Shown here: one piece after another, positions 1-45,512 of the stretch | Numbering within the stretch: position 1 is the stretch's first letter | Layout of the letters: every line of letters starts with the position of its first letter | Source: Candidatus Saccharimonadota bacterium | GTDB lineage: Bacteria > Patescibacteriota > Saccharimonadia > Saccharimonadales > Saccharimonadaceae | NCBI GenBank assembly: GCA_017421325.1 | Contig: JAFOJO010000007.1 | Span: forward strand, 1-45,512 | Direction: 5' to 3' | DNA length: 45,512 nucleotides | Made by a program: the position numbers and the translations under genes | The notes under the pieces: generated by a model | Databases searched by the model: none | What the model was told of the DNA's origin: nothing | What the model saw: the letters and a program-made list of their open reading frames with translations, nothing else

Positions 1-324
1 CCTAAAGGTTGGAGACTACCACAGATTAGAAACTATGTTAGCTACAACACGGGAGATAACGACTTCGCTAACCTTAACTTCTACTACAATGGTGCTAAAA
101 CCAATACTGGCGCAGGATTGATGGCAGCCCCTCTCTACTTTATGCGGTCCGGCGACGTGGGCAGTACTTCTATTAGCGGTTTCGGTGGCAGCGGCAGCTA
201 CTGGTCTAGTACGGTTAATAGTACTGGTAATGCCTACGACCTGGCCTTCTATTCCGGCTACGTTAAGCCCGCCAGCAGCAACTATAGGTACGTCGGTTTC
301 TCAGTACGCTGTATAGCTCGTTAG
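1..324 (+). CDS. FISUMP-domain surface protein, C-terminal fragment
   Basis: The reading frame is open from base 1, so the 5' part lies outside the window; it ends at TAG 322-324. The visible 107 residues start with PKGWRLP and end with YVGFSVRCIAR. This is the C-terminal half of a Fibrobacter succinogenes major paralogous (FISUMP) domain, with the usual YWSST and VRC motifs. The 32228-33790 protein has the same PKGWRLP, YYWSST and FPVRCVAR signatures, so the two are paralogs. The family is found in exported surface proteins of unknown function. The role and partner cannot be read from the sequence. Confidence 0.8.
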   Translation, partial: PKGWRLPQIRNYVSYNTGDNDFANLNFYYNGAKTNTGAGLMAAPLYFMRSGDVGSTSISGFGGSGSYWSSTVNSTGNAYDLAFYSGYVKPASSNYRYVGFSVRCIAR

Positions 325-463
325 CCTTAGCGTTCCCTCTCTCCGCCTTTTTCCGCAACTCTTTTTGTAAAGTTGCTACTTTAGAGAAAGCGCCGGCGGG
401 ATTAATGAAAAATACGGTCCGGTAGTATTATGGGATAGCGGTTTCCCGTTGCAACTTCCCCCA

Positions 464-507
464 CCAATATTGTAATACAGTTTACGTTAAAACTTATTAA
501 ATATTGG
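464..507. terminator. Hairpin at the 3' end of the DUF916-like gene
   Basis: CCAATATT (464-471) and AATATTGG (500-507) are inverted, with further pairing inside (GTTT/AAAC). The right arm contains the last codons of the minus-strand gene that stops at 497-499, so the gene end is mirrored downstream. It is probably a terminator. The rest of 325-463 holds only a weak hairpin, GCAACT/AGTTGC at 355-376, perhaps ending the FISUMP transcript. Confidence 0.4.
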
Positions 508-1348
508 ACTTTTTGCGGCGGTGGTGGCGGACGCTAAAAGTGATAAAGCCAATAATAGAGGCGATAACCAAGAGTACGAGGCAGAAGAACCAAATAGGGC
601 AGAGAATAACGTCTTTTACAACGGTAGAGACTTCGTTGTTGTAATAAACGGTTTGCTCTACCTTGACGATGCCGAGTACTGGGAGGTTGTCGATATTACG
701 ATTGATGTAGCGGGTGGTTTCAGGCATGACAATTTCGGAGAAACGGTTGTTTTGGTCTTCGTCGGTAGGGAAGATTTTTTCGCCGGTGACGGCATTACTG
801 ACATTAAGTGTGACAATGGCGGTTTCGTGGACGTTGCCGTGATTGTCGAGCAAAGCGCCAACCGAAATAGGGGTGGTAGTAGAGAATTCTGGAACGTTAT
901 TCTCAAGAATGGAGCCATCGTGGGTAACTTCGCCGGAGATGTCGGCATATATGATGCTGGCAAGGGCAAAGACGTTATTAATAGAAACGCCTTCGGATTC
1001 TTGCTTGGATGGGTCGGACGATACCATGATGGCGGCGTATTGGCCGCCGGCGGGGGCATCTTCGGGAACAGTGATAGAGAATTCTACTTCGCGGGCTTCG
1101 TTGGGGGCAACGGTGCCGGTGGGCTCGGAAATGGTGATCCATTCAGCGATTTTGGAATAAGCAGAGATAGTAGAAATATCGGCCTGATAATCTTCACCAA
1201 TTACATTATATGGGGAAACCGAAATAGAATAGGAAAAGTCGCTGGTAGAATTGACAGGATTAACGATAGTAATGGTGCCAGTAGTGGTTTCACCTGGGTT
1301 AATGGTGAAATTTTGGCTCATAGGTAAGATTGTAAATGCATTTTCCAT
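497..1348 (-). CDS. DUF916/WxLIP-like membrane protein
   Basis: 283 residues. The first ~120 residues match the pattern of the WxL-interacting-protein peptidoglycan-binding domain (DUF916): FTILPMSQNFTINPGE near the N-terminus, then VPEDAPAGGQYAAIMV. A transmembrane helix (about 245-268) and a basic tail follow, consistent with a C-terminal membrane anchor. In known families this domain is an extracellular Ig-like fold that binds cell-wall polymers. No signal peptide is visible, and an in-frame stop lies just upstream of the start, which is unusual for this family. A TATAAT at 1355-1360 is only 6 nt before the ATG, so the transcript is probably leaderless. The long plus-strand reading frame opposite is a shadow. 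Confidence 0.6.
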   Translation of the reverse strand: MENAFTILPMSQNFTINPGETTTGTITIVNPVNSTSDFSYSISVSPYNVIGEDYQADISTISAYSKIAEWITISEPTGTVAPNEAREVEFSITVPEDAPAGGQYAAIMVSSDPSKQESEGVSINNVFALASIIYADISGEVTHDGSILENNVPEFSTTTPISVGALLDNHGNVHETAIVTLNVSNAVTGEKIFPTDEDQNNRFSEIVMPETTRYINRNIDNLPVLGIVKVEQTVYYNNEVSTVVKDVILCPIWFFCLVLLVIASIIGFITFSVRHHRRKKSNI

Positions 1349-1403
1349 TACTCTATTATAGCAGATTTATATGGAAAATAATAAATAGTGATATAATGAA
1401 GGT
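1349..1403. promoter_or_regulatory. Divergent leaderless promoters (DUF916-like gene / serS)
   Basis: On the minus strand TATAAT lies at 1355-1360, 6 nt from the ATG at 1348. On the plus strand TATAAT lies at 1392-1397, 6 nt from the serS ATG at 1404. Transcription is expected to start about 6-7 nt after the -10 box, that is, at the start codon, leaving no room for a ribosome binding site. Confidence 0.65.
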
Positions 1404-2648
1404 ATGTTAGATGTGAAGTTTATTAGAGAAAACTTAGATTTGGTAGAGAGATCTGCTAAAGAGAAGGGTTACAAGATAGAAATTAAGGAAATCTTGGACT
1501 TAGACGAAAAAAGAAAAAAAGAATTGGCCAAGGTGGAGGCGCTAAGACAAAAGCGCAATGAAATAGCCAGTAAGATGAAGGGTGGTAAGCCAGAGTTAGA
1601 CTTAATAGAAGCTGGTAAAGCCGTAAAACGGGAACTAGCTGAAAAAGAAGAAGTATTAGCGAAAGTGGATGCGGAACTGAAGGCCGCATTAAAGGTGGTG
1701 CCAAATATCATCTTTGATGATGTGCCGCTAGGGGGCGAAGAAGACAGCGTGGAAGTGAAGCATTGGGGCGAGAATCATGCTACGGGGGTAGATCACTTGG
1801 ATTATGCAATGAGTCGCGATTGGGTAGATTTTGAGCGCGGTGCCAAAGTGGCGGGAGCGAAGTTTTATTATTTGAAGGGTGAGTTGGCGTTGCTGGAAAA
1901 CGCTTTATTGCAATATGGTTTAAGTAAAGTATTAGAACATGGGTTTACCTATATGACGGTGCCGGATATGGTAAGTTCTAGAGTACTAGAGGGCTGTGGT
2001 TTTAATCCGCGTTCTAGCGAACAAAGTGACGAATATTATATAGAGGGCGAAGATTTGGCACTGATAGCCACGGCGGAAATGCCACTTACGGGTTATCATA
2101 TGGATGAAATTATTGATGAAGACAAGTTGCCGCTATTTTATGCTGGGTATTCGGCGTGTTTTAGAAAAGAAGCTGGTACGTACGGTAAGTATACGCGAGG
2201 GCTGTTTAGGGTGCATCAATTCAATAAGCTAGAGATGTATGTGTTTTGCTTGCCAGAGCAAAGTAAAGAAATGCACGAAAAGATTTTAGCTATTGAAGAA
2301 GATATTTGGCAGGGGCTAGGCGTACCATATCATGTAGTGAATATTGCAGCAGGTGACCTTGGTGCACCAGCGGCGAAAAAATACGATATGGAATATTGGT
2401 CGCCGGTAAATCAGAAATATCAGGAGATTACTTCGTGTTCTAACTGTACGGATTTTCAGGCGCGGGCTTGCAATGTGCGAGTGCGACGCAAAGATGGTAC
2501 GGTGGAATTTGTGCATACTTTGAACGGAACGGCAATACCGCTAGCCAGGGCACTGGTAGTAATGTTGGAGAATTACGCTAAGGAAGGTGGTAAGCTGAAG
2601 GTGCCAGAGGTTTTGCGGCCATATCTAAATAATAGAGAGGAGATTTAA
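1404..2648 (+). CDS. serS: Serine-tRNA ligase
   Basis: 414 residues, normal for bacterial SerRS. The N-terminal ~110 residues form the two-helix coiled-coil arm that holds the long variable arm of tRNA-Ser. The class II catalytic core follows, with motif 2 (FRKEAG, RGLFRVHQF) and motif 3 (NGTAIPLARALV), plus the ITSCSNCTDFQARR-type serine pocket region. It charges tRNA-Ser with serine in the cytoplasm. Two of its substrates, tRNA-Ser(CGA) and tRNA-Ser(GGA), are encoded in this window. The start is set by a -10 box 6 nt upstream (leaderless). It is followed after 1 nt by hpf and then secA, so the three are probably co-transcribed. Confidence 0.97.
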   Translation: MLDVKFIRENLDLVERSAKEKGYKIEIKEILDLDEKRKKELAKVEALRQKRNEIASKMKGGKPELDLIEAGKAVKRELAEKEEVLAKVDAELKAALKVVPNIIFDDVPLGGEEDSVEVKHWGENHATGVDHLDYAMSRDWVDFERGAKVAGAKFYYLKGELALLENALLQYGLSKVLEHGFTYMTVPDMVSSRVLEGCGFNPRSSEQSDEYYIEGEDLALIATAEMPLTGYHMDEIIDEDKLPLFYAGYSACFRKEAGTYGKYTRGLFRVHQFNKLEMYVFCLPEQSKEMHEKILAIEEDIWQGLGVPYHVVNIAAGDLGAPAAKKYDMEYWSPVNQKYQEITSCSNCTDFQARACNVRVRRKDGTVEFVHTLNGTAIPLARALVVMLENYAKEGGKLKVPEVLRPYLNNREEI

Positions 2649-2649
2649 A

Positions 2650-3012
2650 ATGATTGAAAAAATTGAGCTAAGCGGTAATGATTATAAGATTGAAGAGCCC
2701 TTAAAGAAGTATGTAGAAAAGCGGATTGGTAAGCTAGATCGGTATTTACCACGGGGTTATAAAAAAGACGTAGTGGCTAAGGTGGTAGTGTCGGAAATCG
2801 GGAAGAATAAGACCGAAAAATATGAAATTTCGGTGGCGATGGACATTCCGGGCGGCAAGGTGATAGCAGCGCGTGATGAATGCTCAAACGTGTTTGCTGG
2901 GGTAGATTTGGTAGAGGCTAAGCTACTGGGGCAAATTCGGCGATATAAGCTAGAAGTGCAGCCGCATCGTCAGAAGAAAAGCTGGAGTAAACTCTTTATA
3001 AAGAGAAAGTAA
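2650..3012 (+). CDS. hpf: Ribosome hibernation promoting factor (short form)
   Basis: 120 residues with the HPF/RaiA beta-alpha-beta fold: IEKIELSGNDYKIEEPLKKY at the N-terminus and LVEAKLLGQIRRYK in the last helix. The protein binds the 30S decoding region of stalled ribosomes and promotes 70S inactivation or dimerisation. It lacks the ~60-residue C-terminal domain of long HPF and ends in a basic tail. The ATG is 1 nt after the serS stop and is preceded by AGAGAGGAG inside the serS end, which suggests translational coupling. secA follows after 40 nt. Confidence 0.9.
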   Translation: MIEKIELSGNDYKIEEPLKKYVEKRIGKLDRYLPRGYKKDVVAKVVVSEIGKNKTEKYEISVAMDIPGGKVIAARDECSNVFAGVDLVEAKLLGQIRRYKLEVQPHRQKKSWSKLFIKRK

Positions 3013-3015
3013 TAT

Positions 3016-3048
3016 GGTAAAATAGGGGGAAGTTAATTCTGTTTGGAG
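3016..3048 (+). promoter_or_regulatory. Possible secA promoter and ribosome binding site
   Basis: A TAAAAT-type -10 sequence around 3018-3023 is followed by a good Shine-Dalgarno GGAGG at 3044-3048, 4 nt from the secA ATG at 3053. This leadered arrangement contrasts with the leaderless starts common elsewhere in the window. Confidence 0.4.
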
Positions 3049-3052
3049 GCTT

Positions 3053-5857
3053 ATGGCGAAAAAACCTAAAGAGGCTGTGAAGGCTGATGTGAAAAAAGTT
3101 GCAAAATCTGCAAAAAGTATTAAAGTCAGAAAGGAAAAGAGGCCAACGGATAAGTTGGCGGATAAAACTGCTTTGACGAAATTTTTACAGGGCGTATTTG
3201 GTGATGCGCAGAAAAAAACTTTGAAGCGATTATGGAAGAGGGCGCAAGAAATTAATAAGCTAGAGCCAAAGTATGAGAAAATGAGCGACGAAGAGCTGGC
3301 CGAGCAAACAGAGGAATTTAAGCGAAAAATTGATAAGGCCTTGAAAGTAGCGCGAGCCGAGCAGGGTATTAATAAGACTGGCAAGAAACGTCCGCCAGTG
3401 AGTGATGTAAAGATTTTGAATGAACTTTTGCCAGAGGCTTTTGCGGTGGCGAGAGAGGCCGCTAAACGTGTGGCGGGCCTCCGACCTTATGATGTACAAT
3501 TAATCGGTGGCATGGTTTTGCACGAAGGTGCAGTGGCCGAGATGAAGACCGGCGAAGGTAAAACATTGGTAGCAATGTTGCCGGCATATTTGAATGGCTT
3601 GACCGGGCGTGGGGTGCATGTGGTAACAGTAAACGATTATTTAGCGCAGCGCGATGCGGGGTGGAACGGGCCGATTTATGATTTTCTCGGCATGAGTGTG
3701 GGTGTAATTATTAACAATGCTTCGTTTGTGTACGATGCTGAGTATGAGAATGAAGAGCACGAAGATGAGAGGTTTAGACATCTTCGTCCGGCTACACGTA
3801 AAGAAGCCTATGCGGCAGATATTACTTATGGTACGAATAATGAGTTTGGTTTTGACTATTTGCGCGACAATATGACTTCCGAGGTGCAGTATTTGCGCCA
3901 GCGGGGCTTAAACTTTGCGATCGTAGATGAAGTGGACTCAATTTTGATCGATGAGGCACGGACGCCTTTGATTATTTCTGCACCAGCGGGGGATAATCCA
4001 GAGAGTTATTATCAATTTGCCAAGGTAGCTTCAAGGCTGACGCCAGATGATTATATCTTTGATGAAAAACGTCGTTCTGTGACCTTGACCGATAAAGGTA
4101 TCGAGAAAATGCAGGAGATTTTAGGTGTAGATAATCTTTATTCTACTAAAAATACGCGGTTGGTTTACCACTTGGAGCAAGCAATACGGGCAGAGGTAGT
4201 GTTTAAACGTGATAAAGATTATGTGGTGACGAACTCTGGCGAAGTAATTATCGTAGATGAGCATACCGGTCGGCTAATGCAAGGGCGGCGGTATAATGAA
4301 GGCTTACACCAGGCGATAGAGGCTAAAGAGGGCGTAGTGGTAAAACAAGAGTCAATGACGTTGGCGACCATTTCCTTCCAGAATTTCTTCCGGTTGTATA
4401 CAAAGTTATCGGGTATGACTGGTACAGCATTTACTGAAGCAGAAGAATTTCAGCAGATTTATGCACTCGACGTAATTCAAATTCCACCAAATCGGCCAAT
4501 TGCGCGTGTAGATAAAGACGATTTGATCTACAAGACCAAGGCAGCGAAATTGAAGGCGATTGCGGAAGAAATAAAGAAATACCACGAGAAGGGCCAGCCG
4601 GTACTGGTGGGTTCGGGTTCGATTGCGAATAACGAGGAGATTGCGCGATATCTAGAACAATTCGATTTACCATATGAAATTTTGAATGCGAAGAACAACG
4701 AGCGCGAGGCGGCAATTATTGCGAAGGCTGGTGAAAAAGGTGCAATTACCCTGGCTACCAACATGGCGGGTCGTGGTACGGATATTAAGTTAGGTGAAGG
4801 CGTGAAAGAACTAGGTGGCTTGGTAGTGATAGGCTCGGAGCGGCACGACTCACGGCGGGTAGATAATCAGCTGAGAGGTCGTGGCGGCCGGCAGGGTGAC
4901 CCTGGTACGACGCAATTCTTTGTATCTTGTGAAGATGATTTGATGCGGATCTTCCAGGGCGATAGAGTAAAAATGTTGATGACACGCTTAGGGGTAGATG
5001 ACGATATGCCGATTCAAACCAAGGCGATTTCGAGGACTCTAGAAGCAGCGCAAAAACGGATTGAGGGCTTTAACTTTGATTCACGGAAAAATGTGGTGCA
5101 GTATGATAACGTGATTAACCGGCATCGCAAAGTGGTGTACATGATGCGGCGAAAGATCTTAGAAGGTGATAATATCTTCCCAGAGATTAAGCGGTTGATG
5201 CGCGACGAAACCAAGGCCTTGACGGAATTTTCTTCGCGCGTGAACAAGAAATTTGACGAAGAATTTAAAGCAGTATTCGACTTTGACGATGATTTGATTC
5301 ACGGAATTGGTATTGAACGCAAAGAAAAAGACCGCGAAAAGTTAGCACTAGAGGCAGTAGAAGAAGCTTATCGCAAGAAGGAAGAGGAATTTGGCGCCGA
5401 AACAATGCGTAAGATAGAACGCGAGGTGTATTTGAAAGTATTAGACACTTTATGGATGCAACATCTAGAGAATATGCAACACTTGCGTGAAGGGATACAC
5501 TGGCGTAGTGTGGGGCAGCGGGATCCATTGGTGGAATATCGTGCAGAATCACAGAAATTGTTCGATGGGTTGCAGCGGAATTTGCGCGAGGAAGTGCTAA
5601 AGATCTTGCTAACCATTACGCCGGCAGAAGCAGCGGCAGATAATGTAACTGATGGTGAGGAATATGAGAGCGAGCTCACTAAGATGGCAGAAAGTCAAAC
5701 CGAGAAGGGGGTGAACGAAATCTCGGCAGGCGAGAAGAACTTGGACGATGAATTTAAGAAACCGACTAAGACTACGGCGAAGAAGGCGACGGTGAAAAAG
5801 AGTGGAGTAAAGAAAAAATCTTCTAAGAAGAAGAAATCAAAATCAAAACGGAAGTAA
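3053..5857 (+). CDS. secA: Preprotein translocase ATPase SecA
   Basis: 934 residues. Motor domain NBD1 has Walker A MKTGEGKT (about residues 163-170) and Walker B DEVDSILIDEARTPL (about 290-305). NBD2 has ATNMAGRGTDIKLGEG and the arginine finger region QLRGRGGRQGDPG. The helical scaffold and wing follow (TLWMQHLENMQHLREGIH). It drives export of unfolded proteins through SecYEG using ATP. The N-terminus has an extra ~45-residue lysine-rich extension, and the C-terminus ends in a long K/S/T-rich tail in place of the zinc-binding CxCxnCH motif, so SecB-type binding is not expected. It is the last gene of the serS-hpf-secA cluster. Confidence 0.97.
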   Translation: MAKKPKEAVKADVKKVAKSAKSIKVRKEKRPTDKLADKTALTKFLQGVFGDAQKKTLKRLWKRAQEINKLEPKYEKMSDEELAEQTEEFKRKIDKALKVARAEQGINKTGKKRPPVSDVKILNELLPEAFAVAREAAKRVAGLRPYDVQLIGGMVLHEGAVAEMKTGEGKTLVAMLPAYLNGLTGRGVHVVTVNDYLAQRDAGWNGPIYDFLGMSVGVIINNASFVYDAEYENEEHEDERFRHLRPATRKEAYAADITYGTNNEFGFDYLRDNMTSEVQYLRQRGLNFAIVDEVDSILIDEARTPLIISAPAGDNPESYYQFAKVASRLTPDDYIFDEKRRSVTLTDKGIEKMQEILGVDNLYSTKNTRLVYHLEQAIRAEVVFKRDKDYVVTNSGEVIIVDEHTGRLMQGRRYNEGLHQAIEAKEGVVVKQESMTLATISFQNFFRLYTKLSGMTGTAFTEAEEFQQIYALDVIQIPPNRPIARVDKDDLIYKTKAAKLKAIAEEIKKYHEKGQPVLVGSGSIANNEEIARYLEQFDLPYEILNAKNNEREAAIIAKAGEKGAITLATNMAGRGTDIKLGEGVKELGGLVVIGSERHDSRRVDNQLRGRGGRQGDPGTTQFFVSCEDDLMRIFQGDRVKMLMTRLGVDDDMPIQTKAISRTLEAAQKRIEGFNFDSRKNVVQYDNVINRHRKVVYMMRRKILEGDNIFPEIKRLMRDETKALTEFSSRVNKKFDEEFKAVFDFDDDLIHGIGIERKEKDREKLALEAVEEAYRKKEEEFGAETMRKIEREVYLKVLDTLWMQHLENMQHLREGIHWRSVGQRDPLVEYRAESQKLFDGLQRNLREEVLKILLTITPAEAAADNVTDGEEYESELTKMAESQTEKGVNEISAGEKNLDDEFKKPTKTTAKKATVKKSGVKKKSSKKKKSKSKRK

Positions 5858-5896
5858 CTCCGATAGTCTAATTATAGCATAAGTGGTGTAAAAAGT

Positions 5897-5978
5897 CAAC
5901 TTTTCTTCGAAAAGTTGTCCTCTCGGCGTCAACTCGGAAAGAAAAATAAATTTTTCTTTCACTCGTTTCCTAGAGGGG
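5897..5978. repeat. Double-hairpin palindromic region after secA
   Basis: CAACTTTTC (5897-5905) pairs with GAAAAGTTG (5909-5917) over a 3-nt loop. GAAAGAAAAAT (5937-5947) pairs with ATTTTTCTTTC (5950-5960). A weak outer pairing CCTCT (5919-5923)/AGAGG (5972-5976) encloses the second hairpin. It could act as a secA terminator and resembles the multi-hairpin elements elsewhere in the window. Confidence 0.55.
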
Positions 5979-5989
5979 TCAAGATATGA

Positions 5990-5995
5990 TATAAT
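5990..5995 (+). promoter_or_regulatory. -10 box of the M16 peptidase gene
   Basis: TATAAT ends 9 nt before the ATG at 6005, giving a predicted leader of only a few nucleotides. Confidence 0.55.
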
Positions 5996-6004
5996 AAGGT
6001 TTAC

Positions 6005-7276
6005 ATGAAACACTCAGTGGAAGAAATTACGTTAAAGAATGGGGCAAAAGGGCTGCTGATAGATATCCCTGGTGCTAGCGTGATGTCTACTAGAATACAA
6101 TTTCGGGCGGGGATGATGTATGCTAAAAATCACAGTGTATACGAAATACCACACGTGGTGGAGCATCTGGCTTTTGGGGCAAATGCAAAATTTAAAGATG
6201 AGCAGGCCTTTGAGGCGGAATTTACCAAGAATGGAGCTTACCATAATGCTTGGACTTCGGATATTTCGGTATGTTACGAAACGGAATGCGCGGATTTTGA
6301 ATGGGATAGAATAATGGATTTGCAGCGGATATCGATTTGTGAGCCGAAGTTTAATGAGGAAGAATTGAAGAGTGAAAAAGCCAATGTAAAGACCGAGTTG
6401 ACTGGCTACATGAATGACTATTATAGGCTACTATGGCCACGAGTGCAGCAGGCGGTAGGTGAGGATATTTTGGATTTGCCAGAGCGAATTAAAACGATTC
6501 CGAATATTGAACTAAAAGATATTCGCGAGCATTACCGGCGGACACATACGGCGAAGAATATGATGTTTATTATTGCTGGTAAGATTAAGGGGCGTAAACA
6601 TAAGATAATGAAGATGTTGGACGCATGGGGGCTAAAGGAGGGTGAAAAGTTTGAGATACCGGTGGTAGATTTGCATACTGGCGAAGCAGTGTCGATTCGG
6701 CGGAAGGACGCTTCGAATATTACTTTTGGATTTTCGTTAGTGACGCCGCGGCATTTGGAACCGAATGAAGTGTTTGCGATGAACTGTTTGAATCATATCC
6801 TAAACGGTACGACAAATTCAAGGATATTTGGTGTGGCACGGAAACGGGGGTTAGTATACGGGATGGGGTCGTCGGTGGCATCAAATGCTTCTAGCTCGTA
6901 TTGGGATTTTGACGGGGAAGTAAATGTGGAGAACGCAGAAGCTTTGTTTGAGTTAATTCAAACGGAGCTAATGAAGACTTTGAACGGTGAAATACTAGAT
7001 ATGGATTTTCTGGCGGCGAAGTCGTATGCGCTAGGTAGGTTTCAAATGGGGGCACAGACGGTGGGGCAAATTGCGGATTATTATGCCGAAAATTACTTTA
7101 CCAACGAAGCGGTGGTGAAATATGACAGTATGCCAAATTTGATTAAGGGAATCGATAAATTTAAGATGATAGAGCTAGCGCGTGAGTTTGCCGGGTCGGG
7201 CATTAAAGGCTTTGCTGCGGTATCTTCTACGGAGAAAGCATTTATATCTAGCCTAGAGAGTAGATTAAACTTCTAA
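6005..7276 (+). CDS. M16-family zinc metallopeptidase
   Basis: 423 residues, two-lobed M16 (pitrilysin/insulinase) architecture. The inverted zinc motif HxxEH is present as HVVEHLAF (about residues 49-56), and the third ligand glutamate lies about 75 residues later in the SEKANVKTEL region. The second half (about 230-423) has the inactive M16_C lobe. Such enzymes clip peptides in a closed chamber; the substrate is unknown. No signal peptide is visible, so it is probably cytoplasmic. It has its own near-leaderless promoter. Its stop codon overlaps the left arm of the palindromic element at 7275-7432. Confidence 0.85.
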   Translation: MKHSVEEITLKNGAKGLLIDIPGASVMSTRIQFRAGMMYAKNHSVYEIPHVVEHLAFGANAKFKDEQAFEAEFTKNGAYHNAWTSDISVCYETECADFEWDRIMDLQRISICEPKFNEEELKSEKANVKTELTGYMNDYYRLLWPRVQQAVGEDILDLPERIKTIPNIELKDIREHYRRTHTAKNMMFIIAGKIKGRKHKIMKMLDAWGLKEGEKFEIPVVDLHTGEAVSIRRKDASNITFGFSLVTPRHLEPNEVFAMNCLNHILNGTTNSRIFGVARKRGLVYGMGSSVASNASSSYWDFDGEVNVENAEALFELIQTELMKTLNGEILDMDFLAAKSYALGRFQMGAQTVGQIADYYAENYFTNEAVVKYDSMPNLIKGIDKFKMIELAREFAGSGIKGFAAVSSTEKAFISSLESRLNF

Positions 7277-7432
7277 AAGTAATATCTAATTTATGCGCGT
7301 ATCACGTTCACGCAAGGATATTTTTAGTAAATTTCTTAACGGAAAATCTAGATTTCTTAATCTTCGATTTTCCTAAGATTTACTAAAAATCTCTTTGGTT
7401 CGTTCAATGCTTATAAATTAGATATTACTTTT
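7275..7432. repeat. Nested palindromic element mirroring the murD 3' end
   Basis: Three nested inverted repeats. The outer arms are 20/20 identical (7275-7294, AAAAGTAATATCTAATTTAT, and 7413-7432). Middle arms are at 7320-7338 and 7374-7390, and the innermost pair GGAAAATC/GATTTTCC is at 7341-7348 and 7366-7373. The right outer arm is the last codons of murD, so the left arm is an inverted copy of a gene end placed directly after the opposing gene's stop. It probably terminates both convergent transcripts. Confidence 0.8.
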
Positions 7433-8634
7433 TTGTATTGCTCACCTCTATCATAAACATTTTCAAACATATCGAAGCTGGCGGCGGAGGGAGACATGAT
7501 GACTACGGCACTATTTAAACTTTCTGCTGTTTTTCTAGCGAATTGAACGGCTGCTTCTAGTGAATTTGCTAAAGTGAAGCGACTATCTTGATAACGACTA
7601 GCGAGCTCGTGACCAGATTCACCGATTAAGATAACTTTTTTAACTTGCGGAGCTTTAATAATTTCGTAAATTTCGGGGAGATCTTCGTAATTGGTCTTAT
7701 CGCGACCGCCAAGGATGAGTACGACGTTGCTATCTGGAAAGGCATTGACGGCGACGCGAGTAGAAGATGGGTTGGTGGAGAAATTGTCGTCGTAATACTT
7801 TACGCCGTTTAGTTCGCGGAGAAATTCGAGGCGATGAGGCAGGCCGTGGAAATTACGTAGCCCTTCAATAATTTGCGACTTTTTCTCTCTGATAAATTCG
7901 TCTGGTGAGATATTTTGGTAGCTAGCTGTTGCAGCTATAGCGGCTAGGGCGTTTTCTTGGTTATGGACGCCAGGAAGGTGGATGGCTGCTAAAATATCCT
8001 GTGGGACTTTGTAGGGGTAAGGGATTTTCTGGGCTTTAGAGGTATCTGCGATTTTGACGGTTTCGGGGTTTTTGGAATAGTAAATTAAATAATCGTTCTC
8101 GGTTTGCCAGCGGGTAATGTTGGCTTTGGCGCTTAAATAATCTGCGTAATCTTTGTGGACATTCAGATGATCTGGCTCAAGGTGGCCGATGACTGCGATA
8201 TGGGGAGATTTCTGTAAATCCCAAAGTTGAAAACTAGACATTTCGTAAACTACTGTAGAGCTAGGTTTTAGATTGTCTAAGATTTCGATAGATGGGGCGC
8301 CGATGTTGCCGACTAAGTAAGCATCTTCACCGAGTGAATCTAGAATGGATTTAATGAAGGAGCAGGTAGTGCCTTTGCCTTTGGTGGCAGTAACACCAAT
8401 GATGGGGCAGGGACAGTGGTCGAAGAAGTATCTGGTGAGGCTAGATTCGTTTGGTAGCCCTAACGGTGGGACGGACGGGGAACGCAGGATTATATCATAG
8501 GACGAATAATCTCTCTGTTTTATTTCTTCGGGAGTGAAATTTTCAAAAATATCACATTCGGCATTAAAATGTGTCTTGAAATATTTTTCGGCGGCCTGGC
8601 CTTCTTTGCCGTAGCCTAGTAGTGCGATTTTCAT
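7411..8634 (-). CDS. murD: UDP-N-acetylmuramoyl-alanine-D-glutamate ligase (MurD-like)
   Basis: 407 residues, Mur ligase family. The N-terminal Rossmann-like domain starts MKIALLGYGKEGQAA, typical of MurD. The ATP-binding loop is GVTATKGKGTT (about residues 98-108), a variant of GTNGKST. The central domain has EMSSFQLWDL and HLEPDHLNVH, and the C-terminal domain begins near FHGLPHRLEFL and contains YYDDNFSTNP. MurD adds D-glutamate to UDP-MurNAc-L-Ala in peptidoglycan synthesis. The start is supported by AAGGA 7 nt upstream. The product is slightly short (usual ~450). Its 3' codons form the right arm of the 7275-7432 element. Confidence 0.88.
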   Translation of the reverse strand: MKIALLGYGKEGQAAEKYFKTHFNAECDIFENFTPEEIKQRDYSSYDIILRSPSVPPLGLPNESSLTRYFFDHCPCPIIGVTATKGKGTTCSFIKSILDSLGEDAYLVGNIGAPSIEILDNLKPSSTVVYEMSSFQLWDLQKSPHIAVIGHLEPDHLNVHKDYADYLSAKANITRWQTENDYLIYYSKNPETVKIADTSKAQKIPYPYKVPQDILAAIHLPGVHNQENALAAIAATASYQNISPDEFIREKKSQIIEGLRNFHGLPHRLEFLRELNGVKYYDDNFSTNPSSTRVAVNAFPDSNVVLILGGRDKTNYEDLPEIYEIIKAPQVKKVILIGESGHELASRYQDSRFTLANSLEAAVQFARKTAESLNSAVVIMSPSAASFDMFENVYDRGEQYKKVISNL

Positions 8635-8653
8635 AGTAGTTATCCTTTTGGGG

Positions 8654-8682
8654 TTGACTTTTGAATTAGTGTGCGGTAGAAT
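8654..8682 (+). promoter_or_regulatory. Strong orphan sigma70-type promoter
   Basis: TTGACT (8654-8659), 17-nt spacer, TAGAAT (8677-8682). It fires on the plus strand, away from murD and antisense to the 25-residue reading frame at 8694-8771. The predicted RNA would begin near 8689 and includes the hairpin GATTGCT/AGCAATC (8701-8724). No plus-strand gene follows. Confidence 0.5.
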
Positions 8683-8693
8683 TGATTTAGAGA

Positions 8694-8771
8694 TTATTTA
8701 GATTGCTTCTTTACTGGAGCAATCTTTAGTTTTATCGTGACTTTTATGTCTTCAATAGAAACGTTCATCAT
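8694..8771 (-). CDS. Possible 25-residue peptide upstream of murD
   Basis: A minus-strand frame, MMNVSIEDIKVTIKLKIAPV and five more residues, ends at TAA 8694-8696. It has one of the strongest Shine-Dalgarno sequences in the window (AGGAGGGG, 4 nt before the ATG). It is too short for family recognition. Its 3' half contains the inverted repeat GATTGCT/AGCAATC. GGGGTTGAC at 8650-8658 and GTCAACCCC at 8812-8820 flank the region as an inverted repeat. It may be a leader peptide of murD or a free-standing small protein. Confidence 0.4.
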   Translation of the reverse strand: MMNVSIEDIKVTIKLKIAPVKKQSK

Positions 8772-8842
8772 AAGCCCCTCCTCTCTCCTTACTGCCATTA
8801 ACTGTTAAAGTGTCAACCCCATAGGGTTATTTTAGCATAGAA

Positions 8843-9919
8843 TTAGAGAGAGGAAAGGATTTTGTGGGCTTCTTCTACGGAGTGGGTTTCCATGAGCTTG
8901 GCTCGGAGTTCTTTGGCGCCGGGGAAGTTGTTGACGTAGATTTTGAAGAAATGTTTAAGTGGTTCGTATGAAATATGTCGAGGTTCGCAATTCCCACAAT
9001 ATTTCGGAAGCTCCGCAATGTGATAATCGGAGATTTTATCACATTGCTCCGCCCCTTCGGCGGCAAGAATCTGCCTTTGGCAGATTTTGCCTTTATGTTC
9101 CTCAATATTTGTGGGAATTGTATATTTTCCATATAAGTCTAAATGCATTTTCAAAAGTTCCATCAATTCTTCGCGGGTGGGAGTGTGGTCGGTGAAACAA
9201 TAGGGGTTGGCGAAAACGCCGCGGCCGATCATGAAACCGTTAACTTCGGGGTATTTTTGATGTAGCTCTAGAGCGTGAGCTTTGTCTTTGATATCACCAT
9301 TGATGATTAATTTCGTTTCTGGACTGACCTTATTGCGCAGCTGAATAATTTCTGGGATTAGCTCATAGTGGGCTGGGACTTTGCTCATTTCTTTTTTGGT
9401 GCGAAGATGTATGGTGAGGGCAGCAGGATGTTCGGCGAGCAAAATTGGTAGCCAGGTTTTATATTCTTCCGGTGCGCTCCAGCCGAGACGGGTTTTAACG
9501 GAGACGGGCAAGGAGGTAGATTTTTTTGCATTTCTAAAACATTCTACGGCTAAGTCTGGGGTTTTGATCATAGCGGCGCCACCGCCGGCTTTATTGACAT
9601 GTTTATCGGGGCAGCCAAAATTAAGATCTACGCCGGAAAAACCAAGATTGCCAAGCGCCTGGCAAGTTTCCGAAAAATGCTCAGGATTTTTGCCCCAGAT
9701 TTGGGCAATGATGGGACTATCTGTGGGGGCGACTTCTAATCTTTCTAGAGCGTTGTGGCGGCCTTTTTCAGAGGCATAGGAAGAAACATTGGTAAATTCT
9801 GTAAAAAATAAATCCGGTCGGCCGGCACGTGCGATAACTTGACGAAACATAATGTCTGTAACGCCTTCCATCGGTGCCAAAATTAGAAATGGTTTTGGTA
9901 AATTGTCCCAGATATTCAC
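8843..9919 (-). CDS. dus: tRNA-dihydrouridine synthase, GTG start, palindromic insert
   Basis: 358 residues when started at GTG 9919 (VNIWDNLPKP). That start is preferred to the ATG at 10036 because TATAAT lies at 9926-9931, 6 nt upstream, and because the longer version would overlap the neighbour and read through its terminator. FMN TIM-barrel motifs: LAPMEGVTD (about 14-22), VDLNFGCPDKHVNKAGGGAA with the catalytic Cys, and VSVKTRLGW. The enzyme reduces uridine to dihydrouridine in tRNA using NADPH and FMN. Residues about 267-311 are encoded by an in-frame palindromic element (8988-9120) located between the barrel and the C-terminal helical domain. This insert is absent from the usual Dus architecture. 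Confidence 0.9.
   Translation of the reverse strand: MNIWDNLPKPFLILAPMEGVTDIMFRQVIARAGRPDLFFTEFTNVSSYASEKGRHNALERLEVAPTDSPIIAQIWGKNPEHFSETCQALGNLGFSGVDLNFGCPDKHVNKAGGGAAMIKTPDLAVECFRNAKKSTSLPVSVKTRLGWSAPEEYKTWLPILLAEHPAALTIHLRTKKEMSKVPAHYELIPEIIQLRNKVSPETKLIINGDIKDKAHALELHQKYPEVNGFMIGRGVFANPYCFTDHTPTREELMELLKMHLDLYGKYTIPTNIEEHKGKICQRQILAAEGAEQCDKISDYHIAELPKYCGNCEPRHISYEPLKHFFKIYVNNFPGAKELRAKLMETHSVEEAHKILSSL
8988..9120. repeat. Palindromic element family B, copy 1 (inside dus)
   Basis: The outer arms CAATTCCCACAATATT (8988-9003) and AATATTTGTGGGAATTG (9104-9120) are inverted and occur in no other copy. Hairpin 1: GCAATGTGATAA (9015-9026)/TTATCACATTGC (9036-9047). A conserved linker CGCCCCTTCGGCG follows. 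Hairpin 2: 9062-9075/9079-9091. The core matches 31690-31817 and 32055-32189. It leaves dus in frame. Confidence 0.85.
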
Positions 9920-9925
9920 TTGAGT

Positions 9926-9931
9926 ATTATA
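9926..9931 (-). promoter_or_regulatory. -10 box of dus (leaderless GTG start)
   Basis: TATAAT on the minus strand, 6 nt before GTG at 9919-9917. It decides the dus start. Confidence 0.6.
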
Positions 9932-9950
9932 ACATTTTTTGTGGTATATG

Positions 9951-9977
9951 TAAAAGCCCCGATATGAAAATCGGGGC
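9951..9977 (-). terminator. Intrinsic terminator
   Basis: GCCCCGAT (9956-9963) and ATCGGGGC (9970-9977) form an 8-bp stem. On the minus strand it is followed by CTTTTA. It ends the transcript of the gene at 9987-10445. Confidence 0.8.
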
Positions 9978-9986
9978 GGCATAGGA

Positions 9987-10445
9987 TTATTCTTGTATAT
10001 ATGTTGGTGGGGTATCGCAGCCGCTATATGAATCATAGAGGATGCGAGCTGTTGCTGGGTTCATGTCTTGAGGGGAAAACAAGAAAAAGCGTTCTCTTGC
10101 GTCTTTCATGAGGTAAATTCCGCTCATTTTTTCGAAATGCCCAGTGCAAATCCTGTAAGTATCCAGTAGGCTTATTTTTGTTCTTTTGATGCGCATGATG
10201 TCTGCTGACGTAATAACGCGTTTGTCGCCAAATTTTTCATAACCCCTGATTTTTAGAGACTTATTCGTCTCGAAAAGCTTTTGGGGACTGTAAAGAAAGT
10301 CGATGAAAGATTTGGCTAGTTTTTGATGTTCTATTGGGTTGTCGTTTTTATCGAAAACGAAGTCCCAATTATAAAGTCTTCTCAATAATATCACCTCGTT
10401 AAAATATCTGAATAATCCTGTTAAAGTGCTCTGGTATTGTAACAT
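9987..10445 (-). CDS. Hypothetical protein, 152 residues
   Basis: I do not recognise a family. The predicted soluble protein is rich in basic and aromatic residues (WDFVFDKNDNPIEHQKLAKS, DTYRICTGHFEKMSGIYL). It has no membrane segment or signal peptide. It lies next to the IS element and may belong to the accessory patch 9987-13664. A TATAAT sits only 3 nt before the annotated ATG at 10445. A downstream TTG at about residue 20, preceded by GAGGTG, is a possible alternative start. The gene has its own intrinsic terminator (9951-9977). Confidence 0.55.
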   Translation of the reverse strand: MLQYQSTLTGLFRYFNEVILLRRLYNWDFVFDKNDNPIEHQKLAKSFIDFLYSPQKLFETNKSLKIRGYEKFGDKRVITSADIMRIKRTKISLLDTYRICTGHFEKMSGIYLMKDARERFFLFSPQDMNPATARILYDSYSGCDTPPTYIQE

Positions 10446-10480
10446 AAAATTATAAAGAAATCAATTATGGCGTATTAACT

Positions 10481-11520
10481 CACAACCTTTGCAACATAAA
10501 AGGTAGGTTCTATACTTAATTTAATACCACTTAAACAAGAAAGGACCTACCTATGTCATATTGTACAGGTAAGAACATAGAAATAGCAAGAGGTAAAGCT
10601 ATGAAAATGCTAGTTATAGAGAAGAAACCAGTAGGAGTAGTAGCAAATCGTTTCGGAGTGAATAGAAGTACTATTTGGCGATGGCATCAGAAATGGCAAG
10701 CTCAGAATAGTAATAAGGTACTAATAAATCATTATCGCCCAAATAGAAAGCCAGGAGAATACTTCAGATGGGATAATGTATGTTGGGGTATTCCTTCATT
10801 ATCCACTGCGCCAAAAAGCCCTCATACACTCTCAGGTGATCTCATACAGTTAGTTTTAGACGTAAGAAGCCAACTAAAACGATGTGCTGAAGTAATTTGG
10901 TATCACATAAATTCAGTATTATGTATTAAAATCAGCCTCTCTAGTGTGCGTAGAATTCTTAAACGACATGGAAGAATGGATAAACCCAAACATCACCGTA
11001 ATAGGCAATATAAAGGTATTCCTAGACCACGGATATTATATCCTGGAGATTTGGTAGAGATTGACACCATCCACCTATTTAATCCAATTACTAAACAAAA
11101 ACGATATATCTATACTGTAATAGATCTATATACTAGAATGGCATATGCTAGAGTTTATAAAGAACTAAGACCAATTAATTCTTTGAATACAATCATAGAA
11201 GCAGAACAATACTTCGGATTTAGATTTAGGATAGTTCAGAGTGATAATGGACTAGAGTTTAGCAAATACTTTTCAGATAGATTAGAAAAACGAGGAATTA
11301 AAATTCGTCATACTAGATTAGGTAGACCAAATGACAATGCTCATATAGAAAGATTTAATAGGACACTGCAAGAGGAATGCACTGGCAACTATTATTTAGA
11401 GAGTGAATCTCTAAAAGCAATGGACGATAAAATACTGTCGTATATTGACTTTTATAACTATCATCGTATACACTTAGGAATAAGTTATAGAACTCCTAGC
11501 CAGATGTTGCAAAAGTAGTG
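10481..11520 (+). mobile_element. IS481-like insertion sequence (about 1.04 kb)
   Basis: Terminal inverted repeats CACAACCTTTGCAACAT (10481-10497) and ATGTTGCAAAAGTAGTG (11504-11520) match at 15 of 17 positions and enclose one intact transposase gene. The right repeat overlaps the last codons of the transposase. The exact outer ends and target duplication could not be fixed; the flanks show no clear direct repeat. The element looks complete and recently active. Confidence 0.8.
10553..11518 (+). CDS. IS481-like DDE transposase
   Basis: 321 residues in a single frame. A helix-turn-helix region at about 15-60 (VGVVANRFGVNRSTIWRWHQKW) is followed by an rve integrase core. The catalytic triad is visible as D in VEIDTIHL, D in VQSDNGLEF and E in NAHIERFNRT. 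The C-terminal YNYHRIHLGISYRTPSQML motif is typical of IS481/IS3-type enzymes. A single frame without frameshift and a length near 320 favour IS481. Shine-Dalgarno AGAAAGGA precedes the ATG. Codon use is AT-rich compared with the housekeeping genes, consistent with transfer. Confidence 0.9.
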   Translation: MSYCTGKNIEIARGKAMKMLVIEKKPVGVVANRFGVNRSTIWRWHQKWQAQNSNKVLINHYRPNRKPGEYFRWDNVCWGIPSLSTAPKSPHTLSGDLIQLVLDVRSQLKRCAEVIWYHINSVLCIKISLSSVRRILKRHGRMDKPKHHRNRQYKGIPRPRILYPGDLVEIDTIHLFNPITKQKRYIYTVIDLYTRMAYARVYKELRPINSLNTIIEAEQYFGFRFRIVQSDNGLEFSKYFSDRLEKRGIKIRHTRLGRPNDNAHIERFNRTLQEECTGNYYLESESLKAMDDKILSYIDFYNYHRIHLGISYRTPSQMLQK

Positions 11521-11570
11521 AAAGTTGTATGATGCTGCTGCGCGTAAAGAGATCTTGGCACATAATTCAT

Positions 11571-11680
11571 GCGGGTTCTGGTCGCACCCTATCCTTGAGA
11601 CACACGACTTCGTGCGCCTCGCGAGCAAGGGCCGTTCGGCCGAGCTTATGGTCTCAAGAATGGGGGTCGTAACCACCCGC
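11571..11680. repeat. Palindromic element after the IS, imperfect 30-bp arms
   Basis: Left arm 11571-11601 and right arm 11651-11680 are imperfect inverted copies (GCGGGT at the outer end, CTTGAGAC/GTCTCAAG at the inner end). Inside are two small hairpins, CACGA/TCGTG (11604-11615) and GGCC/GGCC (11630-11641). It has the same architecture as the other elements but a different core. A frame through it encodes about 50 plausible residues (11531-11686), possibly a gene remnant. Confidence 0.6.
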
Positions 11681-11732
11681 TTGAGGTGACCCGCGTAGAG
11701 ATGAAAAAATAGCCTGGAGATATTCAGATCGC

Positions 11733-12587
11733 TTACTCTAGGAGATTAGAATTTGAGTCCTCTGAACTATTACTGATGTCTAGATAATTCCTTTGAGTGA
11801 CAACTGGAGAATTGAGGAGTTTTTCGGCAGCCTCGCGAGCAGTTTTAGTAACGCCGCCTGCATCCTTGGCGTCTTTTCGCAGAGCTTTCATGCCACGGCT
11901 ATTGTTCTTTTGATGTAATTCGGCAGCAGTAGTCTCCCCTAGATTAGTGAGGGCTAGCTCCATGTTAGTCATAGAATCACGTAAATTTTGGTCTATGGCA
12001 AGATTTTTGTATTCTTTGTATTCTTTAGCATTGAGGCCAAAACCATGCTTATATATTTCGTTAGTAAGAATAGCGTAGTCGTGACTACTGCTCGCGCCGC
12101 GTTTGTCCCATTCATTAGTCAAGCGGTGACGAGTAGCAATTCCGCGTTCGCGCTGTTCTATCCATGATTTTGGATAACCTTTTTGCTCGTAAAGGCTACG
12201 CATTCGTTTGGCGGCAAGCTCTGGGTCGGATATTTCTGCGATACGTTCGCCGCCGACTTTGGCTAGCCACCGCTTGAATGGCTCAGCTTTAGGAGAGGGA
12301 ATAGATTCGATGATGCGGAGAATGCCTTCAGTGTCAGCAACGTCAGTCAAACGCATCTTGCCATCTGGGGCCCGCATTTTTAAACCGTTACAAAATGTAA
12401 CGGTTTCGGAACCTTCATCTTTTAGCCTCTTTTTTAGCACTCGCCAATAAACGGCCGGGTTATCACTATTCGTAAGTGCGGCTATGACATCTACGGCCGA
12501 AAAAAGCCATTTTTCATTGTCTTTATCCCAGATTTTGCGGACAGCTTTTTCTTCGAAAAGTGCAATTTTGTTGATATTTCGCGGCAT
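11733..12587 (-). CDS. BRO-N / DinD-like protein
   Basis: 284 residues. The N-terminal ~110 residues look like a BRO-N domain (FEEKAVRKIWDKDNEKWLFS, then VYWRVLKKRLKDEG). The C-terminal part resembles E. coli DinD (HDYAILTNEIYKHGFGLNAKEYKEYK, TNMELALTNLGET). BRO-N domains occur in phage antirepressors and DNA-binding proteins; DinD is a DNA-damage-induced RecA modulator. The function here is inferred only at family level. Shine-Dalgarno AAAGGAG precedes the ATG. It sits between an IS element and a structured-leader gene, a typical accessory or prophage-remnant setting. Confidence 0.75.
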   Translation of the reverse strand: MPRNINKIALFEEKAVRKIWDKDNEKWLFSAVDVIAALTNSDNPAVYWRVLKKRLKDEGSETVTFCNGLKMRAPDGKMRLTDVADTEGILRIIESIPSPKAEPFKRWLAKVGGERIAEISDPELAAKRMRSLYEQKGYPKSWIEQRERGIATRHRLTNEWDKRGASSSHDYAILTNEIYKHGFGLNAKEYKEYKNLAIDQNLRDSMTNMELALTNLGETTAAELHQKNNSRGMKALRKDAKDAGGVTKTAREAAEKLLNSPVVTQRNYLDISNSSEDSNSNLLE

Positions 12588-12657
12588 AAAATCTCCTTTA
12601 AGCTAATTAGCACTCTCCTTCGCTATGGTAATTATATCGCATTCGGTAGAAATGTGA

Positions 12658-12663
12658 TATACT
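12658..12663 (+). promoter_or_regulatory. -10 box of the structured-leader gene
   Basis: TATACT in the context TGTGATATACT (an extended -10 is possible) predicts a transcript start near 12670, exactly where the first helix arm of the leader begins (12671). Confidence 0.5.
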
Positions 12664-12670
12664 GAAAGTG

Positions 12671-12781
12671 CGAAATCATGATTGTTCATTTTCTTGTGAA
12701 GAATAAAATGCGGCTATTTACGCTGACTGTTCTTCATGAGGGCAATCATGGTTTCGCGACTAAGTAAATAGTCGCATTTTT
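12671..12781 (+). promoter_or_regulatory. Structured 5' leader with two mutually exclusive helices
   Basis: Helix A: CGAAATCATGATTG (12671-12684) pairs with CAATCATGGTTTCG (12743-12756), 14 pairs including one G-U, and is extended by GTGAAGAA (12696-12703)/TTCTTCAT (12730-12737). Helix B: 12705-12721 pairs with 12764-12780 (17 pairs, core CTATTTAC/GTAAATAG) and is followed by a T-rich tract. The order A, B, A', B' means the two helices cannot form together except as a pseudoknot. This is the layout of an antiterminator/terminator switch. The start codon is 35 nt downstream. Confidence 0.6.
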
Positions 12782-12815
12782 GTTTAGGTGTAAGTGCGGC
12801 GGAAAGAGAGGAAAA

Positions 12816-13664
12816 ATGGAGGAGATTCCAAAAAATCACGAAGAAAATGTGGGCGTTAACGGAGCGGAGATATTAAGTGAGATGCCGCCATTTGGAGAAC
12901 GCGAAACTATCGGCGAAAAGTATTATACACAAGCACAGGCAGAGCTGGAACGCTGGGTGGAAAGATCGCAGAAAGAATTAGAGCAATGGGAGAATTTGTC
13001 GTTCGAGGGAAGGCAAATTGGGGAATGGAGGAAAAATGAAGACGGAAAGAAGCGACTTGTATATAGACCGCTTGACAAGAACAACCCTGGGGATGTACGT
13101 GCATTTAATGAGTACAAAGCAGACAAAATCGAAAGCGCAAGAAGGCATATACAAGAAGATGAACAGTACCGTTCAGATGATGAAGTCATATCTAAACTTG
13201 CAAAAAGTTTTAAAAACCAAGAGATGATTGACCAGATTGCTACTAAATTAAAAAGTGGCGAGGATTTTACCGATGAGGAGAATGAATTTTTAGGAGATTA
13301 TCCGGATTTTGAGCTCTTTGACACGGACAAGTTTATGACGCCAGACGCACTCGATATTATATATCATAATATTATGGGTATTCCTAGTTACTCGGAATTA
13401 TTAGATCAAGATGATGAAGAAGCAACTATATGGCCTAGCTGGACAACTGTAGCAAAGGCGCAAATGAGAGAGGCAATAAAAAAGAATAAGATCCTATTGC
13501 ACAATAGCGAAGAAGTGAGACGCTCCCTTGAAAGATTAGAGAAGAGGACAAAAGATGATTTGTTTGCTGGCGAGACCACAATTAATAGTGAGAGCGGCGA
13601 GGCTCGGACTTTCACCTTGGAAGATAATTACCCAAAGCTTGAGGTGGAATCGGAAGAAGAGTAG
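12816..13664 (+). CDS. Hypothetical acidic protein behind the structured leader
   Basis: 282 residues from ATG 12816, preceded by GAGAGGA. The upstream TTG at 12780 lies inside the leader hairpin and is not preferred. No family is recognised. The protein is highly charged and acidic, mostly helical, with no membrane segment. Visible blocks include YYTQAQAELERWVERSQKEL (predicted helix), LYRP-like RLVYRPLDKNNPGDVRAF, and an acidic C-terminal EVESEEE. It resembles soluble accessory proteins found beside mobile elements, but no function can be assigned. It is convergent with valS and shares the terminator at 13726-13753. Confidence 0.6.
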   Translation: MEEIPKNHEENVGVNGAEILSEMPPFGERETIGEKYYTQAQAELERWVERSQKELEQWENLSFEGRQIGEWRKNEDGKKRLVYRPLDKNNPGDVRAFNEYKADKIESARRHIQEDEQYRSDDEVISKLAKSFKNQEMIDQIATKLKSGEDFTDEENEFLGDYPDFELFDTDKFMTPDALDIIYHNIMGIPSYSELLDQDDEEATIWPSWTTVAKAQMREAIKKNKILLHNSEEVRRSLERLEKRTKDDLFAGETTINSESGEARTFTLEDNYPKLEVESEEE

Positions 13665-13725
13665 ACGAATAGACTAAAAAGAATTAAGCTAAAAACTAAA
13701 CTATTTGAAAAACGGCAGTAACATT

Positions 13726-13753
13726 AAAATGGAGTCTTTTATGGCTCCATTTT
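13726..13753. terminator. Bidirectional intrinsic terminator
   Basis: AAAATGGAG (13726-13734)/CTCCATTTT (13745-13753) is a 9-bp stem with A- and T-runs at its two ends. It serves the convergent hypothetical gene and valS. Confidence 0.8.
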
Positions 13754-13768
13754 ATGACACTAGCGATG

Positions 13769-16486
13769 CTAGATTAGGTCGAGTTGGGTTTTGAGGCGGG
13801 AGATGAGGGATTCTTTCTCTTTGATTTGGTCTTTAGTTTCTTTGACGAGGTGCTCGGGGGCCTTGTTGACGTAATTTGGATTCATCATGCGAGCATTTAA
13901 TGCATCCAACTCACGGCCGACAGAGAGAATTTTTTCAGTAAGAGCATCTTTATACTCTGTAACAACCTTTTCGGGAACATCTAGATATAGCTCGTGATTA
14001 GCAAGCGCGAGCCTGAGGCCCCGTGGCTGGCCGTCTAGGCTATTAATGGCCGGAACCTTGGTAAGAGTGCGGATAAGCATCAAATTGTCCTCTACGAGGC
14101 TATCATTGCCGTATAATAGGCTGTATTTTTTGGCGTTATTGGTGCCTGGAAGGGCCTGCAGGGTGCCTCTAACCTCGGACACGACTGAGATTAGGCCTTC
14201 AAACTCGGCAGCGCTGATAGGATCAAATTTAAGCTTATTTGGCCATTTTGCGGTAGCAATAAAACCGTCCGTCCAGGAAAGATTTTGCCAGATAGCCTCG
14301 GTAACAAATGGGGCAAACGGATGCAAAGCAATAAGAATCGTCTCTAGAGTCTGTTTTAAGAGACCGGTATTTTTGAAGATCTTTTGACTTTCTAGGAACC
14401 AGTCGGCGTATTTATCCCAGATGGTTTGGTATAATACTTCGATAGCTTCGGCGAAACGGTAGTTTTTCATTGAACTTTCTACTTGATTGAGGCAATCGTT
14501 GATTTCGCGGCAAATCCAGTCTTCGCCCATGTTAAGCGTAGAGTAAGGCGTTGAAAATGATTCATCTACGACACGCTCGTTCCGGCCCGTCGTTACGGGC
14601 GGAACTTCGCTCCTGCGCTCCTCGTTAGTCGCGCAAGGTCGCTGATGAACATTTTCCAACGTCTCATTGCTATCGTCAACGGTGGATTGAATTAACCTAG
14701 CGATATTCCAGAGTTTGTTGCAGAGATTGCGGCCGGCAATGACACTGTTTTCACTGAAAGCCTGATTCATGCCGGCGGAACGACCTCTTAAAATACCGAG
14801 GCGAAAAGCATCTGAGCCATATTTGGCGACAAGATCCATAGGATTAATGACATTGCCTTTAGATTTGCTCATTTTTTGGCCATGAGCATCCAATACGAGG
14901 CCGTGGAGATAAACTTCTTTAAACGGCACTTCGCCAGTGACGTAAAGACCCATCATAATCATACGAGCTACCCAAGCGAATAATATGTCGGCGCCGGTTT
15001 CCATGACGTTTAGTGGGTAATAGGGGTTGAAATTGTCTTCCGTCCAGTCGGTACAAACAATGGGCCAATGACTAGAAGAAAACCAAGTGTCAAAAGTATC
15101 CTCATCGCGGACGTATTTAGTGCCGCCAACTTCAATCTCTTTGAGGTGAGTGCGACGGTCAAAAATCCAATCTGGCTCGTCGGTGGCAGCATCGGTAACA
15201 CGGCGGAACATTGGGATAGCAATACCCCAAGGGATCTGGCGGGAGATATTCCAGTCCTTGAGATTTTTGAGGTAATTAATCAGGACTTTTTGCTTGTTTG
15301 CCGGATGGAATTTGATCTCGTTTTGCTCTAGATGTTTGATGGCGACGCTGGCTAGTTTTTCAACATCTACAAACCATTGCTCTTTGAGCATAGGCTCCAA
15401 CACGGTGCCGCATTTATAGCAGTGGGCTACAGAGTGAACGAGCTGTTTTTCGCCCCTGAAAAGATCGGCGGCTTTGAGATCTTTTAGGACTTGCTTGCGG
15501 CATTCAGCAGTAGTGAGACCGTAGTATTTTTCTGGGACATTAATCATGGTGCCATTTTCAGAAATCACCTTGATACGCTCGAGGTTATGGCGTTCGCCTA
15601 CCTCGAAATCATCAAAATCGTGGGCGGGGGTGATTTTTACGGCGCCGGTGCCGTACTCGGGGTCGGCGTGTTCGTCGGCAATAATCGGGATTTCTTTATT
15701 AGCGAGTGGAAGGTGAACAGTTTTGCCAATTAGATCTTTGTATCGCTCATCTTCAGGATTAACGGCTACGGCGGCATCACCAAAAAGAGTCTCTGGCCGG
15801 GTGGTGGAGACGATAATTTCGCCACCATCATAAGTGTAGGCAATATCCCAGAGGGTGCCTTTTTCATCTTTGTGCTCTACCTCGATATCGGCAAAGGCGG
15901 TCTGATGTTTCGGGCAAAAGTTGACGAGCTTTTCGCCGCGGTAAATCATGCCGTCGTTCCACATTTTTTCAAAAGTGGTGTAGACGCGATCGATGACGTT
16001 TTCGTCTAGGGTGAAAGTGAGGTCATCCCAAGAACAAGAGGCGCCAAGAGCGCGGAGTTGCAATTCCATATTGCCACGTTGCTCAGCGACAAAATCCCAT
16101 ACACGGGCATAAAGCTCGTTGCGGTCGTATTCAAAGCGAGTGTGACCTTGTTTTTCTAGATTGCGCTCGTAAACGACCCAGGTCTCAAAGCCAGCGTGGT
16201 CTGCGCCAGGGATATACCAAGTAGAATTACCCTTAAGGCGGTGGTAGCGGATGAGGGAATCTTCTACGGCGATAGTGAGGCCGTGGCCAATGTGCAGGTT
16301 GCCGTTGGCATTGGGGGGTGGCATGACAATACTGTAAGTGTTTTTATTATCACGGTCATCTTTGCCATCGCCGTTGTTATCTACGGGCACCGTGGGGACG
16401 GGTGGGGCGAAGATATCGCTGGCTTCCCAAGCGCCATAAATATCACTTTCATATTCTCCTGGTTCATAACTACTCGCAAATTTCAT
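13769..16486 (-). CDS. valS: Valine-tRNA ligase with in-frame palindromic insert
   Basis: 905 residues, class I synthetase. The HIGH motif is PPPNANGNLHIGHGL (about 56-70), the editing domain is in the middle (STTRPETLFGDAAVAV, GTGAVKITPAHDFDD), and the KMSKS motif is KMSKSKGNVINP (about 537-548). The anticodon-binding domain and a C-terminal coiled coil (LSVGRELDALNAR... KEKESLISRLK) follow. It charges tRNA-Val and hydrolyses mischarged threonine. Residues about 609-646 come from the palindromic element at 14550-14660, between the catalytic and anticodon-binding parts, with no frameshift. A -10 box TAAAAT at 16493-16498 lies 6 nt before the ATG, so the transcript is leaderless. Confidence 0.97.
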   Translation of the reverse strand: MKFASSYEPGEYESDIYGAWEASDIFAPPVPTVPVDNNGDGKDDRDNKNTYSIVMPPPNANGNLHIGHGLTIAVEDSLIRYHRLKGNSTWYIPGADHAGFETWVVYERNLEKQGHTRFEYDRNELYARVWDFVAEQRGNMELQLRALGASCSWDDLTFTLDENVIDRVYTTFEKMWNDGMIYRGEKLVNFCPKHQTAFADIEVEHKDEKGTLWDIAYTYDGGEIIVSTTRPETLFGDAAVAVNPEDERYKDLIGKTVHLPLANKEIPIIADEHADPEYGTGAVKITPAHDFDDFEVGERHNLERIKVISENGTMINVPEKYYGLTTAECRKQVLKDLKAADLFRGEKQLVHSVAHCYKCGTVLEPMLKEQWFVDVEKLASVAIKHLEQNEIKFHPANKQKVLINYLKNLKDWNISRQIPWGIAIPMFRRVTDAATDEPDWIFDRRTHLKEIEVGGTKYVRDEDTFDTWFSSSHWPIVCTDWTEDNFNPYYPLNVMETGADILFAWVARMIMMGLYVTGEVPFKEVYLHGLVLDAHGQKMSKSKGNVINPMDLVAKYGSDAFRLGILRGRSAGMNQAFSENSVIAGRNLCNKLWNIARLIQSTVDDSNETLENVHQRPCATNEERRSEVPPVTTGRNERVVDESFSTPYSTLNMGEDWICREINDCLNQVESSMKNYRFAEAIEVLYQTIWDKYADWFLESQKIFKNTGLLKQTLETILIALHPFAPFVTEAIWQNLSWTDGFIATAKWPNKLKFDPISAAEFEGLISVVSEVRGTLQALPGTNNAKKYSLLYGNDSLVEDNLMLIRTLTKVPAINSLDGQPRGLRLALANHELYLDVPEKVVTEYKDALTEKILSVGRELDALNARMMNPNYVNKAPEHLVKETKDQIKEKESLISRLKTQLDLI
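14550..14660. repeat. Palindromic element family A, copy 1 (inside valS)
   Basis: Imperfect outer arms GTTGAAAATGATTCATC (14550-14566) and GATGAACATTTTCCAAC (14644-14660). The core hairpin is GCCCGT-CGTT-ACGGGC (14585-14600), extended by GTTCC/GGAAC. The core plus the CTCCTCGTTAGTCGCG segment recurs at 28434-28545. On the valS strand it encodes VPPVTTGRNERV. Confidence 0.85.
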
Positions 16487-16492
16487 AGTTAT

Positions 16493-16498
16493 ATTTTA
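16493..16498 (-). promoter_or_regulatory. -10 box of valS (leaderless)
   Basis: TAAAAT on the minus strand ends 6 nt before the valS ATG at 16486. Confidence 0.5.
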
Positions 16499-16584
16499 CC
16501 ATATTTTGCGGAGATATGATAAGATAATAGTGGAGGTTTGATTTTGAGGCTCTAGAAAATTATAAAGGGAGGTGCAACCCAAAA

Positions 16585-16632
16585 ATGAGAGAATCTTACT
16601 CCACAGTTAAAGAGATTACGCAATGTCTGTAG
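16585..16632 (+). CDS. Possible 15-residue leader peptide
   Basis: MRESYSTVKEITQCL, stop TAG 16630-16632. AAAGGGAGGTG at 16565-16574 is a good ribosome binding site, about 10 nt before this ATG. It overlaps the 5' end of the 56-residue frame at 16623 in another frame, so it could be a coupled leader peptide or the zero frame of a frameshift product. Confidence 0.3.
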   Translation: MRESYSTVKEITQCL

Positions 16633-16793
16633 CTGAAGATCTAAGATCTCAGGGGTATGAAGTGATATCTGGCCCGAAAGAAGCAATGGTGCCGCGTGGC
16701 GAGGGGAGCGATGGGAAACCCATACTGGTGCCCGGCTATAGCATTATAGTAGATGACGGTAGACCGCCATATGCGCCAATTATCACTGAATAA
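16623..16793 (+). CDS. Small protein of 56 residues
   Basis: MSVAEDLRSQGYEVISGPKE to the C-terminal PPYAPIITE, stop TAA 16791-16793. No family is recognised. It is soluble, proline/glycine-rich, with a predicted N-terminal helix. Coding is supported by its own intrinsic terminator immediately downstream and a promoter-like TAAGATAAT near 16516-16526. It overlaps the 15-residue frame at 16585-16632 by 10 nt. The gene is isolated between the divergently oriented valS start and the convergent HIT gene. Confidence 0.5.
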   Translation: MSVAEDLRSQGYEVISGPKEAMVPRGEGSDGKPILVPGYSIIVDDGRPPYAPIITE

Positions 16794-16807
16794 AATCCGT
16801 TTAATCT

Positions 16808-16829
16808 GCCCCGCTTTAGCGGGGCTTTT
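16808..16829 (+). terminator. Intrinsic terminator of the micro-gene
   Basis: GCCCCGC (16808-16814), loop TTTA, GCGGGGC (16819-16825), then TTTT. The T-run is on the plus strand, directly after the HIT gene's stop on the opposite strand. Confidence 0.85.
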
Positions 16830-16830
16830 A

Positions 16831-17211
16831 CTATTTGTGATATTCTAATTTAGCGCGGATTTGCTCGAATTCTTTGGGAGTGAGTTCGAGAGTGCGGCCA
16901 TATTGCCAAGATTCATCTAGAGGCATGAGGTGAACGTGAGCATGAGGGACATCGGTGCCAACGACTTTCCAAAGAGTGCGAGCGCCGAGTTGTTTTTCCA
17001 TATGTTGGCTAAGTTTTTTAACGGTAGCCATGAGGGCCTGATAATCTTCATCTGGGAGTTCGTAGATTTTGTCGACTTCGTTTTTAGGGATGACCAGGAT
17101 GTGACCTTTAGACTCTGGGTGGATATCGAGAAAGGCGAAAGTTTTATCGTCTTCGTAAATTTTATAGCAGGGAATTTCGCCCTGGATGATTTTGGTAAAG
17201 ATACTAGGCAT
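16831..17211 (-). CDS. HIT-family nucleotide hydrolase/transferase
   Basis: 126 residues. It starts with IFTKIIQGEIPCYKIYEDDK, the usual HIT N-terminus, and carries the histidine triad HAHVHLMP (about 97-104). The family hydrolyses nucleotide phosphoramidates or dinucleoside polyphosphates (HinT/Fhit-like); the compact size suggests HinT. It is cytoplasmic. The ATG overlaps the end of the PAP2 gene by 8 nt and is preceded by AAGGAG, so the two genes are co-transcribed and translationally coupled. Confidence 0.9.
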   Translation of the reverse strand: MPSIFTKIIQGEIPCYKIYEDDKTFAFLDIHPESKGHILVIPKNEVDKIYELPDEDYQALMATVKKLSQHMEKQLGARTLWKVVGTDVPHAHVHLMPLDESWQYGRTLELTPKEFEQIRAKLEYHK

Positions 17212-17683
17212 GTTTGGTTCTCCTTAAAATTAGATAATAAATAACTGCGAAGATTACGGCAAAAATTAGGCCACCGACAACATCGGAAACCCAGTGCATA
17301 TTGGCGAGAACGCGGCCGACGGAAACGAGGGCGATGAAAAGTAGCATGACGATGTTCATGATGACGCGGGTAGTTTTGGATTTAATGTAGTTGGGGAGAA
17401 TGATAGCCGTGAGCAGAAAAATAGTGGCGACGACCATGGCGTGGGTGGAAGGGAAGGATGGTTCGCCAGAGCCGTTGGGGCGAGTATTGAGGATAAGGAA
17501 TTTATCGAAAATTATGTAAGTGGCCGCCATGAAGGCGAGAGGAACAAGCATGACAAGGAGGGGTTTATCCACTTTTTTGAGAGATTTGCGCTTTATCCAT
17601 TGATAGAGACCAAGGACGGCGAAGACGCCTAGAACGGCGATGCTGGCGATAAGGATAATGTCGGTAATTTTGGACCATTGCAT
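17204..17683 (-). CDS. PAP2-family membrane phosphatase
   Basis: 159 residues with about five membrane helices. All three phosphatase motifs are present: KFLILNTRP (KxxxxxxRP), PSFPSTHAM (PSGH, here PSTH) and GRVLANMHWVSD (SRxxxxxHxxxD, here starting G-R). Relatives dephosphorylate undecaprenyl pyrophosphate or phosphatidic-type lipids at the outer face of the membrane. A role in recycling the bactoprenol carrier is plausible but inferred. TATAAT at 17690-17695 lies 6 nt before the ATG, giving a leaderless start. It overlaps the downstream HIT gene. Confidence 0.85.
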   Translation of the reverse strand: MQWSKITDIILIASIAVLGVFAVLGLYQWIKRKSLKKVDKPLLVMLVPLAFMAATYIIFDKFLILNTRPNGSGEPSFPSTHAMVVATIFLLTAIILPNYIKSKTTRVIMNIVMLLFIALVSVGRVLANMHWVSDVVGGLIFAVIFAVIYYLILRRTKHA

Positions 17684-17726
17684 AAATTAATTATAGCAGA
17701 AATGACCGATAGGGGAACTTAAAAAT

Positions 17727-17740
17727 TGCCCGACAGGATT
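17727..17740 (-). repeat. Second partial copy of the tRNA-Arg 3' end
   Basis: TGCCCGACAGGATT is identical to 17900-17913, the T-arm/acceptor end of tRNA-Arg, in the same orientation about 160 bp downstream of the gene. The next 3 bases match at 2 of 3 positions. Confidence 0.7.
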
Positions 17741-17779
17741 CGACTCTCCTGCGGAAAGTCGTCCGTTCCTCGTAGCTCG

Positions 17780-17807
17780 AAATAAAATAAGCGAGCTTAT
17801 TTTATTT
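17780..17807. repeat. Hairpin splitting a tRNA-like T-arm
   Basis: AAATAAAATAA (17780-17790)/TTATTTTATTT (17797-17807), flanked by CTCG and GCTCGCTCACTCG. On the minus strand the surrounding sequence GCAGGTTCAA ... AATCCTGTCGGGCA would join into a tRNA T-arm and acceptor strand if this insert were removed. It may be related to family A (shared TCCTCGTAGC/TCCTCGTTAG segment). Confidence 0.45.
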
Positions 17808-17853
17808 GCTCGCTCACTCGTCCGGTTGAACCTGCGGTCCAAATCTGTAGAAT

Positions 17854-17900
17854 ATACCAAAATAAAATAAGACCCTTTGGGTCTTCTTTTATTTTGGTAT
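17854..17900. terminator. Mirror hairpin at the tRNA-Arg 3' end
   Basis: Arms 17854-17875 and 17879-17900 are inverted at 21 of 22 positions, around GACCC/GGGTC. The right arm includes the ATACCA end of the tRNA, so the tRNA 3' terminus is mirrored downstream. It probably terminates or helps process the tRNA transcript. Confidence 0.65.
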
Positions 17901-17971
17901 GCCCGACAGGATTTGAACCTACGACCTTTTGCTCCGCAAGCAAACGCTCTATCCAGCTGAGCTACGGGCAC
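17895..17971 (-). tRNA. tRNA-Arg (anticodon GCG), CCA encoded
   Basis: 77 nt. Acceptor GTGCCCG/CGGGCAT (first pair G-U), D-stem GCTC/GAGC, anticodon stem TTTGC/GCAAA with loop TTGCGGA, T-stem GTAGG/CCTGT, discriminator A and encoded CCA. Anticodon GCG reads CGC and probably CGU. Most bacteria use inosine-modified ACG here, so a G34 tRNA suggests tadA may be dispensable. The upstream 17972-18120 has no gene; it holds a TATAAT near 18094 on the minus strand and two hairpins (GTGGATGT/ACATCCAC and GCGTCACC/GGTGATGC) in what would be a ~120-nt leader. Confidence 0.93.
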
Positions 17972-18120
17972 ACAAATTGTAATTAAATGGTGCGTTTCAT
18001 ACCCTTTAGGGGTAATCGACACAAGTGTGGATGTTTTTGAAGACATCCACCTAGAAATTAAATGAGCATCACCACATAGGTGACGCTTTTATTATAACAT
18101 ATTTTTGAAAAATGTGGGAA

Positions 18121-18687
18121 TTATTTTTTACGCTTCTTTTTGAGATTTTTGAAAAAGTTGCGATGAGCGCGGAAGCCATATTTGCCCGTGATGGGGTCTT
18201 TGAAAATGGGGGCTTTAAGCGGAGCGAGGGTGAGTGTCATGTAGCAACCGAAGAAAATGAAGAGGCCGATACAGGAAAGATAGGTAAAGGCGTGCCACAT
18301 GGGAGCTAGGCTGATGATGGCGTAGAAGGTGGCTTGGCTCAAAATAATGGCGGCGAAAAAGGTGGTGATGTCTATAAAGAGGATGGGCTTTTTGGTGATT
18401 TTTTGATAAGTGTAGAAAATGGCAGGGATAAAGATGGTAAGGATGAGTAGGGAAGCAAGCTTGGCACAGAAATAGTTGGGATTTTCGCCGTAGTAGTAGC
18501 CGTCGTAGAGGCCCCAGAGAAGGGTGGGTGTGATGGCGATTTTGATGTGTTCCCAGGTGGATTCGTTGACGGCGGTAAAGAGCCCGACGGGGCGATGCTC
18601 GCCGGTGAGGTCGTAGAGAAAGTGGGCGAGAGTGCCAGCGGCGGAGATAACAATGATGCTGAGCCACATGATGAGGGTGTTGTCCAT
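18121..18687 (-). CDS. DUF6512-like small membrane protein
   Basis: 188 residues from the internal ATG at 18687 (MDNTLIMW). That start is preferred to 18693 because TATAAT is 6 nt upstream of it and abuts the earlier ATG. Five to six membrane helices and a basic C-terminal tail (KNLKKKRKK). The segment HFLYDLTGEHRPVGLFTAVN followed by ESTWEHIK is characteristic of a family of unknown function that I recall as DUF6512. Loop residues His, Glu and Trp are candidates for a conserved active or binding site, but no function is known. It is followed by the tRNA-Arg leader region. Confidence 0.7.
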   Translation of the reverse strand: MDNTLIMWLSIIVISAAGTLAHFLYDLTGEHRPVGLFTAVNESTWEHIKIAITPTLLWGLYDGYYYGENPNYFCAKLASLLILTIFIPAIFYTYQKITKKPILFIDITTFFAAIILSQATFYAIISLAPMWHAFTYLSCIGLFIFFGCYMTLTLAPLKAPIFKDPITGKYGFRAHRNFFKNLKKKRKK

Positions 18688-18717
18688 GGGCATATTATAG
18701 CATAAGCGTTAGCTGAG

Positions 18718-18746
18718 TTGTGATTTGGGGCGAATTATGGTAGAAT
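18718..18746 (+). promoter_or_regulatory. Promoter of tRNA-Ser(CGA)
   Basis: TTGTGA (18718-18723), 17-nt spacer, TAGAAT (18741-18746), 7 nt before the mature tRNA 5' end at 18754. The primary transcript would start at the mature end or within a nucleotide or two of it. Confidence 0.6.
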
Positions 18747-18753
18747 TAGTAAC

Positions 18754-18843
18754 GGAAGCGTGTCCGAGTGGTTGAAGGAGCTCGCCTCGAAAGCGAGTAT
18801 GCGGGTGACCGTATCGGAGGTTCGAATCCTCTCGCTTCCGCCA
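18754..18843 (+). tRNA. tRNA-Ser (anticodon CGA), CCA encoded
   Basis: 90 nt. Acceptor GGAAGCG/CGCTTCC, discriminator G, encoded CCA, long class II variable arm, anticodon stem CTCGC/GCGAG with loop CTCGAAA (anticodon CGA, codon UCG), T-arm GGTTCGAATCC. Confidence 0.96.
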
Positions 18844-18883
18844 GAAACGAAAGAAGAGAGCTTGCTCTCTTGTTTTGTTTCTG
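18842..18883 (+). repeat. Hairpin directly after tRNA-Ser(CGA)
   Basis: CAGAAAC (18842-18848)/GTTTCTG (18877-18883) and AAGAGAGC (18854-18861)/GCTCTCTT (18864-18871) form one long interrupted stem. Its left arm begins with the last two bases of the tRNA CCA. Confidence 0.6.
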
Positions 18884-18905
18884 AAGGGAGCACTGAGGAT
18901 GACAT

Positions 18906-18923
18906 ATCCTCTCGCTTCCGCCA
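18906..18923 (+). repeat. Second copy of the tRNA-Ser(CGA) 3' end
   Basis: ATCCTCTCGCTTCCGCCA is identical to 18826-18843 (18/18), including CCA, 80 bp downstream in direct orientation. Confidence 0.85.
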
Positions 18924-18936
18924 TTATTTTAAAAAT

Positions 18937-18958
18937 ACACCCGTCAGGGGTGTTTTTT
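18937..18958 (+). terminator. Intrinsic terminator after tRNA-Ser(CGA)
   Basis: ACACCC (18937-18942)/GGGTGT (18948-18953) followed by TTTTT. It follows the duplicated tRNA end, so the primary transcript contains both copies. Confidence 0.8.
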
Positions 18959-18965
18959 GTGGTGG

Positions 18966-19028
18966 TTCGGCTCCTCTGTGAGAGCTAGGATTTATGGATC
19001 CGTCACTAGCTCTCACAGAGGAGCCGAA
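18966..19028. repeat. Perfect 23-bp inverted repeat
   Basis: TTCGGCTCCTCTGTGAGAGC plus TAG (18966-18988) is perfectly inverted at 19006-19028, with a 17-nt loop. It ends 8 bp from the stop of the VirB6-like gene and has no T-run. It may terminate that gene or be another mirror element. Confidence 0.75.
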
Positions 19029-19035
19029 AGAGCGA

Positions 19036-22000
19036 TTATTTAATGCCTCTTTTGTTTAACTCCTCTACTGCAGCCGCCCTATTTGGGTCGTTGTCTGATA
19101 TTTTAGGATTTGTGGCTATATCGAGAAGAGTATCGCTATCTAGACCGTGCACGTCGAATACTTGGTTCTCGCCAGCAATTTCAACTTGACGTGCAGTACG
19201 TTGAATATTAAGACCTTTAGGTCCTGATCCCGTGCGTTCATCAATTGCCCTCCTAACGTCTGTATCTAAACTATTATACAGTCCTTCGTTATCTATGATC
19301 GCCTGGAGGTCAGATTTATCAAGAGAGTTGACATAATCAGTAACAGCAGCACCACCCTGATTGAGGCCGGCAGAGTAAGATTTAATACGTTTGTCTATAG
19401 CATCTTTATATTCTTTGGTGCCCTGGTAAGCGGCAAAATCTCCATCGTAACCAGCGCCATTAGGCATAAATTTTTCAGTGAAAGCACTAGCTCCGGCATC
19501 TTTCTCTGCCATTTTGCTTGCAACAGCAGAATCGTTACCATAAATTTCTCCCATAGCAGACATAAAATTGGAATTTGACTTGCCGTCACTGCCTGCGCTA
19601 CGAATTATACTGTTTAGCATGCTGGCGCCGCCTTGCCTTGATGCCATACCTCTAGCTAATGCTGCCATTTCACCCTTCTCATCATCAGTTAAAGCTTGGG
19701 TTCTGCTAGCTTTTTCAAGATTTTGCATTCTAGCATACATATTTTCAAGACTGTAGGCGCCCCCATTAACTCCATTCTTTTGCATCAATGCCAATCTATC
19801 GTTTATAGCTTCATCTCGGCTTTTCGCTTCGATTCCAGCCCTCATGGTTTCATAGCGATTGCCGTCCACAATGGCCCGTCGTTTTAGTTCATCACTATAT
19901 TCAGCGCTCTCAACCATCCTGGCTCGTGCTAATCGGTCCCTCTGGCGCTGGCTTAAAGTTTCGCCATTGTCTAGACGATCGGATAGATTCCTGTTGGTTC
20001 TTCTTGCATATCTGAGTTTCCTATTTCTTTCTCTATCTGCTTGATAATTTTTGAACCTTTCGCCGCCGCGAACGGATTTATCTAGATTACCGCTAACCCT
20101 GCTACCCATGCTCTTCCCAAAGCCGGCTATTTTTGCGCCTAAGCCACCCATTAGGGCAAATGATTGCTTTAGCACTGTAGGAATGAAGAAGATGGGGACG
20201 ATGCCAGCAATCATGGCGGTAAAAGCGGAAAAGAACCCTTCGCTGCCAGTACCTGCTGATAGAAGCAACTTGGAAACATAATCACCTCCACCAATAAGTA
20301 GCCCGGCGATTGGATATACCATAAGGAGTCGCCAGCCGAGCTGATACCATTTTTTGAAAATGTTTTGGGTATTCGGCAAAATATAACAAGCAAATGCTAG
20401 TGGAGACAAAACAGTTAGAACAACAATTGCTGCTTCGCGCGCAGCAAGAAGTAGAAATAGGAAGAACAGTGCTATGATGGCGCTTAATGCCACGACAAGT
20501 AACGAAACCAGGAATGCAACTACACCACCCGCTGCCGTGATAGCTACGGCTACGCCACCAACCAGAGCAATCAACACCGTTATAGCCGTTAAGGCGCCGC
20601 CGGCAACATCTCCGATTTTGATTCCTTCAATTGAATCTGGAATTGTTAGCTGCGAACCTAATCTAGTAAATATATTTCTTAAGCCATTGCCCAATATATT
20701 AGACAAGTCTATAAAGACGACGCAAATGATATAGGATAGGTTAATGAGAACTGCAGCAACAATAAGCTTGGGTAATATCTTCTTAATACCGTAATTATCA
20801 ATGCCTACTCCGGTTAGCTGAGAGAAGATTACTACAAGAAACAATATGATGAAAAATATGTTAGCAATATCCCTAAACGTTCTCCAGGCATCTCGCGTGT
20901 TGTCGCCTTCACCAGTGAACAATTGTGGCTCTATCTCAAGCGCTGGCTCAACCAGCTTGTTGTATGCCCAGTCCGTGGCGCCACCGAATGCATCCAATAC
21001 TGGACATAAAATCCAGCCCAGTGACGTACCAGCCCTGCTCATACAGGTTGGCTCGACTTCACCATTTGTGCCGTCTGTATTACTAGTGGTTGAAGTTGCT
21101 ATATCTTCTGGGTCGATAGAATCTGGCCCATTATCAAGCAGCCATTTAGCCACCTCGACAAAACTAATTTTACTATTGGCCGGAAAGTTTAATGTGCCGC
21201 CGACAACATTATCCGCAAGGCCATAAACTTTATCGCCTTGGTTTTCGGTTGCCTTAACGTAACAATATTGAGCAGCCCCATCACTTTTATATAATTTTGT
21301 TTGGTGATAAAATTGCCCAATATCGTCATCGTCATTACCGATTGCGAGATCACCAGCAGCAGACTTGGAAGCTTCAGCCGTATCGGCACAAGCCTGCGTA
21401 TCGGCCTTCCAATAAGATTGTATATAATTACTATACAGAGCAGCCTGTTGAGATTTACTGAAGCCATAAGATGCTCCTAAAGACTCAAAATTTGAACCAA
21501 AGAAGTTCTGGTAAGCTTTTTTAAACCCATCAGAAGGATTAAGCTTATAATTATACATATCCTGAAGATCGTTAGAATCAGATTGGCCATTTTCCATGCC
21601 ATTATATTTCACCCAATACCCACCGCCAGTATTTATAGCGGCAGTGCTAAATCCCATATCACTATAATACTTATTATGATAACTCTGAATTAAATTTCTT
21701 ATACTGGTGCCTAATTCATTAGTTACTTTACTCCAAGGCTGGTTTCTCGATACCGATTCCGCTATTTCGTCGTCGCTTATATCACTACATTTTTCAAACC
21801 ATGGTTGAAAATTATTAAAACAATAAGTTATTTTACTGGCGTCATTAGTATCTATATGCCCTATATGATAGTCACCACTGCTAATAGTTATTCTAGGATT
21901 TGAATTCGTAATATCTATAGTGCCATTCTCCTTAACAGAAGACTCACAATACGTTATCTTGCCAGAATCACTAAATTGAGACGGATCTCCATTGGCTATC

Positions 22001-22491
22001 GAAAAATTATATTCAACACACTTAGCGGAAGATCCGGCTGTCGCATTTTCTTTATTGTATCCAAATTTATCTAGAAGTGCACCAAAACTATCATAAGGGT
22101 TTTCATTATTAGATGACCCGACAAGATTCCACGCCAAATGAACACAGCTAATCTTATCATCATTAGCATTACTTAAATTGTGCCCAGCAGGTAAAGAAAC
22201 ATAGTCATCATCGGTTTGACCCAACGCTCCATTCCAAAGCGGGACTCCCCCCAAATAACTACTCTTAATCAAATTCTTTATATAATTATTACTGGAATCA
22301 GCAACGTATTCTTGGGTAAAATCACGTTCAAAACGACTAGTCATACAATTATATAGGCCATATGCTTCAAATTTTTTTATCGCCGTTTCCGGAGCACTTG
22401 CGTTAGCCTGTCCAATATTCAGGACAAACGAAACTATCAAACAAACGATAAAACCGATAACTGAGAATTTCCTGCTCTCACTACTACGCAT
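19036..22491 (-). CDS. VirB6/TrbL-like polytopic membrane protein, 1151 residues
   Basis: The N-terminal hydrophobic segment (about 10-30) ending in QANASA looks like a cleavable signal peptide. A large Cys-containing extracytoplasmic region (about 33-530) follows, then a cluster of about six to eight membrane helices (about 540-800: FFIILFLVVIFSQLTGVG, AVLINLSYIICVVFIDLSN, LFFLFLLLAAREAAIVVLTV). The helix cluster, with AAREAAIVVLTVLSPLAFAC, resembles VirB6/TrbL inner-membrane channel proteins of type IV secretion. A basic, helical cytoplasmic tail runs to 1151. Assignment to type IV machinery is inferred from topology and the AREA segment; no ATPase partner is in the window. It starts after GGAAAGGGG and is 1 nt downstream of the P/Q-rich membrane protein gene, so the two form an operon. 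Confidence 0.65.
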   Translation of the reverse strand: MRSSESRKFSVIGFIVCLIVSFVLNIGQANASAPETAIKKFEAYGLYNCMTSRFERDFTQEYVADSSNNYIKNLIKSSYLGGVPLWNGALGQTDDDYVSLPAGHNLSNANDDKISCVHLAWNLVGSSNNENPYDSFGALLDKFGYNKENATAGSSAKCVEYNFSIANGDPSQFSDSGKITYCESSVKENGTIDITNSNPRITISSGDYHIGHIDTNDASKITYCFNNFQPWFEKCSDISDDEIAESVSRNQPWSKVTNELGTSIRNLIQSYHNKYYSDMGFSTAAINTGGGYWVKYNGMENGQSDSNDLQDMYNYKLNPSDGFKKAYQNFFGSNFESLGASYGFSKSQQAALYSNYIQSYWKADTQACADTAEASKSAAGDLAIGNDDDDIGQFYHQTKLYKSDGAAQYCYVKATENQGDKVYGLADNVVGGTLNFPANSKISFVEVAKWLLDNGPDSIDPEDIATSTTSNTDGTNGEVEPTCMSRAGTSLGWILCPVLDAFGGATDWAYNKLVEPALEIEPQLFTGEGDNTRDAWRTFRDIANIFFIILFLVVIFSQLTGVGIDNYGIKKILPKLIVAAVLINLSYIICVVFIDLSNILGNGLRNIFTRLGSQLTIPDSIEGIKIGDVAGGALTAITVLIALVGGVAVAITAAGGVVAFLVSLLVVALSAIIALFFLFLLLAAREAAIVVLTVLSPLAFACYILPNTQNIFKKWYQLGWRLLMVYPIAGLLIGGGDYVSKLLLSAGTGSEGFFSAFTAMIAGIVPIFFIPTVLKQSFALMGGLGAKIAGFGKSMGSRVSGNLDKSVRGGERFKNYQADRERNRKLRYARRTNRNLSDRLDNGETLSQRQRDRLARARMVESAEYSDELKRRAIVDGNRYETMRAGIEAKSRDEAINDRLALMQKNGVNGGAYSLENMYARMQNLEKASRTQALTDDEKGEMAALARGMASRQGGASMLNSIIRSAGSDGKSNSNFMSAMGEIYGNDSAVASKMAEKDAGASAFTEKFMPNGAGYDGDFAAYQGTKEYKDAIDKRIKSYSAGLNQGGAAVTDYVNSLDKSDLQAIIDNEGLYNSLDTDVRRAIDERTGSGPKGLNIQRTARQVEIAGENQVFDVHGLDSDTLLDIATNPKISDNDPNRAAAVEELNKRGIK

Positions 22492-22492
22492 T

Positions 22493-23593
22493 TTACCCCT
22501 TTCCTAAGTTATAAATTTTATCGGAAATATTAAAACAGTCCAAAACCACATCGCGGCTAGCTTCATATGTAATACTGTTGACGTTTTGTATAAAATCGGC
22601 TTTTTGCTCCAAAAATTCCGCCCACAAAGAGTTAGAACAACCTTCATTAATAGTGTTACCTTCAATGCAGCCATTTGAGTAGGCGGTATCGATTTGATCC
22701 AAAGTCAACAGATCTACTTCTTTTTGATTACGACCATATATCTGTGCTAAGCCCGATGATTCATCAAAAACTTTATAGCTATTATTTATGTATTCTAATG
22801 TAGATTCTTTGCCATCTTGCAAATATTTTTCTAAAATATTCATGCTAGATACTCTGGGCACCGTATTATATAGGTAATAAAAATTGAATATGTCAGAATA
22901 GTTATTAAAAACCACAAAGTCTATATCATTTTCTTGTTTTTGTAGTTGAACGATAATACTATCAAAAAGTATTTTAGACTTATCGAAAAACGCTTTATTT
23001 TTTTCGTCGGCAGCTTGCCAGATAGAATAGAAAGTTCCCGGCTCATAGGTGCTCACAATATCTTCTAATGAATCCTGTCCGTAGAGGATATAATTCGCAT
23101 ACTCATTGAAGGCTTCGCGATAATTACTAGCTAAGGTTTGAGTGGTGGTATTGGCGGTATTTTTGGCGTTTTGACTAATAAAGAAGTACACTCCTAGACC
23201 ACTGGCAAGGATGATGACGAAGAGGACTAGGGCAATGACTAGGCCTTTTTTTGATTTTTGGGGTGGGGTGTCGCTGAGGATTATATCGCCCATATTAGGA
23301 GCAGCGGGTGAGGTGGTGGATTGAGGAGAGAATTGTCGGAGGGGCTGAGGGGGGATTTGCGGAGAGGTTGGCGCTGGCTGGAGGGGGGCTGGATTATTGA
23401 GTTGTGTTCCTACCGGTGGTGTACTCGGCGCAAAAGTCGGGGAAGGGGTTGAGACTAGCGGCGTGGCTTGGGCAGTTTGAGTGTTTTGCAAGGTTTCAAA
23501 ACCTACTGGCTGCACGCCAGGATTTGTTGGTTGGACATTGCCAGGGGATACCTGTGGCCCACCAAGAACCGGTTCACCTTCCTTCATATACAT
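22493..23593 (-). CDS. P/Q-rich cytoplasmic-tail, single-span membrane protein
   Basis: 366 residues. Residues 1-112 are rich in Pro, Gln and Thr, low-complexity and cytoplasmic. One membrane helix lies at about 117-138 (GLVIALVLFVIILASGLGVY). An extracytoplasmic helical domain of ~225 residues follows, with a possible disulfide pair in NGCIEGNTINEGCSN. No family is recognised. Translation may start at the third codon (ATG 23587) because GATAAT lies 10 nt before it. It directly precedes the VirB6-like gene, which suggests that both work in one envelope complex. Confidence 0.6.
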   Translation of the reverse strand: MYMKEGEPVLGGPQVSPGNVQPTNPGVQPVGFETLQNTQTAQATPLVSTPSPTFAPSTPPVGTQLNNPAPLQPAPTSPQIPPQPLRQFSPQSTTSPAAPNMGDIILSDTPPQKSKKGLVIALVLFVIILASGLGVYFFISQNAKNTANTTTQTLASNYREAFNEYANYILYGQDSLEDIVSTYEPGTFYSIWQAADEKNKAFFDKSKILFDSIIVQLQKQENDIDFVVFNNYSDIFNFYYLYNTVPRVSSMNILEKYLQDGKESTLEYINNSYKVFDESSGLAQIYGRNQKEVDLLTLDQIDTAYSNGCIEGNTINEGCSNSLWAEFLEQKADFIQNVNSITYEASRDVVLDCFNISDKIYNLGKG

Positions 23594-23728
23594 TTATATT
23601 ATCATAAACGGTTTGGAGTTGGCAAGCTTGGTTTTTATTAGAAAATTAATAAAATGAAAAGTTTTGCAGAATTTTTAATAAAGGTTGTTATAAATTTGGG
23701 CTGGATTTGTGATTTTAGGGAAAGGTGG

Positions 23729-23734
23729 TAAAAT
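23729..23734 (+). promoter_or_regulatory. -10 box of the Mur-ligase-like gene
   Basis: TAAAAT ends 6 nt before ATG 23741; leaderless arrangement. Confidence 0.5.
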
Positions 23735-23740
23735 GAAGAT

Positions 23741-24487
23741 ATGAAAGAGCGTGAGAGAAGTAAATCTGGGAAAAATAAAAACGGTGGCGTAAGGGCGGGA
23801 GCTCAAAAAGTAAAGGCGAAGCTTTTAAAATCCTACTATGGCAACCCAGCAAAAGACATGAAAGTAATTGCGATTACTGGCACTACCGGCAAAGTGATAG
23901 TGGCGCATTATGTGCACGAGATTTTACGCGCGAGCGGGGAACAAGTGGCGGTACTGGCAAGCGATCAGCCGTTTAAGATGAGCATGCTACACAAATTCTT
24001 GAGCGATGCATGGAAAGCGGGCGCAAATTACGTAATAGTAACGGTACCAGCGGAAGGTCTACGCGATAACATATTTTATGGTTTACCAGTAAATGTAGCC
24101 GCAATGACGAATTTTGTGACAGCGGGACTACACGATATGGAGCCGGAAGAATATTTAGAGAACGAAAAAACTCTATTCGATATGAAGCCAGAGGTTGTAG
24201 TATTAAATAGTGATGATTTGAACTATGATACTTTTGCTGGCTTTAAGGGTGGCAAAGAGACAATAGTATTTGGGCAAAGTGGGGCGGATGTGAAGATTTT
24301 GAATTCTAAGCTTTACCCGAAGGGAACGGAGGCGACGCTATCTATTAAATCCGAAGTAATATCAGTGGCGACGTTTATTGCTGGCGAAACTACTGTATCC
24401 TATATGGCGTGCGCAGCGGCGATAGCGAGTGGATTAGGAATTTCTACTGATGGTATTATAGACGGCATAGCAGAATATAATCCTTAA
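23741..24487 (+). CDS. Mur-ligase-like protein lacking the C-terminal domain
   Basis: 248 residues. After a basic N-terminus (1-40), the segment VIAITGTTGKVIVAHYVHEI resembles the ATP-binding loop of MurE/MurF, but GTTGKV replaces GTNGKT/S, so the Mg/ATP-binding Thr/Ser after Lys is lost. Later Mur-like parts are NVAAMTNFVTAGLHDMEPEEY (MurE: TNLTHDHLDYH, catalytic His-Asp-His altered) and LNSDD. The third (amino-acid-binding) domain is missing. It is therefore likely a pseudoenzyme or regulatory paralog. It is convergent with the complete murE gene and shares a nested palindrome with it, a suggestive pairing. Confidence 0.65.
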   Translation: MKERERSKSGKNKNGGVRAGAQKVKAKLLKSYYGNPAKDMKVIAITGTTGKVIVAHYVHEILRASGEQVAVLASDQPFKMSMLHKFLSDAWKAGANYVIVTVPAEGLRDNIFYGLPVNVAAMTNFVTAGLHDMEPEEYLENEKTLFDMKPEVVVLNSDDLNYDTFAGFKGGKETIVFGQSGADVKILNSKLYPKGTEATLSIKSEVISVATFIAGETTVSYMACAAAIASGLGISTDGIIDGIAEYNP

Positions 24488-24669
24488 ATATTGAAAACTC
24501 TTTTCCGCCAGCTTGGACTTTTGAACCTGTTATTTTCACAACATAAGTCAAGAAAAAATCTCCTTAGTCGCTACGCTAGGGGAGATTTTTTCATTGTTAA
24601 GTTGTAAAAATAACGTTCAAAAATCTGGTCTAAATCTCATTTATGCTGGCGGAAAATAGTTTTCAATAT
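24488..24669. repeat. Nested palindromic element mirroring the murE 3' end
   Basis: Outer arms 24488-24512 and 24645-24669 are inverted at 24 of 25 positions. The right arm is murE coding sequence (C-terminal KTIFRQHK region), and the left arm begins directly after the stop of the opposing gene. Middle arms are 24519-24542/24601-24622. The inner hairpin AAAAAATCTCC (24553-24563)/GGAGATTTTTT (24581-24591) is a bidirectional intrinsic terminator. Its loop contains TTAGTCGC, also seen in family A elements. Confidence 0.85.
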
Positions 24670-25893
24670 CTTGCGTGCAACTTTAATGTCCTCGAAATCG
24701 TGGGGGCCGTCGGCACGAAGAATAGTTTTTTCGTGGCCTTTGCCGAGAATCAGGACTAAGTCACCTTTTTTAGCTTTCTTAATAGCTAGCTCAATAGCCT
24801 TGCCGCGATCTAGCTCTTTGAATAAATCTTTGCCTAATTTTTTGCCTTGTTTTTCGGCGCCCTTTATGAAGCCCGCAGCAATTTTTTCGGGGTCTTCATC
24901 GCGAGAATCATCTTCGGTGATAATAACGATGTCGGAATTTTTGGCAAGAATTTCACCGCGGATAGGGCGAGTGGAAGGATCACGACGACCTGCGCCACCA
25001 TGCACGGAAATGATTTTACCTTTGTGACCTTTAACGGAATCAAAAACTTTTTCTAAAGCGTCTGGCGCGTGGGCATAGTCCACAATTACAGTGAAAGGCT
25101 GACCTTCATCTACGATATTCATGCGGCCTTCTACCGAGGTGAGTGATTTAATACCGTCTATGATTTGAGCATTAGTGAGGCCGAGTTTTTCTCCAACTAA
25201 AGCAGCGGCTAGGGAATTATAAACGTTAAATTCGCCAGGGATCTGAGTAGTGATTTTGAGATCATCTACAGAATATTCTACACCGGAAACATTTAGCTTA
25301 ATATTAGCGGCGCGGTGGTCGCCTTTTTTAATGCCGTAGGTAGTGTAATTTGAAGTGAGTTTTTTATAGTAAGTGGCGGCAGAGTCGTCCGCATTTAAGA
25401 TACTAAATTTGGCTTTTTTAAATAATTTGCCCTTGGCGGCGCGATAATTGGCGACGGTTTTATGGTAATCTAAATGATCGTGCGTGAGATTAGTAAACAC
25501 AGCAATTTCGATAGGGATACCGAGGGTACGAAATTGGGCAAGAGCATGGGAAGTGACCTCGAGCACAAGAAACTCGGCACCTTGCTTCTTAATATTGGAG
25601 ATGCGGCTATTTAAGGTAAAGGCATCTACAGTGGTCATGTGATTAAGTTCGGGTTGTAATTTATTTACACCCCAAGCAACGGTGGTCATGAGGCCAGTTT
25701 TATAGCCGGCATGGTTTAGCATTTGCCAGATCATGAAAGCCGTGGTAGTTTTGCCGTTGGTGCCGGTAACGCCGATGACGCGGAGTTTTTTGCCGGGGAA
25801 GCCGTATTTAATGCCAGCAACCAAGGACTGAGCATAGTGGTATGGTAAAACAGCCTGATTATAAAATGGGAGTTTTTCTAAAAATTCTTTCAT
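24637..25893 (-). CDS. murE: UDP-MurNAc-tripeptide synthetase (MurE-like)
   Basis: 418 residues. ATP loop VIGVTGTNGKTTTAF (about 38-52), TVDAFTLNSRI, then FTNLTHDHLDYH with the catalytic acid/His, and a C-terminal domain with HGGAGRRDPSTRP and ITEDDSRDEDP in the position of the DNPR substrate motif. MurE adds the third stem-peptide residue (DAP or Lys) to UDP-MurNAc-L-Ala-D-Glu. The Asn-Pro of DNPR is replaced (D-D-S-R), so the amino acid used is uncertain. The N-terminal domain is shorter than usual (418 versus ~490). The gene is 2 nt after the ABC permease gene, in an operon with the transporter. Its last codons form one arm of the 24488-24669 palindrome. Confidence 0.85.
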   Translation of the reverse strand: MKEFLEKLPFYNQAVLPYHYAQSLVAGIKYGFPGKKLRVIGVTGTNGKTTTAFMIWQMLNHAGYKTGLMTTVAWGVNKLQPELNHMTTVDAFTLNSRISNIKKQGAEFLVLEVTSHALAQFRTLGIPIEIAVFTNLTHDHLDYHKTVANYRAAKGKLFKKAKFSILNADDSAATYYKKLTSNYTTYGIKKGDHRAANIKLNVSGVEYSVDDLKITTQIPGEFNVYNSLAAALVGEKLGLTNAQIIDGIKSLTSVEGRMNIVDEGQPFTVIVDYAHAPDALEKVFDSVKGHKGKIISVHGGAGRRDPSTRPIRGEILAKNSDIVIITEDDSRDEDPEKIAAGFIKGAEKQGKKLGKDLFKELDRGKAIELAIKKAKKGDLVLILGKGHEKTILRADGPHDFEDIKVARKILKTIFRQHK

Positions 25894-25895
25894 AA

Positions 25896-27128
25896 CTATC
25901 TATAATGTTTGAGAGATTCGATTGGGTTTTTAGAGGCGGCCTTGAGGGCGGGGTAAATACCAAAGATGATACCTACCGCAAGAGTAGTAAGTAAAGTAAG
26001 TGCTAAAATTTCCCAACTAATGTATGGAGCGAATGGGGTGATGACGGAAATTAGAAATGCCAAAATATAACCAAGAACCAAGCCAAAGATACCGCCAAGG
26101 ATAGAAAGAATGAGAGCCTCAAAGAGGAATTGCATGAGAATATTGCGAGAAGAAGCACCTACGGCTTTGCGGATACCGATTTCGTGAGTGCGCTCTGCCA
26201 CTGACACAAGCATAATATTCATTACACCAATACCGCCAACTACAAGAGAAATGGCAGCCACGATAGCGAGCATGCCGGAAACCACGGTAAAGAGTGAGCT
26301 AGCAGGGTGAGTAATATCGTCACCGTAAGCGACGGTGAAATTTTCATCGCCAGATTTGTTTTCTTTGAGGATATTTTTAATATCTGTAGAAATAGCGGCG
26401 AGGCTATCGGTATTTTCAGCCTTGATATTAATTTGCTGTATTTGAGTAGAGCCAATGAGTTTATCTAGAGCGTTAGCGTCCATTAGGAGGGCATTATCAA
26501 AATCTATGTTGTCGAAATTGATGGATTTATCGATTTCGTCGAGTACGCCGACCACCATAAATTTTTCACCCATGATAGTAATAGTTTTACCAACGGTGCT
26601 ATTAATAGTATTGAAGAGCGCGAGTGACAGGGTATGTCCAAGCACAACACCGTTTTCTTTGTTGTCATTAGTAAAGAAAGTGCCATAGCGCAAGGCGAGG
26701 GGTTCGATTTTGACAAAATCTGGCGTAGTGCCAAGAATCTGTACAGACGAAAAAGTATTTTTCTCAGAACCAACGGTATTAGTGGAAGTAGCGATTGGGG
26801 CGACGGCGGAAATATTTTTTAACTTAGAAATAGCTTCAACATCTGAAAGGGAAAGGCTGGATTGCTGAAAAGTATTGGAAGAAGTGAGTTCTTCAATAAT
26901 ACTAGTGACGGAGTCTTTAGTGGAACTAGGACGAACCACGATAAGGTTGGAGCCGATTTCGCTAACCTCGGATTTAACGAGATTGGAAATGCTACCCATA
27001 AGAGAGAGAATAAGAATAATGCTAGCCACACCAATAGCGATGCCAAGACAGGTAAGGAAAGAGCGGGTGCGATTTTCCTTGATGGAAGTTTTGGCGAGCT
27101 TGAAATGAGTTTTTAAAAGTAGGGACAT
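25896..27128 (-). CDS. MacB/FtsX-type ABC transporter permease
   Basis: 410 residues, four membrane helices. Helix 1 is at about 20-45 (FLTCLGIAIGVASIILILSL), then a large extracytoplasmic MacB-PCD domain (about 50-280), then three C-terminal helices in the FtsX domain beginning VVGGIGVMNIMLVSVAERTHEIGIRKAVGA, the canonical coupling segment. Such transporters are mechanotransmitters that export peptides, lipoproteins or drugs without substrate passing through the membrane part. Substrate unknown. The start ATG overlaps the ATPase stop by 1 nt, so they are partners. Confidence 0.88.
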   Translation of the reverse strand: MSLLLKTHFKLAKTSIKENRTRSFLTCLGIAIGVASIILILSLMGSISNLVKSEVSEIGSNLIVVRPSSTKDSVTSIIEELTSSNTFQQSSLSLSDVEAISKLKNISAVAPIATSTNTVGSEKNTFSSVQILGTTPDFVKIEPLALRYGTFFTNDNKENGVVLGHTLSLALFNTINSTVGKTITIMGEKFMVVGVLDEIDKSINFDNIDFDNALLMDANALDKLIGSTQIQQINIKAENTDSLAAISTDIKNILKENKSGDENFTVAYGDDITHPASSLFTVVSGMLAIVAAISLVVGGIGVMNIMLVSVAERTHEIGIRKAVGASSRNILMQFLFEALILSILGGIFGLVLGYILAFLISVITPFAPYISWEILALTLLTTLAVGIIFGIYPALKAASKNPIESLKHYR

Positions 27129-27961
27129 TATTTTTTCCTCCGATGTTTTTTGCGTCTATGTTTTTTAGTAGGCTCAACCTGGCCAAGAATAACTTCGGGT
27201 TTGGTTTTGCGTTTTTTAATCTTAACATCGATAGGTTGCGGAAGATTTTGGTCTTCTACAGTTTTGACGTCGGTGTCGATTTGACCATCTAGCATATTGA
27301 TAACGCGAGTAGCATAAGTCGTGAGGGCTGGGTTATGGGTAACCATAATAATAGTGTTGCCTTCTTCGTGGATTTTTTTGAGCTCTTCCATAACAGTGTG
27401 AGAAGAGCGAGAGTCTAGGTTACCGGTGGGCTCGTCAGCTAGAATAATTTCGGGATTACCCACGATAGCGCGGGCGATAGCTACACGCTGTTGCTGACCG
27501 CCGGAAAGTTGATAGGGAAGATAATATTCGCGCTCTTGGAGATTAAAGCGTTTAAGGGCGGAGGAAGCATTTTTGAGGCGGGCAGTTTTGGAATAGCCCG
27601 TATAAACTAGCGGGAGGGCGACGTTTTCGAGAATGGGTAAATCTTCGATGAGGTTGAAGTTTTGAAAAATAAAGCCGATTTTTTTGGCGCGGAGACGAGC
27701 CTGACGGTGGGCGGAGATACCGGCGACATTTTCGCCGTTTAAGATGTATTCACCCCGCGAGGCACGATCTAATAGGCCAATGATATTAAGCAGTGTGGTT
27801 TTACCGCAGCCCGAGGGGCCCATGATCATAATAAATTCGCCACGTTTGATGGTGAGATCGAAATCTTTTAGGGCAAAAGATTCGGTGTCACCATATCCGT
27901 AGCGTTTGGTTAAACCTTTAAGTTCTATTATAATGTTATTTTCGCTCACCTTTTTCTCCAT
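27128..27961 (-). CDS. MacB/LolD-type ABC transporter ATPase
   Basis: 277 residues. Walker [10 protein letters not shown] (about 49-57), Q-loop [11 protein letters not shown], signature [14 protein letters not shown], Walker [12 protein letters not shown] and switch His MVTHNP. The class is that of MacB/LolD/FtsE. After the ~225-residue core the C-terminus carries a ~50-residue extension ending in repeated K/R runs ([10 protein letters not shown]). No Shine-Dalgarno precedes the ATG. The duplicated tRNA-Ser end (27972-27989) lies immediately upstream, so transcription may continue from the tRNA promoter. Confidence 0.92.
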
Positions 27962-27971
27962 GTTTTGGTTT

Positions 27972-27989
27972 TGGCGGAAAGGACAAGAT
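27972..27989 (-). repeat. Second copy of the tRNA-Ser(GGA) 3' end
   Basis: TGGCGGAAAGGACAAGAT matches 28041-28058 at 17 of 18 positions, in direct orientation about 50 bp after the tRNA, and includes the CCA complement. Confidence 0.75.
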
Positions 27990-28040
27990 AGGGGAATCTC
28001 GCGCTGACGCGCTCGATGCGAACTTGCTTCCGCTCTAGAT

Positions 28041-28130
28041 TGGCGGAAAGGACAGGATTTGAACCTGCGAAAGGGTTGCCCCTTTACACGCTTTCCAAGC
28101 GTGCGCCTTAAACCACTCGGCCACCTTTCC
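28041..28130 (-). tRNA. tRNA-Ser (anticodon GGA), CCA encoded
   Basis: 90 nt on the minus strand. Acceptor GGAAAGG/CCTTTCC, discriminator G, encoded CCA, anticodon arm CACGC-TTGGAAA-GCGTG (anticodon GGA, codons UCC/UCU), long variable arm, T-arm CAGGTTCAAATCCTG. Confidence 0.96.
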
Positions 28131-28159
28131 GTCTAAAACAAGTTTAGCATGTTTTTGGT

Positions 28160-29401
28160 TTATTTTAAAGAGAGAATTACGAGATTTTCAACGTGAGGAG
28201 TGCGAGGGAAAAAGTTGAAAGTTTTGACATCTTCAATCTTGTATTTATCTAATAAAATTTTCACATCGCGGGCTTGAGTGGCGGGGTTACAGGATAAGTA
28301 AATAACAGTTTGGGGGCGGACTTCTAGGAGTTTGTCGATTAGTTTTTTGTCACAGCCGGCGCGAGGAGGGTCAAGGATGACGGTTTGGTCTGGCTCGAGA
28401 TAATCTAAGACTTCTTCTGATTTGGCATTAACCGCAAGAATACTATCATTTCGGACTCGCTCGCTTCGGCCCGTCGTTACGGGCGAAGCTTCGCTCATTC
28501 CGCTCCTCGTTAGTCGCGTACGGTCCTCAATAATAGTATTCTTGCAGTTCTTAGCAAGTTCAGCGTAAGCCGATTTATCAACTTCAACCAAAATAAGCTG
28601 CTTGTCGCGGGCGACGGAGAGGCCGATGGTGCCGACGCCGGCGTAGAGGTCCAGGACATTATCGGTATTAATATATTTTTGTATTTCTTTCAGGGCTAGC
28701 TCGTAGACCGGTAGGTTAATCTGGAAAAAGCCGTTTGGGGAATAAGAATAAGTCTGACCAAGGATTTGGTCGATAAGATTATCAAAAGCTGGATGAGGTT
28801 TACGATTTTCGTAGAGACCGCCGGAAACTTCACCATTTTGGTTGCAACGGAGCAAAATGGACTGATATTTACGGGCTTCCTCGTGGCGACTGTTTAGATC
28901 ATCAATAATTTGCTGAGCTTTGGTGAAAATTTCGGGACGCTCGATAGAGGAAGTTGTAACCGGAATTTTACGATGTGAACCGCGAGTGTGAAAGGCGAGC
29001 TCTATTTTATTTAATTCATTATTCCAATAGAGAGCATATTCCATTTTATTGCGGTAAAAATATGGGGTATCGTCGGTAAAAACTTCGGGCTTTTCCATAT
29101 CTATATGGTGTTCGCGGAAGATTTCTACCACTAGATCTATTTTAAGCTGGTTTTCGTAATCCCAGTCTATAATTTGCCAAGGGGAGGTAGAGAGAAAACA
29201 AGTATCTTTGGGCTCTACGCGGAACTTGGAAGGATTTTCAATTTTAGCGGCGATAGCTTCTACGAAATGCGATTTCTGCTTAGTAATATCATACTCTGTG
29301 ACAATTTCGCCAGGCAAGGCATTCCAAAAGAAGACCTTACGGCCATCTTCTAAAGTGCCGAGTGCTTGGCCACCAGGGATAATTTTCTCTACTTTTACCA
29401 T
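28160..29401 (-). CDS. 23S rRNA (uracil-5-)-methyltransferase, RlmD/RlmCD-like
   Basis: 413 residues from ATG 29401 (MVKVEKIIPGGQALG). The upstream ATG at 29437 is rejected because TATAAT (29409-29414) lies between them, 7 nt before 29401. N-terminal TRAM-like domain, then the SAM-binding Rossmann core VLDLYAGVGTIGLSVA and the catalytic motifs VILDPPRAGCD and SCNPATQARDV (nucleophilic Cys). FFQINLPVYELAL precedes the core. It adds a methyl group to a uridine C5 in rRNA or tRNA; the exact site is not readable. Residues about 286-323, between the SAM motif and DPPRAG, come from the in-frame palindromic element 28434-28545. Confidence 0.88.
   Translation of the reverse strand: MVKVEKIIPGGQALGTLEDGRKVFFWNALPGEIVTEYDITKQKSHFVEAIAAKIENPSKFRVEPKDTCFLSTSPWQIIDWDYENQLKIDLVVEIFREHHIDMEKPEVFTDDTPYFYRNKMEYALYWNNELNKIELAFHTRGSHRKIPVTTSSIERPEIFTKAQQIIDDLNSRHEEARKYQSILLRCNQNGEVSGGLYENRKPHPAFDNLIDQILGQTYSYSPNGFFQINLPVYELALKEIQKYINTDNVLDLYAGVGTIGLSVARDKQLILVEVDKSAYAELAKNCKNTIIEDRTRLTRSGMSEASPVTTGRSERVRNDSILAVNAKSEEVLDYLEPDQTVILDPPRAGCDKKLIDKLLEVRPQTVIYLSCNPATQARDVKILLDKYKIEDVKTFNFFPRTPHVENLVILSLK
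28434..28545. repeat. Palindromic element family A, copy 2 (inside methyltransferase)
   Basis: Outer arms GCAAGAATACTAT (28434-28446)/ATAGTATTCTTGC (28533-28545), 13/13, differ entirely from the valS copy. GGAC/GTCC pair inside. The core GCCCGT-CGTT-ACGGGC is shared with valS, but the flanking stem is GCTTC/GAAGC instead of GTTCC/GGAAC, a compensatory change. It encodes SPVTTGRSERV in frame. Confidence 0.85.
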
Positions 29402-29460
29402 ATAATATATTATAGCACGAAACTTTACTTTTTTCATAAGTATGTTATAATTATAGTATT
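29402..29460. promoter_or_regulatory. Divergent near-leaderless promoters
   Basis: TATAAT on the minus strand (29409-29414), 7 nt before the methyltransferase ATG 29401. TATAAT on the plus strand (29446-29451), 9 nt before ATG 29461. Confidence 0.55.
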
Positions 29461-31683
29461 ATGTCGGCTGAGGAGATTTTGAAGTCGAGTGAAAGGTCTG
29501 CACTGAAAACCAATCAGTTTGTTTCGCACGTGACTGGTAAAAATACAAAAATGAAATCTGGTAAAAAATTAAAATCCCTCGGGGCGGCGGGGTTTATTGT
29601 GGCAATGATAGTAGTGGTGGCCATACTATTTGGAGCAGGGAATATTATACCTACTACAATCTATGAAAATTTAATTGATGAAACCGATATGCAGTGCGCG
29701 GACGCAACGATGAGTAAAAATTTAGCTTTGCAACAGGCTTTGAGGGATGGCGAGATAGCGAGTGACACAGCGGAGATTTTAAAGAGTAGGGGGATACTGG
29801 TGGGGTATATAGAGGGGAATAATTTTGTAGAGGGCAATAAGGCCGAGGCAAGCTTAGTGCTAAAAAGGGGTGACAAGATGATTACGGCGGATAATTTTAT
29901 AGACGAGGTGGGGATAGACGCGGCTCTATTAGGTAGTATTAATGATGCAACCTATGGCTGCGCGGCATATTATTATGATGAGTCGGCTAACAAGGTGTTT
30001 GAAGAAATTGGAACTTCACGCAATAATTTTACTAGCGAGGATGATTTTGAAGAGAAAATGAATGAGCTGATGGGGGAAGGAAGTGATGTGGGGGTGAATA
30101 GTGTATCGCTAGTAGAAGTAACAGAAGAAAATGCCGATGGCACCACTGAAACGACTTACGAATATGTAGAAAATGGCGAAACGGCAGCCCCAGGAGAGGA
30201 AGTGGCGGAGTTTATAAGTAGCGTAGCAAGCAAAAACCCAGCTGCCAGCACTACGGATGCCACCCTAAATTCGGCGGACCAATTAAAGGTGGCCGAAACA
30301 ATGACTAGGGAGCAAAGGTCAATGAAATTCTTTGCATTATTTATGGAAAATGTTAGCAAAATGAAGGCGGGGGATGGAAATGAATCAAAGCTTAACGATG
30401 AAATGAATTATTTGTATGATAAAGTTGAGACTGAAGTAGTGGATGTGAAAACCGGTGAGGTAAAAAAAATAGTTGGCACAGCATTAGATTCGCCAAGTTT
30501 GTATGCGATACTTTCCGGAAACAAAGTAGATATGGATGCGGTGGGGAATTATTCTACAGATAGAGTCCTAAAAACCGTGGAAAACCAGGTGGGGAGTAGT
30601 GGTTCAGATGTAATACCAGATACGGTGGGTTCATCCGGGGATAAAGAAAAGGGGACGGTGGGAAGGTTTATTAGTGACGGAGTAGAGGCTGCATCTAATA
30701 CGATACTATCTCTGGTAGAGCCAACACTAAATAAATCTTTGGTAAATAATTCTTATAGTAATACTAAAGGTATAGACGGGGGAGAACTATTAGCGGAAGG
30801 TGCAGTAACTTTAGGGAGTAAACTGGCTCGGCAAAGTGGAGCGACGGTGGGGGACGACGCAGCGGTGGAATCTTACGCGAGGTTGAATAATAAAATTGCT
30901 AAAATGAACGCTGAGATAGATAGGATGAACCGGAGTCCGTTTGATGTTACTTCCAAAAATACGTTTCTTGGGGCGATTTTCTATAATTTTGCGGTGGCGA
31001 GTATGAAATTCTCGGGTATTTTCTCAGGGGTAAAGAGTTTTTCTAGCACAGTTAATTCCGCGGTGATATCACTTTTACCAACTTCTTATGCAGATGAAGC
31101 TGGTGGATATTTAACGAATTTTGGGGATTGCGAAACTTATGCCACAATTGGGGCGGTAGGGTCGGCACAATGTGCACCGATAGCCACATTTGATACCTCT
31201 ACCCTAAATAACCCGTTTAATGATGCAGGGTTTGTAAGTTTCGTGGAAAATAATACTACTTTAAGTTCATCTGGGGTAAGGAAGATAAATGAAGGTTCGG
31301 ACCTGGCGAATTTTATACTATATAATAATGAGCGAAAAACTCCGCTAGGGGTGATGGATGGGGGGATTTTGGACTCCCTAAATAACGAGTCTAGCTCTAT
31401 ACCGTTTTTGTCGGATATTGCAGAAATGATAGAGATATTTATGGGGACTTCGGAAGAGAATAAGAGGTTTGCGAGTGGGGAAGAGTTTGTGAATTCTAGT
31501 GCCAACCCAGATTGGCAGACTTATAAGTATGCACAAAGGTATGTATCTTTGGCACGTGCTACGGCGGCGTTAAAGCAATATACCGATGACGAAACCGCAT
31601 ATAATAATATGAAATTCTTTGAGGGGAGCGAGAATCCGGTGGTGGCGTTTATCAAAAACCATAATACGTTGGCAAATAGGTAA
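29461..31683 (+). CDS. Large single-span envelope protein, 740 residues
   Basis: A basic cytoplasmic N-terminus (1-40) is followed by a membrane helix at about 41-63 (GAAGFIVAMIVVVAILFGAG) and a long extracytoplasmic part. That part holds an N-terminal domain with Cys residues (DMQCADATM, TYGCAAYY), an acidic Ser/Thr-rich middle (about 200-420), a hydrophobic patch near 500-540, and a C-terminal domain with more Cys (FGDCETYATIG, SAQCAPIA). No family is recognised. Architecture and size resemble large surface or secretion-apparatus proteins of Saccharibacteria. TATAAT lies 9 nt before the ATG. A family B palindromic element begins 6 bp after the stop. Confidence 0.65.
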   Translation: MSAEEILKSSERSALKTNQFVSHVTGKNTKMKSGKKLKSLGAAGFIVAMIVVVAILFGAGNIIPTTIYENLIDETDMQCADATMSKNLALQQALRDGEIASDTAEILKSRGILVGYIEGNNFVEGNKAEASLVLKRGDKMITADNFIDEVGIDAALLGSINDATYGCAAYYYDESANKVFEEIGTSRNNFTSEDDFEEKMNELMGEGSDVGVNSVSLVEVTEENADGTTETTYEYVENGETAAPGEEVAEFISSVASKNPAASTTDATLNSADQLKVAETMTREQRSMKFFALFMENVSKMKAGDGNESKLNDEMNYLYDKVETEVVDVKTGEVKKIVGTALDSPSLYAILSGNKVDMDAVGNYSTDRVLKTVENQVGSSGSDVIPDTVGSSGDKEKGTVGRFISDGVEAASNTILSLVEPTLNKSLVNNSYSNTKGIDGGELLAEGAVTLGSKLARQSGATVGDDAAVESYARLNNKIAKMNAEIDRMNRSPFDVTSKNTFLGAIFYNFAVASMKFSGIFSGVKSFSSTVNSAVISLLPTSYADEAGGYLTNFGDCETYATIGAVGSAQCAPIATFDTSTLNNPFNDAGFVSFVENNTTLSSSGVRKINEGSDLANFILYNNERKTPLGVMDGGILDSLNNESSSIPFLSDIAEMIEIFMGTSEENKRFASGEEFVNSSANPDWQTYKYAQRYVSLARATAALKQYTDDETAYNNMKFFEGSENPVVAFIKNHNTLANR

Positions 31684-31689
31684 ATTTTA

Positions 31690-31817
31690 TATAATTCATT
31701 AATATCTCGGAAGCTTCGCAATGTGATAATGGATTTTATCACATTGCTTCGCCCCTTCGGCGACCAAACCGCCTGCGGCAGTTTGGTCTTTATGTTCCTC
31801 AATATTAATGAATTATA
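31690..31817. repeat. Palindromic element family B, copy 2 (intergenic)
   Basis: Outer arms TATAATTCATTAATAT (31690-31705)/ATATTAATGAATTATA (31802-31817), 16/16. Hairpin 1 GCAATGTGATAA/TTATCACATTGC as in copy 1. Hairpin 2 GACCAAAC (31762-31769)/GTTTGGTC (31781-31788) differs in sequence from copies 1 and 3 but still pairs. Confidence 0.85.
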
Positions 31818-31863
31818 AATATTCAGTGTTTTATTCTTGGTGAAATAATGATACAATTAAGAT

Positions 31864-32042
31864 GCTACATTTTGTTATTAACGCTAAAGCGTTTTTAGTA
31901 TCTTATTTGTACCAAACGATTAAAACGGCGCCGTAAAGGGACTGAGTTGCTTGGTACTGCTTTAGTATAAGATAACAAAGTGTAGCACCCCTTGCGGTGC
32001 CATTTTTTGTATGACTACCCCGTTTACAAGTGGCACCGCAAG
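31864..32042. repeat. Palindrome cluster between two family B copies
   Basis: GCTACATTTTGTTAT (31864-31878)/ATAACAAAGTGTAGC (31972-31986), 14/15, encloses smaller hairpins (AACGCTAAAGCGTT, ACGGCGCCGT). A second stem CTTGCGGTGCCA (31991-32002)/TGGCACCGCAAG (32031-32042) is 12/12. I see no coding frame with support in 31684-32227. Confidence 0.7.
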
Positions 32043-32054
32043 CTAAACGCACTT

Positions 32055-32189
32055 TTGCATAATTCATTATGTTTCGGGAGCTTCGTGATGTGATAATAAA
32101 TTTTATCACATCACTTCGCCCCTTCGGCGGCAAAATCTTCTTTCAGCAGATTTTGCCTTTATGTCCCTCAACATTAATGAATTATGCAA
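32055..32189. repeat. Palindromic element family B, copy 3 (intergenic)
   Basis: Outer arms TTGCATAATTCATTA (32055-32069)/TAATGAATTATGCAA (32175-32189), 15/15. Hairpin 1 is GTGATGTGATAA/TTATCACATCAC, with two compensated changes relative to copies 1 and 2. Hairpin 2 GGCAAAATC (32129-32137)/GATTTTGCC (32149-32157). Confidence 0.85.
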
Positions 32190-32227
32190 TAGCAAAGTTA
32201 ATTAAACTAAACTATAGGTGAGGTAAA

Positions 32228-33790
32228 ATGGGTGAAGTAAATAGAACTAAATCATTAAATAGTTCAGGTAGCAGCTATACAGAATTCTACTATCATTTCT
32301 TCCGCAATATTCTTTTGGCTAGTATTCCATTAGTCATTATCTCTGTTATTATTTTATCTTCCATTCATAGCTCTGCCACAGGTTCTAGTTCTGGTTCAGA
32401 CAATCTAGCTATTACTATCTCATCATCTTGTACCCTATCTAGTGTAGTTAATATTCCTCATAATGCAGAAGTGTATAATGGTAACTATTTAGGAGATATA
32501 GGAAAGACTACTATTACTACACTATGCAATGATGGCAATGGCTATAGTGTATATGCAGTAGGGTATAGTAATAATGAAGAAGGTAATAATAAATTAATCA
32601 ATTCTGAAAGACCTGAATATAGTATAGGTACAGGATTAAATACCAGTGGATTAACTTCACAATGGGCTATGAAGTTAAATAATATACCAGATGATCCTTC
32701 TCCTACTCCTCCTACTATAGCAACAGAATATAATAATACCTATGGTGTAGTACCTAATATATGGACCAAAGTAGCTAGTAGGGCTTCTGGTACTACGGAT
32801 ATGGCTGAGGGGTCTAGCTTTACTACTACTTATGCTGTATATGCATCATCTAGTCAGTATGCTGGGACTTATCAGGGGCAAGTGAAGTATTTACTAACAC
32901 ATCCATATTCTACCAATGAACATATATATTACATGCAAGAAGTAGATACTTGGAAAAATACACTAGCATTAGAACAAAGTGTGCAAGCTATAGATAAAAG
33001 AGATGGCAAGAAATACTGGGTAACTAAACTTAAGGATGGAAATGTTTGGATGACACAGAATTTAGATTTTGATATAGTATCAGACGAGCAAGACCCCACC
33101 AAAACGAAAACGTTAACGTCAGAAGATACAGATTTAACAGATCACTCACTTACCGGTGCCTATTCTCAAACTAATGGGTATAACTATGATTCAACTACAG
33201 GAATTACTAGTTGGACTCCAGTAAGCACTGCTAAAACAATTAACTTTGAAGGTACTACTGTAACGGGTTGGCAAAATAACAGCACTGAACCGTATTCTGC
33301 TAATAAAACGGACGACACAGAAACTGGCCACGCATCACTAGGCAATTATTACAACTGGACTGCGACCATAGCGTCCAATAATAGTAGTACGCTCGCAAGC
33401 GACACAATAAACGATATCTCACAAAACCCACAAAATTCTATTTGCCCTAAGGGTTGGAGATTACCTACCATATCTAACGAATCCGGTTCAATCATTAACT
33501 CTACCAATGAATTTGGGAGATTAAACTATTTATATAACGATGGCTCTACTAATGATGACGCTAATTTATTGTCATCTCCATTATGGTTTATAAGAACTGG
33601 TTATATTTCTAACAGTGTGATAGAAGTGTTTTACACTAGAGGTTATTATTGGTCTAGTACAGCAGGGTTACATAATGGAATAGAACTTAGTGCTTATATG
33701 TTAGGTATTGGCGATAACTTTGTCAATATTGCTACAATTGGCTATAATGGAAGATTTTATGGCTTTCCGGTGCGGTGTGTGGCGAGGTAG
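32228..33790 (+). CDS. FISUMP-domain surface protein
   Basis: 520 residues. A membrane helix or uncleaved signal at about 28-50 (ILLASIPLVIISVIILSSIH) is followed by a Ser/Thr-rich beta-type domain (about 60-230) with two Cys (SSSCTLSS, TTLCNDGNG). The FISUMP domain spans about 260-520: RDGKKYWVTKLKDGNVWMTQNLDF, then CPKGWRLPT, YYWSST, FPVRCVAR. It is probably exported and surface-anchored; the role is unknown. GGTGAGG precedes the ATG. The coding sequence is much richer in A+T (TAT, CTA, AGT codons) than the neighbouring housekeeping genes, which suggests acquisition by transfer or relaxed selection. It is a paralog of the fragment at 1-324 and lies next to the palindrome cluster. Confidence 0.8.
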   Translation: MGEVNRTKSLNSSGSSYTEFYYHFFRNILLASIPLVIISVIILSSIHSSATGSSSGSDNLAITISSSCTLSSVVNIPHNAEVYNGNYLGDIGKTTITTLCNDGNGYSVYAVGYSNNEEGNNKLINSERPEYSIGTGLNTSGLTSQWAMKLNNIPDDPSPTPPTIATEYNNTYGVVPNIWTKVASRASGTTDMAEGSSFTTTYAVYASSSQYAGTYQGQVKYLLTHPYSTNEHIYYMQEVDTWKNTLALEQSVQAIDKRDGKKYWVTKLKDGNVWMTQNLDFDIVSDEQDPTKTKTLTSEDTDLTDHSLTGAYSQTNGYNYDSTTGITSWTPVSTAKTINFEGTTVTGWQNNSTEPYSANKTDDTETGHASLGNYYNWTATIASNNSSTLASDTINDISQNPQNSICPKGWRLPTISNESGSIINSTNEFGRLNYLYNDGSTNDDANLLSSPLWFIRTGYISNSVIEVFYTRGYYWSSTAGLHNGIELSAYMLGIGDNFVNIATIGYNGRFYGFPVRCVAR

Positions 33791-33801
33791 GGTGGTGAAG
33801 G

Positions 33802-34806
33802 TTATTTATCTTTAATATCTTCTACACTAGTGATAATTACTTGATTATCTTTAAAGTTTTTAACTAGGCATTTACGGCGGGACTCGTCAAGCTCGGAAAA
33901 GACATCATCTAGTAAAATAATTGGCTTTTGGGAGAGTTTTTGGTAAATGAGGTCGGCTTCGATAAATTTAAGGGCTAAGATGATAGAGCGGGACTCGCCG
34001 CGCGAAGCAGAGCCGTCGGCGGGCTTGCCGTTGAATTTGAAAATATAATCGTCACGATGAATACCAAAGCTAGTGTGGCCAAGGTAGAGATCTTTTTGAT
34101 AATTGCTTTCTAGAATATTAAGGTATTGATTATCATTACTACTAGAAACATCGGATTTATAAATAATTTCTATTTCGTCATCGTTTTCAGCGATAGAGCG
34201 GTAAATGTCGGTAAGGCGGGAATTAATTTCTTGAATAAATTTATTGCGATAAGTGAATAAATCTGTGCCATATTTTGCAAGTAGGATATTCCAGGAGAAA
34301 ATAGCCTCTTTGGTAATATTGTCAGATTTTAATAGTTCGTTACGTTGTTTTAACGATTTTTCATACTTAAGTAAACTTTCACTGTATTTTTCATCGAACT
34401 GACTAAAGATGCGGTCAAAATAATCGCGGCGGCGACCGGGGGAATGACTAATAAGATTAAGGTCTGACGGCTGAAAGAGAACTACGGGGTATTTATGTTT
34501 TTTAGGGAGGCGGCGGGATTTTTTATCCATAATAAGAAAAGCCTTAGTGGTGCCGTCGTAGGTAGCAGTGTAGGTTTCACCATTAATATATTCTAATTCT
34601 ATGCGATAATAATCGGTGCCACGCTTAATAATCTCTGGGTCAGTAGCGCGGAAACTTTTACCGCGGGTAAGAATATAAATAGCCTCCAACACAGAAGTCT
34701 TACCACTGCCGTTTTCACCTAGGATTAACGAAGTTTCATCTTCGCAGGCGAGGGAATAGGTGGTGTGGTTTCTGAAATTAAATAGTTTAATAGATTTAAT
34801 TATCAT
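33802..34806 (-). CDS. recF: DNA replication and repair protein RecF
   Basis: 334 residues, SMC-like ABC ATPase. Starts with KSIKLFNFRNHTTYSL, Walker A LGENGSGKTSVLEAIY (about 30-45), ABC signature SASRGESRSIILALK, Walker B PIILLDDVFSELDESRR. It binds single-strand gaps with RecO/RecR and loads RecA. The ATG overlaps the dnaN stop by 4 nt (34803-34806), so the genes are translationally coupled in the classic dnaA-dnaN-recF order. Confidence 0.96.
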   Translation of the reverse strand: MIIKSIKLFNFRNHTTYSLACEDETSLILGENGSGKTSVLEAIYILTRGKSFRATDPEIIKRGTDYYRIELEYINGETYTATYDGTTKAFLIMDKKSRRLPKKHKYPVVLFQPSDLNLISHSPGRRRDYFDRIFSQFDEKYSESLLKYEKSLKQRNELLKSDNITKEAIFSWNILLAKYGTDLFTYRNKFIQEINSRLTDIYRSIAENDDEIEIIYKSDVSSSNDNQYLNILESNYQKDLYLGHTSFGIHRDDYIFKFNGKPADGSASRGESRSIILALKFIEADLIYQKLSQKPIILLDDVFSELDESRRKCLVKNFKDNQVIITSVEDIKDK

Positions 34807-35903
34807 GAGTTGAGTGGCATTACAATGTGAGTATAATTATTACTCTTTTTGTTTTTAAGGATAATAGGAGCGATGCGATCTGAGAAGCTGAATTCAATTT
34901 CTTTTTCTTCTAAGGCATTAAGAGCATCTATAAGGAAGCGAGAGTTAAGATTTACTCTGCCTTCTACTTCTACCTTGGTTTCTATTTTGGAGTCGTTTTC
35001 ACCAAATTCGTTGGCGATGGATTTAACCGAGAAGGTATCTGGAGCCTTGGTTTCACAAATAATAGAGCCACCCACCGAGCGGGCGAAGAGAGCGGCGAGC
35101 TTAGTGACCCGCACCAGCTCGTCGCGATTTAAAGTAACCTTAATATTGTTGTCTTTGGGAATTAATTTTTGATAATCTGGGAAGCTGGCGTCGATAAGCT
35201 TAGAGATAATCTCTACTTCGCCAAGACGGAAGCGAACAAGATCCTCATTGAAGGAAATTTCTACTTCTTCCATATCGTCATTAATAGACCTTAGAACTTC
35301 CTGCAGGGAACTGGCTGGTACTATAGCTTTAACTTCACTCTCTACCTTATCTATCAACTTTTTCTCGGCGAGGCGGTAACCATCGGTGGCGGCGATAGCG
35401 AGGGTGTTATTATTAGTATTAAAATAGACGCCAGTAAGAGCTGGGCGGGTGAGATCATTACTACTCGCAATGGCTACTTGGCCCACACTATGTTTAAATT
35501 CGTCTACACCGATTTTGTAAACTACGGCGTCTTTTTCGTTGATCTCGGGGAGCTCAGGGAAATCATCCGCTAGGGCGCCATTGATGGTAGAAGAATATTT
35601 ACCAGCGGTAATGGTAACTTTGGTATCTTTGGCTTCTATTTCGATAGTTTCGCCCTTGGGGAGATTAGAAACGAATTCGGCTAGAAGCTTGGCGGGAACG
35701 GTGACTACACCATCTTCAGAACTGGAGACAGGAAGGAAATCTACTACAGCCATATCTAGATTGGTGGTAACGAGGGAGACTTTTTTATTGTCTACCCTGA
35801 TTAAAACATTGTTTAAGATAGGTAGAGTGACTTTACCGATAGCAATGCGACTAACATTATTTAAGGCTTTACTTAATTTGGCTTGGGTGACTTTGATTTT
35901 CAT
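34803..35903 (-). CDS. dnaN: DNA polymerase III sliding clamp (beta)
   Basis: 366 residues, three repeated clamp domains. KIKVTQAKLSKALNNVSRIA at the N-terminus, the central RPALTGVYFNTNNNTLAIAATDGYRLAEKK, and C-terminal YTHIVMPLNS, the conserved clamp ending. It forms the ring that tethers polymerase to DNA. Shine-Dalgarno AAAAGGAG precedes the ATG. It lies downstream of dnaA across a 274-bp AT-rich spacer that carries DnaA-box-like sequences. Confidence 0.97.
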   Translation of the reverse strand: MKIKVTQAKLSKALNNVSRIAIGKVTLPILNNVLIRVDNKKVSLVTTNLDMAVVDFLPVSSSEDGVVTVPAKLLAEFVSNLPKGETIEIEAKDTKVTITAGKYSSTINGALADDFPELPEINEKDAVVYKIGVDEFKHSVGQVAIASSNDLTRPALTGVYFNTNNNTLAIAATDGYRLAEKKLIDKVESEVKAIVPASSLQEVLRSINDDMEEVEISFNEDLVRFRLGEVEIISKLIDASFPDYQKLIPKDNNIKVTLNRDELVRVTKLAALFARSVGGSIICETKAPDTFSVKSIANEFGENDSKIETKVEVEGRVNLNSRFLIDALNALEEKEIEFSFSDRIAPIILKNKKSNNYTHIVMPLNS

Positions 35904-35914
35904 ATAGACTCCTT

Positions 35915-36176
35915 TTAAAAGTTTCTATTAATAAATATATTTTGTAGTTGTAATAGTAGGGACTGTGGAATAGTGGAAAAGTTAGTTGGACTTATCTGTT
36001 GAGACTTTGTGAAAAAGGTGGTGGGAAAGGTGGGAAAAGTCGGTGGGTAAAATATTTTATACACAGATTTTTTGGAGTGAGTAAGTTTTTCACAAAAATT
36101 TGCACGAAATTTGCACTGAGATTTCCAGAGGGTTTTACACAAGATTTCCACATTTTGGATAAATTGAATAATTTTA
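35915..36176. other. dnaA-dnaN spacer with DnaA-box-like sites
   Basis: There is one perfect TTATNCACA box (TTATACACA, 36057-36065). Near matches are TTTTTCACA (36086-36094), TTTTACACA (36133-36141), ATTTCCACA (36144-36152) and the reverse site TGTGAAAAA (36008-36016). No coding frame is credible here. It may be part of a bipartite origin or an autoregulatory region for dnaN. Confidence 0.55.
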
Positions 36177-37535
36177 TTAACCATAGATTTTTTCCTTGAT
36201 TTCTTCGATTTGGTCGCGGAGGGTGAAGTTGAACTTGAGATCTTTTTCAATTTTCTTCACGCCATGCATGACGGTGGTGTGATCTTTGACGCCAACTTCT
36301 GCGGCAATTTTGTTGGTACTAAGATTCAATTCTTTGGATAATAAAAACATGGCAACTTGGCGAGCGTTTTTGATATGGGAAACGCGGGATTTGCCGGTGA
36401 GTTCTTTGACTGGGAGCTCGTAATATTTGGCGACTTTTTCCACGATTTGCTTGGCGGAAACTGGGCGGAGCTTGGAGGATTTATTTACAGAAACGGAGCC
36501 GTTTTCTATAAGTTCGAGTGGGGTGAGGCCGCGGACTTCGGACATTAATAAAATGGTGGAGAACTCGCCCTCGAGATCACGAATGTTAGTGTTGACATTT
36601 TCGGCGATGTATTCGATGGCTTCGGGCTCTATTTCGGCACCCATGAGTTCGGCTTTGGCGCGAAGGATGGCACATTTATCTTCGAATTTAGGGAGCTGGA
36701 GGTCGAAAGCGCCGGCCCAGGTGAGGCGGGAAGCGAGCCTTTCGTCTACGGATTTGATTTGGGACGGTAAACGATCGCTGGTGACGATGATTTGCTTATT
36801 AAGTTGATATAAATCATTAAAGATATTAAAGAATTCTTCTTGGGATTTTTCTTTGCCGACGATAAATTGGAAATCGTCGATAATTAAAACATCGAGTTTG
36901 CGGAATTTAAGGTTGAATTCTTTACCTTTACCGAGTTTAACGGCGTCGATAAAATCGGAATAAAAGTGGGAAATAGGGGTGTAGAAAATTTTAAGGTCGG
37001 GATTTTTCTTTAATAATTCATTACCGATGGCTTGGACAAGGTGAGTTTTACCAAGGCCTGGCCCACCATAAAGGAAGAAGGGGTTGTAGCGGTCGCCAGG
37101 GGAATCTATAATACTACGGGCGGCGGAAACGGCGAGGTCGTTATTAGACCCCACGACAAAATTATCTAGAGTGTATTTATGATTAAGGCCGGTGTTGGAA
37201 GTTTGATCTTCTAGGTCGGTTTTGACTTTTTTGACATGGGTTTTCAGTGGGGTATTATCTGGAGTGATTTCGCGGGAGCGGACTTTGGGCTTGGTGCTGG
37301 ATTGGACTTCAAAATCTATGGTATTAATGGTGATATTGTTGTTTTCGAGGGCGGTTTTGATGAGATCTAGATAGCGGTTGCGGAGCTGTTTGACGTAGAA
37401 GGAATTTTTGACACCGATTTTGATATTGCCATCTTCGGTGGAAAGTAGGGAAGTATCCTGAAACCAGGTAGAAAAATTAGCAGTGGAAATTTGCTGTTCG
37501 ATTTCGGCAAGTGCGTTTTTCCAAACGTCGTACAT
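36177..37535 (-). CDS. dnaA: Chromosomal replication initiator DnaA
   Basis: 452 residues with four domains: N-terminal helicase-interaction domain (WKNALAEIEQQISTANFSTW), linker, AAA+ domain with Walker A GGPGLGKTHL (about 161-170) and Walker B VLIIDDFQF, and a C-terminal helix-turn-helix with the signature VGVKDHTTVMHGVKKIEKDL that reads DnaA boxes. It opens the origin in its ATP form. Strong Shine-Dalgarno AAAGGAGGTC and TATAAT lie upstream on the minus strand (around 37548-37565). Confidence 0.98.
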   Translation of the reverse strand: MYDVWKNALAEIEQQISTANFSTWFQDTSLLSTEDGNIKIGVKNSFYVKQLRNRYLDLIKTALENNNITINTIDFEVQSSTKPKVRSREITPDNTPLKTHVKKVKTDLEDQTSNTGLNHKYTLDNFVVGSNNDLAVSAARSIIDSPGDRYNPFFLYGGPGLGKTHLVQAIGNELLKKNPDLKIFYTPISHFYSDFIDAVKLGKGKEFNLKFRKLDVLIIDDFQFIVGKEKSQEEFFNIFNDLYQLNKQIIVTSDRLPSQIKSVDERLASRLTWAGAFDLQLPKFEDKCAILRAKAELMGAEIEPEAIEYIAENVNTNIRDLEGEFSTILLMSEVRGLTPLELIENGSVSVNKSSKLRPVSAKQIVEKVAKYYELPVKELTGKSRVSHIKNARQVAMFLLSKELNLSTNKIAAEVGVKDHTTVMHGVKKIEKDLKFNFTLRDQIEEIKEKIYG

Positions 37536-37559
37536 TAGTAAACTGACCTCCTTTTAGGA

Positions 37560-37727
37560 TATTATAGCATAGGAGGGGGAGTTTTCCACAGGTTTTTAGG
37601 GTGAAAAAATGTGGTGTAATATGTTTTTAGAGTAACAGATGGGGGATTTTCCACAAGTAGGCGAGTTTATCTGGTGTGATTGTGGAAAACTGCTTGAAAA
37701 TTGTGGAAAAATGCGGTATACTATATA
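37560..37727. other. Candidate replication origin (oriC), dnaA-rpmH interval
   Basis: Four DnaA-box-like 9-mers of one type: TTTTCCACA at 37582-37590 and 37647-37655, and its reverse complement TGTGGAAAA at 37681-37689 and 37702-37710. The interval is AT-rich and lies between dnaA (minus) and rpmH (plus), where the coding strand switches, as in many bacteria. Confidence 0.7.
37694..37722 (+). promoter_or_regulatory. rpmH promoter inside the origin region
   Basis: TTGAAA (37694-37699), 17-nt spacer, TATACT (37717-37722). The box TGTGGAAAA (37702-37710) lies in the spacer, so DnaA binding could repress rpmH. Confidence 0.65.
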
Positions 37728-37762
37728 AAGAATTTGAAATTAAATAAAATTTAAGGAATAAT

Positions 37763-37900
37763 ATGCCAAAGAGAACATATCAGCCACACAAAAGGCAGCG
37801 CAAGGTAGAGCATGGTTTTATGAAGAGGAATGCGACGAAGAATGGGAAGAAAGTACTAGCTCGCCGCAGGCTTAAAGGTCGCGCCCGTTTGACTGTTTAA
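37763..37900 (+). CDS. rpmH: 50S ribosomal protein L34
   Basis: 45 residues, starting [20 protein letters not shown] and ending [13 protein letters not shown]: the whole L34 signature at normal length. It is a basic protein of the large subunit near the exit tunnel. AAGGAA precedes the ATG. It has its own promoter (37694-37722) and terminator (37902-37924), so it is not simply co-transcribed with rnpA. Confidence 0.98.
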
Positions 37901-37901
37901 T

Positions 37902-37927
37902 AATAAGCCCACTAAGGGCTTATTTAA
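37902..37927 (+). terminator. Terminator after rpmH
   Basis: AATAAGCCC (37902-37910)/GGGCTTATT (37916-37924) followed by TAATAT. This is a 9-bp stem with a short T-rich tail. Confidence 0.65.
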
Positions 37928-37945
37928 TATATAATATATAGTAAT

Positions 37946-38305
37946 ATGCTTAGTAAGAAATATCGGTTTCACTCACGTGGTGGGGTGAGGTATGTGTATC
38001 AAAGGGGTAAGACAATTCGGAAGCCGAAGATGTCGCTAGTTTTTGTGGAAAATACCAGGGGGTTTACGAGGCTCGCGGTAGTGGTATCTAAAAAAGTGGA
38101 AAAAAGTGCAGTGGGACGAAATAGAATACGGCGAAGGATATATGAAGCTTTGAGACTGAATATGAAAGATATTCCGAAAAAGACGGATTATATATTTGTG
38201 GTGTATTCGAAAGATTTGATGAAAATGTCGTTTACTGAGGTGGAGAAGTTGCTGGGGGAGCTGGTGGCGGAAGCTAAGGTGTGTTATAATAAACAGAATG
38301 GGTAA
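37946..38305 (+). CDS. rnpA: Ribonuclease P protein component
   Basis: 119 residues. The RnpA fold is seen in FHSRGGVRYVYQRGKTIRKP, LAVVVSKKVEKSAVGRNRIRRRIYEALR (the conserved RNR motif, here GRNRIRRR) and a C-terminal helix. It binds the RNase P RNA and helps to mature tRNA 5' ends. TATAAT (37930-37935) lies 10 nt before the ATG. The gene overlaps yidC by 8 nt. Confidence 0.95.
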   Translation: MLSKKYRFHSRGGVRYVYQRGKTIRKPKMSLVFVENTRGFTRLAVVVSKKVEKSAVGRNRIRRRIYEALRLNMKDIPKKTDYIFVVYSKDLMKMSFTEVEKLLGELVAEAKVCYNKQNG

Positions 38306-39407
38306 GAAGAGTGTGAAAAAATATATCTACTGGGGGCTGTTTATTATCTTTGTGATTGGGTCTATTGTAACAGGTAGCCCATTTAATTTTATAGATATGA
38401 TAGTGGTGCGGCCAATTGTGAATATTTTATTTGTAATATTTAATTTGGTGCACGATTTTGGATGGGCGATTATTATCTTTACGGTATTAGTAAAGCTACT
38501 AATGATGCCGCTAACAAAGAGACAGTTGAACCAAACTAGGTTGATTAAAAAGATTCAGCCGGAATTAACGCAGATTAAGAAAAATTGCAAGGGGAATAAG
38601 CAATTAGAATCTTTACAAACGATGGATTTATATAAACGGTATAATGTAAAGCCGTTTGCTTCGATTTTGACTCTTGTAATACAGTTACCGATATTTATTG
38701 CGATTTTTTCAGCAATTCGGGTGATTGCTACGCCGTTACCGCAAGATAATTTGATGAATCGGGCGTACGATATTGTAGCGTATGAAGGTTCGGAAATTAA
38801 GAATTTGGAAGAGAAGCAGGCAGTGTATCTAGCGGACCTACAAAATAAGGAGATTCCGGCAGAAGAAAAAGCTTCGTATGATTTTGAGCCAAGACTATTT
38901 GGGGTGATAAATTTGAACGTGAAGGCGAGCGATGTACTGATGGGTAAATTTAGCTGGAGTGCGTTATTTATCTTAGTATGTGCAGTGATGGCGTCAGTGG
39001 TGCAATATTGGGCTACTAAGCAGCAAATGCCATCCGGGAAGAGTGAAAAGAAAAAGAGGTTTCGTGATATTTTGAAAGAAGCGAAGGATGGTAAAGAAAT
39101 AGATGATTCGGATATTTCGGCGATGACGACTGGGCAAATGTCGATGATGATGCCAATAATGATGTTTATTATTATGTTTAATTTGAATGGGGCGTTGGCA
39201 TTTTATTATTTCCTCAGTAACATTATTACAGTGATACAGCAAAGGATTGTCCTGAAGAAAGTGGATGCAGAAATTGATGCTACTACAGATAAAGCGGTGT
39301 TGAAAGAGCTTAGAAATATTAAAGAAGCTGAGGTGGTGAAAAATAAAAAAACAGGAACAAAAATAACTAGAATCTCCGCGAAAGATATTAAAAAGAAAAG
39401 GAGATAA
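38298..39407 (+). CDS. yidC: Membrane protein insertase YidC/Oxa1
   Basis: 369 residues. The YidC core helices are seen as FGWAIIIFTVLVKLLMMPLT (helix with the conserved basic residue), IQLPIFIAIFSAIRVI, and the C-terminal MMPIMMFIIMFNLNGALAFYYFLSN. The cytoplasmic hairpin KKIQPELTQIKK lies between. A ~70-residue acidic loop (about 150-210) follows the second core helix. No large periplasmic domain (Gram-positive/Oxa1 type). It inserts membrane proteins with or without SecYEG. The basic C-terminal tail (RISAKDIKKKRR) may touch ribosomes. It overlaps rnpA and is 3 nt before jag. Confidence 0.95.
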   Translation: MGKKSVKKYIYWGLFIIFVIGSIVTGSPFNFIDMIVVRPIVNILFVIFNLVHDFGWAIIIFTVLVKLLMMPLTKRQLNQTRLIKKIQPELTQIKKNCKGNKQLESLQTMDLYKRYNVKPFASILTLVIQLPIFIAIFSAIRVIATPLPQDNLMNRAYDIVAYEGSEIKNLEEKQAVYLADLQNKEIPAEEKASYDFEPRLFGVINLNVKASDVLMGKFSWSALFILVCAVMASVVQYWATKQQMPSGKSEKKKRFRDILKEAKDGKEIDDSDISAMTTGQMSMMMPIMMFIIMFNLNGALAFYYFLSNIITVIQQRIVLKKVDAEIDATTDKAVLKELRNIKEAEVVKNKKTGTKITRISAKDIKKKRR

Positions 39408-39410
39408 CAA

Positions 39411-39875
39411 ATGAATAAAGATGAATCAATTAGGTTTGCAGCAAGGTACCTAGAAGATCTGCTCAGTTTTTTTGGGATTAATGTGGCAGTGACGTCGACA
39501 ATTGACGATGAGGTAATACAGCTTTCGGTACCGTCTACATCGTTAAACTCGCTACTAATTGGGCGAAATGCAGATAATTTGAGAGCTTTGCAGCATGTAG
39601 TATCTATGGCGTTAGTAACTAATGGGGCGGAAATTACACGAGTAAATGTGGATGTGGCTAGTTATAAACAACATCGTGCAGAGAGAATTGCTGAAAAAGC
39701 TGAGGGGTGGATTAAGAAAGTACGCGAAACCGGGCAACCGATGACGGTAGACTTGAATGCGGCGGATAGAAGAGTGGTGCATAAGGTAGCGGGGGATTAT
39801 TCGGATATTGAGACGCACTCCGAAGGGGAAGGGCGAGAGAGAAAACTAATAATTAATAAGGTTGAAACAGAATAA
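39411..39875 (+). CDS. jag: KH/R3H RNA-binding protein Jag (KhpB)
   Basis: 154 residues. KH domain with LIGRNADNLRALQHVVSMAL (about 48-67) and R3H domain with RRVVHKVAGDYSDIETHSEGEGRERK (about 123-148, R-x3-H as RRVVH). The N-terminal Jag_N domain is missing, as in short forms. KhpB proteins bind many RNAs and affect cell elongation and division. It is the last gene of the rnpA-yidC-jag operon, followed by a strong terminator. Confidence 0.92.
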   Translation: MNKDESIRFAARYLEDLLSFFGINVAVTSTIDDEVIQLSVPSTSLNSLLIGRNADNLRALQHVVSMALVTNGAEITRVNVDVASYKQHRAERIAEKAEGWIKKVRETGQPMTVDLNAADRRVVHKVAGDYSDIETHSEGEGRERKLIINKVETE

Positions 39876-39878
39876 AAA

Positions 39879-39905
39879 ATATCCCCCGTAAGGGGGGATT
39901 TTTTA
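39879..39905. terminator. Bidirectional terminator (jag / LCP gene)
   Basis: ATCCCCC (39881-39887)/GGGGGAT (39893-39899) with A-run before and T-run after. It serves both jag and the convergent LCP gene. Confidence 0.85.
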
Positions 39906-41597
39906 TTCTGTTATGGTATTAATTATTAATACGAAGTCGTAGTCGGTAGGGATAGTAGTAGGAATAGTGTCAAAAGGTTGGGTGGGGCCGTATTTTTCTT
40001 CTAGGAGTTTTTGAGTACCAGGGGCGGCATCGGTGAGGGCATAAAGAGTGTAGCCCTCATTATACTCGTCTTCAGGGGCATCGTCTGTGTAAATATTGTC
40101 ATAGCCAGCTTCTTTGAGGGATTCTTTTTCGGTGGCGGCGAGACCTGGTGTTTCGGTGGCGTTTAAGACTAAAATAGTGTAGTCTTCGTAGTTGCGTGGG
40201 TCACTAGAGAACATTTTGGCGACGTATTTTTGGATGGCGCCGTAATTGCCGGCTCCAGCGGATGGGAGAACGTAAGAGATGCCGTTGATGCTGCCGGTGG
40301 TCATAAGTGGGGTTGGTTCAATAAGGGAGATTTGCCGCATAGAATCAAAATCAAAGGCAGATGAAAGGTGGGCCAAGGTCTTCATTTCATCGATAGAAAA
40401 ATTAGTGCGGAGATTGTCACCGAGGGTGGAGGCAAGCCCTAAGAGATTGGTAATAGAGAGAGATTTTTCGAAGATTTTTTCTTTGATACCGATGAGGATT
40501 TTTTGTTGAGAGGCGCCACGGGAGAAATCGCCACTAGTAGTGCCGTGGCGGGCGCGGGCGAGACCGAGGGCTTCTTCGCCATCTAGGGTATATTCCGTAT
40601 TTGGCTCGTAAACAGCACCTGTGTAGCTGTAGTCGTAGATACCTTCATCTAGGGTAATAGTAATACCACCGAGAGTGTCAACGATGTCTACGAGTGAGCC
40701 CCAGTTGATGTGAGCGTAGTATTGAAAATCGATACCGAGGATGTCGCTAACTTCGGCCATGAGAGCTTCGGCGCCGGCTTGTTCGTTGTTGCCATCCATA
40801 TTGTTGCACCAATAGACTTCGTTGACTTTGCCGGTGGCGGTGCAGGTGGAGGAAACTTTTAAGTCGCGGGGGAGGGAGAGCATAGCGGTATCGCCGGTTT
40901 CTTGATCTAAGCTAATAACCATAATAGAATCAGTAAGTTGGGCGCCGTCGTGGGTGCCGTTGCCTTCTTCGCCTTCCATATTGTAGCCACTAGTGCCAAA
41001 AGCAAGAATATTAGTGCGGCCGTTTTCGTCGGTTTTGAGGGGCTCGTAAGTTTCGGTAAACAAATCAAAAACGTTGCCTTGGCCGCCGGTGATTTTGGCG
41101 ATAATGTCGTTGCCCCAGATGATAAGCCAGACAACCCCGCCGATTAATAGAAAAACGATAATTAAAATGGTCCAGGTGATAATTTTGCGTTTTTTAGACA
41201 TAGGTTTCTTGTGTTTTTTAGGTTTTTTGGTGGTTTTTTGGAGTTCTTCGGGGTTTTTGGCGGCTTTTAATTCGCCGCTTTTTTCGTCAAAATCAAATAC
41301 TTGAGTAGGTTTGAGAAAATCTTCAGTGATGTCGGCAGTGGTTTTGGGGGTATCTGGTTTTGTGGATGTTTCTGGTATGGTGGGTGTAGACTCAGCTGGT
41401 TTTGTTTGGGCGATTTCTTCTTGGATGGGGATTTTGACTGACTTATTAACTTTGATAGTTTTGGCTGGTTTGACAGCTGGCTTTATAGATTTAGTGGTAG
41501 ATTTTTTAGGGGTTGTTTTTTTTGATACATTAGCAGAAGAAGTCGCTTTTTTGGAGCGACGAGAGACAAGTCCATCGATTGATTTATTTTTATCCAT
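39903..41597 (-). CDS. LytR-CpsA-Psr (LCP) family protein
   Basis: 564 residues. The K/T/P-rich cytoplasmic N-terminus (1-137) is unusually long and carries repeated TPKKSTTKS-like stretches. Membrane helix at about 139-161. LCP domain (about 190-430): RTNILAFGTSG, QLTDSIMVISLD, LSLPRDLKV, and the ARARHGTTSGDFSRGASQQ motif with the catalytic arginines. C-terminal LytR_C domain (about 470-550; YTILVLNATETPGLA). LCP enzymes transfer undecaprenyl-linked polymers to peptidoglycan or proteins at the outer face. It shares a symmetric promoter with the LexA-like gene; TATAAT lies 8 nt before the ATG. Confidence 0.9.
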   Translation of the reverse strand: MDKNKSIDGLVSRRSKKATSSANVSKKTTPKKSTTKSIKPAVKPAKTIKVNKSVKIPIQEEIAQTKPAESTPTIPETSTKPDTPKTTADITEDFLKPTQVFDFDEKSGELKAAKNPEELQKTTKKPKKHKKPMSKKRKIITWTILIIVFLLIGGVVWLIIWGNDIIAKITGGQGNVFDLFTETYEPLKTDENGRTNILAFGTSGYNMEGEEGNGTHDGAQLTDSIMVISLDQETGDTAMLSLPRDLKVSSTCTATGKVNEVYWCNNMDGNNEQAGAEALMAEVSDILGIDFQYYAHINWGSLVDIVDTLGGITITLDEGIYDYSYTGAVYEPNTEYTLDGEEALGLARARHGTTSGDFSRGASQQKILIGIKEKIFEKSLSITNLLGLASTLGDNLRTNFSIDEMKTLAHLSSAFDFDSMRQISLIEPTPLMTTGSINGISYVLPSAGAGNYGAIQKYVAKMFSSDPRNYEDYTILVLNATETPGLAATEKESLKEAGYDNIYTDDAPEDEYNEGYTLYALTDAAPGTQKLLEEKYGPTQPFDTIPTTIPTDYDFVLIINTITE

Positions 41598-41616
41598 TGT
41601 TTATAATTATAACATA
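41598..41616. promoter_or_regulatory. Overlapping divergent promoters on a palindrome
   Basis: The palindrome TTATAATTATAA (41601-41612) supplies TATAAT on both strands: 41602-41607 for the LexA-like gene (9 nt to its ATG at 41617) and 41606-41611 for the LCP gene (8 nt to its ATG at 41597). Polymerase can use only one at a time. Confidence 0.6.
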
Positions 41617-41943
41617 ATGACGGTTAAGCTGACAAAAAAACAATTAGCATTATTGGATTTTTTACAGGATTTTACAGAGGAGAATGGTTATTCGCCATCG
41701 TATCGGGAGATTATGGCTGGGATGGGGTTATCTAGTGTATCAGCGGTGGCTGAGCATGTGGAAAACTTGGTGGAAAAAGGTGTATTAAGGAAAGTGCCAG
41801 GGGCGGCAAGGTCGCTAGAAGTGTTGGACTATAAACATGAGGAGACGGTGGGGTTGTTTAAGGCGCGGATGGTAGATTGCACAGAAGAAGAAAAGAGGGT
41901 ATTAGAGCAGGCGGGGGAGATATTGGGTTTAGATCTAGGCTAG
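41617..41943 (+). CDS. LexA-type DNA-binding domain protein without peptidase
   Basis: 108 residues from ATG 41617. The N-terminal ~70 residues are a LexA winged helix-turn-helix: LTKKQLALLDFLQDFTEENG, SPSYREIMAGMGLSSVSAVAEHVENLVEKGVLRK. The C-terminal S24 autoprotease domain of LexA is absent; a short helical tail (about 75-108) replaces it. The regulator can probably bind DNA but cannot self-cleave in an SOS response. The longer upstream frame overlapping the LCP gene is not preferred. It is divergent from the LCP gene and may regulate that gene and itself. Confidence 0.8.
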   Translation: MTVKLTKKQLALLDFLQDFTEENGYSPSYREIMAGMGLSSVSAVAEHVENLVEKGVLRKVPGAARSLEVLDYKHEETVGLFKARMVDCTEEEKRVLEQAGEILGLDLG

Positions 41944-41955
41944 CTAGAGGTAGTT

Positions 41956-43626
41956 TTATCGGTCGAAGACGTTGCCAGTTTCGGTGATGGTGGTATCATT
42001 CCAGGCTTTGCCGGATTGGATTTCTTCAACCATATGATCTTCTTCGTTCCAAACGTAATAAATGATAGTACGATCTCTGGGGTATTCGATATCTTTGAAT
42101 AAATCGGTGCTTTTTTTGCCGAGACGTAAATCGTCGAAAGCTTGGCCGAGGTCTTCGAATGAGATAGGTTTATCGGAGGTATGCATTTTGGAATGAGTTT
42201 CGTTGACGCCTTTGATGTAAAGGATAGGATTGAAGCGGCTATTGATATAGTCGTATTCATATACACCATCTTTGTAGCCGTGGTCGGCCATAATAACAAT
42301 GGAGGAATTGTCGTAGACACCGGCTGTTTTTAATCTATTTATGTAGGTTTGGATCATTGTGAAAGCGGCCTTTTGTTTTTGAGAATAGGTGCCGATTTTT
42401 GAGTCTATTGGTTCAATATTTTCATCTAGATTAAATGGAATATGGGCGCCTTCTACATGAATGAAATGAAAGACTTTTTCGTCGGTTTTTTCGATTTCAT
42501 GAGAGTTGAGATATTGATAATTGTCGATATTTCTCCAGGTAAAACCTAATTTTTCGTCTGCTATTTCGGCCATCCAGAAGGAGAGCTTTTCTATATGAGC
42601 TTTGCCTTTAAGTGGGAAGGGTAGATATTTAAATAAATCGTAGCGGACGATTTGTTCAATAAAATTGGATTCATTGAGGCGGATATTTTTTGACATATTA
42701 TCAAAAGTGTCAGCTGTTTCGCTGTCAAAGATAGCTTCATCTTCGTAGAAAAGCATTTTGTAGTTGTCTTCTTGTAAATTTTTAAAAGTTGTTGAGTTTG
42801 AATAAGCTTTTCTTGAGTAATCCCCAAAAGAATCTTCGTTGTGGTTGGGGGTTTGTGTGAAAATATAGGGGATAGAATCTCTAGTATAAGGATAGTAGGA
42901 TGTAGTGTCTGGGTAATAGGTAAAATCTTGGAAGGTTTGTTGATAATCTTGATTTTCTTGGAGTAACTGATGGAAAGATTGAGAGTCTACTGCATCAACA
43001 AGAAATACAAAGAAATTTCTATCAGTAGAGGCTAAATCGAAATAGTCGTAGGTTGCACGAGAGGGGGTTTTATCTTCTAATGCTGGGGTGGTAAGTAGGG
43101 TTGATAGTAGAGAAATGGATAGCATTATAAAGATAGCTGATAATAGATAAGAAGAATATTGGGCTAGTTTTTGAAAGGTAATTTTTTTCTTGATGAGGAA
43201 AAACCCGGTAAGACCAAATAAAATAACCCAAAGTAGTAATGAAATGATGACGTCTGGCATGTATTCTCGCCAATTGAAGGAGTCGCCATTGAGGCCAGGT
43301 AAGCTGCCAGCTAAGAAGTTGCCTTGAATATAGGTGGCTAGGAATACTAAAACAAGGACAATAAGTATAGAATAATAAACTTTTTCTTTTTTGAAGATTT
43401 TTTTGCTACAAAGATAGATGATTAAAAAGAAAAGCATTAGACAAAGAACGGAAAGTCCGAATAATTTAAATAAAATAGGTAGGGTGTCGTAGATATCGAA
43501 CCATAAGTCATCCATATTGCCAGAGTAAAACGTGATTGGTTCAACGATGAATAGCATGAAACTAGCAACAATGGATAGAAGTGCGGCTGGGAGCAGAGCT
43601 TTAAAAAAATAGTGTTTTTCCTTCAT
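41956..43626 (-). CDS. Membrane sulfatase/alkaline-phosphatase-fold enzyme
   Basis: 556 residues. The N-terminal ~185 residues hold about five membrane helices; the extracytoplasmic C-terminal part has a sulfatase fold: FFVFLVDAVDSQSF (first metal-binding Asp), a candidate nucleophile Thr in YYPYTRDSIPYI, VFHFIHVEGAHIPF, and IVIMADHGYKDG (metal-binding DH). Architecture resembles lipoteichoic acid synthase and phosphoethanolamine or phosphoglycerol transferases acting on envelope glycans. The donor and acceptor are unknown. TATAAT (43636-43641) lies 9 nt before the ATG. Confidence 0.82.
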   Translation of the reverse strand: MKEKHYFFKALLPAALLSIVASFMLFIVEPITFYSGNMDDLWFDIYDTLPILFKLFGLSVLCLMLFFLIIYLCSKKIFKKEKVYYSILIVLVLVFLATYIQGNFLAGSLPGLNGDSFNWREYMPDVIISLLLWVILFGLTGFFLIKKKITFQKLAQYSSYLLSAIFIMLSISLLSTLLTTPALEDKTPSRATYDYFDLASTDRNFFVFLVDAVDSQSFHQLLQENQDYQQTFQDFTYYPDTTSYYPYTRDSIPYIFTQTPNHNEDSFGDYSRKAYSNSTTFKNLQEDNYKMLFYEDEAIFDSETADTFDNMSKNIRLNESNFIEQIVRYDLFKYLPFPLKGKAHIEKLSFWMAEIADEKLGFTWRNIDNYQYLNSHEIEKTDEKVFHFIHVEGAHIPFNLDENIEPIDSKIGTYSQKQKAAFTMIQTYINRLKTAGVYDNSSIVIMADHGYKDGVYEYDYINSRFNPILYIKGVNETHSKMHTSDKPISFEDLGQAFDDLRLGKKSTDLFKDIEYPRDRTIIYYVWNEEDHMVEEIQSGKAWNDTTITETGNVFDR

Positions 43627-43722
43627 ATTAAGCTAATTATACTATATATTGATGGGGTTGAGAAGAAGTAGTTTACAAAATGAGTAAAAATTGTTATAGT
43701 TATATTAGGAGTATTGTAATTT

Positions 43723-44271
43723 ATGGCACAAAAACGCAAAAAGAACAAAAAATGGATTTTTTGGGTAGTAATAGCGGTACTTTTCGTGGTGGCTGCGGCG
43801 GTATGTTATTTGGTGTGGGATAATTATTTTAGAGATAAGGGTGAAAATCAGACGGTGGAAGAACAGAGCATAGTGGAGGAAAAGATAGAAGATAAAGAAG
43901 CAGAGCGAAATAAAGAGGTGGTGGATGGTAGAGAAAAGGAAAAAGACTCTATAACGGCGTATGAGGGTGAGAACCCGAATAGGAAGGAAGAGTTGACTGG
44001 TGTAGTGACATATGCCGGGGTAAATGGTAGTGATTTAATAATAAGGGTAAATATAGACCAGTATTTGGCGAGCGGGAGTTGTGAATTAAATTTAGTACAG
44101 GATGATGTAGTGTATAGTGATGCAGCAGATATCGTAAGCGCGGCGGCTACGGCGACGTGTGAAGGGTTTAATGTGCCGATTCGGGAGCTAGAATCGGGGA
44201 ATTATCGAGTTATGATTAAAATAAGTTCTGGTGGGAAGGCTGGGACGATAATTGGGGAGGTGGAAATATGA
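43723..44271 (+). CDS. Single-span envelope protein, 182 residues
   Basis: Basic N-terminus, membrane helix at about 11-31 (WIFWVVIAVLFVVAAAVCYL), a charged E/K-rich linker (about 38-85), then a beta-rich extracytoplasmic domain (about 90-182; LTGVVTYAGVNGSDLIIRVN) with two Cys (GSCELN, TATCEG) that could form a disulfide. No family is recognised. AGGAG lies upstream of the ATG. The TGA stop overlaps the next ATG (ATGA, 44268-44271), so it is coupled to the LGFP-repeat protein and probably works with it at the surface. Confidence 0.65.
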   Translation: MAQKRKKNKKWIFWVVIAVLFVVAAAVCYLVWDNYFRDKGENQTVEEQSIVEEKIEDKEAERNKEVVDGREKEKDSITAYEGENPNRKEELTGVVTYAGVNGSDLIIRVNIDQYLASGSCELNLVQDDVVYSDAADIVSAAATATCEGFNVPIRELESGNYRVMIKISSGGKAGTIIGEVEI

Positions 44272-45512
44272 AAATAGGGCGAACTAGAAGAGTATGGTTG
44301 GTGGTATTAGGGGTATTTGTGGCGGTGTTTTTGTTTACATTTTTGACGGCAAAATTTAAGAGAAATGATGACGTGAAGGCGGCGAATTTGGGAAATTTTG
44401 ATGCAGGGTATATTATGTCTGATTATCAGATGAGTAATTATAATTCAATGAGTGAGTCGGAAATTTGGAATTTTCTAAAACAAAAAGGAAATTGTAATGA
44501 TACGCGGACATATTTGGCGGATTACTATTCGAGTTATTCTTATCATATTAAGGATGGGCATTTTGTGTGCTTGGCAGATGAAACCTTTGGAAACGGAACG
44601 GCATATGGGAATGACGCGCCAAATGGAGAATCTGCGGCACATATTATATGGCAGGCGGCGCAAGATTATAGAATAAATCCGCAGGTGTTAATAGTGTTAT
44701 TACAAAAGGAGCAGGGGCTAATTACGGATTCATGGCCGAATAATCGGCAGTATAGATCGGCTACGGGGTATGGATGTCCGGATACGGCGCCGTGCAATTC
44801 GGAATACTATGGGTTTAAGAATCAGGTACGTAAGGCGGCAGCGATGTTTAGAACTGTGCTGGATGGTGGGTGGACAAATTATCCACTAGGATGGAATTAT
44901 GTACAGTATAATCCGGACTCTGGATGTGGGGGGAGCTGGGTAGATATACGGTCTTTGGCAACTTCAGCATTATATAGATATACACCGTATCAGCCAAATG
45001 CAGCAGCTCTGGCGGCAGGGTACGGTTCGGGTGATTCTTGCTCAGCATATGGGAATAGAAATTTTTATAGTTATTTTGAGGATTGGTTTGGGGGGATAAC
45101 TAGTAGCTCAACGATAGATGTTTATTATAAGTCTATTGGTGGGGAAAACAGTATTTTGGGTAAAGTTGTTAGCCAAGAGAGGTGTGGCTTAATAGATGGC
45201 GGTTGTTATAAGTCTTACGAATTTGGTAACATATATTGGACGAGTAATACTGGATCTTGGGATATTTCTGGCGGGATCTATGATAGATGGTTTAGAATGG
45301 GAACTGAGTGGGGAATGTTAGGATATCCAATAAGCTCTGAACTTCGTGGTTTACTAAGAGGTGGAGCTATGCAGTCATTCCAAAACGGATACATTTACTA
45401 TTCTCCTTCTACTGGTGCTTGGGAGATTTCTGGCGGAATTTATGAAGCTTGGTTTAAGAGTGGAACTGAATGGGGAATATTAGGATATCCTACTAGCGGA
45501 GAACAAAAAGAT
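44268..45512 (+). CDS. LGFP-repeat secreted protein, 3' end outside window
   Basis: 415 residues visible, frame open at the window end. N-terminal signal or anchor helix at about 9-28 (VWLVVLGVFVAVFLFTFLTA). A domain at about 40-260 has QDYRINPQVLIVLLQKEQGL, reminiscent of glucosaminidase/lysozyme-like folds (with a candidate catalytic Glu in KEQGL), and several Cys. From about 280 on, LGFP-type repeats appear (GGIYDRWFRMGTEWGMLGYP and GGIYEAWFKSGTEWGILGYP). LGFP repeats bind or anchor to cell walls in actinobacteria. A cell-wall or host-surface role is inferred. The AGG-rich GGGGAGG upstream acts as the ribosome binding site within the previous gene. Confidence 0.75.
   Translation, partial: MKIGRTRRVWLVVLGVFVAVFLFTFLTAKFKRNDDVKAANLGNFDAGYIMSDYQMSNYNSMSESEIWNFLKQKGNCNDTRTYLADYYSSYSYHIKDGHFVCLADETFGNGTAYGNDAPNGESAAHIIWQAAQDYRINPQVLIVLLQKEQGLITDSWPNNRQYRSATGYGCPDTAPCNSEYYGFKNQVRKAAAMFRTVLDGGWTNYPLGWNYVQYNPDSGCGGSWVDIRSLATSALYRYTPYQPNAAALAAGYGSGDSCSAYGNRNFYSYFEDWFGGITSSSTIDVYYKSIGGENSILGKVVSQERCGLIDGGCYKSYEFGNIYWTSNTGSWDISGGIYDRWFRMGTEWGMLGYPISSELRGLLRGGAMQSFQNGYIYYSPSTGAWEISGGIYEAWFKSGTEWGILGYPTSGEQKD

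Follow-up and report, generated by a model that had tools for sequence, protein, structure and literature searches.

The window analysed here is a 45,512-nt stretch of a Saccharibacteria genome, and it holds three copies of a DNA element that we term family B (Table 1). One lies within dus, which encodes a tRNA-dihydrouridine synthase and whose start is probably near 9925, judging from comparison with orthologues. The other two are intergenic. Each copy is a branched palindrome, in which an outer stem of about 16-19 bp, variable in sequence yet paired, encloses two hairpins. The outer arm pairs of the two intergenic copies are TATAATTCATTAATAT/ATATTAATGAATTATA and TTGCATAATTCATTATGT/ACATTAATGAATTATGCAA. 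All three copies fold far below shuffled sequences (z = -8.7, -9.2 and -11.6), the value of -8.7 being that of the reverse strand of the dus copy folded with RNA parameters. A first-pass annotation, made from the sequence alone, had placed three copies at these positions and had described a hairpin 1 that varies as GCAATG/CATTGC versus GTGATG/CATCAC, the linker, hairpin 2 and a TTTATG..CCTCAA segment, all of which are borne out. Its limits for the dus copy also stand, but it made no mention of the outer stem that lies inside them, nor did it catch how large the family is or that other palindromic families occupy the same gene sites. Elsewhere in the window, positions 18966-19028 form a 23-bp perfect inverted repeat, TTCGGCTCCTCTGTGAGAGCTAG, with a loop of 17 nt.

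Table 1. Family B copies in the window, their parts and the host gene dus.
Feature	Position	Strand	Evidence or remark
dus, tRNA-dihydrouridine synthase with insert	8843-10036	-	Pfam Dus, E 2.4e-48; alignment
Family B copy, genic	8988-9120	+ (dus on -)	R1 (covariance model of family B), 137.6 bits, E 8e-34; in frame within dus
Left outer arm, CAATTCCCACAATAT	8988-9002	+	partner is 9105-9120
Hairpin 1, GCAATGTGATAA..TTATCACATTGC	9015-9047	+	sequence, consensus structure
Linker, CGCCCCTTCGGCG, 3-bp mini-stem	9050-9062	+	sequence, consensus structure
Hairpin 2, GGCAAGAATCTGCC..GGCAGATTTTGCC	9062-9091	+	sequence, consensus structure
Conserved right segment, TTTATGTTCCTCAA	9092-9105	+	TTCC within; partner GGAA at 9006-9009
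Right outer arm, ATATTTGTGGGAATTG	9105-9120	+	partner is 8988-9002
Family B copy, intergenic	31690-31817	+	R1, 131.7 bits; starts 6 nt past the end of ORF 29461-31683
Family B copy, intergenic	32055-32189	+	R1, 161.5 bits, E 2.8e-40; 5′ leader of the gene at 32228

Abundance, distribution and covariation of family B

A pattern search of the 861-kb genome returned 20 places. Seventeen copies were aligned to give a structure of 44 pairs, 24 of them with double changes. The covariance model R1 found 23 copies in this genome and 84 further copies in 12 other genomes (1 to 24 each), so that family B numbers some 107 copies in 13 Saccharibacteria genomes. Most copies measure 128-141 bp (roughly 130) and most lie between genes. 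When 84,980 prokaryote genomes were scanned with an exact pattern, the only matches were to MAGs named Candidatus Saccharibacteria and to one named 'uncultured bacterium'; viral contigs gave no match to the exact pattern. Of 295 genomes sampled from the GTDB family, the 16 with family B all belong to the window's genus, none being found in the 60 other genera sampled (61 in total), and copy number within the genus ranges from 0 to 24. The hosts are gut Saccharibacteria of one genus.

The paired covariation reported in the first-pass annotation is real. In 106 distinct copies, paired cells make up 94.9% of the whole structure and 92% of the variable outer stem, and 35 of the 44 pairs show changes on both sides. 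Double-changed cells number 657, compared with 172 in shuffles. None of 500 shuffles reached the pairing values of the 106 copies, and slid structures were 40-51% paired. These counts lean towards structure because the alignment was fitted to the model, a bias that the shuffles and slides keep small. A subfamily common to three genomes (loci L036, L107, L125, L138, L142 and L143) carries an extra hairpin, ACGCTCGCTTCGCTTCGCTAGAGCGTCCCAAGGGGCTTA, in the CGCCCC linker. Two further loci, L010 and L019 (G000:C10:3136 and G000:C37:24980), consist of right ends (TTTATGTTCCTCGA plus arm) that lack the usual left half and are either deletion relics or another variant.

The left neighbour lies on the canonical strand in about 62 of the roughly 88 intergenic copies, and 28 copies sit between convergent genes, often 3-12 nt from stop codons; these counts come from a mechanical ORF scan and are inflated by orthologous copies and by a paralogous gene family. 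A mild terminator-like effect of the intergenic copies would fit this arrangement. Some ten paralogous, Fib_succ_major-like genes (32000-32260, L022, L023, L026, L065, L078, L090, L107, L114 and L134) have a copy about 37 nt before each of them, usually after a conserved CCCCGTTTACAAGTGGCACC leader. These copies probably spread with the gene family.

In-frame copies in dus and other genes

Alignment places an insert of about 46 residues (about 307-352 of the 397-aa ORF) in frame between the barrel and the C-terminal helices of Dus, much as the first-pass annotation had proposed. When 60 other genomes sampled from the family were compared, the Dus match split in most of them, stopping at about 303-309 and resuming at about 338-357. 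The same-genus genome G001 is among those whose match omits residues about 307-352, and in G013, G020, G028 and G057 the match runs through the insert region. AlphaFold2 gave a mean pLDDT of 81.5 for the protein and block means of 24-49 for the insert (residues 270-315 of the trimmed protein), which is predicted to be disordered.

The dus site is occupied by family B in five genomes (the window's, G064, G065, G066 and G070), holds a different palindrome in four (G061, G062, G067 and G069) and is empty in four (G072, G071, G063 and G001). In a four-gene tree, whose deep nodes are poorly supported, well-supported sisters differ in state: G069 carries family A and G070 family B, G066 carries family B and G071 is empty, and the window's clade carries family B whilst G072 is empty. 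Therefore, the site has been turned over repeatedly.

Family B is also found in frame in truB (three genomes), ychF (G062), valS (G071) and a methyltransferase gene (G071), all names other than dus and valS having been assigned by reading the sequences. The genic copies are always antisense to the canonical strand and use one frame, with the peptide ..IEEHKGKI..AAEGA..CDKISD... That frame is open in 11 of 11 genic copies and contains a stop, commonly the TAA of the right arm, in 87 of the 93 other scorable copies; for L139, where the script anchored in another frame, the true frame was taken from the ORF.

Other elements use the same places. A second palindromic family, family A, with the motif PVTTGRxER, occurs in the window at about 14550-14660 and 28430-28549, in frame in valS and in a methyltransferase gene, and the palindromes at the dus site of G061, G062, G067 and G069 resemble these inserts. 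In 11 of 13 genomes the linker site of valS (L262-L274) carries an insert, of several unrelated-looking kinds, which makes it a strong hot spot for in-frame elements. Where one genome has an element in dus, truB, ychF or valS, its sisters have an unrelated palindromic element at those codons or none at all. In G064 the truB site of family B holds another insert, a G+C-rich, palindromic-looking stretch of about 129 nt (L203, near 14029-14159).

Filled and empty sites

Several sites that are filled in the window's genome are empty in its close relative G064. Together with the homologue comparison, this supports the earlier proposal that family B is a dispersed element of mobile type. At L036 an 8-bp direct repeat, AAAACGCT, stands on both sides of the insertion; over all flanks, direct repeats are not clearly in excess, and a general target-site duplication is not evident. 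An insertion sequence lies near dus (10480-11521), with an rve integrase ORF (10553-11518) and 18-bp ends, TCACAACCTTTGCAACAT. This was the one insertion sequence compared, and we rejected it as the mobiliser since its ends differ from those of family B. In the ackA-xerC spacer (G000:C32, L280), a family B copy with consensus-like arms adjoins the apparent right end of an older copy, which suggests repeated insertion at this site.

Origin of the elements and of their pairing

Taken together, these data are best explained if family B is a small, mobile but non-autonomous DNA element belonging to a single Saccharibacteria genus, of the kind of the Rickettsia palindromic elements, that decays neutrally after insertion, and we consider this probable. 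A mobilising enzyme would act on the folded palindrome, as single-stranded or cruciform DNA, and active copies would for that reason arrive with fully paired stems. Once inserted, copies would decay neutrally, with most of the survivors in intergenic DNA. Because one core frame, antisense to the canonical strand, can be stop-free, insertions in that orientation and frame and with stop-free arms may survive in genes at flexible linkers, where translation would presumably give a disordered loop some 38-46 residues long. There are points against this explanation. The search for a mobiliser found no Y1 transposase in the genome and different ends on the insertion sequence near dus, the movement is deduced from comparison, and simple copying of one master element does not explain the divergent but complementary arms of the genic copies.

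A wider reading would have the several sequence-unrelated palindromic families of one genus share a process that is free of a transposase, reads DNA shape and targets the same few gene sites, and that with every insertion makes a new, perfectly complementary outer stem in which target DNA is partly used. We regard this as conceivable but unlikely.

It is likewise unlikely that the stems are kept complementary by mutation, through template switching that perfects quasi-palindromes, instead of by mobilisation or selection. Deviating cells comprise 108 G·U and 138 A·C (all pairs, one bulge column left out; the tRNA control of this count is weak, the ARAGORN notation probably marking allowed pairs only), with a similar balance in every gene context, and such symmetry is the expectation of a DNA-level process. 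Moreover, double changes prevail where divergent copies share a site (81 versus 22 expected in 13 comparisons), and stop codons in the arms of genic copies have been replaced on both arms together. However, 20 comparisons of close orthologues gave 75 one-sided changes and only 3 double changes against 1.9 expected, with a divergence of 4.7% in paired and 4.2% in unpaired bases; comparisons of both kinds are not independent within clusters and the numbers are therefore descriptive. As double changes between close orthologues are no more frequent than chance, conversion in place must be rare. Over short times pairing is not maintained in place, yet each member of a divergent same-site pair is well paired. 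This is most simply read, in keeping with a mobile DNA element, as renewal of the structure at each insertion of intact copies, the structure being needed, or made, during mobilisation.

Equally doubtful is the idea that insertion itself creates the outer arms, by duplicating target DNA in inverted orientation. The arms of genic copies mostly depart from the consensus arms, yet they are complementary to each other. The ychF insert of G062 separates V from KPA, and one arm, AAGCCTGC, belongs to the native coding sequence and recurs in inverted form within the insert; there are weaker hints of native arm sequence at dus. However, the ychF insert of G067 has two foreign-looking arms, and a consensus is common to the arms of intergenic copies. 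Among 17 filled/empty pairs, nearly all of them intergenic, the likeness of the arms to the empty site was 5.5 and 6.2, compared with 5.2 and 5.8 for the arms of other copies, and for intergenic copies target-made arms are thus unsupported. The ackA-xerC spacer had been taken as proof of a native arm; we withdrew it because what is shared there may derive from an older element.

That family B is a structured non-coding or cis-regulatory RNA, its covariation reflecting selection on RNA folding, is very unlikely and we reject it. The covariation is indeed very strong, the gene upstream of most intergenic copies lies on the same strand, and the Fib_succ_major-like genes have a copy in the 5′ leader. 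A functional folded RNA would be expected to tolerate G·U above A·C on its functional strand, but the two deviations are equally common, and close orthologues lose pairing at a neutral rate, as fast as loops change; RNA function is therefore unsupported. Moreover, the genic copies are antisense, copy number runs from 0 to 24 inside one genus, and an Rfam search of the window, in which tRNAs alone reached gathering scores, found no family for the element. A repeat can thus covary strongly without this alone pointing to a functional RNA.

The first-pass annotation had also hinted at a Y1 transposase, as for REP-type elements moved by TnpA-REP. Family B shares dispersed hairpin DNA and pairing at the DNA level with such elements, but it is far larger than REP units, and Y1_Tnp (PF01797) had no match in the 98% complete genome whilst five control genomes were positive in the same search, leaving this origin highly improbable. 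Lastly, the view that the insert in Dus is a conserved domain of ancient origin, which the first-pass annotation had named as the finding that would speak against it, is practically ruled out by homologue comparison and the AlphaFold model: the site is the same in five examined genomes, but most sampled genomes of the family lack the insert, sister lineages carry an unrelated insert or none, the same DNA also occurs between genes and the insert is predicted to be disordered.

Comparison with known systems

Protein-coding palindromic repeats have so far been a curiosity of Rickettsia and Wolbachia. Our search of the literature for reports of palindromic elements, or of transposable elements and MITE, in Saccharibacteria found none, most subscription journals lying outside the search.

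Short, non-autonomous and AT-rich MITEs with terminal inverted repeats, such as ERIC, RUP and Correia/NEMIS, resemble family B in being mostly intergenic and sometimes fused in frame (PMC2229807). Unlike these, family B has a branched interior and terminal repeats that differ between copies; a general target-site duplication is not evident, and the one insertion sequence compared, near dus, has other ends. REP sequences with their TnpA-REP (RAYT) Y1 transposases are likewise dispersed hairpin DNA, whereas family B is larger, branched and often genic and in frame, in a genome without a Y1 transposase.

The closest likeness is to the Rickettsia palindromic elements, of about 105-150 bp and several families, whose copies inside conserved genes keep the reading frame and encode a conserved peptide (Ogata et al. 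2000, 2002; reviewed in PMC2229807 and PMC10969869). Like these and the protein-coding palindromes of Wolbachia, family B is a dispersed palindrome of 100-150 bp (mostly 128-141 bp, 23 copies, z below -8) in a genome with several such families. It shares with the Rickettsia elements the occurrence of copies both between genes and in frame in unrelated conserved genes, the single frame and the conserved peptide and, by analogy, an insert that the enzyme putatively tolerates. However, family B belongs to another phylum and the likeness is one of features, its outer arms vary freely and stay complementary, and in sister genomes the codons that it occupies in dus, truB, ychF and valS are taken up by unrelated families. 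In-frame palindromes in a distant, genome-reduced and host-dependent lineage, with filled and empty sites among sisters, offer a comparative system for studying movement without a visible transposase and the way in which essential enzymes gain residues from selfish DNA.

Follow-up and report, generated by a model that had tools for sequence, protein, structure and literature searches.

A structured repeat set in frame within enzyme genes of Saccharibacteria carries site-specific inverted arms that probably derive from the host flank

Introduction

Palindromic elements within translated essential genes are known mainly from the Rickettsiales, and how they move has been unresolved for more than 20 years. 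RPE and the palindromic elements of Wolbachia are about 100-150 bp long, palindromic, fall into several families, and are inserted in frame and translated (PMC2229807, PMC10969869). RPE have terminal inverted repeats of their own, listed as 12 bp (PMC2229807), and reportedly lose repeat identity over time (PMC6649704, citing Claverie and Ogata 2003). MITEs are bounded by conserved terminal inverted repeats and, as a rule, flanked by direct target duplications. The Yersinia element YPAL/RU-2 is palindromic, its targets span or adjoin dyad symmetry, and it is associated with duplications of variable size (PMC2229807). In the mitochondrial coding palindromes of Nematomorpha the arms are thought to be made or kept by template switching or conversion (PMC6649704).

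Here we describe a repeat, termed family A, in a genome of Saccharibacteria (G000; 861 kb, 40 contigs). The window that was analysed is contig 30 of this genome, 45,512 nucleotides in length; other G numbers denote the congener genomes that were compared with it.

Family A is like RPE and the Wolbachia elements in its genome-wide duplication, its palindromy and its translated, in-frame insertion in conserved genes, but differs from RPE in that its arms are unique to each site, resemble host flank and remain paired, and in the phylum in which it occurs. With MITEs (Correia/NEMIS, RUP, ERIC and QMITE, and family B of this genome) it shares short length, a non-autonomous nature, hairpin formation and high copy number, yet neither the conserved terminal repeats nor the direct duplications of MITEs were seen. 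REP/BIME sequences mobilised with RAYT (Y1) are likewise short, palindromic and structured, but they are extragenic and accompanied by Y1, whereas family A lies mostly in genes and Y1 is absent from G000. The palindromes of Nematomorpha are also inverted repeats inside coding sequence; they are long and perfect, with no repeated core reported in the passages bearing on this, whereas family A has a conserved mobile core and short arms. YPAL is flanked by direct target duplications of 3-26 bp, and family A sites by inverted, not direct, repetition. In the open-licence literature searched we found no account of such elements in Saccharibacteria, and nothing that fits inverted target duplication for bacterial miniature elements.

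Results

Two copies in the window

Both copies in the window lie in sense orientation within long open reading frames, in frame and free of stops. The features are as follows.

28160..29437, minus strand: host gene, 23S rRNA uracil-C5-methyltransferase of RlmD type (NCBIfam TIGR00479, E=5e-49, slightly under the curated cut-off)
28454..28525, minus strand: family A core in rlmD, 72 nt, sense on the coding strand, GACC...GAGTC (covariance model R1 match at 28426-28552, minus strand, 121 bits)
28499..28520, minus strand: hairpin 1 of the rlmD core, TACGCGAC-UAACGA-GGAGCGGA (covarying pairs 34-53 (UA/CG) and 41-46 (UA/CG) in alignment A1)
28463..28489, minus strand: hairpin 2 of the rlmD core, GCTTCGCCCGT-AACG-ACGGGCCGAAGC (11 pairs, 8 of them changed on both sides, 95% of cells paired)
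28529..28545, minus strand: 5' site-specific arm in rlmD, GCAAGAATACTATTATT, probably the inverted copy (inverted repeat I5; sequence unique to the site)
28434..28450, minus strand: 3' site-specific arm in rlmD, AATGATAGTATTCTTGC, probably native flank, encoding ..SILAVNAKSE (ILAKSE motif match in congener RlmD proteins)
13769..16486, minus strand: host gene, valine--tRNA ligase (NCBIfam NF004349, 884 bits, over the cut-off)
14570..14640, minus strand: family A core in valS, 71 nt, sense (covariance model R1 match at 14541-14667, minus strand, 116 bits)
14641..14660, minus strand: 5' site-specific arm in valS, ACGTTGGAAAATGTTCATCAG region, pairing with 14550-14569
14550..14569, minus strand: 3' site-specific arm in valS, GATGAATCATTTTCAACG region, probably native flank (conserved TPYSTLNMGEDWICREI directly after it)

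An earlier sequence-only reading had proposed that 28434-28545 and 14550-14660 are copies of one element, that they share the hairpin GCCCGT-CGTT-ACGGGC and a further segment, and that the adjoining stem is GCTTC/GAAGC in rlmD and GTTCC/GGAAC in valS through compensatory change. All of this held, at exactly those positions; the shared segment is CTCCTCGTTAGTCGCG. That reading did not mention an outer stem that encloses the shared core and differs between the copies. Around the rlmD core this stem is 17 bp long (GCAAGAATACTAT.ATT / AAT.ATAGTATTCTTGC), and around the valS core it is 18-20 bp long and unlike the rlmD stem in sequence. DNA folding gave z-scores of -6.0 for the rlmD copy and -4.7 for the valS copy, with no shuffled sequence folding equally well. 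A covariance model trained on 39 genus-wide copies, these two included, matched exactly the rlmD and valS copies in the window (E about 1e-33).

A covarying core repeated throughout the genome

The core of family A, about 72 nt long, consists of GACC, hairpin 1 (consensus NNCGC-GAC-UAACGA-GGA-GCGNN), hairpin 2 (consensus GCNNCG-CCCGU-AACG-ACGGG-CGNNGC) and GTC. It covaries as a structure. Across 39 copies, 92.5% of core cells are paired, against 81.9 +/- 0.6% in shuffles, and double changes occur at 15 of the 23 core pairs; doubly changed cells number 102, against 25 +/- 6.5 in shuffles. The covariation score is 0.315, compared with 0.127 for shuffles and at most 0.09 for slid versions.

This two-hairpin core is repeated about 20 times per genome. 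DNA similarity identified nine copies in G000, two of which (on contigs C1 and C18) have cores 100% identical to the rlmD core, and the covariance model gave 21 matches in G000 at E<0.001. Hosts in G000 include ValS, LeuS, IleS, MnmA, DnaX, TlyA, PolA, ObgE and RlmD; GyrA and UvrB were identified as hosts in G056 by sequence inspection. A single DNA query matched 61 of 99 congener genomes, and the covariance model 42 of 43 sampled congeners, together with 8 genomes from three other genera of the family. There was no covariance-model match in the other 139 of the 143 genera sampled from the order. A known RNA family was considered as an identity for the element and rejected, as no Rfam 15 entry matched 28380-28600 up to E=1.

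Other repeats in the window and the genome

Several further repeats were observed. Family B is MITE-like, with the conserved terminal inverted repeat TGCATAATTCATTA, and occurs in the window at 31690-31817, 32052-32192 and about 8999-9109; comparison of G000:C36:17551-17731 with G056 revealed a clean empty site, the 8 bp duplicated in direct orientation being AAAACGCT. At 24488-24669 a 132-nt MITE-like core lies between convergent genes, within 25-bp near-perfect site-specific arms, and its family recurs in G000 with different arms at each copy. At C4:3442 a 132-nt MITE-like core unrelated to family A likewise appears to have one native arm (the gene end CAAGAATAA) and one inverted copy. Strong intergenic inverted repeats, with arms of 20/20 and 23/23 bp, are present at 7275-7432 and 18966-19028. 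A short S-type element (the reverse of GGACCATAAGCTCGGCC...GTCC, identified by eye) at about 11590-11690 directly follows an integrase-core transposase gene at 10553-11518. G000 also has a further abundant, structured family between genes, of the form TGCTATAACC..CCTTACGGCGCCAT..GGTTATAGCA (for example C14:89370-89495 and C1:28903-29034).

The outer arms are specific to each site

All nine copies found by similarity in G000 are enclosed by an additional inverted repeat peculiar to the site, which forms an outer stem of 15-25 bp. The arms are self-complementary and site-specific: among 68 full copies, Watson-Crick pairing is 81% between the two arms of one copy and 41% between arms of different copies, and despite this self-complementarity the arms of different copies are on average only 43% alike. 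Where two copies have cores of at least 95% identity (96-100% as observed), their arms are merely 36-79% identical; for copies within one genome with 100% identical cores the range is 57-79%. The copy at locus L003 has a core identical to that in rlmD, yet perfect 25-bp arms of its own. Because the arms differ where the cores are near-identical, they are not inherited as part of the element. A weak consensus, a purine run followed by a T run, reaches up to 0.9 bit per position, and the arms thus partly reflect target preference and are not wholly arbitrary sequence.

Mismatches in the stems of sense in-gene copies are G.U in 21 cases and A.C in 6 (p=0.003), which could hint at selection on RNA. 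Elsewhere G.U did not significantly exceed A.C (7 to 4 in antisense in-gene copies and 12 to 9 in intergenic ones). Arm conversion through template switching is another possible account of the pairing as such.

Filled and empty sites

The closest relatives, G056, G157 and G161, are just 86-88% identical to G000 in valS DNA, so empty sites had to be judged across divergence. No insertion was caught between near-identical strains among the genomes compared. Our readings of arm origin rest on alignments over 12-25% divergence; the insertions are inferred and were not themselves observed.

The L003 copy (G000 C18:9956-10071) lies between two convergent genes. At the corresponding site in G056, G157 and G161 there is no copy, and the genes overlap. 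The coding end of the downstream gene (..IITATSIK-stop versus ..IITAEIKD-stop) is continuous with the right arm of L003, of which the left arm is the reverse complement. The LeuS site (L008) is empty in the five closest orthologues (G045, G061, G001, G161 and G056), where the landmarks are 42 residues apart, compared with 67 in G000. Here the peptide encoded by the right arm, DKNVSVRNRT, matches DKTINIRHKT, and the left arm repeats the right one in inverted form; about 20 nt of native sequence on the left appear to have been replaced, rather than simply duplicated.

At L003, L008/LeuS, L006 and C14:85039 it is the arm 3' of the sense core that looks native, and the inverted repeat is missing from the empty sites. 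No direct duplication was found at these four sites, for which the relatives are merely 75-88% identical. The rlmD and valS copies and two further LeuS copies (in G055 and G115) agree with this 3' polarity; unlike these sites, the antisense copy in MnmA yielded no polarity call. In two short S-type elements (C32:5650 and G009 L345) the native arm is apparently on the 5' side, and polarity may therefore depend on subtype. Given a native-looking 3' arm and an opposite arm that looks like its inverted copy at sites that are empty in relatives, insertion probably copies host flank in inverted form.

In-gene copies keep the reading frame

Of 107 distinct copies, 78 lie within open frames of at least 450 nt. 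In a test in which the flanks alone decided the coding context, 70 of the 79 copies situated between long same-strand open frames kept the frame and had no internal stop, where length and stop phase would lead one to expect about 22% (a rough estimate, as orthologous copies are not independent). Sense copies (n=53) are distributed as 30 and 23 over the two phases free of TAA and never occupy the TAA phase; antisense copies split 7, 6 and 6 over the three phases. Both sets of counts are conditioned on an open frame. Frame keeping and stop avoidance thus show, at the level of sequence, that the in-gene copies are translated. In the structure model of RlmD (mean pLDDT 88), insert residues 305-324 fall below 50 and sit between a helix and a strand, and the model thus predicts a disordered loop at the insert, with confidence high elsewhere in the fold.

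Repeated occupation of the same loops

In most congeners the same loops of RlmD and ValS are filled, with several core types. At the ValS site, the arms of G157, G088 and G007 are 85-100% alike and their cores 65-70% alike, while between G157 and G001 the similarity is 96% in the core and 77% in the arms. At the RlmD site, homologous arms show double changes in G056, G001, G093 and G081 (arm pairs GGCGAT/ATGTCGCC, GGTGAT/ATATTACC, GTTAATAC/GTATTACC and GTTATTAC/GTAATAAC, respectively). The similarity of arms around different cores at one site implies that cores are exchanged inside persisting stems.

As a separate observation, in valS of G157 (L205) hairpin 2 of one element holds a second, nested element, without closing the frame.

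Candidate mobilising enzymes

No mobilising enzyme or intermediate was found for family A, and a search that was not exhaustive identified no autonomous parent transposon. Mobilisation by Y1/RAYT was rejected: the Y1 transposase (PF01797) has no match in G000 and is rare in the genus (3 of 99 congeners). Reverse transcriptase occurs in 60 of 99 congeners without association with family A (Fisher p=0.41), and G036, G046 and G055 have many family A copies and no reverse transcriptase match. Mobilisation by reverse transcriptase, including target-primed reverse transcription, was rejected, as the enzyme is not a constant companion of the element. G000 itself encodes a reverse transcriptase (PF00078) at C40:16837-17547.

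Discussion

The sequence-only reading is supported overall, with refinements. Its view that pairing is kept over sequence held for the core, where it is borne out by covariation across 39 copies, and both copies do keep the reading frame. The absence of further genomic copies, which it named as grounds for refutation, is not what we found; many exist, as the covariance-model search that it suggested revealed. The inserted residues, which it held to be lineage-specific (609-646 of ValS and 286-323 of RlmD, the latter counted from Met13 of the ORF and equal to 298-335 from the first ATG), are so in that the LeuS site is empty in its closest orthologues and element-free ValS and RlmD orthologues exist. 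Neither of the two refuting conditions that it set was thus fulfilled. A tolerated protein insert is supported by the frame counts and by the structure prediction for RlmD. The similar peptide VTTGR-ERV is indeed encoded by these two copies, because they share a reading phase; elsewhere the element is read in a different phase (PRNDGR) or on the opposite strand, and what is conserved is therefore not the peptide. Two claims changed in scope. One element in two enzymes becomes a set of loops that most congeners fill with different core types. Selection as a nucleic-acid structure needs qualification, as arm pairing need not reflect selection: it seems to be created at insertion, and could be maintained by template-switch conversion.

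Family A meets the RPE feature of in-frame, stop-free insertion in conserved genes (70 of 79) and does not meet that of an own conserved terminal inverted repeat. Without a conserved terminal repeat it is filed neither as an RPE nor as a MITE. It resembles RPE as a translated palindromic guest but is, in our judgement, not an RPE, although no sequence comparison with RPE underlies this.

We consider family A most likely to be a non-autonomous, duplicating, structured DNA element that resides largely within protein genes and whose arms arise by fold-back from the flank. Template switching at replication forks perfects quasi-palindromes and has been proposed for the mitochondrial coding palindromes of Nematomorpha (PMC6649704). 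A replication template switch is our best guess for movement; it is inferred, and would yield the exact anatomy without a dedicated transposase. A nascent strand would jump to a core elsewhere, or to its RNA or single-stranded DNA copy, and copy the core; it would then snap back on itself for about 20 nt before returning to its template. Fold-back synthesis at the hairpin base would copy 15-25 nt of the native 3' flank, inverted, to the other side, where it would replace or displace the sequence previously on the 5' side. In essential genes, only in-frame insertions in tolerant loops would survive. Once a stem exists, its core may be swapped for another subtype, and the same loops would be occupied repeatedly. 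An unrecognised transposase remains possible.

A bolder reading, against which we lean slightly, is that of a selfish DNA class inserting by target-templated fold-back, with terminal inverted repeats made from host flank. Its corollaries, that the ends are never conserved, that no transposase is needed, that the stem is renewed by conversion and that cores are exchanged, are ones we would not quite endorse. We are similarly hesitant about its extension to several unrelated core families (family A, the short S-type and the 132-nt MITE-like elements).

The rival that survives best, though we think it unlikely, is a conventional transposon of MITE or RPE type whose terminal inverted repeats diverged at each site after insertion through compensatory changes. 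In its favour, family B in G000 has a conserved terminal inverted repeat and, at one clean empty site, an 8-bp direct duplication; the arms of family A have a weak consensus; and double substitutions separate the orthologous RlmD-site arms of different species. Against it, arm similarity is only 57-79% between copies of one genome whose cores are identical, whereas slow divergence would have hit the cores too, and the inspected family A empty sites show no direct duplication.

Insertion into a hairpin or palindrome that already existed (a terminator or cruciform tip) and later became the outer stem is also improbable. Several other elements in G000 do lie between convergent genes, where terminators are expected, and the C4:3442 site in a relative carries a terminator hairpin. 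However, the relatives' empty sites at L003, L008/LeuS and C14:85039 contain no matching inverted repeat, 20-bp palindromes are not expected from coding loops, and the left arm at C4:3442 is the reversed end of the neighbouring gene (CAAGAATAA), which a terminator does not explain.

It is similarly unlikely that the outer stem and core form a functional, non-selfish mRNA element, for expression control or RNA-protein binding, under selection as RNA. The stem persists with double changes at the same loops in most congeners, and the G.U excess in sense in-gene copies is as RNA selection predicts. Against this stand the antisense and intergenic copies, which lack a significant G.U excess, the unrelated enzymes that act as hosts, the common element-free orthologues, and the duplication of the core at unlinked sites, which is typical of mobility.

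An intron-like or bypassed intervening sequence, removed from the RNA or skipped by ribosomes, would suit a compact hairpin structure within essential genes but is very unlikely, as frame and stops would then be irrelevant and yet most copies are in frame and open, and there is no Rfam match.

Under the fold-back reading that we favour, arms that are inverted host flank would be an unusual mode of insertion for a mobile element. The arms record the insertion of each copy, which makes the mechanism testable by comparison of filled and empty sites. Family A appears to be an independent and very abundant case, in Saccharibacteria, of palindromic elements within translated genes, in a group with more than 170 comparable species genomes. 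Throughout the genus, core enzymes, among them aminoacyl-tRNA synthetases and DNA polymerase I, contain disordered inserts that are probably selfish in origin, and these bear on annotation, on protein models and on ideas about the origin of new protein segments.
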